This document shows, in pieces, positions 1 through 38,555 of a DNA stretch of 38,555 nt (the first letter of the stretch is position 1; each line of letters opens with the position of its first letter). The DNA is from Bdellovibrio sp. (GTDB lineage Bacteria > Myxococcota > SpSt-1050): positions 1-38,555 of the forward strand of contig DYEF01000100.1 of the NCBI GenBank assembly GCA_020725805.1, given 5' to 3'. Below the pieces are notes generated by a model. That model had not been told where the DNA came from. It made no database searches and worked only from the letters and a program-made list of their open reading frames with translations. The translations under genes and the position numbers were made by a program.

Positions 1-1
1 A

Positions 2-142
2 GAGATGGTAATGCCGGGAGACAACATAACGATAGAGGTAGAGCTGATAACCCCGGTAGCGCTCGAGAAGGAGCTTAGGTTTGCGGTAAGAGAAGGCGGA
101 AGGACAGTAGGTGCCGGCGTTATTACTGAAATTATAAAGTAA
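2..142 (+). CDS. tuf: Elongation factor Tu, C-terminal fragment
   Basis: Only the last 46 residues and the stop lie in the window; the gene begins upstream. The peptide carries the domain III signature of EF-Tu (EMVMPGDN near its start, then [17 protein letters not shown] before the stop). EF-Tu delivers aminoacyl-tRNA to the ribosome as a GTP complex. Its position directly before rpsJ, with 13 nt between, is the common junction of the str operon with the S10 operon, so the ribosomal genes downstream are probably cotranscribed from a promoter outside the window. Confidence 0.97.
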
Positions 143-155
143 CTGGAGAATCAAG

Positions 156-461
156 ATGGAAGGACAGAAAATCAGAATTAAGCTTAAGGGTTATGATTAC
201 CGTCTGCTTGACAGGTCTATTGCAGAGATTGTAAGGACTGCCAAGTCAACAGGTGCGGAGGTCGTAGGACCGCTTCCGCTTCCGACGGAAATTCACAAGT
301 ACACGGTACTCAGGTCCTGTCACGCTGACAAGAAGTCGAGGGAGCAGTTTGAAATCAGGGTTCATAAGAGACTGGTTGACATTCTGAGGCCAACCCCTAA
401 CACTCTGGATGCCCTGATGAAACTGGACCTCTCTGCAGGCGTGGACGTGGAAATCAAGTAA
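156..461 (+). CDS. rpsJ: 30S ribosomal protein S10
   Basis: The 101-residue product has normal length for S10 and contains the family block [18 protein letters not shown] and the N-terminal [15 protein letters not shown]10 sits in the 30S head and also acts as NusE in antitermination. The ATG has a GGAG site 7 nt upstream. The gene is first in the S10 operon proper. What follows is unusual: rplC is normally next, but here rplD starts 12 nt after the stop. Confidence 0.98.
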
Positions 462-473
462 GGAGCCATTGCT

Positions 474-1094
474 ATGATTAAACTGGATGTTTATGATGTC
501 AGGAAGAACAAAGTCTCCGAGATGGAGGTCAGCGAAAAGGTTTTCGGTGCACCGTTCAATGAGACAGTTATCTATCAGGCAGTCCGTGTAAGACAGATGA
601 ACAGGAGACAGGGTACGGCCTGTACGAAGAACAAGGCTGAAGTCAGAGGGACAGGAAAGAAACCGTGGAAGCAGAAGCATATGGGCAGAGCAAGACACGG
701 AAGTATGCGCTCTCCGCTATGGAAGGGCGGCGCTGTGACTTTTGGTCCGAGACCGAGAGACTATGACCTCGCTATCCCCGAGAAGGTAAACAGAAAGGCA
801 ATGTGTATCGCCCTCTCTGACAGAGTACGGGAAAACTCTATTTTCGTTATTGACAAAGTTGATTTTTCTGATATTAAAACCAGACATTTTTGCGAGCTTC
901 TGAAGAGATTTGAGATTGAAGGTGCGCTTGTGATAGACAACAAAAACAAAAATCTGATGCTTTCTGTGAGGAATCACAAGAACTCGAAATATCTGAACGC
1001 AGAAAATATCAATATCGTCGACCTTCTCAAATACAACAAGCTCCTTATTTCACAGGACGCATTAAAAAAGATTGAAGAGGTATTGTCAAAATGA
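474..1094 (+). CDS. rplD: 50S ribosomal protein L4
   Basis: The 206-residue product has normal L4 length. The extended-loop and core signatures are present: KHMGRARHGSMRSPLWKGG and TFGPRPRDYDLAIPEK. L4 binds 23S rRNA, and its loop lines the peptide exit tunnel; in some bacteria it also autoregulates the S10 operon. The start has AAGGAG 8 nt upstream, formed partly from the rpsJ stop region. The 3' end overlaps rplW by 4 nt (ATGA), indicating translational coupling. rplC, expected just upstream, is absent. Confidence 0.98.
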   Translation: MIKLDVYDVRKNKVSEMEVSEKVFGAPFNETVIYQAVRVRQMNRRQGTACTKNKAEVRGTGKKPWKQKHMGRARHGSMRSPLWKGGAVTFGPRPRDYDLAIPEKVNRKAMCIALSDRVRENSIFVIDKVDFSDIKTRHFCELLKRFEIEGALVIDNKNKNLMLSVRNHKNSKYLNAENINIVDLLKYNKLLISQDALKKIEEVLSK

Positions 1095-1396
1095 GTACCA
1101 TTAAGACTTTTACGGATTATGATGTTATTATAAGACCCCTTATTACCGAGAAGAGCAACATACACAAGGAACTCTTCAATAAGGTCTCCTTTGTTGTCAG
1201 AAGAGATGCAAACAGGATTCAGATCAAAAAAGCGGTTGAAAATATCTTCAAGGTAAAGGTAGCAAAGGTCAATACCGTGGTAGTAAGAGGTAAAATGAGA
1301 AGATACGGCAGATATACCGGTAAAAGGGCTTCATACAAAAAGGCCATTGTGACGTTGCAGCCGGGCTACAACATTGACATTCTTTCCACCATTTAA
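1091..1396 (+). CDS. rplW: 50S ribosomal protein L23
   Basis: The 101-residue product shows the L23 start (YDVIIRPLITEKS) and the C-terminal half with VVVRGKMRRYGRYTGKRASYKKA. L23 lies at the tunnel exit, where trigger factor and SRP dock. The ATG overlaps the rplD stop as ATGA. Length and order (rplD-rplW-rplB) are standard. Confidence 0.98.
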   Translation: MSTIKTFTDYDVIIRPLITEKSNIHKELFNKVSFVVRRDANRIQIKKAVENIFKVKVAKVNTVVVRGKMRRYGRYTGKRASYKKAIVTLQPGYNIDILSTI

Positions 1397-1408
1397 TTGA
1401 GGTGTGAT

Positions 1409-2236
1409 ATGGCAGTTAAGACTTTCAAACCAACTTCTCCGGGACGCAGGTTTATGACTGTTGCGGATTTCTCGGAACTCAAAAAGCATCCCACAGAAAA
1501 GAAGCTTCTCAAAAGAATCAAGAGGAATTCCGGCAGGAATAATCAGGGCAGGGTTACCATAAGATTCAGAGGCGGCGGTGCAAGAAAGATCTACAGGATT
1601 ATTGACTTCAAGAGAGATATCAGGGATATCCCTGCAAAGGTAGAGGCCATTGAATATGACCCGAACAGAACCTGCAGAATTGCCCTTCTCTTTTACAAGA
1701 ACGGTATCAAGAGATACATACTCGCTCCGGACGGGCTCAAGGTCGGAGATACTGTTGTATCGTCCGAAAACGCAGATATCAAGGTAGGGAATGCCCTTCC
1801 TCTTAAAAATATCCCCGTTGGTCAGATGATTCACAATGTTGAACTTAAAATAGGAAAGGGCGGTGCGCTCGTCAGGTCAGCCGGTTCGGCTGCACAGGTC
1901 CTCGGTAAAGAGGGAAATTATGCTATTCTGAGAATGCCCTCCGGCGAGATGAGAAAGGTCCTTCAGGATTGTTATGCAACAATCGGTCAGGTCGGGAATC
2001 TGGAGTATGAAAATATCATCATCGGCAAGGCCGGCAGACAGAGACTGAAGGGGAAAAAGCCGCATGTGAGAGGAGTGGTTATGAATCCTGTCGACCATCC
2101 GCATGGCGGTGGTGAAGGAAAGGCCGGACAGGGTAATCCTCATCCTGTCTCCCCGTGGGGCTGGAAGACCAAGGGACTCAAGACGAGGCACAACAAGAGA
2201 ACCCAGAAATATATCATCAAGCACAGGCATAAATAA
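1409..2236 (+). CDS. rplB: 50S ribosomal protein L2
   Basis: The reading frame is open from a TTG at 1397, but I choose the ATG at 1409. It gives the family start [14 protein letters not shown], has GAGGTG just upstream (1399-1404), and gives the usual length of 275 residues. The diagnostic [19 protein letters not shown] stretch is present; its histidine lies near the peptidyl-transferase centre. L2 is needed for subunit joining and peptide-bond formation. Confidence 0.98.
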
Positions 2237-2247
2237 GGAGGTCATAA

Positions 2248-2550
2248 GTGGCAAGGTCAGTTAAAAAAGGCCCGTATGTGGAAGAGAGTCTCCTGAAGAA
2301 GGTTATGGATATGACCAAGACCGGTCAGAAGAAGGTTATCAAGACCTGGTCGAGAAGGTCGACTATTATTCCGGAAATGGTGGGTTACACCTTTGCTGTC
2401 CATAACGGCAACAAATTTATTCCGGTTTATATCGTGGAAAATATGGTCGGTCACAAATTGGGCGAGTTTGCTCCTACAAGGACGTTCAGGGCTCATTCCG
2501 CCGAGAGAAAGGCTGAGAAGGCGGGCGAGAAGGCTCCTGAAAAGAAGTAA
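2248..2550 (+). CDS. rpsS: 30S ribosomal protein S19
   Basis: The start codon is GTG, with AAGGAGG 5-11 nt upstream, giving the family start [18 protein letters not shown]. The core block ends at [13 protein letters not shown]. The product has 100 residues, a few more than many S19 proteins, because of a Lys/Glu/Ala-rich tail ([16 protein letters not shown]). S19 binds 16S rRNA in the 30S head and contacts S13. Confidence 0.97.
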
Positions 2551-2568
2551 AATTATCCGGAGGCAAAG

Positions 2569-2907
2569 ATGATAGCGAAGGCAAAACTGAGATTTTTAAG
2601 GATTTCACCCAGAAAGGTAAAGATAGTTACTGACCTTATAAAGGGTAAAAAGGCTACAGAGGCCGTGAATATTCTGAAGTTTACTCCCAATGCAGCGGCC
2701 AGACCGGTTCTGAAGCTTCTGAATTCAGCGATTGCAAATGCAACAAACAACCAGAAGCAGAAGGTCAATGCAGATGATCTGATTGTAAAGGAAGTTATTG
2801 TAGGTAATGGTCCTATAATGAAGAGAATAATGCCCCGTTCGAGGGGAATGGCTTACAGGATAAACAAGAGAATGAGCCATGTAACAATTTTAATCGACAA
2901 CATTTAA
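2569..2907 (+). CDS. rplV: 50S ribosomal protein L22
   Basis: The 112-residue product begins with the L22 motif [20 protein letters not shown] and ends with the beta-hairpin region [19 protein letters not shown], which reaches into the exit tunnel. CCGGAGG precedes the ATG. Standard position between rpsS and rpsC. Confidence 0.98.
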
Positions 2908-2918
2908 AGGAGGTCGCT

Positions 2919-3551
2919 TTGGGTCAGAAGGTTAATCCGATAGGGTTCAGACTTGGAGTCACAAGAACTTGGGAATCGAGATGGTTTTCATCCAAGAATT
3001 ATGTAAAGTGGTTTCACGAGGACCTGAATTTCAGAAAGCATCTCAAGGAGAAGCTTTATCCGGCAGGTGTCTCGAGAATTCTCATCGAAAGGTCTGTCAA
3101 CAAGGTCAGAATAAATGTTTTTGTTGCAAGACCCGGAATGGTAATAGGCAAGAAGGGTTCAGGGATTGACGGCATAAAGAAAGAACTGCAGGGTATGTCC
3201 ACGAACGAGATATTTCTCAATATTACCGAGGTAAGGAAGCCCGAGCTTGATGCGCAGCTTATTGCAGAAAATATTGCCTCACAGCTTGAGAAGAGAGTCG
3301 CGTTCAGAAGAGCAATGAAAAAGTCAGTGTTGAATGCAATCAAGTTTGGTGCTCTCGGTATAAAGATAATGGCGGGTGGCAGACTTGCGGGCGCCGAGAT
3401 TGCCCGTTCGGAATGGTACAGGGAGGGAAGAGTACCGCTTCAGACTCTAAGGGCAGATATCGATTACGGTTTTGCAGAGGCAAACACCACATACGGCAAG
3501 ATCGGTGTCAAGGTCTGGTTGTTTAAGGGAGAGATATTAAGCAAGAAATAA
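2919..3551 (+). CDS. rpsC: 30S ribosomal protein S3
   Basis: The start is a TTG behind AAAGGAGGT, giving the family start [13 protein letters not shown]. The 210-residue product has the type-2 KH domain with its GxxG loop ([17 protein letters not shown], about residues 74-90) and the C-terminal half [15 protein letters not shown]3 helps form the mRNA entry channel. TTG is unusual for so highly expressed a protein. Confidence 0.98.
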
Positions 3552-3562
3552 GGAGTTAGGTT

Positions 3563-3979
3563 ATGTTTATTCCGGCCAAGGTAAAATACAGAAAGCAGCA
3601 GAGAGGTAGGATGAAGGGAAAGGCAATGAGGGGTAACAGGCTTGCCTTTGGTGATTTTGGTCTGATGGCGCTCGAGTGCGGCTGGATTACAGCCAAGCAG
3701 ATTGAGGCCGCAAGAGTATCGATAACCAAGTTTATCAAGAAGGGCGGTAAGCTGTGGGTCAGAATATTCCCCGACAAGCCCATCACCAAAAAGCCTCTTG
3801 AGACCCGTATGGGTAGAGGTAAGGGAGCACCCGAAGAGTGGGTGGTGGTCATTAAGCCGGGCAGAATTCTCTACGAGATGGAAGGAATTACGGAGGAACA
3901 GGCGAGAGAGGCGATGAGACTTGCTGCACACAAACTTCCCGTTGTTACCAAATTTATCAAAAGAGGTGAAGTGTTATGA
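3563..3979 (+). CDS. rplP: 50S ribosomal protein L16
   Basis: The 138-residue product has the L16 signatures [12 protein letters not shown] near the N-terminus and [21 protein letters not shown] in the centre. L16 helps organise the tRNA-binding face of the large subunit near the A site. AAGGAG precedes the ATG, and the stop overlaps rpmC as ATGA. Confidence 0.98.
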
Positions 3980-4191
3980 AGGCAAGAGAGTTCAGAAATA
4001 TGGAAATTGACCAGATTAGGACAGAGATCCGCAATATGAAGGAGAGTCTCTTCAAGTTCAGATTTCAGCATTTTACCGGTCAGCTCGAGAATCCTATGAA
4101 ACTCAGAAATACCAGAAGGGACCTCGCAAGAGCCTACTCGGTTCTGAAAGAGAAGACGTCCGGGAAAAAATCTTCCGGTAAGAATAAGTGA
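3976..4191 (+). CDS. rpmC: 50S ribosomal protein L29
   Basis: The 71-residue, mostly helical product begins [14 protein letters not shown] and contains [18 protein letters not shown], the typical L29 core. It ends with a basic Lys/Ser/Gly tail. L29 sits beside L23 at the tunnel exit. The start overlaps the rplP stop by 4 nt, so translation is probably coupled. Confidence 0.96.
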
Positions 4192-4199
4192 GGTAGAAG

Positions 4200-4490
4200 A
4201 TGGAGAAGTTTGGTTATAATAAGGTTATGATCGGAACAGTGGTTTCGGACAAGATGGATAAGACCATTTCCGTCGAGGTAAAGAGAAGGGTAATGCACCC
4301 CAAGTACAAGAAATACCTGACAAGAAGGTCTGTATTCAAGGTTCACGACGAAAAGAACGAGGCCAAAACAGGCGACAGGGTTATGTTTAAGGAGACGAGA
4401 CCTCTTTCCAAGACCAAAAGATTCAAGCTTGTAAAGATAGTTATGAAGGGCAAGAGGTTTGATTCGGAGAATCAGACCGCTGATAAATAA
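4200..4490 (+). CDS. rpsQ: 30S ribosomal protein S17
   Basis: The 96-residue product carries the S17 OB-fold signatures [19 protein letters not shown] and [21 protein letters not shown]17 is a primary 16S rRNA binder in the 30S body. The ATG is 8 nt after the rpmC stop, behind GAGGTAGA. Confidence 0.98.
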
Positions 4491-4501
4491 AGGAGCATGT
4501 T

Positions 4502-4870
4502 ATGATTCAGATGAAGACACTCTTGGATTCGGCCGATAACTCCGGAGCAAAGACACTGCAGTGTATCAAGGTTCTCGGAGGTTCAAGAAGACGCTATGCC
4601 GAAATAGGCGACGTCATTGTTGTGGCTGTCAAGGAGGCAATGCCCGATTCGAAGGTCAAGAAGGGTGAGGTTGCCAAGGCAGTGATTGTAAGGGTTGCAA
4701 AGGAAATCAAGAGAGAAGACGGTTCGTATGTGAGATTCGATGACAATTCTGCAGTCCTCATCAATAACTGGGGAGAACCGCTGGGTACACGTATTTTCGG
4801 ACCTGTCGCAAGAGAACTGAGGGCGAGGAGATTTATGAAGATATTGTCTCTCGCTCCGGAAGTCCTATAA
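4502..4870 (+). CDS. rplN: 50S ribosomal protein L14
   Basis: The 122-residue product has exactly the usual L14 length. It starts [20 protein letters not shown] and contains [20 protein letters not shown] and [14 protein letters not shown]14 contacts 16S rRNA in an intersubunit bridge. AAAGGAG precedes the ATG. Confidence 0.99.
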
Positions 4871-4889
4871 GTATTTGGGAGAAGTAAAG

Positions 4890-5201
4890 ATGAGTATCAG
4901 AAAGAATGACATTGTGGTAGTTATCAGAGGCAAGAAGAAGGGAAAGAAAGGCCGGGTCCTTCAGGTTATCAGAGAGAAGGGCCGGGTCATTGTCGAGAAT
5001 GTGGTTGCGGTGAAGAGACACCTGAAACCCGGAAGAGACAAGTCGGCTCAGGCCGGAGGCATTGTCGAAAAACCGGGTTCGGTTGCCGTGAGTAACGTAA
5101 TGCTTTACTGCAAGAAGTGTGACAGGGGAGTGAGACACGGTTACAGGATTTCAGGGGAGACAAAATCACGCATCTGCAAGAAGTGCGGCGAACAGATTTG
5201 A
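4890..5201 (+). CDS. rplX: 50S ribosomal protein L24, zinc-ribbon form
   Basis: The frame is open from a TTG at 4875, but the ATG at 4890 ([21 protein letters not shown]) is the family start. It is preceded by GGGAGAAG and gives a 103-residue product. The KOW motif occupies the N-terminal half. The C-terminus has two CxxC pairs (YCKKC and ICKKCG), the presumed zinc-binding form of L24. L24 is an early assembly initiator of the 50S subunit. Confidence 0.97.
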
Positions 5202-5212
5202 CGGAGGATGAG

Positions 5213-5752
5213 ATGGCACGATTAAAGGAGATTTACAGGAAAGAGATTGTACCGAGACTTATGAAGGAGTTTGAATACAAGAATCTTATGCAGGTTCCCA
5301 AACTTCATAAAATTACGATTAATATGGGACTCGGTGAGGCAATTACAAATGCCAAGATTCTTGATACAGCTTCATCGGAGCTGGCTGCAATTACCGGGCA
5401 GAAGCCGGTTATTACGAAGGCAAGGAAGTCAATCTCCAATTTCAAACTGAGAGCCGGTGCTTCGATCGGCTGCGCCGTGACACTCAGGGGCGACAGGATG
5501 TACGAGTTCTTTGACAGGTTTGTTAACATTGCACTCCCAAGAGTAAGGGACTTCAAGGGTCTCTCCTCACGTTCATTCGACGGCAGAGGCAATTATTCCG
5601 TTGGGATAAAGGAGCATATCATTTTCCCCGAGATCAATTTCGACAAAATTGACAAGATCAAGGGAATGACAATAACTATTGTTACGACTGCAAGAACTGA
5701 CGAAGAGGCAAAGAAATTATTAAAATACCTTGGAATGCCTTTTAAGGATTAA
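5213..5752 (+). CDS. rplE: 50S ribosomal protein L5
   Basis: The frame extends upstream to 5183, overlapping rplX, but the ATG at 5213 has CGGAGG just before it, gives [20 protein letters not shown], and yields the usual 179 residues. Core blocks [16 protein letters not shown] and the C-terminal [17 protein letters not shown] are present. L5 binds 5S rRNA in the central protuberance. Confidence 0.98.
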
Positions 5753-5764
5753 AGGAGGAAATTC

Positions 5765-5950
5765 GTGGCTAAGAAGTGTTTAAGAATCAAGCAGAAAAGG
5801 GAACCTAAGTTTTCAACCCGCAGGTATAACAGATGTGCCCTCTGCGGAAGACCGAGAGGATATATGAGAGATTTCGATATCTGCAGAATCTGTTTCAGAC
5901 ATCTGGCGCTCAGAGGACTTATCCCGGGCGTAACAAAATCCAGCTGGTAA
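5765..5950 (+). CDS. rpsN: 30S ribosomal protein S14, zinc-binding type
   Basis: The start is GTG behind AAAGGAGGAAA. The 61-residue product is the short S14 form with two CxxC pairs ([10 protein letters not shown] and [10 protein letters not shown]), which bind one zinc, in contrast to the longer cysteine-free form of about 100 residues. It ends in the family [12 protein letters not shown]14 assembles late into the 30S head. Confidence 0.98.
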
Positions 5951-5963
5951 GGGAGGATTGAAT

Positions 5964-6359
5964 ATGAGTCATACTTATCCTGTTGCCGATATGCTGACAA
6001 GAATCCGTAATGCCGTTCAGGCCAGACTTGACATCATTGAACTCCCGCATTCGAAAATCAAGGAGTCTATTCTTGAGGTGATGACCAGTGAGGGTTTTAT
6101 CAACGGTTTCAGAGTAGTCAAGCGCGGAGAGAAGAAATTCGTCTATGTCTCCCTGAAATATTACAATAATGACCCGGTTATCACAGAGATCAAGTGCTTC
6201 AGCAAACCGGGAAGAAGAATGTACATAGGCTACGACAAAATCAGGACATATACACCGGGTTATGGTATTGCCATTCTCTCTACCTCGAAGGGTATTATGA
6301 GCGGAGGGAAGGCACTCAAGGAAAAACTCGGTGGTGAATTAATCTGTACAGTCTATTAA
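5964..6359 (+). CDS. rpsH: 30S ribosomal protein S8
   Basis: Two starts are possible: TTG at 5958 or ATG at 5964. The ATG gives MSHTYPVADMLTRIRNAVQ, lies 7 nt after GGGAGG, and gives the normal 131 residues. The C-terminal S8 signature YGIAILSTSKGIMSGGKA is present. S8 binds helix 21 of 16S rRNA and in some bacteria represses the spc operon. Confidence 0.98.
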   Translation: MSHTYPVADMLTRIRNAVQARLDIIELPHSKIKESILEVMTSEGFINGFRVVKRGEKKFVYVSLKYYNNDPVITEIKCFSKPGRRMYIGYDKIRTYTPGYGIAILSTSKGIMSGGKALKEKLGGELICTVY

Positions 6360-6376
6360 AGGATGAGGTGTTTGCT

Positions 6377-6925
6377 ATGTCAAGATTAGGAAATAAGCCG
6401 CTCTCGGTACCACAGGGTGTTAAGGTTACGGCAGGACCTGATGTGATTACGGTTGAAGGCCCCAAGGGCAGGAAGACCATCAAGCAGAACAGCAATGTAA
6501 AGGTCGAAATCTCCGGCAGTACCATCAAGGTCTCCCGTATCTCTGATGAAAAGGTGGCAAAACAGGCACACGGCGCTGTGTGGGCATTGCTCGCAAGTGC
6601 AATCAAGGGTGTGAGCGAAGGCTTCTCGAAGGTACTGACAGTACAGGGTGTCGGTTACAAGGCCGAGCTCAGCGGCAATACACTGAAGTTCAGTATCGGT
6701 TATTCGAAGCCTGTCCTGTTTGAGGTCCCCAAGGAGATAACTGTGAAGGTCGAGAAAGATACGATTATCACACTTTCCTGTCACGATAAGGAACTTTTGG
6801 GACAGGTCTGTCACAATATCAAGTCCATCAAACCGGCAGACCCTTACAAGCTCAAGGGTATCAAGTACGCCGATGAGGTAATCAAGCAGAAGGTCGGTAA
6901 GGTCGGCGTGGGTGGTGCAAAGTAA
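6377..6925 (+). CDS. rplF: 50S ribosomal protein L6
   Basis: The ATG at 6377 gives MSRLGNKPLSVPQGVKV and a 182-residue product; an in-frame GTG at 6368 is inside the ribosome-binding region and less likely. The two related L6 domains are visible (first GPKGRKTIKQ, second VQGVGYKAELSGNTLKFSIG), and the end KGIKYADEVIKQKVGK is typical. L6 lies near the elongation-factor site. Confidence 0.97.
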   Translation: MSRLGNKPLSVPQGVKVTAGPDVITVEGPKGRKTIKQNSNVKVEISGSTIKVSRISDEKVAKQAHGAVWALLASAIKGVSEGFSKVLTVQGVGYKAELSGNTLKFSIGYSKPVLFEVPKEITVKVEKDTIITLSCHDKELLGQVCHNIKSIKPADPYKLKGIKYADEVIKQKVGKVGVGGAK

Positions 6926-6940
6926 TAACGGAGGTCTAAA

Positions 6941-7309
6941 GTGAGTATTTATCTGAACAGAAAAGAGAATCGCTCAAAGAAGATAGACAGAATCCGCAAG
7001 AAGATTTCTGGAACGGACGAGAGGCCGAGAGTCTCGGTATTCAAGAGCAACAGATATTTTTATGTCCAGCTTATCAACGATATTACCGGTAATGTCCTTC
7101 TGTCGGCTTCTACAAAGGACAAGGAATTTGCTTCCCAAACAGAGAAGGTCAAGCCGGTTGAACTTGCAAAGAGGCTCGGTTCTGCATTTGCATCGAAGTG
7201 CAAAGAGAAGAATATAGAGATGGTGGTCTTTGACAGAAGGGGATATAAGTATCACGGTATAATAAAGGCTTTTGCTGATGCAATGAGAGAGGCCGGTATA
7301 AAGTTTTAA
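6941..7309 (+). CDS. rplR: 50S ribosomal protein L18
   Basis: The start is GTG behind CGGAGGT. The 122-residue product has the L18 blocks RPRVSVFKSNRYFYVQLI and FDRRGYKYHGIIKAFADAMR. L18 binds 5S rRNA together with L5. Normal length and position between rplF and rpsE. Confidence 0.97.
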   Translation: MSIYLNRKENRSKKIDRIRKKISGTDERPRVSVFKSNRYFYVQLINDITGNVLLSASTKDKEFASQTEKVKPVELAKRLGSAFASKCKEKNIEMVVFDRRGYKYHGIIKAFADAMREAGIKF

Positions 7310-7330
7310 TTTTGTAAAAGGAGGTCTGAC

Positions 7331-7840
7331 TTGACTAACATAATTAGCAATGAAATGGAACAGAAGGCTTTTCTTGAAGGGGTCATCTATATCAACAGAA
7401 CGGCCAAGGTAGTGAAGGGTGGTAAGAGGTTTTCGTTCTCTGCCCTTGTAGTGGTAGGCGACGGTGAGGGTATGATAGGTTACGGACTCGGAAAGGCAAA
7501 TGAGGTTCCGGAGGCCATAAGAAAAGGTACCGAGAAGGCAAAGAAGAATATGGTTAAGATACCTCTTGTTCAGGGTACGATTCCGAATCAGGTCATTGGA
7601 AAGTTTGGTGCCAGCAATCTTCTGATGAAACCCGCAAAGGAAGGTACCGGAGTGATTGCAGGAACGGTTCTCCGTACACTCTTTGAAAATGCCGGAGTGA
7701 GGAATATCGTTACAAAGTCAATCGGTTCGAGCAATCCTCACAACCTTATTAAGGCGGCGTTTGACGGATTCAAAAAGATGAAATCCAAGAACGAATATTT
7801 TAAGGCGAGAGGCAAGAAAATATCCGAAGAGCAAAAGTAA
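7331..7840 (+). CDS. rpsE: 30S ribosomal protein S5
   Basis: The start is TTG behind AAAGGAGGTCTGAC; the next in-frame ATG at 7355 has no ribosome-binding site. The 169-residue product contains the double-stranded-RNA-binding-like fold (YINRTAKVVKGGKRFSFSAL) and the S5 C-terminal block GTGVIAGTVLRTLFENAGV. S5 contributes to the mRNA entry helicase and decoding accuracy. Confidence 0.97.
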   Translation: MTNIISNEMEQKAFLEGVIYINRTAKVVKGGKRFSFSALVVVGDGEGMIGYGLGKANEVPEAIRKGTEKAKKNMVKIPLVQGTIPNQVIGKFGASNLLMKPAKEGTGVIAGTVLRTLFENAGVRNIVTKSIGSSNPHNLIKAAFDGFKKMKSKNEYFKARGKKISEEQK

Positions 7841-7855
7841 AGCCGGAGGAGTAAA

Positions 7856-8041
7856 ATGAGTTCAAAGACAATCAAGATTCAGTGGTATAAGGGGACCATT
7901 GGAAGGGATATCAGGCAGAAACTGACCATAAAAGGGCTTGGCTTTAAGAGACTGCATCAGATTATCGAAGTAAAGGATACGCCGCAGATAAGAGGAATGG
8001 TGAAAAAGATTCCGCATCTTGTAAAAATTATTTCCGAATAA
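7856..8041 (+). CDS. rpmD: 50S ribosomal protein L30
   Basis: The 61-residue product has the L30 pattern [18 protein letters not shown], then GLGFKRLHQ and a C-terminal [14 protein letters not shown]. It is the bacterial short form. CCGGAGGAG precedes the ATG. The gene lies in its usual place between rpsE and rplO. Confidence 0.96.
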
Positions 8042-8052
8042 GGAGTTTTGGT

Positions 8053-8499
8053 ATGGCTATATCACTCAAGAACATAAAGGTACCCAAAGGTGCTACACAC
8101 AAGCCCAAGAGAAGGGGCAGAGGTGAGGGCTCAGGTCTTGGAAAGACCTCCGGAAGGGGTAATAAGGGGCAGTTGTCCCGTTCGGGCGGAGGTACAAGAG
8201 TAGGTTTTGAAGGCGGACAGATGCCGCTCATCAGAAGAATTCCGAAGAGGGGTTTCTTCAATAAGTTCAAAACCGAGTTTTCAGTTATTAACCTGAGAGA
8301 CCTTTCCGTTTTCGCAGCGAATGAGGTTGTGGATGCAGAAAAACTCTATTCGAAGGGCCTTATAGACTCCAAATCGCTTCCGGTAAAGGTGCTCGGGGAC
8401 GGCGAACTGAAAGTGGCACTCACTGTTAAGGCAAATAAGTTTTCCAGAACAGCGATTGAAAAGATAACCAAAGCAGGCGGAAAGGCCGAGGAGATTTAA
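8053..8499 (+). CDS. rplO: 50S ribosomal protein L15
   Basis: The 148-residue product starts with the Gly/Arg-rich L15 N-terminal extension ([20 protein letters not shown], then [18 protein letters not shown]), which threads into 23S rRNA, and ends in the globular part with [25 protein letters not shown] precedes the ATG. secY follows after 2 nt. Confidence 0.98.
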
Positions 8500-8501
8500 T
8501 C

Positions 8502-9818
8502 GTGGCAAACGTTTTTGGCAATATAGCCCGTATTCCTGAGCTCAGGAGGAGAATAATCTTCTCCCTTCTGATGCTGGCTGTTTACCGTATCGGGATATTC
8601 ATTACCACACCCGGAGTCGACAGGGTTGTAATGAGCAAGATTTTTTCATCAGCAAAGAATACCATATTCGGTATCTTCAACCTTTTCTCCGGCGGCGGTC
8701 TCGAGCAGCTCTCGATATTTGCGCTCGGAATTATGCCTTACATCAGCGCTTCAATTATTATGCAGCTCCTCGGGGTAGTACTGCCCGCAGTCGAAAAACT
8801 GCAGAAAGAAGGGGAACTCGGCAAGAAAAAGATTACACAGTACACCCGTTATCTTACAGTTGTCATATGCCTTATGCAGGGATTCGGAATAGCCGTTTAT
8901 CTCGAAGGACTCAGGTCATCAACCGGTGAACTTGTGGTTGCAAACCCGGGTTTCGGATTCAGGCTTTTGACGGCGCTTACTCTTACGACAGGTACAACTT
9001 TTATTATGTGGCTCGGTGAACAGATTACGGAAAAGGGTATAGGCAACGGTATATCTCTTATAATATTTGCCGGTATTGTGGCAAGATTACCGAATGCCGT
9101 ATTCCAGAGCTTCTCGTTTGCCGAGAAAGGTATGCTGAAACCGCTTACCCTTCTGATTGTGCTGGCCATTATGGTCGGTGTTATCTATATGATAGTCTTC
9201 TTCGAGAGAGGCCAGAGGAGAATCCCCGTTCAGTATGCCAAAAGGGTAGTGGGAAGAAAGGTCTACGGCGGACAGACGACTCATCTCCCGCTCAAGGTAA
9301 ATACGGCAGGTGTCATCCCCCCGATATTCGCCTCTTCCATACTGGTCTTTCCTGCCACGATGAGCAACCTTCTGCACTTCGACATCTTCAAGAATATTTC
9401 AAACTCACTTCAGCCCGGCACATGGGGATACGAGACCTTCTATGTTCTTCTGATTGTATTCTTTGCATACTTCTATACAGCGGTTGTCTTCAATCCTGTA
9501 GATATCTCCGAGAATATGAAGAAGTACGGCGGATTTATCCCCGGAATTAGGCCCGGAAGCAAGACGGCCGAATATATTGACAAGGTTCTCTCCCGAATAA
9601 CTTTCGGCGGCGCATTGTACGTCTCATTCGTATGTGTTATCCCTACGGTTCTTATGAAATCCTTCAATGTCCCGTTTTATTTCGGAGGCACGGCTCTTCT
9701 GATTGTTGTAGGTGTTGCACTTGATACACTTGCACAGATCGAATCGCACCTGATTTCGAGACATTATGAAGGACTTTCGGGTGAGGGTGGTCCGCGTATA
9801 AGAGGCAGAAGGAGGTAA
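8502..9818 (+). CDS. secY: Preprotein translocase subunit SecY
   Basis: The start is GTG, 2 nt after the rplO stop, with a GAGGAG site inside the rplO end. The 438-residue product has normal length and about ten membrane segments. Typical blocks are the first segment region [20 protein letters not shown], the early [20 protein letters not shown], the plug-proximal and central helices, and the cytoplasmic loop [19 protein letters not shown]. The end [15 protein letters not shown] is a typical basic SecY tail. SecY forms the protein-conducting channel with SecE and SecG and works with SecA. Confidence 0.98.
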
Positions 9819-9819
9819 T

Positions 9820-10467
9820 ATGATTATTGTTCTTCTCGGTCCCCCCGGATGCGGCAAAGGCACACAGGCACAGAGACTTATGGATGCGATGCACCTTCCG
9901 CAGATTTCAACAGGCGATATGCTGAGAAAGGCCCTTAAGGACGGGACACCTCTCGGGCTCGAGGCAAAGAAATATATGGAATCCGGTCAGCTGGTTCCGG
10001 ATTCCCTAGTGATAAATATTATGAAGGAAAGGGTGAAGAGTCCGGATTGTGCTAAAGGTTTTGTCCTTGATGGTTTCCCGAGGTCGATTCCTCAGGCGGA
10101 GGCACTGGATGTGATGCTCAGTGATATCGGGAAGAAGATAGACGTTGCTATCAATTTCGATGTTCCCGAGGAGGAACTTATTATAAGGATTTCGGGCAGA
10201 AGAAGTTGTCCGAAGTGTGGTGCGATGTTCCACATCAGATTTTCACCCCCGAAGACAGAAGGGATATGTGACAAGTGCGGTGAGAAACTCTATCAGAGGG
10301 CGGATGACAATGAGGAGACTGTCAGAAACCGTCTCAAGGTTTATAACAGTCAGACGGCACCGCTCATCGATTACTACAGCAAGAAGGGTGTCCTGAAGAA
10401 TATTGTGGCAGGCGGAGGTACGCCCGATTCTGTATTTGCAAAGGTGAAGGAAATTGTCGGATTTTAG
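9820..10467 (+). CDS. adk: Adenylate kinase, zinc-lid type
   Basis: The ATG is 1 nt after the secY stop, behind AGGAGGT. The 215-residue product is a long-form adenylate kinase: P-loop GPPGCGKGT at residues 7-15, the AMP-binding ISTGDMLR, and FVLDGFPRS. The lid has four cysteines, C130, C133, C150 and C153 (SCPKCG and CDKCG), consistent with structural zinc. It interconverts ATP + AMP and 2 ADP. The secY-adk-map-infA order is common in many phyla but not in gamma-proteobacteria. Confidence 0.98.
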   Translation: MIIVLLGPPGCGKGTQAQRLMDAMHLPQISTGDMLRKALKDGTPLGLEAKKYMESGQLVPDSLVINIMKERVKSPDCAKGFVLDGFPRSIPQAEALDVMLSDIGKKIDVAINFDVPEEELIIRISGRRSCPKCGAMFHIRFSPPKTEGICDKCGEKLYQRADDNEETVRNRLKVYNSQTAPLIDYYSKKGVLKNIVAGGGTPDSVFAKVKEIVGF

Positions 10468-10469
10468 AG

Positions 10470-11219
10470 ATGATAAATATCAAGACCCCGTCCGAGATTA
10501 AGATTATGGATATGGCAAACAAAATCGTAAATACAGCGCTGAGTGAAGTAGAGAAGAGGATTTCCCCTGGGGTCAGGGCAAGCCAGCTGAATGAGGTTGC
10601 CGAGAATGTGGTCAGAAAGTTCGGCGCAAAGCCTGCATTCAAGGGATACAACGGATATAAGTATTCGATATGTGTTTCGGTAAATGACGAGATAGTCCAC
10701 GGTCTGCCCGAGAAGAATAAGGTTATAAAGGACGGGGATATAGTCAGCATTGATTTCGGGGTTTTATACAACGGATATTACGGTGATGCGGCAAGGACGG
10801 TCATTGTAGGTGATGTCGGTCAGCCGGTAAGAGATTTTGTAAAGACGGCAGAAGATGCTTTTTATGCCGGTGTAAGCAGAATGAAGGCCGGAAACAGGAT
10901 AGGGGATATCTCGAATGCCATTCAGACCCTCGTGGAATCCAGAGGGTATGGTGTTGTGAGAGACCTTGTTGGTCACGGTATAGGAACAGCCCTTCACGAA
11001 GACCCTCCGGTCCCCAATTACGGGAAACCCGGAACCGGTCCCGATATCGTGGAAGGAATGGTCCTCGCAATAGAACCTATGATCACAATGGGTGATTTCC
11101 GTGTGTTATATGACAGTGATGGCTGGACAACCAGGACTTATGATGGTAAACTTTCAGCCCATTTTGAGTATTCGGTCGCCGTTGTTGACGGCGGTTATTA
11201 TATTCTTGGAATTAACTGA
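10470..11219 (+). CDS. map: Methionine aminopeptidase, type I
   Basis: The 249-residue product has all five expected metal ligands of the type I enzyme, D95, D106, H169, E202 and E233, in the contexts [24 protein letters not shown] and FEYS. His77 matches the conserved active-site histidine. It removes the initiator methionine from nascent proteins. It starts 2 nt after adk with no clear ribosome-binding site, which suggests translational coupling. Confidence 0.98.
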
Positions 11220-11224
11220 GGTAT

Positions 11225-11446
11225 ATGTCTAAAGAGCAGGCAATAGAAGTAGAAGGAACTGTAGTGGAGACACTACCAAATACAATGTTCAGAGTAGAGT
11301 TGCCGAACGGCAAGAAGATAATTGCCTATCTCTCTGGCAAGATGAGGATGCACTTTATCAGAATTCTGCCCGGGGATAAGGTTATTGTAGAGCTGAGTCC
11401 TTATGACCTCAGCAAGGGAAGGATTACTTTCAGGAGTAAGAAATAA
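11225..11446 (+). CDS. infA: Translation initiation factor IF-1
   Basis: The 73-residue product is a single OB-fold of normal length, with [18 protein letters not shown] and the conserved [20 protein letters not shown]-1 occupies the 30S A site during initiation. GAGGTA precedes the ATG. The gene sits between map and rpmJ as in many bacteria. Confidence 0.98.
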
Positions 11447-11465
11447 TTAACAGGATAGGTGATTT

Positions 11466-11579
11466 ATGAAAGTAAGAGCATCTGTTAAAAAGATTTGTCC
11501 CAAATGCAAGATTATCAAGAGAAAAGGTGTAATCAGGGTAATCTGTGAGAACAAGAAGCACAAACAAAAACAGGGATAG
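11466..11579 (+). CDS. rpmJ: 50S ribosomal protein L36
   Basis: This short gene encodes 37 residues beginning [20 protein letters not shown]. The zinc ligands of the C+ form are visible: C11, C14, C27 and H32. GGATAGGTG precedes the ATG. L36 stabilises 23S rRNA folding. Its location between infA and rpsM is standard. Confidence 0.97.
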
Positions 11580-11597
11580 TTTTTAAGGAGGATTTTA

Positions 11598-11996
11598 ATG
11601 GCACGAATTGCTGGTATCGATTTACCCAAGAACAAGAAGATAGGTATTGCACTTACTTATCTTTACGGTGTAGGAAGGTCTCTTGCAAAAGTTATTCTGG
11701 AGAAGGCACAGGTCTCACCGGACAAGAGAAGCTACGAACTGAGTGACGATGAGATTAAGAGAATAAGAGAGACCATTGAGCAGGAGGGAATCAAGATTGA
11801 GGGTGACCTGAAAAGAGAGGTCACTATGAATATCAAGAGACTTATAGAGCTCAACACCTACAGAGGTCTCAGGCACAAGAGAGGTCTGCCGGTCAGAGGT
11901 CAGAGGACTCACACCAATGCAAGAACCAGAAAGGGTCCCAGAAGAGGAATCATCAGACCGTCGGCATCATCTTCAACAGCCGCACCCAAGGCTTAA
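11598..11996 (+). CDS. rpsM: 30S ribosomal protein S13
   Basis: The 132-residue product starts [19 protein letters not shown] and has the C-terminal block [20 protein letters not shown], which reaches toward the P-site tRNA. A Ser/Thr/Ala-rich tail ([11 protein letters not shown]) makes it slightly longer than average. AAGGAGG precedes the ATG. Confidence 0.98.
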
Positions 11997-12018
11997 CTGA
12001 AATACGGAGGTATCAAGA

Positions 12019-12393
12019 GTGAAACCCAAGAAGAAAGTCAAGAAGGTAGTAAACACAGGTATTGTTCACATTCAGTCAACTTTTAACAATACCATCATTA
12101 CGATTTCTGATATGAACGGGAATGTGGTGGCCTGGTCGAGTGCGGGCGCCAAGGGCTTTAAGGGGTCAAAGAGAAGTACTCCTTTTGCCGCTCAGGTAGC
12201 TGCCGAGGATGCGGCCAAGAAGGCAATGGATCAGGGGATGAAGTCTGTCGGAATACTGGTAAAAGGTCCGGGAGCAGGCAGAGAGTCTGCTATCAGGGCT
12301 ATTCAGGCGGCAGGACTGAAGGTTACAATGATCAAGGATATTACCCCTGTTCCGCACAACGGATGCAGACCGCCCAAGAGAAGAAGAGTTTAG
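12019..12393 (+). CDS. rpsK: 30S ribosomal protein S11
   Basis: The start is GTG behind CGGAGGT. The 124-residue product contains the S11 blocks [18 protein letters not shown] and [20 protein letters not shown] and ends [16 protein letters not shown]11 forms part of the 30S platform. There is no upstream in-frame ATG. Confidence 0.98.
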
Positions 12394-12417
12394 TAATTTT
12401 TTTAAGGAGGATATACT

Positions 12418-13056
12418 TTGGCACGTTATACCAAATCCAGATGTAAACTTTGCAGAAGAGAGGCAATCAGGGAAGAACCCAAGATGTTTCTCAAATCAGA
12501 GAGATGTTACACAGACAAGTGTGCAATCGAGAGAAGGGCTTTCCCTCCCGGGCAGCACGGTTCGAAGAAGGGAAAACTCTCGGGTTACGGGGTGCGTGTA
12601 AGGGAGAAGCAGAAGGCAAAGAGAATTTACGGGCTTCTGGAGAAGCAGTTCAGGGAGTATTTTGATAAGGCAAAGAATAAGGAAGGAATCACAGGTGACC
12701 ATCTGATAGTATTTCTTGAGAGAAGACTTGACAATGTGGTTTACAGGCTCGGTTTTGCGAAGAGCCGCAGCCACGCCAGACAGCTTGTGGCTCACGGGCA
12801 CTTTCTCGTAAACGGAAGAAGGACAGATATCCCGTCATATCTTGTCAGGGTAGGAGACGAAATTCAGCTGAAGGAACGTTCGAGGAAGAACCAGACTATC
12901 GCAGAGACCTTCGAGGCAAAGAAAGGTACCGTTCCGAAGTGGCTGGAGATTGATGATAAATCCTTCAAGGGGATTGTGAAGAATCTCCCTGAGAGGAAAG
13001 ATATCACAGACCTTAATATTAATGAGCAGTTAATTGTAGAATTGTATTCCAGATAG
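12418..13056 (+). CDS. rpsD: 30S ribosomal protein S4, zinc-binding form
   Basis: The start is TTG behind AAGGAGGATATAC, giving MARYTKSRCKLCRRE. The 212-residue product has four N-terminal cysteines, C9, C12, C30 and C35, the C+ zinc form. The S4 RNA-binding domain follows (ERRLDNVVYRLGFAKSRSHA). S4 nucleates 30S assembly and can repress the alpha operon in some bacteria. Confidence 0.98.
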   Translation: MARYTKSRCKLCRREAIREEPKMFLKSERCYTDKCAIERRAFPPGQHGSKKGKLSGYGVRVREKQKAKRIYGLLEKQFREYFDKAKNKEGITGDHLIVFLERRLDNVVYRLGFAKSRSHARQLVAHGHFLVNGRRTDIPSYLVRVGDEIQLKERSRKNQTIAETFEAKKGTVPKWLEIDDKSFKGIVKNLPERKDITDLNINEQLIVELYSR

Positions 13057-13073
13057 AGATTTAAGGAGGAGAA

Positions 13074-14090
13074 ATGTATAAGGTATGGCAGGAACTCATT
13101 AAACCCAAAAAGCTTACTGTCGAGACCGATACCCAGACCGAAACCTATGCAAAGTTTACGGCAGAACCGCTGGAGCAGGGACTCGGGATCACTCTTGGTA
13201 ACTCTCTCAGAAGAGTTCTCCTTTCTCTTATACCGGGTGCGGCTATTGCGGCAGTAAAGATTGATGGTGTTCTGCACGAGTTTACCAGCATCCAGGGTAT
13301 TTCGGAGGATGTGACGGATATTATTCTGAATCTGAAGCAGATAGTAGTTCAGATGGACCCCGATGTCGAGGAGAAGACTTTTGTACTCAAACAGAAGGGA
13401 CCAAAGACAGTATGTGCAAAGGATATTGAGATAGACCAGTCAGTCAGAATCATCAACCCTGACCAGGTGATTGCTCACCTCGATGAGGGTGCGACACTGA
13501 ATATGGAACTGCTTTTCAAGCACGGAAGAGGGTATGAAGGTGCAGACAGAATTAAGAGCAAATATGACCTCCCTGTCGGCATGCTGCCTATTGATTGCCT
13601 CTTCTCTCCTGTAAAGAAGGTCAATTATAATGTAACATATTCGAGGGTCGGGCAGATTACCGATTATGACAAGCTGATTCTCGAGGTATATACCAACGGT
13701 GCGATGAAGCCTGAGGATGCGGTGGCCATTGCTGCAAAGATTATCGAGAAACAGATGGCGATATTCATCAATTTTGAAGAGGAGGCCGAGGAGGTTTCCC
13801 ACGTTGAAATTCCCCAGTCAAAACTTAATGAAAATCTCTTTAAGTCAGTTGATGAACTGGAACTTTCGGTCAGGGCAAGCAACTGTCTGCAGGCAGCAAA
13901 TATAAAATATATAGGCGACCTTGTCCAGAAGACAGAGGCCGAGATGCTCAAGACAAAGAATTTCGGCCGGAAATCCTTGAGAGAGATCAAGGATATTCTG
14001 GCAGGTATGGGACTGAGTCTCGGTATGAAACTTGAGAACTGGCCCCCGAAGGAGTTCCCCAGTACGTCGAAGGACAAAGATATAACCTGA
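13074..14090 (+). CDS. rpoA: RNA polymerase alpha subunit
   Basis: The 338-residue product has the dimerisation/beta-binding N-terminal domain ([20 protein letters not shown] near residues 38-57) and a helical C-terminal domain from about residue 250 with [19 protein letters not shown]. The C-terminal domain contacts UP elements and activators. It starts with ATG behind AAGGAGG, 17 nt after rpsD, in the usual alpha-operon order. Confidence 0.99.
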
Positions 14091-14108
14091 TTTCACTAGG
14101 AGATTAAT

Positions 14109-14591
14109 ATGAAACACAGAAAAGCAGGCAGAAAGTACAGCAGAACCAGAGAGCACAGGATTGCTATGTTCAGAAATCTGCTTATGAATCTGATTAAGTA
14201 TTCACGTATCCGGACTACGGATGCCAAGGCAAAAGGGCTCAAGAGGATTGCCGACAAGGTGGTTTCCCTTGCAAGGACCAACAATCTGGCAAATATCAGG
14301 AAAGTCAGCTATTTTGTAAACGATAAGGATCTGATAAAGAAGCTGTTTTCAGAGATTGGCCCGAAGTTTGCAAACAGATCAGGCGGATATACGAGAATCT
14401 ATAAGGTTGGATTAAGAAGAGGCGATTCGGCTCCTGTCTCAATCATTGAATTTGCCTATGAAGAGGAGAAGAAGACCCAGAAGAAACAGGCCAAAAAGGC
14501 TGCAGGTAAGGTAAAGAAGGATGTCAGGAAATCCGAGAAGACGGTACAGCCGGACAAGGTAACGGATGAAGAGAAGAAGGAAAATGTCTGA
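14109..14591 (+). CDS. rplQ: 50S ribosomal protein L17 with Lys/Glu-rich tail
   Basis: The first ~115 residues are standard L17 (MKHRKAGRKYSRTREHRIAM, GGYTRIYKVGLRRGDSAPVS). The total is 160 residues, owing to a tail of about 44 mostly Lys, Glu, Ala and Val residues. L17 sits near the tunnel exit. It is the last gene of the supercluster and is followed by a strong intrinsic terminator. Such disordered tails occur on L17 in several phyla; the function here is unknown. Confidence 0.97.
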   Translation: MKHRKAGRKYSRTREHRIAMFRNLLMNLIKYSRIRTTDAKAKGLKRIADKVVSLARTNNLANIRKVSYFVNDKDLIKKLFSEIGPKFANRSGGYTRIYKVGLRRGDSAPVSIIEFAYEEEKKTQKKQAKKAAGKVKKDVRKSEKTVQPDKVTDEEKKENV

Positions 14592-14614
14592 AATGGATTC
14601 AGATTTAATGTACG

Positions 14615-14642
14615 GAGCAGGGCATAGCCCTGCTCTTTTTTT
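14615..14642 (+). terminator. Intrinsic terminator of the ribosomal supercluster
   Basis: A perfect 9-bp stem, GAGCAGGGC pairing with GCCCTGCTC, closes a 3-nt loop and is followed directly by seven T residues. It lies 23 nt after rplQ and 24 nt before the parA start. It should end transcription of the ribosomal genes. Confidence 0.95.
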
Positions 14643-14666
14643 ATAAACAGACCGGGAGATGAGCGA

Positions 14667-15434
14667 TTGGCAGTAATTATTTCAATTGTCAACCAGAAGG
14701 GCGGAGTAGGAAAGACTACTACGGCTGTTAATCTCTCTGCATCACTTGCTGTAGCAGGCAGAAAGGTCCTTCTGATTGACCTCGACCCTCAGGCGAATGC
14801 AACGACCGGACTCGGTGTCAGCAAGAAGGAACTGAAAATAAGTGTCTACAGATATATTATGGACCCGGAAGCGCCATTAGACGGGATAATTCCGACAATG
14901 ATTGACAGGTTCTTCCTGCTTCCGTCCAATTCGGAACTGGTAGGTGCCGAGGTGGAACTTGTCGAGGCAGACGACAGGGCGTTCAGACTCAGAAACTTTA
15001 CCGAGAGAGTAAGAAAGGATTATGACTTTATTATAATAGATTCGCCTCCTTCACTCGGTCTGCTTACCCTCAACTCTATTGTGGCATCGGACGGAATAAT
15101 AATTACACTGCAGTGCGAATTCTATGCGCTTGAGGGATTATCTGCCCTGATGAATACATTCGAACGTGTAAAGGAGAGTCTGAATCCATCTATAAAGATA
15201 TTCGGAATTATTCTGACGATGTATGATATCAGGAATAATCTCTCCAGACAGGTTATGGAGGAAGTCAAAAAACACTTTGGTTCTCTTGTTTACAATACTG
15301 TAATACCAAGGAATGTAAGACTAGGTGAATCCCCGAGTTTTGGAAAACCCATTATTCTTTATGACGCTACAAGTAAGGGGTCACAGGCTTATATTGACCT
15401 CGCAAGGGAATTTTTATCAAAAGTGGGAAAGTGA
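14667..15434 (+). CDS. parA: ParA/Soj-family partition ATPase
   Basis: The start is TTG behind GGGAGA. The 255-residue product is a full-length Soj-type ParA: deviant Walker A KGGVGKTT (residues 11-18), A' motif LLIDLDPQANAT (35-46), Walker B IIIDSPPS (122-129), and the family block PRNVRLGESPSFGKPI. There is no N-terminal helix-turn-helix extension, so it resembles chromosomal Soj rather than plasmid SopA. These ATPases bind DNA nonspecifically as ATP dimers and move ParB-parS complexes or other cargo. No parB or obvious parS is in the window, so the cargo is unknown. It begins only 24 nt after the terminator and its 3' end overlaps the convergent permease gene by 18 nt. Confidence 0.93.
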   Translation: MAVIISIVNQKGGVGKTTTAVNLSASLAVAGRKVLLIDLDPQANATTGLGVSKKELKISVYRYIMDPEAPLDGIIPTMIDRFFLLPSNSELVGAEVELVEADDRAFRLRNFTERVRKDYDFIIIDSPPSLGLLTLNSIVASDGIIITLQCEFYALEGLSALMNTFERVKESLNPSIKIFGIILTMYDIRNNLSRQVMEEVKKHFGSLVYNTVIPRNVRLGESPSFGKPIILYDATSKGSQAYIDLAREFLSKVGK

Positions 15435-16229
15435 ACCATCAAATTTTGCTCTCTTTACTGCCCTGCTGAAGGTAAATACCGAGAGGGGCCAGAGAATCAG
15501 TGAAAATATTATCAGTGCAAGACACTGGGGCATAATATCGGAGATATTTATCTCGGTCAGAAGTGATTTTCTGAGTCCTTCAAGTGCGTGTGTCATCGGA
15601 AGGATTTTCGAGACAAACTGGAGCGGTTTGGGCAGAAGCGAAACAGGAAAGTAGACGCCGCTGAACAGATATGAGAGAGCACTGTATATTATTGCAACAG
15701 GGTCGCCTCTCTTGAACATAAGTACGAAGCCTGCTGACAGGACCCCCATAGAGGAGAATGCAATAATCGAGAGAGAAAGAATCAGCATTGAGTAATGTAA
15801 CTGACCGAGGTAAAATCCGCCCGAGGAGAAGAAAAAGGTAATGATGAGATATACAAAGATTCTCAGTGTCGAAAATAGGAAATCGTACAATGTACTGAAT
15901 ATCAGAAATTCACCGGGTTTTACTCCGCAGATCAGTACGGATTCGAGGGTTCCTGTCAGCTGGGATTCCCGGATTCTCTGGGAGAACCCCCTTGTGGCTA
16001 CAGAGAGATAATTTGAGAGGGCAATGCCAGTAATGACATACGGAAAGTATTCTTTATATTTTATCAGTTCGGGAGTCTGACTCAGGTCAATTATTTTTGA
16101 CAGAAAATAGAATGTAAAGACCGAGAAGAATATACCGAGGGTCTGCATAACAGCATTGAAGCCGTAACTGGATTCAATCAGAAAATCCTTTATGACAAAA
16201 TTTATGGCTTTGAGTATCTTATGCCTCAT
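15417..16229 (-). CDS. ABC-2 type transporter permease
   Basis: The 270-residue product has about six hydrophobic segments in an ABC-2 arrangement: a cytoplasmic N-terminus, then segments around residues 28-45, 63-80, 105-135, 145-170, 180-200 and 230-255. Between the second and third is the amphipathic RESQLTGTLESVLICGVKPG, the typical coupling region (compare the 'GTLE' block of ABC-2 exporters). It overlaps its ATPase gene by 4 nt, so the two proteins surely form one exporter. The substrate cannot be read from sequence; drug, lipid or polysaccharide export are possible. Confidence 0.85.
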   Translation of the reverse strand: MRHKILKAINFVIKDFLIESSYGFNAVMQTLGIFFSVFTFYFLSKIIDLSQTPELIKYKEYFPYVITGIALSNYLSVATRGFSQRIRESQLTGTLESVLICGVKPGEFLIFSTLYDFLFSTLRIFVYLIITFFFSSGGFYLGQLHYSMLILSLSIIAFSSMGVLSAGFVLMFKRGDPVAIIYSALSYLFSGVYFPVSLLPKPLQFVSKILPMTHALEGLRKSLLTEINISDIMPQCLALIIFSLILWPLSVFTFSRAVKRAKFDGSLSHF

Positions 16230-16963
16230 TCGATTTCAAAAATCCTTTTTATGTCTTTTTCTGTTTCTTCAAACGACCCTATTGAAACGATTCTTCCCTG
16301 ATTGATAAGAATTATCTGGTCTGATAAATCCCTGATTTCGTTTATCAGATGAGTTGCAAATATTATTGTCTTGCCTGCCTTTCTCAGTTTCTTCAGTAAG
16401 GAGTAGACATAGTGCTGTTGTTTGATATCTATTCCTTTTGTAATTTCGTCAAATAGTAGTATGTCCGGGTCAAATAACATAGCACGGGCGATTGCAAGCC
16501 TTTGTTTTGTGCCGGAGGAGAGTTCCTGAAATCTTGTATCCTTTTCTTTTGTAAGTTCAAAGTCATTTAGTATTATTTCGATCTTGTCATTAACAATCTT
16601 CCTGTCTTTATTTATGAGCGAACCGAAGAATCTGAGATTTTGCCAGAGAGTGAGGCGCGGGAAGAAGCCTTTGTCTGATTCGGCTATCAGAAATACCTTG
16701 TTGGGGTTCAGTCTGAATGCAACATTGTCAATCAGGACCTCTCCGCTGTCCGGATACAGGATTCCGCTGATTATTCTTAAAAGTGTTGTCTTCCCGGACC
16801 CGTTCGGACCGGTAAGTGAATATATCCCGGAATTTTTGAGGGATAGGCTGAAGTCATTAAGAACCTCCTTATACCTTTTCCTGAACGGGTGTAATATAAG
16901 TTCGGTTCTGCCTTTTTTTATTTCGAATCTCTTGCAGATATTTCTCAGTTCGATGACAGGCAT
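16226..16963 (-). CDS. ABC transporter ATP-binding protein
   Basis: The 245-residue product has Walker A GPNGSGKTT (52-60), a signature LSSGTKQRL (148-156, Ser replacing the usual first Gly), Walker B ILLFDE (168-173) and the H-loop histidine H205 in FATH. The Q-loop glutamine is replaced by Glu in LIAESDKG, as seen in some exporters. Residues 19-33 carry an insert, LHPFRKRYKEV, before the core, weakly recalling Wzt/TagH-like ATPases, but the single permease partner fits a Drr/Nod-type ABC-2 exporter better. No clear Shine-Dalgarno sequence precedes the ATG. Confidence 0.88.
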   Translation of the reverse strand: MPVIELRNICKRFEIKKGRTELILHPFRKRYKEVLNDFSLSLKNSGIYSLTGPNGSGKTTLLRIISGILYPDSGEVLIDNVAFRLNPNKVFLIAESDKGFFPRLTLWQNLRFFGSLINKDRKIVNDKIEIILNDFELTKEKDTRFQELSSGTKQRLAIARAMLFDPDILLFDEITKGIDIKQQHYVYSLLKKLRKAGKTIIFATHLINEIRDLSDQIILINQGRIVSIGSFEETEKDIKRIFEIE

Positions 16964-16972
16964 AAGACGGTT

Positions 16973-16999
16973 TTTATATGAATTACTTACTGTTGTAAA
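16973..16999 (-). promoter_or_regulatory. Candidate promoter of the two-gene ABC operon
   Basis: On the minus strand TTTACA (16999-16994) and TATAAA (16978-16973) are separated by 15 bp, a slightly short spacer. The box ends 9 bp before the ATG at 16963, so a transcript from it would be leaderless or nearly so, in keeping with the missing Shine-Dalgarno sequence. It is the only promoter-like pair I see between the upstream terminator and the gene. Confidence 0.35.
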
Positions 17000-17010
17000 C
17001 TATTTAAAAT

Positions 17011-17044
17011 AAAAAAAACCCTGCAAACCAAAAGGTTGGCAGGG
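17011..17044 (-). terminator. Intrinsic terminator of the lipoprotein gene
   Basis: Reading the minus strand, CCCTGCCAACC and GGTTTGCAGGG form an 11-bp stem with one mismatch and a TTTT loop, followed by eight T residues. It begins 24 nt after the stop of the lipoprotein gene and separates it from the ABC operon downstream. Confidence 0.92.
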
Positions 17045-17068
17045 TTTTGAATTCGGTAATAAATTATA

Positions 17069-17464
17069 TTACTTTGCCTTTGCAGGAGCAGCCTTGAACT
17101 TCGGCTTCTTTTCCTCTGCAGGGGCTGCCGGCTTCTTCTCTTCTTTCTTCTCTTCCTTCTTTGCAGCCTCTTTCTTTTCAGGAGCCTTTGCGTCCTTCTT
17201 TGCCTCTTCCTTCTTCTCTTCTTTCTTCGGGCATGCTTCCATGTCCTTCTTGAGCTGCTCGTTCTCGGCCTTTAATGCATTGAGCTGATTGTTGAGGTCA
17301 TCTCTTGCCTTGGTGAGCTCAGCCTCTTTTGCCTTGAGACCATCTCTCTCCTGAGTAAGAGAGCTTACCTGCTCATTCAGCTTCTTGATCTCTTCCTGAT
17401 TGCAGCCTACAAAGAAAATGCCCATCAGGAAAACTACTACTGCTAATAATACTACTTTCTTCAT
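17069..17464 (-). CDS. Small coiled-coil lipoprotein with Lys/Glu/Ala-rich tail
   Basis: The 131-residue precursor has a lipoprotein signal peptide (MKKVVLLAVVVFLMGIFFVGC); the lipobox FVGC places the acylated cysteine at residue 21. Residues 24-77 form an Lpp-like coiled coil of Leu/Lys/Glu heptads. The rest is a Lys/Glu/Ala/Pro repeat (KKEE, PAAP, APAKAK), probably extended and basic. No Asp follows the cysteine, so sorting to the outer membrane is likely by E. coli-type rules. Strong signals suggest abundance: promoter TTGACA-17-TATGAA, AAGGAGGTG ribosome-binding site and a strong terminator. The basic tail could tether the envelope to peptidoglycan or another anionic polymer, but that is inference. 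Confidence 0.85.
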   Translation of the reverse strand: MKKVVLLAVVVFLMGIFFVGCNQEEIKKLNEQVSSLTQERDGLKAKEAELTKARDDLNNQLNALKAENEQLKKDMEACPKKEEKKEEAKKDAKAPEKKEAAKKEEKKEEKKPAAPAEEKKPKFKAAPAKAK

Positions 17465-17497
17465 CTAAACACCTCCTTGGGGTTATTGTTGAAAAAA

Positions 17498-17517
17498 ACC
17501 AACCTAATTAAGTTGGT
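17498..17517. promoter_or_regulatory. 20-bp palindrome, candidate operator
   Basis: ACCAACCTAATTAAGTTGGT is self-complementary at nine of ten paired positions; only the seventh pair mismatches. It lies immediately downstream of the lipoprotein gene's -10 box and covers the predicted transcription start near 17512. A seven-T run follows on the minus strand, so if fully transcribed it could also act as a small hairpin. A repressor site is the simpler reading. Confidence 0.5.
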
Positions 17518-17518
17518 A

Positions 17519-17547
17519 TTCATAACAAAGTTTAGTAAATGTGTCAA
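17519..17547 (-). promoter_or_regulatory. Promoter of the lipoprotein gene
   Basis: On the minus strand a perfect TTGACA (17547-17542) is followed by a 17-bp spacer and TATGAA (17524-17519), a near-consensus sigma-70 promoter. The predicted start is near 17512, giving a leader of about 48 nt before the ATG at 17464. Confidence 0.75.
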
Positions 17548-17744
17548 TAAAATAAATTCAAACCATTCAGTTATCAAAGAACGAAGGCTAATTATAATCA
17601 GTTTCTCCGAATGTCAAGAAAATTATTACTGCAAAATTAGCGAGGCTTTTCAGTAGTCCGGAAATATGTCTGGATTTGTCAGGAGTGCAAGAAACAGACC
17701 GTTTGGCTCTACAAACCAAAAACCAAAAAAATAAAGCCTTTTAC
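17548..17744. other. Divergent intergenic region, no gene seen
   Basis: This AT-rich stretch separates the leftward lipoprotein promoter from the rightward TPR-gene promoter within the 338-bp gap between the two genes. I see no ORF, RNA gene or long repeat here. A weak imperfect hairpin near 17659-17676 (TCCGGA and TCTGGA arms) and an A-rich run near 17715-17735 are the only local features. Confidence 0.6.
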
Positions 17745-17773
17745 TTGCAAATATTTAATAAGTTTAATATAAG
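17745..17773 (+). promoter_or_regulatory. Candidate promoter of the giant TPR gene
   Basis: TTGCAA (17745-17750), a 17-bp spacer and TATAAG (17768-17773) form a plausible sigma-70 promoter. The predicted start near 17780 leaves a short leader containing AGAGG 5 nt before the ATG at 17803. Confidence 0.5.
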
Positions 17774-17802
17774 TAAATCCTCAAATAACTTCAGAGGTTA
17801 TT

Positions 17803-20800
17803 ATGGCAAAGAAGAATAAAAACAGAAAAAAGAACGAATTAAGGGAAGAAACCGGAAAGATTCAGGAAAATCTGGTGCAGGGCAACGGTGATAGTCCGGT
17901 ACAGGGACAGCCGGAGAAGGACTCTGCAATGAAGGGCAGAACAGGTATCTTCGAAGAGGAGAGAGTCAAGAAGTATCTTCTTGAGAACAGATACAACGAG
18001 GCGGCAGACTATCTCCTGCAGTCTCTTTTGCTTGCAGAGGAGAAGGGTGAGATTCAGTCAGTTTTGCGCCATATAATTGATATAGGGACACGTTTTGAGC
18101 TGAGGGACCCGAACATTCTTCTTCTCGCAATTAATTTGCTTGAATCTTCCGGCGGAATTGATGTAAGTCTGGTCGGAGTATTAAAGGATTATTTCGAAAA
18201 GAGGAGACGTTCGGGGAGGCTCAGGAACCTGATTATCGGTTATGCCATTGCATCGAATGATGTAAAGGAACTTCTGGACTTCGCAGACAGGACGTCAAAG
18301 AGCAGTAAACTTGAGGCACTCGAATATTACATACTTTGCGGTCAGAGGTTTGGCAATGTTATGGCCTATGAGAAGGCCGAGACGATAGCACTGGAATTTT
18401 CCCTTTTTGAGACATTATTCAGGATAATTCAGAGTGAGGAAGCGCTTTTTGAGGACAAACAGCTCTATTCCAACAAGCTGAAGGATTTTCTTACACGGAC
18501 GGCCGAACTTCCTCTGTATCTCGATCTTAACAAGCAGGTACTCGAAAAACTCATTGCATATAAACCTGATTCCAGAAGTGTCAAGAACTTCCAGAATGTA
18601 CTCTCGGAAATCGAGAATAATCCTCAGGGAGCACTTGCCAATCTGAGGGCACTGGCGGTGGAGCAGAAGGAGAGGGCGGCATCTGCAAGGATTTATCTGA
18701 ACATTGCCTATCTGTTGATGAACTATTTTGGCGAGAGCCATATTAACGAGATCGAAGATGCGCTTACAAGGGCAATCTCGCTTAATCCCGTTTCATATCC
18801 CGGGCTAAAACTTGTCAATGAATTCTGTCAGAGATTCAGGAAAATGAGTTTTGCTGAATTTGTTAACAGGGAAATCCTGAATCTGAAGATAGTATCATCG
18901 AAGATAGACTTTCTTCTTATTGCAACCCTGTTTATGAATAATTCTGTTCAGGATATAGAACAGACTGCGGACCTGCTGAAAAGTATCCAGAATGAAAATC
19001 CGGATATGATGTTTCTGAACGGATTTCTGGGTGAAATGTATATAGAAAAGAACGATTATGCTCAGGCCATAAAACTCTTCAACAGATGTGTTTCGGTTAT
19101 AAAAAATGATGAACAGAAGGCAAGGTACTGGGAGCTTCTGGGAAGACTCTGTGAATCTTCTGATAATTTCGAGGATGCATATCTCTATTTTATTGAGGCA
19201 ATCAAGGTCTGCGGGCCCGAGCCTTCCGTTCTTAAATCAGTCATTAATGTCGCGCAGAAGGCAAATGTATTATCCGAGACTGCAGATATATTCTTTTACA
19301 GCAGCTTCTTTGCCGAGGACGACAGTGAAAAGGCAGAACTCCTTCTTAAGTCCACTGAACTCTATCTTGCAAAAGGTAATGTTCAGAATGCCCTGAGGTC
19401 CTTTAATGTCTATGTCAGACTTGACCCCTCAAGCAGGATGATTATCAGTTTTATAGATGATTTTCTGGCAAAGGGTCTTTTGGCACAGACCATAATCGAA
19501 TCTGTGGCTCCGGTCGCAGAGAAGGCTCTTGGCGAAACAGATGACAAATATTCGCTTATTCCCCTTTTGAAAAAAATCGCCTCACTCTACCACAAAAATA
19601 TCAATGATATCGAAGGTGCTGTCAGATTCTATAAGACCATTCTGTCTGTTGATTCGGAGGACATCGAGACTGTCAGGATTCTGTCGTCTATAGCAATGGC
19701 CACTCAGGCGATTGATGATATTGAGGCGGCGATAAAGAAGGAGATAGACCTTTCTAACAGACTCTCCGACAGGGTTGCGGCGATGAAAAAGCTTGCCCAG
19801 ATAAAGGAGGAGAGACGGCAGGATTTCAGTTCTTCGGCAGAGATATACAGGGAGATTCTTTCTATAGACCCGACTGATGAGTTTGCCAGAAACAAACTGA
19901 AGACTCTCTACAGAAGAATGAGAAAGAGGGATGAATTTGTGGCTCTTGTCAGAGAGGAGATAAATTCGGCATCACACACAAACGAGAAAAACCGGAAGAG
20001 AATCGAGCTCGCCGAAGTACTTCTGACGGATATGGATAATCCGGAAGATGCATTTTCGTTTATTATGGACGTTTACAAATCGGATGAAACAAACGAAGAT
20101 ATTTACAGACTCCTTTCGGTCTTTGCGGACAGGGGACTACTCTACGAAAAGATATCTTCGCTGTACAAGCCGTATCTGATTCAGAAAGGGGATTACCAGA
20201 CCTTTATCAAACTGGTTGAGGCCGAGCTGAAGACCGAGACTGATTTGCAAAAAAGGATTGCGGCTCTGAGGGAACTTGCTGATATCTATGAAAAGAGACT
20301 GAATCATAAGGACCTTGCATTTAATACCAGAATCAGGATTTTCAGGGAGAGGCCATCGGATAAGGAGAATATTCAGATGCTCACCAGAATGGCCGAGGAG
20401 GTAAGGGGCGAGGAGGAACTTGCACGTCTGTTTGTCGAGGTGGGTTCCCAGAAGGATTGTGCAGAGGATATAAGACTGACATTACTCAGGTATTCCGCCG
20501 ACATATATGAGAAGAAGCTCAACGATATAAACGGGCTGAAGACGACGTTGAGTATTATGAGCAGTTATGTCTCGGGTGATATCGAAATACTCAGCCGTCT
20601 GATAAATCTGGCACAGGAGACCTCTGACTATTCCGCCCTTGCGGAATCTTTCTATAAGAGAGCGATGCTTCAGACAGAGAAGAACGAAAAGATAAAAGAC
20701 CTGATGGAATCTGCAAGGATATACGAGATAGAACTCAAGGATGACACAAAGGCGATATCCGCATTGGGTCAGATACTTGAGGCAGATTCATACAATCTTC

Positions 20801-23800
20801 AGATACTGAAAAGACTCGAGAGACTGCTTGAAAAGACTATGATGTGGGAGAATCTTGCCGATGTACTCAGACAGGAACTCCGTATTATTTCGGAACCGCT
20901 TGACCGTTCACAGGTCTTCGTGAAACTGGGAGATATTTATCTCGAGAAACTGGAGAGGGATGCCGAGGCACTGGAGGCTTACAAAGAGGCGTTCAAAACG
21001 AACATAGTATCGGAGGCAGTTCTGATTAAACTGCTGGGCTTTATGAACGAGTCGGCCGATTATATGCCCGTATTCCGTTTTATCGAAGAGACTTATATAA
21101 ATAGTAACGAATGGGGTCTTCTGGCCAATTTCTATGTGAGGTCTGTGGCGATAATCAAAGACAGGGAACACAAAAAGGAGATATACTTCAAGCTTGCCGA
21201 TATCTACAAAGACCGCCTTAATCAGACCGATATTCTGTATTCGACTCTCTGCAAGGCACTGAGGGAACTGCCCGAGTACGACGATATAGCACAGAGGCTC
21301 GAGGAAGTGGCACTTGAACTGAATCTCTTTGAGGAGACGATTGAATTCTTCGATGAGATTACTGAGGACGAAAGGATAGATGCATCTGTCAGGGCATCTC
21401 TGTATGCCAGGGCGGCAAGACTTTCAAAGACGGCACTGAATAATATCAACAGGGCGCTCGAATATGCCAGAAAGGCAAATAATCTTGTTCCGGACAAACC
21501 GGAATATATAAGCCTTCTCGAAGAGTATCAGAAGGAGGCGGGGCAGTATTCGGACCTTGTAAATCTGTATGAGCAGAAGATAAGACTGGCGAAGGATGAG
21601 AGCGAAAAGAAGAAGATATATTTCGAAATGGCATCCGTGATTGAGAAGAATCTCGAAGATGTCAAGGGTGCAGCAGATGTCCTGCTTGAGCTTTTCAGAA
21701 AGGACCCGTCTGACAGGGAGGTCTTTGACAGGATTGTGGACCTTGCCTTAAGAGGAGAGCAGTACAGTATTCTTTCGAGAGTCTATGAAAAGAGGATTGA
21801 GTTTGCGGAGAACGAAGAGGTCCAGAGGGAACTGAGACTGAAGCTTGCAGAAATCAAGAAGGATAAGCTTGCAGATTATGACGGAGCCACCCAGATTATC
21901 GAATCTGTTCTGGCTGCTGACCCCGGATGCAGCAGGGCAGTGGTTCTGCTCGACGGTATACTGGAGAGTTCACCGGACAAACTCAGACCCGGCAAGCTGC
22001 TCCTTGGTGTGCTCAGGCAGAGCGGTCAGAAGGCAGCAATGGTCAGGGTTCTGGAGGTGCTTGCCTCCTGTGTGGAAAATCCTCAGGAGAAAATCGGGTA
22101 TCTCGTGGAGGCGGCAGAGATATCACAGGAATCCGGTGACAGACAGAGGGCTTTTGAATTCTATCTGAGGGCATTCAGTATCGATTATGAAAACATTCAC
22201 TTGCTCAAGAAACTTACGGAAATAGCCGATTCATCCGATTTGTGGGAGCAGATCGCCATGGTCTGTGAAGATGCTCTTTCGCAGATGCTCACCGAAGAGA
22301 CTATGAAGTTTATCAAGAAGCAGCTTGCTGATATCAGGCAGAAGTATCTCGCAGACCCTGATGGTGCATTTGTCCTCTATAAGGAACTTGCACTCGAGGA
22401 TATGTCCGAAATGGATATGGTTGAGATACTTTCTGCGCTCGAATCCCGCTACAGGGAGACGGACGATAAAGAGGGGCTTCTGGGAGTGCTCAGAAGGAGA
22501 CTGAAGTATATCGAGGATGCAAAGGATAAGACAACGATACTGATCGAGATTGCGGAAATTCAGATAGACCATATGAACAGGCTCGATACCGGTTTCGAGA
22601 CACTGAAGCAGATAGTCGAGATATCTCCGGATAACGAATTTGCACTCAAGAAGATATCTGAGATCGCTAGTGGTCTCGGAAGGTGGCAGGAGCTTCTGGA
22701 CGCCCTTACAAGACTGCTGCAGATCGTCAGGGATGAGTCCGAACTTTCCGAATACAAATTCGAACTCGGGCTTATTTATGAAGAGCGTATGAATGATATC
22801 AAGACCGCTTTTAATCTCTACAGGGAGTCATTTGCCCACAACAGGGGAAATACAGTGCTCTTAAGACACCTTAATGAGCTCTTCGAGAAGGGCAAATATA
22901 TTCAGGATGTGGTTCCGCTTCTTGCTGAAATATATCTGAGTAACGACAATTTCGAGGAGGCTGTTGCCGTTTATGAAAAGGCCTCGAAGATGAATGTCGA
23001 AAAAGGTGTCAGATATGAATATATGCACCGTGTTGCCGAGATATACAGGAAGAGGATGGAACAGCCCGAGATGGCATTTCTGGCGGTTGTAAAGCTGCTG
23101 AGGGAATTTCCGGAGCAGACTGAGATTCTTTCCGAGCTCGAGGATATCGCAAGGGAGATTGGTTCATTCGAGGAGGTTGTCGCAACACTCGAGGAGATAT
23201 ATATCTCGGTCAAGTCAAAAACGATCAGGAACGAATATGCACTGAGACTCGGCAAGATCTATGAGGAAGAGATAAAGGACCAGGAACAGGCAATGATGTA
23301 CTTCGAGGAGGTATTTGCGAATAATCCTCAGGATGAGGCCGCACTCGTCTCGCTCGACAGGATTTACCGTCTGAAGGGTGAGTGGGAGAAGCTGACGTCT
23401 GTTATCGAGGAGGAAATAAAGATCAGCAGGGAGGAGGACGAGAAGATAAACCTGATATTCAGGCTTGCCAAGATTCTCGAGGAGAAACTTCAGGATGCAA
23501 AGGGAGCAATAATTTCATACAACCGTATCCTTGAACTCAAACCTGACCACAGACTGGCAGTAAGGTCTCTGGAGAAACTTTATGAGAGTCTGAAGGACTT
23601 CGGTAATCTCAAGAAGATACTCGAAAAAGAGCTGGAACTTGCAACGGAAGACGAGGAAAAACTCAGGATAAAGACCCGTATTGCCGCAGTACTCGGCTCC
23701 AAAATCGGTGAGTCAGATAAGTCCATAGAGATTTTCAGGGAGGTGTTTGAGGCAGACAGCTCCAACGATGAGGCATTTGAAGCCCTTGAAAAACATTATC

Positions 23801-26800
23801 TAGAAAATGCCGCGTATAATGAACTTGTTACGCTGTACCGAAGATATATCGAAGCGATAGTTGACAAGACAAAGTCTATCCCTTTCAGAATCAGGCTTGC
23901 TGATATAATGATTCACAATACATCTGATTATGACGGTGCAAAGCTGGTGCTGAACGAGGCGCTTGCAATCGACCCTCAAAATACAAGGCTCCTGCTTTTG
24001 CTAAGGGAGGTATATCGGCTGACCGGTGAATTTGTCGAGGAGGCAACTGTTCTTAAAAAACTCATCCCCCTGCAGGAAGATACAGAGAAACTGAAGGAAT
24101 ACAGGCTTGAGCTGATGGAACTTCTGGGAGAGAAACTTGGCAGAAGGGAAGAGGCCATTGAGATTTCCAAGAGGGTACTTGATATTGAACCGCATACCCT
24201 TGAAGAACTTAAGAGGATTGCAGCAGTTCTCAGAACACTATTTGCATATGAAGAACTTATCTCTGTCCTTGAAATTATGGTCGATATGGTTGAGGGAGAT
24301 GAAAAGTTTGAAATCTTAAGGGAAATGGGTTCTGTATATCTTGAAAATCTGAATGACGAGCGTCAGGCCCTGATACATTATGAAAAGGCCTTCGATATTG
24401 CGAGTTCGGATACTGAGGTCTTCGAAAAACTTATACAGCTTTTAAGGAGTTCAAATAAGATTACAAAACTCCCGCCCGTTTATGAGAAGAGGATTCAGTC
24501 TGAGACAGACAGCAAAAAGAGGAAAGACCTTCTGAAGTCTCTGGCTGAGATATACGAGAGTGAAACGGATGATACAGAGATGGCATTCCTTACGTGGTGC
24601 AGGGTACTCAAGGAGGATTATTCGGACAGGGATGTGCTGACCAAGGTCGAGACGCTTGCTGAAAAGACCGAACTGTATGAGGAATTATATGCTATCTATG
24701 AAAATGCAATCGACGAGGTTACGGATAACGAACTGCTTGAATACCTGAAGAGACGTCAGGCCGAACTTTCAATCAGCAAACTCGGCGAAAAGGACGAGGC
24801 AGAGAGACATTATAAGGAAATCATAGAACTCAATCCGAATAATCTGGATGCTTATCACAAACTGCAGGAATTGTACGAAAAGGATGAGAGGTTTATTGAC
24901 CTGATTGACCTTATCGACAAAGAGATTCAGGTGACAGGGGAGACAGAGAGGAAGATTGAACTCTATATAAGAATTGCGGATATCTACCACAAAAATATCG
25001 GTAATCCTGATGAGGCATCGGCGATACTCAAAAAGGCTCTTGTTATCGACGGTACCAATAAGAGACTTCTGAACAAAATGATGGAGTTCTATCAGGAAAC
25101 CGGGAGATACGAAGACCTTGTGCAGAGCATAAGGAGATTGATAGATAATTCGGAATCCCATGAGCAGGCTGATTTATATCTAAGACTTGGTGAGGTATAT
25201 GAAAACAGACTGAAACAGGATGAACGGGCGATCGAGGCGTATCTCTCCATCCTTGATATTGACCCGCAGAATTTAAAGGGGATGAAGGCTCTCGAGAATA
25301 TATATCAGCGTCTCAATATGCACGAGGAACTGGTAGGAATTTATGAGAGTGAGATACCTGTACTTTCAGAGCCTTCCGAGATCGTGGATATCCATTTCAA
25401 GGCCGGAGGGGTCTATGAGGATATCCTCTCTGACTGCAAGAAGGCTATAGAGCACTATAATGCGGTTCTGGATATTGACCAGACCGATATGAATGCCGTG
25501 AAAAGCCTCGAGCGGTGTTATCAGGCAGAACAGAATTACGAATTTCTGGTTGATACCTACAAGAAGCATCTTGAACTGACCGATGACCCTGATGAAAAGA
25601 TCGAGATTCTTCTGAAGATGGCATCTGTCTGCAGGGATGAACTTAAGAGGGCTGATTTTGCAGAGACATATTATTCTCAGGTCCTTAAATATGACCCCAA
25701 CAACAGAGAGGCAATTCACAATCTTGCAGAACTCTACGAAAAGAGCGGTAACTGGTTCAACGCAGTTGAGATGCTGCGACGTGAGGCCGACGGTCTGGGC
25801 CAGACAAATGAGGCCGTACAGATATTCTTCAGACTGGGGAAGATCCACGAGGAGATGCTTCTGGACCTTGAATCCGCAAAGGAGTCATACAGAAGGGCTA
25901 TAGAGATTGACCCGTCATTCATCGATGCAGTAAGGGCATTGAGAGGTATATACGGTTCCGAAAAGAATCTGACGCAGTATCTGGATATAATGAAGCACGA
26001 GGCTCAGTATATCAGTGACCCGGAGGAAAAGAAGAGGCTCTTTTTTGAAATCGGAAAGATCTATGAGGAAGAGAAGAACGATATTGAACAGGCAAAGTTC
26101 TATTACGAAGAGGCATTGAAGATCGATTTCGGTTACGTCGCCGTTGCAAAGATACTTGCAGATATCTATTTCAGGGAGGAAAACTGGCAGAGGGCTGAAT
26201 CCTGTCTTGAGGTTGTCGTAAAGGATATGGAGAAGTCGGGTGACAGGAAAGAGGTGGCAAGACAGTATTACAGACTCGGGTATATAGCCGAAAAACTCAA
26301 TGATATCCAGAAGGCAATCAAGAGCTATCAGGCAGCTTATGACCTTGACCCTTCGTATCTGCCGGTTATGGAGAGCCTTGCAGCAGGTTATACTCAGCTC
26401 GAGATGTGGGAAAAGGCGTCGGCCATATATCAGAATATGATTGTCAAACAGAAGGATGTCCTCTCCGATGCCGAGATGGTCGATATATATTATCAGATCG
26501 GAGACATCGAAAAGAGGCTCGGGAATCTTGAGAAGGCATTGAGTTTCTTAAGGAAGGGATACGAGATAGACGACAGGCATACTAAGATTCTCTCCCTTCT
26601 GAAAGATATCTATTCGGAGAGGGCAGAGTGGGATGACGTCTATGATATGTATCTGCAGCTGATAAGTGTTGTTCCCGAACAGGAACGTTTCGATATGTAT
26701 ATGGAACTGGGGTCGATATGTACCGATAAACTCAGCGATGTGTTCAGGGCTATAGATTCCTATTCGGGTGCAATAAGGAGTGCCAAATCTCCCGAGCAGA

Positions 26801-28311
26801 AGCAGAGTGCGATGGAGAAGATATATCCCCTGTATATAGATGCCAGACAGCCGCAGAAGGCAGTGACAATACTTAAGGAGCTTTCTCAGGTAGATAAAGA
26901 TAAGGATAAGCAGAAGCAGTATTTCCTCAAACTCGCCGAACTCAACCGCAAATCACTCTCCAATCAGGATGAGGCCCTTGCCTATTACAATAAGGTTCTG
27001 GACATTGACCCCAATTATACACAGGCCTTTGCCGAGATAGAAAAGATACTCGCTGACAGACGCGACTGGAAGGGACTGGAAGAGGCCTACCGTACGATGA
27101 TACAGAGAACACCCAAGGAACAGAAGGCGAGAAGACTCATTCTCTGGAAGACGCTGGCAGACCTCTATTACAGGGCGCTGAGAAATCCGGAGGCGGCAAT
27201 AATGGCCTATGAGGTGGTTTCGGGGCTCGACAAGGATAATGCAGAGGTGCTGGATATGCTGGCAGAGCTCTATTCCTCGAAGGAAAAATACAGGGAAAAG
27301 GCGATTAAGACATATCATCAGCTTATAAAAGTTACTACAAATCCTGTAAAGGTATGCAAGGCACTGAAAAGACTCTATATAGCAACCAAACAGTATGACC
27401 GTGTCTATATCATCTGCAATGTGCTCAAATTCCTCAAACAGGCTGATGCCGAGGATGAAAGGATTATCTCGCAGCTGAGGACGAAACTAAAGGATGTGTC
27501 AGCAAGGTCATTGACGGAAAACCTGTGGGAGAGCGCCATTCTGCACGAACAGGCAAAAGGTGTAATCTCCGCAATCTTCGCCGCGGTTCTCAAAAAATAT
27601 CCCGAATTGTTCTTTATGCCGCCCGAGGCTTTCGGGCTCAAAAAGACCGACTACATTGATATCAACACGTCACAGCTCTTTGCTGCCTCCATGCTGAGGT
27701 ATGTAAAGGGAGTTCTCAATGTACAGGCCCTTCAGGCATACAAGGGGCAGATGGGTTCGAGCGGGATAAGACTGATTCCGACAAATCCTCCGGCGCTGGT
27801 ACTTGGTGAGGATATGTTCAGGGAGAGGTCAAAGAAGGAAATCTGGCTGCTTATGGCAAAGGAACTTACATTTATCAGACCCGAATTTTTTATCCTTGCA
27901 GGTAAACCACAGGAACACCTTGATGCCATACTCAATGCGGTCCTTGCCGTTGTTCAGCCTTCGGCTCTTATGGACGGAAATCCGGTCCTCAATCAGGAAT
28001 ATGCGAGATTGTTTGCTCCCAAGATGACACCGGATACACTTATGCTCTTCAAGGCCCTTGCCTCCAGATTCTACAGTGAAAAGGTAAGACCGAGGATGGA
28101 GGACTTCAAGGAGGGGGCGGAACTCTCCTCGATAAGGGCGGGTGTTGCCATAACACAGGACTTTGAATTTGCACTTTCCATGATTCAGAAGATTCCGTTC
28201 AGGCTTTACAGGATTCCGCCGAGAACGCTTCTGAGGGAAATCGTAATCTATTATATGTCCGAGGAGTATATGGACCTCAGGGAGAAACTGGGATTGAGTG
28301 TGTCGGTATGA
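17803..28311 (+). CDS. gltI: Giant TPR protein, GltI/AgmK-like
   Basis: The 3502-residue product has no signal peptide or membrane segment and should be cytoplasmic. After a basic, disordered start (about residues 1-50) it is almost wholly helical TPR-like hairpins. From about residue 560 to 3200 a unit of roughly 72-73 residues (two TPRs) recurs about 40 times by eye, marked by motifs like IYEEKLND..AI and L.IDP.N..A. Residues from about 3237 to the end form a distinct, non-TPR C-terminal domain. Giant TPR proteins with this tail are known to me from myxobacteria. The next gene is a GltJ/AgmX-like protein, matching the gltI-gltJ adjacency of M. xanthus, where GltI belongs to the Glt gliding machine. 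Naming rests on size, architecture and neighbour, so it is moderately secure. Role here: probably a cytoplasmic scaffold. Confidence 0.7.
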   Translation: MAKKNKNRKKNELREETGKIQENLVQGNGDSPVQGQPEKDSAMKGRTGIFEEERVKKYLLENRYNEAADYLLQSLLLAEEKGEIQSVLRHIIDIGTRFELRDPNILLLAINLLESSGGIDVSLVGVLKDYFEKRRRSGRLRNLIIGYAIASNDVKELLDFADRTSKSSKLEALEYYILCGQRFGNVMAYEKAETIALEFSLFETLFRIIQSEEALFEDKQLYSNKLKDFLTRTAELPLYLDLNKQVLEKLIAYKPDSRSVKNFQNVLSEIENNPQGALANLRALAVEQKERAASARIYLNIAYLLMNYFGESHINEIEDALTRAISLNPVSYPGLKLVNEFCQRFRKMSFAEFVNREILNLKIVSSKIDFLLIATLFMNNSVQDIEQTADLLKSIQNENPDMMFLNGFLGEMYIEKNDYAQAIKLFNRCVSVIKNDEQKARYWELLGRLCESSDNFEDAYLYFIEAIKVCGPEPSVLKSVINVAQKANVLSETADIFFYSSFFAEDDSEKAELLLKSTELYLAKGNVQNALRSFNVYVRLDPSSRMIISFIDDFLAKGLLAQTIIESVAPVAEKALGETDDKYSLIPLLKKIASLYHKNINDIEGAVRFYKTILSVDSEDIETVRILSSIAMATQAIDDIEAAIKKEIDLSNRLSDRVAAMKKLAQIKEERRQDFSSSAEIYREILSIDPTDEFARNKLKTLYRRMRKRDEFVALVREEINSASHTNEKNRKRIELAEVLLTDMDNPEDAFSFIMDVYKSDETNEDIYRLLSVFADRGLLYEKISSLYKPYLIQKGDYQTFIKLVEAELKTETDLQKRIAALRELADIYEKRLNHKDLAFNTRIRIFRERPSDKENIQMLTRMAEEVRGEEELARLFVEVGSQKDCAEDIRLTLLRYSADIYEKKLNDINGLKTTLSIMSSYVSGDIEILSRLINLAQETSDYSALAESFYKRAMLQTEKNEKIKDLMESARIYEIELKDDTKAISALGQILEADSYNLQILKRLERLLEKTMMWENLADVLRQELRIISEPLDRSQVFVKLGDIYLEKLERDAEALEAYKEAFKTNIVSEAVLIKLLGFMNESADYMPVFRFIEETYINSNEWGLLANFYVRSVAIIKDREHKKEIYFKLADIYKDRLNQTDILYSTLCKALRELPEYDDIAQRLEEVALELNLFEETIEFFDEITEDERIDASVRASLYARAARLSKTALNNINRALEYARKANNLVPDKPEYISLLEEYQKEAGQYSDLVNLYEQKIRLAKDESEKKKIYFEMASVIEKNLEDVKGAADVLLELFRKDPSDREVFDRIVDLALRGEQYSILSRVYEKRIEFAENEEVQRELRLKLAEIKKDKLADYDGATQIIESVLAADPGCSRAVVLLDGILESSPDKLRPGKLLLGVLRQSGQKAAMVRVLEVLASCVENPQEKIGYLVEAAEISQESGDRQRAFEFYLRAFSIDYENIHLLKKLTEIADSSDLWEQIAMVCEDALSQMLTEETMKFIKKQLADIRQKYLADPDGAFVLYKELALEDMSEMDMVEILSALESRYRETDDKEGLLGVLRRRLKYIEDAKDKTTILIEIAEIQIDHMNRLDTGFETLKQIVEISPDNEFALKKISEIASGLGRWQELLDALTRLLQIVRDESELSEYKFELGLIYEERMNDIKTAFNLYRESFAHNRGNTVLLRHLNELFEKGKYIQDVVPLLAEIYLSNDNFEEAVAVYEKASKMNVEKGVRYEYMHRVAEIYRKRMEQPEMAFLAVVKLLREFPEQTEILSELEDIAREIGSFEEVVATLEEIYISVKSKTIRNEYALRLGKIYEEEIKDQEQAMMYFEEVFANNPQDEAALVSLDRIYRLKGEWEKLTSVIEEEIKISREEDEKINLIFRLAKILEEKLQDAKGAIISYNRILELKPDHRLAVRSLEKLYESLKDFGNLKKILEKELELATEDEEKLRIKTRIAAVLGSKIGESDKSIEIFREVFEADSSNDEAFEALEKHYLENAAYNELVTLYRRYIEAIVDKTKSIPFRIRLADIMIHNTSDYDGAKLVLNEALAIDPQNTRLLLLLREVYRLTGEFVEEATVLKKLIPLQEDTEKLKEYRLELMELLGEKLGRREEAIEISKRVLDIEPHTLEELKRIAAVLRTLFAYEELISVLEIMVDMVEGDEKFEILREMGSVYLENLNDERQALIHYEKAFDIASSDTEVFEKLIQLLRSSNKITKLPPVYEKRIQSETDSKKRKDLLKSLAEIYESETDDTEMAFLTWCRVLKEDYSDRDVLTKVETLAEKTELYEELYAIYENAIDEVTDNELLEYLKRRQAELSISKLGEKDEAERHYKEIIELNPNNLDAYHKLQELYEKDERFIDLIDLIDKEIQVTGETERKIELYIRIADIYHKNIGNPDEASAILKKALVIDGTNKRLLNKMMEFYQETGRYEDLVQSIRRLIDNSESHEQADLYLRLGEVYENRLKQDERAIEAYLSILDIDPQNLKGMKALENIYQRLNMHEELVGIYESEIPVLSEPSEIVDIHFKAGGVYEDILSDCKKAIEHYNAVLDIDQTDMNAVKSLERCYQAEQNYEFLVDTYKKHLELTDDPDEKIEILLKMASVCRDELKRADFAETYYSQVLKYDPNNREAIHNLAELYEKSGNWFNAVEMLRREADGLGQTNEAVQIFFRLGKIHEEMLLDLESAKESYRRAIEIDPSFIDAVRALRGIYGSEKNLTQYLDIMKHEAQYISDPEEKKRLFFEIGKIYEEEKNDIEQAKFYYEEALKIDFGYVAVAKILADIYFREENWQRAESCLEVVVKDMEKSGDRKEVARQYYRLGYIAEKLNDIQKAIKSYQAAYDLDPSYLPVMESLAAGYTQLEMWEKASAIYQNMIVKQKDVLSDAEMVDIYYQIGDIEKRLGNLEKALSFLRKGYEIDDRHTKILSLLKDIYSERAEWDDVYDMYLQLISVVPEQERFDMYMELGSICTDKLSDVFRAIDSYSGAIRSAKSPEQKQSAMEKIYPLYIDARQPQKAVTILKELSQVDKDKDKQKQYFLKLAELNRKSLSNQDEALAYYNKVLDIDPNYTQAFAEIEKILADRRDWKGLEEAYRTMIQRTPKEQKARRLILWKTLADLYYRALRNPEAAIMAYEVVSGLDKDNAEVLDMLAELYSSKEKYREKAIKTYHQLIKVTTNPVKVCKALKRLYIATKQYDRVYIICNVLKFLKQADAEDERIISQLRTKLKDVSARSLTENLWESAILHEQAKGVISAIFAAVLKKYPELFFMPPEAFGLKKTDYIDINTSQLFAASMLRYVKGVLNVQALQAYKGQMGSSGIRLIPTNPPALVLGEDMFRERSKKEIWLLMAKELTFIRPEFFILAGKPQEHLDAILNAVLAVVQPSALMDGNPVLNQEYARLFAPKMTPDTLMLFKALASRFYSEKVRPRMEDFKEGAELSSIRAGVAITQDFEFALSMIQKIPFRLYRIPPRTLLREIVIYYMSEEYMDLREKLGLSVSV

Positions 28312-28329
28312 TGCTGATGTGCAAAAAAT

Positions 28330-28358
28330 TTGATTTATCATTTCAATATTGGTATATA
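28330..28358 (+). promoter_or_regulatory. Candidate promoter of the gltJ-like gene
   Basis: TTGATT (28330-28335), a 17-bp spacer and TATATA (28353-28358) lie in the 67-bp gap before the gltJ-like gene. An AGGAG site at 28367-28371 then precedes the ATG. The gene may be transcribed both from here and by read-through from the TPR gene. Confidence 0.4.
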
Positions 28359-28378
28359 ACTAAGCCAGGAGTTATTAT

Positions 28379-30559
28379 ATGATTTTTACCTGTAACAATT
28401 GCAATGCACAGTATAAAATCAGTGATGACAGGATTCCTGCCAAAGGGGCTAAGGTAAAATGCAAGAAGTGCGGAAATATCATTACTGTAAAACCGCCCGA
28501 AGACGATTCGTCAGGTCAGGAGGCTTTTCAGAATGAGGCAACCGTTGTTCAGAGGTCTCCTTTTGCGGAAGATGGTGAATCTCCGGTAGACTCCACCCGT
28601 GTGGTATCACAGGAGCAGGCCGCAGGAATCTTCAAGAGCCTTATAAATGAGCACTCCCAGACTGTATCACAGGAAGAGAGCGGGTATAGTCCGGAAGAGA
28701 GTCAGCAGGAAAGTTCCGCTGCTGAATCGGAATCATCGGCAGCCTATCAGGATTATTCCTCGGAGAGTCAGGAATCGGCAGACGACAGACTGACATCTGT
28801 ATATGAGAGCAGTAGTCAGTCAGAGGATGCCGGTACCGGAGATGATGTTGAACAGAGGGTAAATGAAATGTTTCAGGATACACCGGAGGAGGAGGATATC
28901 AGCAGGGAAGCGACAAGAGTCGTATCGACTGATCAGCTTAAACAGATGGTCGGGGATGATGATGTCAGGAGCGAAGAGCCGCGTACCGATAGTTCTGTCC
29001 AGAACTACTATGCACAGGCAGCGCAGCCTTATGTGGCACCAAAGTCGAGGGGTGAGTGGTATGTGGCCATTGGTCAGATGCAGGTTGGCCCTCTTTCGAT
29101 GAATGAAGTCGAGGAGAAATGGGGTCGCGGAGAGATAAATTCCACGACTCTTGTATGGAAAGCGGGAATGGCAGGATGGCAGCCGCTTATGTATGTCCCG
29201 GAACTATCCCATCTGGTTCCGCCCGCACAGGAGAGCAGGGTGGAAGAGCAGCCGGCGGTAAGGGAATTCAGACCCGAGCCCAGACAGGAGCAGCCTCAGG
29301 AGACTCAGCCGTCATCCGAATCTTCGGCATTCCCGTCGCTTGATGAGCTTACAAAACAGGAAGAGGAACTGAAATCCCGGAAGGAGGAAGAGGCTCCGCT
29401 TGACTGGAAACCGGCAGCCGGCGAGGCGCTCGCATCACTTGTTCAGGATGAGATGGAATCTATGCAGAGAGGGTTTTCAACAGATATTCCCATTACATCA
29501 AAGCAGGATTCCGGTATCAGTATTTCTCCGCCTTCTGAATCACCGGTATTACCGTTCGATAAACCTCAGGAACCAATAGCCCCTTCACCGGTTATACCGC
29601 AGACGGTATCGACTCCGCCGGTAGCAGTGGAACAGCCCGTAATTATTAACACACCTGCCTATCAGTCTCCATACCCGCAGGCTTATCCCAACATTTATTC
29701 ACAGCCGCCCCAGAAGGCCGAGAAGAGCAGGTTTGTGCCGATTCTGGTTGCAGTTCTTGGAGCGGTTCTGGTTATCGGTGCGGTTCTGGGTTATGTATTG
29801 TATACTAAACTCTCGGGAGAAAAGGTTAATCCGAATAATCAGGCTGTTCAGCAGCAACCGCAACCGCAACAGCAACAGCCTCAGCAACAACCTCAGCAGC
29901 AGCCCGTACAGCAGGTACAGCAGCAGGAACCTCCCAAAAAGGAAGAACCTGTAAAACAGGAGGAGCCCAAGAAAGAGGAGCAGGCAAAGACAGAAGAACT
30001 GAAAAAGGAGAGTACAGAGCCCAAGAAAGAGGTCCAGAAGCAGAAGGTTGCAATGAAGGAAGAAAAACAGGAGAAACAGACCTCTAAGAAGGTTGTCAAA
30101 AAAGAGGAAGAAGAGATGCCTCCGCCTCCGCCCAAGGAGGAGAAGAAGCCCAAGAAAGAAGAGGTTGCAGCCAAGGAAGAGGAACCACCGCCAAAGAAGA
30201 AATCAAAAGGGGCTGACCCGCTTCTTGATTTTGAAGGGGACCAGGGCTCCAAGGGCAGTTCCGGCGGATTACCCAAGACCCTTACTCAGGAGCAGATTCT
30301 CGAGGTTGTTAAGGCAAATATCGGAAGAATAAAGACCTGTATGGCGGAGCAGGCTCAGAGAGATGCATCTGTCAAGGGCAAACTTATTATAGGGTGGGAG
30401 ATTCAGCCCAACGGCAAGACCAAGAATGTTCAGATAAAGACCCCGCAGTTTAAGGGGACATACATAGGGACCTGCATTTCATCTGTGGTGACGGATTTTT
30501 CGTTCCCGAAATTTGCCGGGCCTCCGATTCCGATCGAGTTCCCGTTCAATATAAAGTAG
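28379..30559 (+). CDS. gltJ: GltJ/AgmX-like zinc-ribbon, GYF, TonB-like protein
   Basis: The 726-residue product has this order: an MJ0042-type zinc ribbon (residues 1-38; C5, C8, C28, C31); an acidic Ser/Glu/Gln-rich linker with two TRVVS motifs (near 72 and 178); a GYF_2-like domain (about 226-277, EWYVAIGQMQVGPLSMNEVE, then VWKAGMAGWQPL); a Pro-rich linker; one membrane segment (about 452-478); a Gln/Pro then Lys/Glu/Pro-rich TonB-like stretch (about 483-630); and an AgmX/PglI-type C-terminal domain (about 635-726) with C654 and C699. This is the architecture of M. xanthus GltJ (AgmX), in which the cytoplasmic zinc ribbon and GYF part interact with motility regulators and the periplasmic part reaches the envelope complex. 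The neighbouring giant TPR gene supports it. Other AgmX-tailed proteins exist, so the exact orthology is inferred. Confidence 0.8.
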   Translation: MIFTCNNCNAQYKISDDRIPAKGAKVKCKKCGNIITVKPPEDDSSGQEAFQNEATVVQRSPFAEDGESPVDSTRVVSQEQAAGIFKSLINEHSQTVSQEESGYSPEESQQESSAAESESSAAYQDYSSESQESADDRLTSVYESSSQSEDAGTGDDVEQRVNEMFQDTPEEEDISREATRVVSTDQLKQMVGDDDVRSEEPRTDSSVQNYYAQAAQPYVAPKSRGEWYVAIGQMQVGPLSMNEVEEKWGRGEINSTTLVWKAGMAGWQPLMYVPELSHLVPPAQESRVEEQPAVREFRPEPRQEQPQETQPSSESSAFPSLDELTKQEEELKSRKEEEAPLDWKPAAGEALASLVQDEMESMQRGFSTDIPITSKQDSGISISPPSESPVLPFDKPQEPIAPSPVIPQTVSTPPVAVEQPVIINTPAYQSPYPQAYPNIYSQPPQKAEKSRFVPILVAVLGAVLVIGAVLGYVLYTKLSGEKVNPNNQAVQQQPQPQQQQPQQQPQQQPVQQVQQQEPPKKEEPVKQEEPKKEEQAKTEELKKESTEPKKEVQKQKVAMKEEKQEKQTSKKVVKKEEEEMPPPPPKEEKKPKKEEVAAKEEEPPPKKKSKGADPLLDFEGDQGSKGSSGGLPKTLTQEQILEVVKANIGRIKTCMAEQAQRDASVKGKLIIGWEIQPNGKTKNVQIKTPQFKGTYIGTCISSVVTDFSFPKFAGPPIPIEFPFNIK

Positions 30560-30650
30560 CCTGAAATAAGTGATTTTAAATTATTTCGATTAAATAGGTA
30601 ACTGGAAGACCAGACGTGTATTTTATTTGGGATTTCAATGAACCTGTGTG
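30560..30650. other. Convergent intergenic gap with weak AT-rich hairpin
   Basis: This 91-bp gap separates the gltJ-like gene from the leftward efflux operon. GAAATAA (30563-30569) can pair with TTATTTC (30581-30587) across an 11-nt loop, but the stem is AT-only apart from its end and has no clear T tract. It may be a weak terminator; I would not call one with confidence. Confidence 0.3.
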
Positions 30651-31760
30651 TTAATTTATATTCTTTTTGAATTTTAAGAGGCTGAAGGTAAAGATGGATA
30701 CTCCTATTATTGCAAGCATAGTATACTGCAAGTATAGTTCTGAAATTGTGTTACCCCTCAGAAAGAGACTCCTCAGAATTTCGATGAAGTAAGTAAGTGG
30801 CAGTATATAGGAAAACCATCTGATTGAATACGGAATATTCTCGACAGGAAAGATAAATCCCGAGAGAAGCATCGAAGGAAGAAAGAAGAGAAACATTACT
30901 GACATCATTGCCTGTTGCTGGGAGTTTGTAACTGACGAGAAGAATGTTGCGATTCCGAGCGTTGAAAAGAGGAACAGAAATATTGCAATAAAGAAATCCG
31001 GAATACTTCCCCTAAACGGCACATCGAACCAGAAGACTGCAATCAGTGTTACTATGATTACATCGGCTATTGCTATCATCATAAATGTCGTCATCTTTCC
31101 GAGTATTATCTGATATGGCTTTACAGGTGTTACGAAGAGCTGTTCAATCGTTCCCGTCTCCTTCTCCTTTACAAGAGCCATGGAAGGGATGAGCATTGCA
31201 ATAATTGAGAGCAGAATTGCAAAGATGGCCGGAACCATAAAATTTGAACTTTTTAGATCCTGATTGTGCCAAATTCTGAGTTCGTATCTGATTTCAGGTA
31301 TGTTTAATACCTGTTGTGAGTTGAGACTGCCGGTATATCTGTTTATAATGGCTCTTGCATACATCAGTGATACATTCCCCGAGGTTCCCTCAGTTCCGTC
31401 AGTCAGAAACTGGATTACGGATGTCTTCCGTGCATACAGGTTCTTTTCGAAGCCATAGGGAATAACGATTGCCGATTTGATTTTCTGTGATTTAAAGAGC
31501 GGATCTATCTTATCCGGGCTGTCTATATAATAAGCCGGAATGAAATATGAACTGCCTGTAAATTTCTCGATAAGTGATCTTGAGGATGAACTTCTGTCAA
31601 GATCACAGACGGCAAGCTCGATATTTCTGATGTCGAAGGTGGCTGCATAACCAAGTACCAGTAACTGCAATATGGGTGCGACAACAAGGAGCGGGAGGAG
31701 TCTTTTATCCCGTCTCAGCTGTTTCAGCTCCTTGATGACGAAAGAGATTATTGTTCTCAT
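30651..31760 (-). CDS. ABC-2 permease, YbhR-like
   Basis: The frame is open much further upstream, but residues before the ATG at 31760 are not membrane-protein-like and overlap the preceding permease. The ATG (MRTIISFVIKELKQLRRDKR) shares its A with the TGA of that gene. The 369-residue product has one N-terminal membrane segment, an extracytoplasmic domain of about 140 residues, and five C-terminal segments, with the coupling motif KEKETGTIEQLFVTPVKP. It pairs with the permease upstream as the second half of a YbhS/YbhR-type exporter. Last gene of the operon. Confidence 0.88.
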   Translation of the reverse strand: MRTIISFVIKELKQLRRDKRLLPLLVVAPILQLLVLGYAATFDIRNIELAVCDLDRSSSSRSLIEKFTGSSYFIPAYYIDSPDKIDPLFKSQKIKSAIVIPYGFEKNLYARKTSVIQFLTDGTEGTSGNVSLMYARAIINRYTGSLNSQQVLNIPEIRYELRIWHNQDLKSSNFMVPAIFAILLSIIAMLIPSMALVKEKETGTIEQLFVTPVKPYQIILGKMTTFMMIAIADVIIVTLIAVFWFDVPFRGSIPDFFIAIFLFLFSTLGIATFFSSVTNSQQQAMMSVMFLFFLPSMLLSGFIFPVENIPYSIRWFSYILPLTYFIEILRSLFLRGNTISELYLQYTMLAIIGVSIFTFSLLKFKKNIN

Positions 31761-32893
31761 CAGATGAGCCCTTTCTTTTTGATTCTGACAACCGAGACCG
31801 CAATGATAAATACAGCATACATCGTCAGCATAATTGTCTCCCATGCGAGGTCGGACGGATTTGACCCCTTCAAAAGAATTCCTCTTATAATGCTGATAAA
31901 ATATCTTGCAGGGACAATGTATGTAATCAGCTGAATGAGCTTCGGCATATTGTTTATAGGAAATACGAATCCCGAGAGGATGATAGTCGGGAGAAGAGTT
32001 GAGAAGACAGCGATTGTAAAGGCTGTCTGCTGGGATGAGGATATGGTCGATATCAGCATTCCGAAACCGAGGGCGCACAACAGAAAAATCAGCACTGAAT
32101 AGGACAGATAAACCGGAGAACCTTTTATAGGAAGTTCGAACAGTAATATCGACAGCAAAATCATTACAGCAGAGGAGATTGAGGATATAAGAAAATATGG
32201 TGTAAGCTTCCCGATGATCAGGGAAAGCGGGCTGACGGGACAGAGGACGAGCTGTTCCGTTGTTTTGTTCTCCTTCTCCCTGACGATTGAGATTGTTGTC
32301 GATATGGCACCAGAGATCATTATGACAAATGCAATAAGGCCGGGAATCAGGTAGAGAGGACTCTTAAGAAGCGGGTTGAAAAGGATTCGTTCGCTGAGTA
32401 GAAGGCGGGGAGTAAAGGGTGTGCTTTCCTTTTTCAGAATTTGTTCCTTGATGAGCCCTTGTGAAAACTTTTCCAGAAGACCGGTCAGATAATTCAGGGT
32501 ATACTGCGAAGACTGTGCATTGGAACCATCAACTATTATCTGGACTGATGTTGAATTATTCCTTACCAGATTTTTCTGGGCCGAGGGATAGAAGATAATG
32601 CCCGCCTGAGCTACGGAATTTCTTATATCTGACTCAACCAGATTCTCTGACTCCCTTATGGCGACTATTCTGAAATAACCGCCGGATGTAAAACTTTTTA
32701 TAAGGTCGTTTGTGAGTTCTGACCTGTCGTAGTCACAGATACTGATTTTTATTTCCTTTATATCAAGCGAAATGGCGTATCCGTATATGAAGAGAAGAAG
32801 TGAAGGCAGGAAAAGAAGGGTAGTGAGGCTGAGTCTGTCGCGGTATATCTCGATAAATTCCTTCCTGATAAATGGCAAAATCTTTCTAATCAT
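31760..32893 (-). CDS. ABC-2 permease, YbhS-like
   Basis: The 377-residue product has the same plan as its downstream partner: a segment near residues 22-42, a periplasmic domain with the SICDYDRSELTNDLIKSF start, and five segments from about residue 180 to the end. The coupling motif is REKENKTTEQLVLCPVSP. It overlaps the preceding ATPase gene by 8 nt and its partner by 1 nt. Together the two permeases should form a heterodimeric membrane part powered by the two ATPases. E. coli YbhFSR exports some drugs and cations; the substrate here is unknown. Confidence 0.88.
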   Translation of the reverse strand: MIRKILPFIRKEFIEIYRDRLSLTTLLFLPSLLLFIYGYAISLDIKEIKISICDYDRSELTNDLIKSFTSGGYFRIVAIRESENLVESDIRNSVAQAGIIFYPSAQKNLVRNNSTSVQIIVDGSNAQSSQYTLNYLTGLLEKFSQGLIKEQILKKESTPFTPRLLLSERILFNPLLKSPLYLIPGLIAFVIMISGAISTTISIVREKENKTTEQLVLCPVSPLSLIIGKLTPYFLISSISSAVMILLSILLFELPIKGSPVYLSYSVLIFLLCALGFGMLISTISSSQQTAFTIAVFSTLLPTIILSGFVFPINNMPKLIQLITYIVPARYFISIIRGILLKGSNPSDLAWETIMLTMYAVFIIAVSVVRIKKKGLI

Positions 32894-33794
32894 TTGTAAG
32901 ACTGATATAAATATCCTCGAATGCCGGGGATATCTGAGTTATCCCCCTGCTGTCGATGTCTGCCGCCTCCGCAATCCGGCCGCAACTTATATGCTTTTCG
33001 GCAATTATTCTTAAATACTTTCCGAATATGTAGACCTCCGCTATCCCATTCAGATGAGCGGGTAAAGAGAGTATTCTCTCTTCGTTCTTATCTCTTATTG
33101 TTTCGAATACGTTATATCTGAAATTGCCGATTATCTCTTTGGGATTCCCTCTGAGTATTATTCTGCCTTGCTTGAAGAGGAATATTTCATCGCAAAAGGT
33201 CGCCTCTGCCAGATAGTGTGTTGAGATTACTGCCGTAGCACCGTGGCTCTTTACATATTTCCTGATAAAGTCAAAAAACTGAGTCCTTGACAAGGGGTCA
33301 ACACCGCTCGTGGGTTCATCGAGAAAGAGAAGGACAGGATAGTGAAGCGTGGCTGCTGCCAGAGCGACACGTTGTCTTATCCCAAGTGGAAGTTCACCTG
33401 TCAGATTATCCTGATAATCCCTGAGATTGAGTTCTTCGCTCAGGAGATGAAAACGTTCGTCTCTGATTTTCTTCTCTATTTTGTACAGGTCGGCAAAAAA
33501 GAAAATATTCTCCCTTACAGTCAGGTCTGGATACAGTGAAAAATTCTGAGACATATACCCTATTTTCGCCCTTGCCTCTTCGGGATTTTTTACGACATCC
33601 GTATTTTCGACAGTTATCTTGCCTGAGCTTGGTCTTAAGAGTCCGCAGGTCATCTTTATCGTTGTGGTTTTGCCTGCTCCGTTTGGCCCCAGAAACCCGT
33701 TTATGGTAAAAGGTTTCAGCCCTACTGAGATATTGTCAACGGCGGTAAAATCACCGAATTTCTTTGATACTGATTCGAGAGTAATGATATCCAT
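32886..33794 (-). CDS. ABC ATPase, equivalent to the second half of YbhF
   Basis: The 302-residue product has Walker A GPNGAGKTT (36-44), Q-loop Q83, Walker B LLFLDE (155-160) and H-loop H193 (STHYLAEA). The signature is not LSGGQ but ELPLGIRQR (134-142), the form I associate with the second nucleotide-binding domain of YbhF. A C-terminal extension of about 80 residues follows the core. It starts 2 nt after the other ATPase gene. In E. coli both halves are one polypeptide; here they are separate. Confidence 0.88.
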   Translation of the reverse strand: MDIITLESVSKKFGDFTAVDNISVGLKPFTINGFLGPNGAGKTTTIKMTCGLLRPSSGKITVENTDVVKNPEEARAKIGYMSQNFSLYPDLTVRENIFFFADLYKIEKKIRDERFHLLSEELNLRDYQDNLTGELPLGIRQRVALAAATLHYPVLLFLDEPTSGVDPLSRTQFFDFIRKYVKSHGATAVISTHYLAEATFCDEIFLFKQGRIILRGNPKEIIGNFRYNVFETIRDKNEERILSLPAHLNGIAEVYIFGKYLRIIAEKHISCGRIAEAADIDSRGITQISPAFEDIYISLTND

Positions 33795-33796
33795 AA

Positions 33797-34516
33797 TTAC
33801 CTGTTTATTCTGCTGATATAGAATTCTTCTACGGATTTATAGCCCTCTTTCTGCATAATATCCTGCGTCTTATAGTCTCCTATGACTTTCCCCTGACTGA
33901 GCATAATGACTCTCTCCGCCCTCTCTGCCTCGTCCATATATGATGTACTGAATAATACTGTCATTTTCTGAAATAATCTCTCCTCTATGATTCTGAAGAT
34001 CTCTCTTCTTGAGCGGGGGTCTACGCCGGTTGTAGGTTCGTCCAGAATGAGCAGTTCGGGTGACCTTACGAGTGCACAGGCGATCGAAAGCTTCTGTTTC
34101 ATACCCCCCGAGAGGTCTTTTGATAACCTGTCCTTAAACTGTATAAGACCTGTTGCCCCGAGCAATTCTGTTATTTTCTCTCTTTTCTCTTTGACTTCGA
34201 AAAGAGATGCAAAGTAATCGACATTTTCGTACACAGAGAGATTTCTGTACAGGGTAAAGGTCTGGGAGAGATATCCTATCCTGAGGCGGACAGTATTAAA
34301 TTCTTCCGGAAGCCTGAATCCGGCAACCGTTACTTCTCCCGAGTCAAAGGGTGTCAGACCGCAGATGATTTTAATGAGGGTACTCTTGCCGGCACCGTCA
34401 GGACCGATCAGGGATACATATTCTCCCTTATTTACGGATAATGAATCTATATTCAGTGTGAATTCACTCCCTTTTTTGCTGGCATAGGTCTTTTTGATGT
34501 TCTTTAATGTTATCAT
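33797..34516 (-). CDS. ABC ATPase, equivalent to the first half of YbhF
   Basis: The 239-residue product has Walker A GPDGAGKST (38-46; the Asp is typical of YbhF/RbbA first domains), Q-loop Q85, a good signature LSGGMKQK (135-142) and Walker B LLILDE (155-160). The H-loop position is Ser192 (STSYMDEAER) rather than His, so its own catalytic half-site is probably weak. It overlaps the HlyD gene by 4 nt. It should dimerise with the ATPase encoded downstream. Confidence 0.88.
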   Translation of the reverse strand: MITLKNIKKTYASKKGSEFTLNIDSLSVNKGEYVSLIGPDGAGKSTLIKIICGLTPFDSGEVTVAGFRLPEEFNTVRLRIGYLSQTFTLYRNLSVYENVDYFASLFEVKEKREKITELLGATGLIQFKDRLSKDLSGGMKQKLSIACALVRSPELLILDEPTTGVDPRSRREIFRIIEERLFQKMTVLFSTSYMDEAERAERVIMLSQGKVIGDYKTQDIMQKEGYKSVEEFYISRINR

Positions 34517-35481
34517 TTCTGTGTAATCCTGAAAATTGCGTCTGCCGGCAGGCCGGGTTTCAGTATCTGGTCATTGTTCTGAATCTCGAGTTTGACCATA
34601 AAGACGAGTTTTGTCCTTTCGTCCTTTGTCTGTATAGTTTTGGGAGTAAACTCAGCTTCCTCGGATATGTATGTTACGGTCCCGTAGATTTCTTTTGTGC
34701 CGATGTCGGTCTTTATGGCTGCTCTGTCACCTGTTTTGATTTTGAGTATATCCTTTTCCGGCAGATAGATTTTGAGATAGATTTTCGATGTGTCAGTCAC
34801 CAGAAATACAGGGATTCCGGGATTAATGAGTTCACCCTCGCTGAATATCTTTCTTGTAATGGTTCCGTCTAAGGGAGAGGTAACGTTGCAGTCCGATATC
34901 CGCTCCTTTAATATATCAGTCGCTATTTTCGAGGATTCGACCCTTAATCTTGCCGCCTCTATCTCCTCGGCTCTCGAGATATTCTTGATCTTCTGATAGT
35001 TCTGTCTTGATGCCTCAATCTGTTTTTCTATTATCTTTACCTTGAACTGTGCATCTTCCAGCATTTTCTGACTTATTGCATTCGCCTCGAAAAGCCTTTT
35101 TGCCCTCTCGTAGTCGTTTCTGGCAATCAGAAGATTGGTTTCTAAAATATCAGTAGAATATTTTACCTGTTCGATATCCTCTTTCCTTGCACCTTTGACT
35201 GTAAGAGAGTACTGATTCTTTGCAATCAGAAGATTCGTCTCGGTCTGCATAAGCTGCAGCTTCAGTTCGGTACAGTCGGTCTCGAAGAGTATATCTCCTT
35301 TTCTGACCTTCATCCCTTCATCCGCATATGTTTTGATTATTTTCCCTCCGATTCTGGATGATATTCTTACCTGTGTCGAATCAAGAACCCCTGAGGCCGA
35401 AATAATATCGGGATTCTCTTTTCTGCATTCGGTGAAAAAAATAAGGAAAAGTAGCAAAATCAGGATTTTTTGATTAATCAT
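34513..35481 (-). CDS. HlyD-family membrane fusion protein, YbhG-like
   Basis: The 322-residue product starts with a hydrophobic signal (residues 5-17) followed by C19. The lipobox would be FTEC, with Glu at -1, so lipidation is doubtful. Then come the biotinyl/lipoyl-like half (ISSRIGGKIIKTYADEGMKV), a long alpha-helical hairpin (about 75-200), the second lipoyl half (CNVTSPLDGTITRK) and a beta-barrel end. It bridges an inner-membrane ABC exporter to an outer-membrane channel. No TolC homologue is in the window. It overlaps tetR by 8 nt. Confidence 0.9.
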   Translation of the reverse strand: MINQKILILLLFLIFFTECRKENPDIISASGVLDSTQVRISSRIGGKIIKTYADEGMKVRKGDILFETDCTELKLQLMQTETNLLIAKNQYSLTVKGARKEDIEQVKYSTDILETNLLIARNDYERAKRLFEANAISQKMLEDAQFKVKIIEKQIEASRQNYQKIKNISRAEEIEAARLRVESSKIATDILKERISDCNVTSPLDGTITRKIFSEGELINPGIPVFLVTDTSKIYLKIYLPEKDILKIKTGDRAAIKTDIGTKEIYGTVTYISEEAEFTPKTIQTKDERTKLVFMVKLEIQNNDQILKPGLPADAIFRITQK

Positions 35482-36121
35482 TTTTGATTTCCCCTATCTG
35501 TTTTCTGGTTTCTTCACTCAGAATACCTAAAAGCAGGATTCTTAAAATATATGTTATCCCCTCTCCGGGTGAAATATTGTGCGATATAAGATATTCTGGA
35601 ATCAGTATGTTATTGGCCGAAAGCAGGAGAATATCCATCAGAATATCTTTGTTTATGTCTTTCCTTACAAAACCTCCTGACTGTGCAGAATTGATTATCT
35701 CTTGGTATCTCAAAAGCATAAATTCCCTGAAAGAGAGAAAGTCCTGATACATATCCGGGAGATACAACCTGATGTCATTTAAGAAAGAGGGTGGTATTTT
35801 TGAGAGTTGAGGCAGGAAATTTTTCACAATTTCGGTAATCTTTTCGAAAGGCGTATAATCCGGTCTGTTGAATATCGGTACAGCTATATCGACAAGTCCG
35901 AGAAAGACAGATAAAGAGACTTCCCTGAAAAGCTCCTTTTTGGACTCAAAGATTGTATAAATAGTTCTTTTCGAAATTCTGAGTTCTCTTGAAATATTGT
36001 CCAGATTGACGTTTTTATATCCGTTTTTCAAAAATAAATCGATCGAATATCTCAGAATCTGCTCGCGCAGTTCATCGTATTTCCGGCTGTCCTGAATTTT
36101 GTAAAACTTATTTAGTTTCAC
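35474..36121 (-). CDS. TetR-family repressor, CecR-like position
   Basis: The start codon is GTG at 36121; no clear Shine-Dalgarno sequence precedes it and there is no better in-frame start. The 215-residue product has the TetR helix-turn-helix at about residues 22-66 (ILRYSIDLFLKNGYKNVNLD, ISRELRISKRTIYTIFESKK) and a helical ligand-binding domain typical in length. It heads the efflux operon, as CecR (YbiH) does in E. coli. It probably represses its own operon, and an imperfect palindrome overlaps the candidate -35 box just upstream. Confidence 0.9.
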   Translation of the reverse strand: MKLNKFYKIQDSRKYDELREQILRYSIDLFLKNGYKNVNLDNISRELRISKRTIYTIFESKKELFREVSLSVFLGLVDIAVPIFNRPDYTPFEKITEIVKNFLPQLSKIPPSFLNDIRLYLPDMYQDFLSFREFMLLRYQEIINSAQSGGFVRKDINKDILMDILLLSANNILIPEYLISHNISPGEGITYILRILLLGILSEETRKQIGEIKND

Positions 36122-36129
36122 AAGTTTTC

Positions 36130-36158
36130 TAATTAATACTGTTTACACCTGATGTCAA
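36130..36158 (-). promoter_or_regulatory. Candidate promoter and operator of the efflux operon
   Basis: On the minus strand a perfect TTGACA lies at 36158-36153. Seventeen bp on, TAATTA (36135-36130) is a poor -10. The 17-bp sequence TTGACATCAGGTGTAAA (36158-36142) is an imperfect palindrome with six of eight pairs matching, and covers the -35 box, as a TetR operator would. A start from this promoter would fall within a few nt of the GTG codon. Confidence 0.4.
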
Positions 36159-36175
36159 GTTCTTTTTTATTTCTA

Positions 36176-36244
36176 CCTGGCACCGCTTCGTATGATTTGC
36201 CAAATTATACAAATATTTCAAAGGGTTAAAATATGCCTGGCACC
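36176..36244 (+). repeat. Two direct CCTGGCACC repeats 60 bp apart
   Basis: CCTGGCACC occurs at 36176-36184 and 36236-36244, start-to-start distance exactly 60 bp, each preceded by T and a purine. Both lie in the gap between the MFS gene and the TetR gene. Function unknown; regulator sites or remnants of a dispersed repeat are possible. Confidence 0.6.
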
Positions 36245-36301
36245 TTTATACGCATTCTATACCGGTGATTCCGGAATCTGTTCCTGATGGGTTTCGATGG
36301 T

Positions 36302-37690
36302 TCAGGACTTCACACCCGAGGGCTGTTCAAGACCGTAGTTTTTGATTTTATCTTCCCTTTTCAGTAAAAAGGCAAAGAATAGTCCGAGTAACCCGAATAC
36401 GGCAAATGTCAGCATCGGGATAGTGTAATTGTAGACTACCTGAAATGAGCCATCCTCGAGCTGCGTCCTCGATACGGTACAGAAACTGTCGAGTATCCAT
36501 CCGATCAGGGCAGGGACCCCCATAAGACCCCAGTTCTGAATGTAAAAAATAAGGGCATAGGCAGTTCCGAGCTGTCTTTCGGGGATAAGTTTGGGGACGG
36601 ACGGCCACATTGCCGACGGGACGAGTGAGAATGCAACTCCGAGTATTATCATAAGGAAGAGGGCAAAAATCCAGTGATTGATTGCCGGAATGGCAAAGAG
36701 GAGGTGAACTACTATGAGCATTGAAGAACCTAAAAACATTATCGATGCCGCCTTACCTTTCTTATCGACCATTCTGCCAAAGAAAGGCGTCATAAAGATA
36801 TTTCCGAAAGGTATCAGACTGGGAATCAGACCGGCAAGCGTCGGTTCCACACCATATTTCTGAACCATCAGGTCATTTGCATATTTCAGAAATGGGAATA
36901 CAGCGGAGTAGAAGAGGACGCAGAGCATCGCAATATACCAGAATCCCTTGTTTGACAGAATCTCCTTGATATCAGAGAGTCTGAAGGATTCCTCTTCTGA
37001 TTTGTTCTCTAATGCGGCGGCCTCCTTCTCCGAAAGGTCAAGTCTTTTATCCATAAATGTGTAAACAATGAATGTAATAAGTCCTATACAGAGCATTACA
37101 AAACCGAGTAATACCGGTGTGGCAACATTCCTGAAATGCTCTGCCATCGGGGCACTGATCTGTAGGGCAAGCATAGTTCCGAGTCTGGCAACAGCGAGCT
37201 GAAGTCCCATTGCCAGAGCCATTTCTTTACCCTTAAACCATTTTACTATTGCCTTCGATACAGTGATTCCGGCGATTTCAACACCGACTCCGAAGATTGC
37301 ATAGCCGATTGCTGCAAGCATAACCTGTGTCTTCCATCCGAACATTGTGCTATCCGGTCCGAATGAGGAGTTGATGGCGAAATATTTTAGGAATGCACCT
37401 GCAGCCATTATTGCGGCGGCCGTAGTTCCCGTAAATCTGATACCCATCTTATCAAGGATTATTCCGCCGATAATGAGCATCAGCAGGAACACATTGAACC
37501 ATCCGTAGGCGCTTGTGAAAAATCCGTATTCGCTGCTTGTCCAGCCGATCTGTTTTTCGAGAAGCGGTTTGAGCGGTGCCATAACATCCGCAAAGAAATA
37601 TCCGCAGAACATTGTCACAGAGACGATTGCCAGCGCCCCCCATCTTGCCTTCGGTGAATCTCTGAGCGATTTTACTATTGCTTCTGTCAT
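36302..37690 (-). CDS. MFS transporter
   Basis: The 462-residue product has about 12 hydrophobic segments with the central cytoplasmic loop around residues 215-245 (KRLDLSEKEAAALENKSEEE). The MFS A-like loops are visible after segment 2 (GGIILDKMGIRF) and in the second half (GRMVDKKGKA). An N-terminal SPKARWGALAIVSVTMFCGY and the Met/Ala-rich helices recall bacterial relatives of the MFSD1 group, known for dipeptide transport in animals, but the substrate here cannot be read. GTGAGGTT precedes the ATG. It stands alone, not in the efflux operon. Confidence 0.88.
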   Translation of the reverse strand: MTEAIVKSLRDSPKARWGALAIVSVTMFCGYFFADVMAPLKPLLEKQIGWTSSEYGFFTSAYGWFNVFLLMLIIGGIILDKMGIRFTGTTAAAIMAAGAFLKYFAINSSFGPDSTMFGWKTQVMLAAIGYAIFGVGVEIAGITVSKAIVKWFKGKEMALAMGLQLAVARLGTMLALQISAPMAEHFRNVATPVLLGFVMLCIGLITFIVYTFMDKRLDLSEKEAAALENKSEEESFRLSDIKEILSNKGFWYIAMLCVLFYSAVFPFLKYANDLMVQKYGVEPTLAGLIPSLIPFGNIFMTPFFGRMVDKKGKAASIMFLGSSMLIVVHLLFAIPAINHWIFALFLMIILGVAFSLVPSAMWPSVPKLIPERQLGTAYALIFYIQNWGLMGVPALIGWILDSFCTVSRTQLEDGSFQVVYNYTIPMLTFAVFGLLGLFFAFLLKREDKIKNYGLEQPSGVKS

Positions 37691-37824
37691 ATTAACCTCA
37701 CAGAAAAGTTGTGAAAACTAAAATATCAGAGGCATAAATAGATGAATAATTGCACAAATACAACATAAAAATTAGTCTGTTTGGCTGTTAGTCAATTCTG
37801 AAAAAAATTAATATTTGGAGGTGT

Positions 37825-37932
37825 ATGCTTTCCTTATGGAGTGTATACGATTATTTAGGAGAGTTTGGAACTGCAGATAGTTGGTCCAAAGTTCACAGGC
37901 AATTTAGTGCTGATGCGCTGAAGGCGTATTAA
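37825..37932 (+). CDS. Small ORF of 35 residues with strong ribosome-binding site
   Basis: GGAGGTG lies just before the ATG, the best translation signal in this otherwise gene-poor region. The product (starts MLSLWSVYDYLGEFG, ends SADALKAY) has no signal peptide or recognised motif. Its TAA stop is followed immediately by the first REP-like hairpin. It could be a real small protein or the 5' remnant of a decayed gene. Confidence 0.35.
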   Translation: MLSLWSVYDYLGEFGTADSWSKVHRQFSADALKAY

Positions 37933-37966
37933 GGTGGCTGAGTAGCGTTAGCTTATCGAAGCCGCC
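37933..37966 (+). repeat. REP-like hairpin, copy 1
   Basis: The arms GGTGGCT and AGCCGCC pair over seven positions with one G-T wobble. Inside the arms are CTGAGTAG and TATCGAAG. The pattern GG...CTGAG...CGAAG...CC matches a widely dispersed family of bacterial REP-like palindromes. Confidence 0.65.
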
Positions 37967-37974
37967 GCCAAGAT

Positions 37975-38009
37975 GGACATTTCGATACGGTTTCGTCTAC
38001 TCAATGTCC
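37975..38009 (-). repeat. REP-like hairpin, copy 2, inverted
   Basis: GGACATT and AATGTCC form perfect 7-bp arms. Read on the minus strand the interior contains TTGAGTAGAC and TATCGAA, so it is the same element as copy 1 in the opposite orientation. Confidence 0.65.
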
Positions 38010-38021
38010 TTTTAATACTAA

Positions 38022-38053
38022 GGTCGCTGAGTCATTGAGTGTACCGAAGCGAT
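38022..38053 (+). repeat. REP-like hairpin, copy 3
   Basis: GGTCGCTGAGT at the left and ACCGAAGCGAT at the right give an imperfect hairpin with the same CTGAG and CGAAG marks as copies 1 and 2. Confidence 0.6.
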
Positions 38054-38215
38054 GTAGAGCTGAAGGCGAGAGGGATGAAGTTTTAAGTTGAGAGCTTTGC
38101 TAAAAGTTTATTAAAACTTATTGGCATTTCCAGAGAGGAATAAAAATTTTTTCTTTTGTAAACCTCATCAAAAGTGGGATTGTTTGTTTGGGGTTGTAAA
38201 ATTTAGTTCACACAC

Positions 38216-38244
38216 CTATCTATCTATCTATCTATCTATCTATC
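38216..38244 (+). repeat. (CTAT)7 microsatellite
   Basis: Seven perfect CTAT units plus one C run uninterrupted for 29 bp. Perfect tetranucleotide runs this long are rare in bacteria outside contingency loci. It lies 48 bp upstream of a small lipoprotein-like ORF. Confidence 0.98.
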
Positions 38245-38292
38245 GTGTAGTTTACTCAGAAAACAGAAAGAATAAATTCATAGGAGGGAGAT

Positions 38293-38382
38293 ATGAAAAA
38301 GGAGATTTATTGGATTTTTATCCTGTTTTGTGGGATAATATTGTTAGAGATGACAGGCTGTTCGAATAAAAAAGAGAGATAA
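38293..38382 (+). CDS. Very small lipoprotein-like ORF (29 residues)
   Basis: AGGAGGGAG stands 3 nt before the ATG, a very strong ribosome-binding site. The product MKKEIYWIFILFCGIILLEM is followed by TGCSNKKER: a complete lipoprotein signal with lipobox MTGC and acylated Cys at residue 23, but only seven mature residues. It may be a genuine tiny lipoprotein (compare entericidins and lysis lipoproteins), or the 5' end of a broken gene. Loss of one A in the six-A run at 38368-38373 would extend it by about 17 codons. Confidence 0.5.
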   Translation: MKKEIYWIFILFCGIILLEMTGCSNKKER

Positions 38383-38405
38383 AAGTTTATCAAGAGTAGA
38401 TAGAT

Positions 38406-38555
38406 ATGATAGAGGCAGGAATAGCGACGATACTTAATGAGAGAGATGTAAATGGTGGTAAGAGAGTAAAGGGAATAATAATATACAGCGATAGTTTAGC
38501 AGAGTCACCAGAATATTTGGACTGGCAGTTTCCAACGAAGAGAAAGCCATCGGAT
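38406..38555 (+). CDS. Unrecognised ORF, 3' end outside the window
   Basis: An ATG at 38406 opens a frame of 50 codons with no stop before the window ends; a TAG lies in frame 3 codons upstream. The peptide begins MIEAGIATILNERDV and contains VKGIIIYSDSLAES. I recognise no family. The ribosome-binding site is weak (AAGAG, about 10 nt upstream), so the true start could be elsewhere or the frame may be chance. Confidence 0.4.
   Translation, partial: MIEAGIATILNERDVNGGKRVKGIIIYSDSLAESPEYLDWQFPTKRKPSD

Follow-up and report, generated by a model that had tools for sequence, protein, structure and literature searches.

Genes at the locus

The DNA analysed, hereafter the window, is a stretch of 38,555 nt from Bdellovibrio sp. 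(GTDB Myxococcota; SpSt-1050), contig DYEF01000100.1 of assembly GCA_020725805.1. It contains two ORFs on the plus strand which both start with ATG and are separated by 67 bases; both are real and have exactly the boundaries proposed in an earlier note on this DNA. In blastp searches the two proteins aligned with the genuine GltI-GltJ pair of M. xanthus, and on sequence evidence the ORFs are orthologues of the genes for GltI/AgmK and GltJ/AgmX, with gltJ adjoining gltI downstream. The following features were assigned:

17069..17464, minus strand: small coiled-coil lipoprotein rich in Lys, encoded divergently upstream of gltI and kept in the genus
17803..28311, plus strand: gltI/agmK orthologue, 3502-aa cytoplasmic TPR protein (full-length blastp to relatives; M. 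xanthus GltI)
18895..26682, plus strand: TPR array, approximate extent (Pfam TPR models)
27499..28308, plus strand: C-terminal domain of about 270 aa, apparently a degenerate M48-type metallopeptidase fold (AF2; hhalign; HMM matches)
27856..27885, plus strand: AKELTFIRPE, where M48 peptidases have the HExxH zinc-binding helix, here lost (aligned with GHELGH of M48 relatives)
28114..28143, plus strand: GAELSSIRAG, corresponding to the third-ligand motif E-x-x-A-D-R of M48 (its Glu and Arg are invariant)
28379..30559, plus strand: gltJ/agmX orthologue, 726-aa bitopic inner-membrane protein (domain searches; alignment to M. xanthus GltJ)
28379..28492, plus strand: MJ0042-type zinc ribbon, CxxC...CxxC (64% identity to M. 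xanthus GltJ over 39 aa)
29057..29206, plus strand: GYF_2 domain of GltJ (domain search; phmmer)
29405..29461, plus strand: cytoplasmic W-K-P-x-A-x-x-x-LASLV motif between GYF and the transmembrane helix (kept in 53 GltJ proteins)
29741..29809, plus strand: transmembrane helix of GltJ (hydropathy)
29810..30283, plus strand: periplasmic Gln/Pro/Lys/Glu-rich linker of GltJ, TolA/TonB-like (composition; weak TolA match)
30284..30553, plus strand: AgmX/PglI (TonB-C-like) C-terminal domain (NF033768; 42% identity to M. xanthus GltJ)

The description of the gltI product as a cytoplasmic TPR protein of 3502 residues was supported by Pfam TPR models and by the lack of a membrane segment. TPR-type repeats run throughout this giant (>3000 aa) protein, which is matched by 17 TPR-type Pfam models with E values down to 5e-54, and neither an N-terminal signal nor a hydrophobic segment was found (best 19-residue Kyte-Doolittle mean, 1.5). 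The blastp alignment with M. xanthus GltI scored 984 bits across residues 578-3502. The flanking lipoprotein and exporter genes named in the earlier note are also present, the former upstream and the latter, of ABC-2/HlyD type, in convergent orientation downstream of gltJ.

Domain architecture of GltJ

The proposed composition of GltJ (zinc ribbon, GYF domain, membrane segment, TonB-like region and AgmX tail) was confirmed by HMM search and hydropathy, and the order zinc ribbon, GYF, transmembrane helix, AgmX/PglI tail is as in GltJ. The N-terminus matches the Zn_ribbon_4 model, and phmmer comparison with solved AgmX domains yielded E values of 4e-12 for GYF (7z3c) and 5e-11 for the zinc ribbon (7zok). 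A single strong transmembrane segment was located at about residues 452-477 (mean hydropathy 2.9), and the tail scored 66 bits with NF033768 (cut-off 40). The NCBIfam GltJ model NF033761 matched residues 113-724 with 275 bits, which is below its equivalog cut-off of 450 bits, a curated score threshold and not a biological feature; no claim to the strict equivalog label is made, and the grounds for orthology are the domain order, the position next to gltI and the best matches. A contig scan with GltJ of the window as sole query gave no match.

A degenerate metallopeptidase-like domain at the C-terminus of GltI

The C-terminal domains of both proteins are related to those of their M. xanthus counterparts, and the one of GltI, which has no Pfam family of its own, is of the same kind as in M. 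xanthus GltI. It was modelled by AF2 with a pLDDT of 92-93. In hhalign comparisons it aligned along the core of peptidase family M48 (PF01435) with a probability of 96 (P 4.8e-9) and a score of 64.8 versus at most 21 for shuffled controls; the match was weaker with an unselected M48 set (P 0.006). Moreover, an HMM of the domain matches active M48 proteins. In a Foldseek search against the PDB the leading matches were zincins (BlaR1, BepA, ZMPSTE24, Ste24, selecase). As none had an E value below 0.07, these matches are only supportive, and the M48 assignment rests on the sequence profiles.

In all orthologues examined, the C-terminal 270 aa or so of GltI look like a degenerate M48-type domain without HExxH, a motif missing from all 34 aligned rows. 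Unlike M48 peptidases, the 34 sequences lack both HExxH histidines as well as the Asp, whereas the third-ligand motif retains its Glu, as well as the Arg that follows. The invariant residues correspond to E3440, R3445 and R3493 of the window protein. Given the loss of these histidines and the Asp in all 34 sequences, protease activity is not expected; with HExxH missing, an active protease was ruled out, and the domain is regarded as a homologue but not as an active member of the family. GltI throughout the Myxococcota may well end in a catalytically dead M48 domain that acts as a regulated docking head on the cytoplasmic side of the focal-adhesion complex. No link between GltI/AgmK and a metallopeptidase fold was found in a literature search.

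Other machine genes in the same genome

The earlier note had regarded the pair as the core of a gliding/envelope machine that lacks its other parts, as none of GltA-C, GltG, GltH and AglRQS was seen nearby. This holds inside the 38 kb window, where no other glt or agl gene was found, but fails genome-wide, since clusters of the Glt, Nfs and AglRQS types and MglAB are encoded on other contigs. Contig C16 carries a Glt-type cluster with genes for a MIDAS adhesin-like protein, a GltA/B-type outer-membrane protein, GltC, GltD, GltE, GltG and CglE/GltH. In this cluster GltC (573 bits, cut-off 450) and CglE (99, cut-off 70) score above their cut-offs, and GltG (546, cut-off 650) and GltE (170, cut-off 225) below them. 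Contig C40 carries an Nfs-type cluster and contig C9 a third cluster, in which gltG, gltE and gltD lie beside a three-gene ExbB/ExbD/ExbD-like set taken as AglRQS; the latter was recognised only as TolQ/TolR-like and from context, and its S subunit, which has no family match, was placed by position. MglA (81% identity) is encoded in the genome with MglB adjoining. AglZ, GltF and GltK were not seen among the genes of the clusters read.

Distribution and linkage across the Myxococcota

The adjacency of gltI and gltJ seen in M. xanthus is reproduced in the window and kept across the phylum: in a set of 80 named loci that includes M. xanthus AM003, the genes are neighbours at 63, with about 71 named relatives assessable. 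Among 58 Myxococcota genomes, GltI is present in all 37 with an above-cut-off GltC, and none of the 14 genomes without GltI has such a GltC (Fisher p 1e-8, a value inflated because the genomes are related). Every genome strongly positive for GltI also encodes a GltG-family protein. Where the GltC scores are only of Nfs grade (e.g. in G003, G043, G051 and G052), GltI is missing.

In eight other families the pair is linked to gltG or the glt operon, in the order G-H-I-J where read; in both genus members it is unlinked from other glt genes. In the GltI tree the window lineage sits between families with linked genes. In view of the linkage in eight families, the arrangement in the window is most likely a detached end of the operon, and the pair most likely became separated from gltA-H secondarily. 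In the GltD tree, however, the C16 cluster falls in the Glt clade as its first branch, so the unlinked state could also be old.

Proposed function and alternative explanations

It appears quite likely that the pair is the gltI-gltJ of an Agl-Glt gliding machine, the remaining genes of which are located at other sites in this genome. As nearly all the other machine genes were found on other contigs, a known system with scattered genes is indicated and not a stripped-down ancestor. The earlier note had suggested a minimal or ancestral stand-alone module, i.e. a scaffold and transenvelope transmitter that predates the Glt machine or works in its absence. The isolation of the pair in the window and in both genus members fits this idea, and the GltD tree is compatible with linkage or non-linkage as the ancestral state; yet the idea is highly improbable and was rejected on gene content and on the co-occurrence over 58 genomes, where GltI tracks GltC.

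A second alternative, also unlikely but less so, assigns the pair not to gliding but to the Nfs-type machine, with spore coat or surface-polymer transport as output, or to both machines. The genome does have an Nfs-type cluster, and the pair is physically tied to neither machine, but the Nfs clusters of M. xanthus are without GltI/J homologues (PMC3169522), as are genomes with only Nfs-grade GltC without GltI. A role in an envelope or exporter function of the adjoining lipoprotein and ABC-2/HlyD genes has next to nothing in its favour beyond their position: the exporter genes are convergent and are missing at the corresponding place beside gltJ in the sister species, with which the window shares only the upstream ribosomal-parA-ABC-lipoprotein flank. 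This linkage was ruled out.

Orthology, adjacency, domain anatomy, partner genes, phylum co-occurrence and HExxH loss are results of the present analysis. They are best explained if the gltI-gltJ pair encodes the MglA-responsive assembly scaffold of an Agl-Glt gliding machine, in a deep lineage of Myxococcota with a small genome. GltJ would reside in the inner membrane with its zinc ribbon and GYF domain facing the cytoplasm, where they are predicted to recruit the polarity switch MglA-GTP and adaptor proteins; a review describes GltJ as an MglA effector (PMC12288465). GltI presumably acts beside GltJ as cytoplasmic scaffold and partner, with its dead M48-like domain serving as binding head and not as protease. 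The periplasmic linker and TonB-like tail of GltJ may, together with GltG, reach the outer-membrane GltA/B/C/CglE-adhesin complex; GltG and GltJ are TolA/TonB-like (PMC5349195). Traffic would be driven by the AglRQS proton motor, and the output in the host organism is presumably gliding.

A near-complete Glt/Nfs/AglRQS/MglAB gene set now extends to a deep, uncultured, AT-rich lineage of Myxococcota with a 3.3-Mb genome, whose nearest named relatives are uncultured MAGs. The co-occurrence in 58 genomes marks gltI-gltJ as a constant component of the Glt machine, also in genomes with a split operon. GltI, the largest gliding protein, gains a testable domain, a putative pseudo-metallopeptidase head with few invariant residues; if true, the docking head is a component for which the papers searched describe neither fold nor function.

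Comparison with known systems

In M. xanthus, GltI (AgmK, MXAN_4863) and GltJ (AgmX, MXAN_4862) belong to the G1 cluster of the Agl-Glt machine, which is likewise split into three unlinked clusters (PMC3169522). Gene order and orientation are the same as in the window, with a short intergenic gap in both (62-67 bases). Both GltI proteins are TPR giants with an identical type of C-terminal domain, and both GltJ proteins comprise zinc ribbon, GYF, WKP motif, transmembrane helix, linker and AgmX tail. Window GltI is about 630 aa shorter (3502 versus 4132 aa), with part of the N-terminus missing, the GltJ linker is rich in Gln/Lys/Glu whereas that of M. xanthus is rich in Ala/Pro, and the pair, unlike that of M. 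xanthus, is unlinked from gltD-H. The Nfs sporulation machine of M. xanthus (PMC3169522, PMC12288465) has its like in the paralogous cluster on C40 but differs in that Nfs clusters contain neither gltI nor gltJ. The Tol-Pal and TonB-ExbBD motors share with the GltJ system a single transmembrane helix, an extended periplasmic linker, a TonB-C-like tail and a TolQR-type motor, whereas the cytoplasmic zinc ribbon-GYF part and the giant TPR partner are particular to the latter.

Identity and conservation of the gltI-gltJ pair

Gene reading of the window yielded a two-gene unit in which the ORFs are separated by 67 bases:

17803-28311, plus strand: GltI ORF, 3502 codons
28379-30559, plus strand: GltJ ORF, 726 codons

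TPR covered most of GltI in a Pfam search, and a hydropathy scan of its 3502 aa found neither a signal peptide nor a hydrophobic segment. GltJ comprises, from N- to C-terminus, a CxxC-CxxC zinc ribbon, GYF_2, one TM helix, a Gln/Pro/Lys/Glu-rich stretch and an AgmX/PglI C-terminal domain. The domain order proposed in the earlier note was thus confirmed by HMM search and hydropathy, and GltJ also matched the sequences of the solved M. xanthus AgmX domains 7z3c (GYF) and 7zok (zinc ribbon). A cytoplasmic motif between GYF and TM, W-K-P-[SA]-A-x-x-x-LASLV, was conserved in an alignment of 53 GltJ proteins.

In Myxococcus xanthus AM003, GltI (4132 aa) and GltJ (699 aa if read from an early start codon) are 62 bases apart. 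Residues 578-3502 of the window's GltI aligned to 1179-4128 of AM003 GltI (984 bits), and the two GltJ proteins were 64% identical in the zinc ribbon and 42% in the tail. A zinc-ribbon ORF lay directly 3' of gltI in 63 of 80 named loci; nine others ended at a contig edge or lacked the C-terminus, and in eight a crude pattern search over 600 bases found no zinc-ribbon ORF. The adjacency was likewise seen in the Myxococcota sample. Judged by sequence, the pair is the known gltI-gltJ pair, and the resemblance to M. xanthus had been well observed. A Myxococcus-type pair (4132 and 707 aa) was also present in a record labelled 'Comamonas sp. KCTC 72670' (BNCN01000006.1), an assembly that is probably mislabelled or contaminated.

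A probable degenerate peptidase domain in GltI

The last ~270 residues of GltI matched no Pfam family. Their AlphaFold model was confident (pLDDT 92-93, pTM 0.90); Foldseek returned nothing significant with it, the top-ranked matches being zinc metallopeptidases. Among other Myxococcota, a profile of the domain matched two M48 peptidases that are intact (E 2e-5 and 3e-5; Z=1000). In these alignments GRELAFARPE of the domain stands opposite GHELGHAALDH, and ELTANRAG opposite ELSADRIG. Comparison with six M48 proteins of this kind by hhalign gave 96% probability (P 4.8e-9, score 64.8; at most 21.1 in 30 column-shuffled controls), a test biased by the choice of these proteins via one of the aligned motifs. 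With an unselected set of 28 M48 proteins P was 0.006 and the register unchanged. HExxH was kept in none of 34 GltI C-terminal sequences. We take the domain to be a degenerate, non-catalytic M48 domain, undescribed as far as the papers searched show.

A second TPR protein with this type of C-terminus (1731 aa; C61:41889-42782, minus strand; L085:6886-12081) is encoded in the window's genome, and most of the Myxococcota genomes searched have large paralogues like it.

Co-occurrence with other glt genes

GltI with its specific C-terminal domain was found in 44 of 58 Myxococcota genomes, including one (G050) counted as positive despite 162 bits, as its 4129-aa frame precedes GltJ. All 44 encode a GltG-family protein. 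GltC exceeded the equivalog cut-off in 37 genomes, all GltI-positive, and in none of the 14 without GltI (Fisher p 1e-8, or 3e-6 without five tiny genomes, with genomes treated as independent and relatedness ignored).

On one contig, gltG and gltI lie within ~25 kb in 21 genomes of eight families, as read from coordinates, with the order A/B-C-D-E-G-H-I-J in the linked clusters that were read. In the window's genus unrelated genes follow gltH, and gltIJ stands behind a ribosomal-rpoA-parA block, a context that the sister species has too; the exporter genes downstream of gltIJ are absent from this locus of the sister species. The GltI tree places the window's lineage between linked families and therefore favours a secondary separation of gltIJ; the GltD tree is undecided between the states.

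Divergent from gltI is a gene for a small Lys/Ala-rich coiled-coil lipoprotein (17069-17464, minus strand; 94% identical over 66 aa in the sister species), a possible partner located at the surface or linked to peptidoglycan.

The machine in the window's genome

The genome (3.29 Mb, 98% complete; the window is its contig 97) carries three further gene sets. Contig C16 encodes a MIDAS-adhesin-like ORF, a GltA/B-type outer-membrane barrel, GltC (573 bits; curated cut-off 450), GltD, GltE, GltG (546 bits; FHA and AgmX tail) and CglE/GltH (99 bits; cut-off 70). C40 holds a second set, and C9 a third with GltG, E and D plus three ExbB/ExbD-type genes where AglR-Q-S would stand. In a maximum-likelihood GltD tree, C16 fell within a clade of operon-linked Glt clusters (support 95/96), and C40 grouped (100/99) with a Myxococcus-sized genome's second cluster, which is Nfs-like. 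MglA, with a roadblock MglB gene upstream, was 81% identical to the M. xanthus sequence.

In several Myxococcota the gene directly upstream of gltA/B-gltC encodes a protein of adhesin size that is MIDAS/VWA-like:

L080:17969-19990 and L039:2-1990: the C16 gene
L184:300-1904: further example
L089:18107-19843: further example

The protein weakly matched the Bdellovibrio MIDAS adhesin family and is possibly a CglB counterpart encoded within the glt operon.

Two other AgmX-tail proteins were observed. One is a secreted ResA/TlpA-like thioredoxin with an AgmX/PglI (TonB-C-like) tail (C34:440-1348, equal to L042:440-1348), in which a redox domain is unusually joined to one of envelope-motor type. 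The other is a 338-aa protein (C28:5998-7014, minus strand; L043) that lacks a zinc ribbon and may be a GltJ paralogue in reduced form; its GYF-like N-terminus was recognized by eye and had no Pfam hit.

Because the genome carries the C16, C40 and C9 clusters and MglA/MglB, the absence of the remaining machine noted earlier describes the window and not the organism, and the surprising claim of a machine part without its machine was not upheld. The gene content suggests that the organism likely glides. The effectors of MglA in gliding include GltJ (PMC12288465). Within the machine, which the AglRQS motor powers, both GltG and GltJ are TolA/TonB-like (PMC5349195). Literature and anatomy combined, GltJ would be the membrane receptor through which MglA-GTP switches on assembly, GltI may be a cytoplasmic scaffold beside it, and the dead peptidase end of GltI could be a peptide-binding head. 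Of remaining interest are this pseudo-metallopeptidase end and the finding that the gene set extends to a lineage that is deep and uncultured. In M. xanthus, the machine genes are likewise split over three unlinked clusters (PMC3169522).
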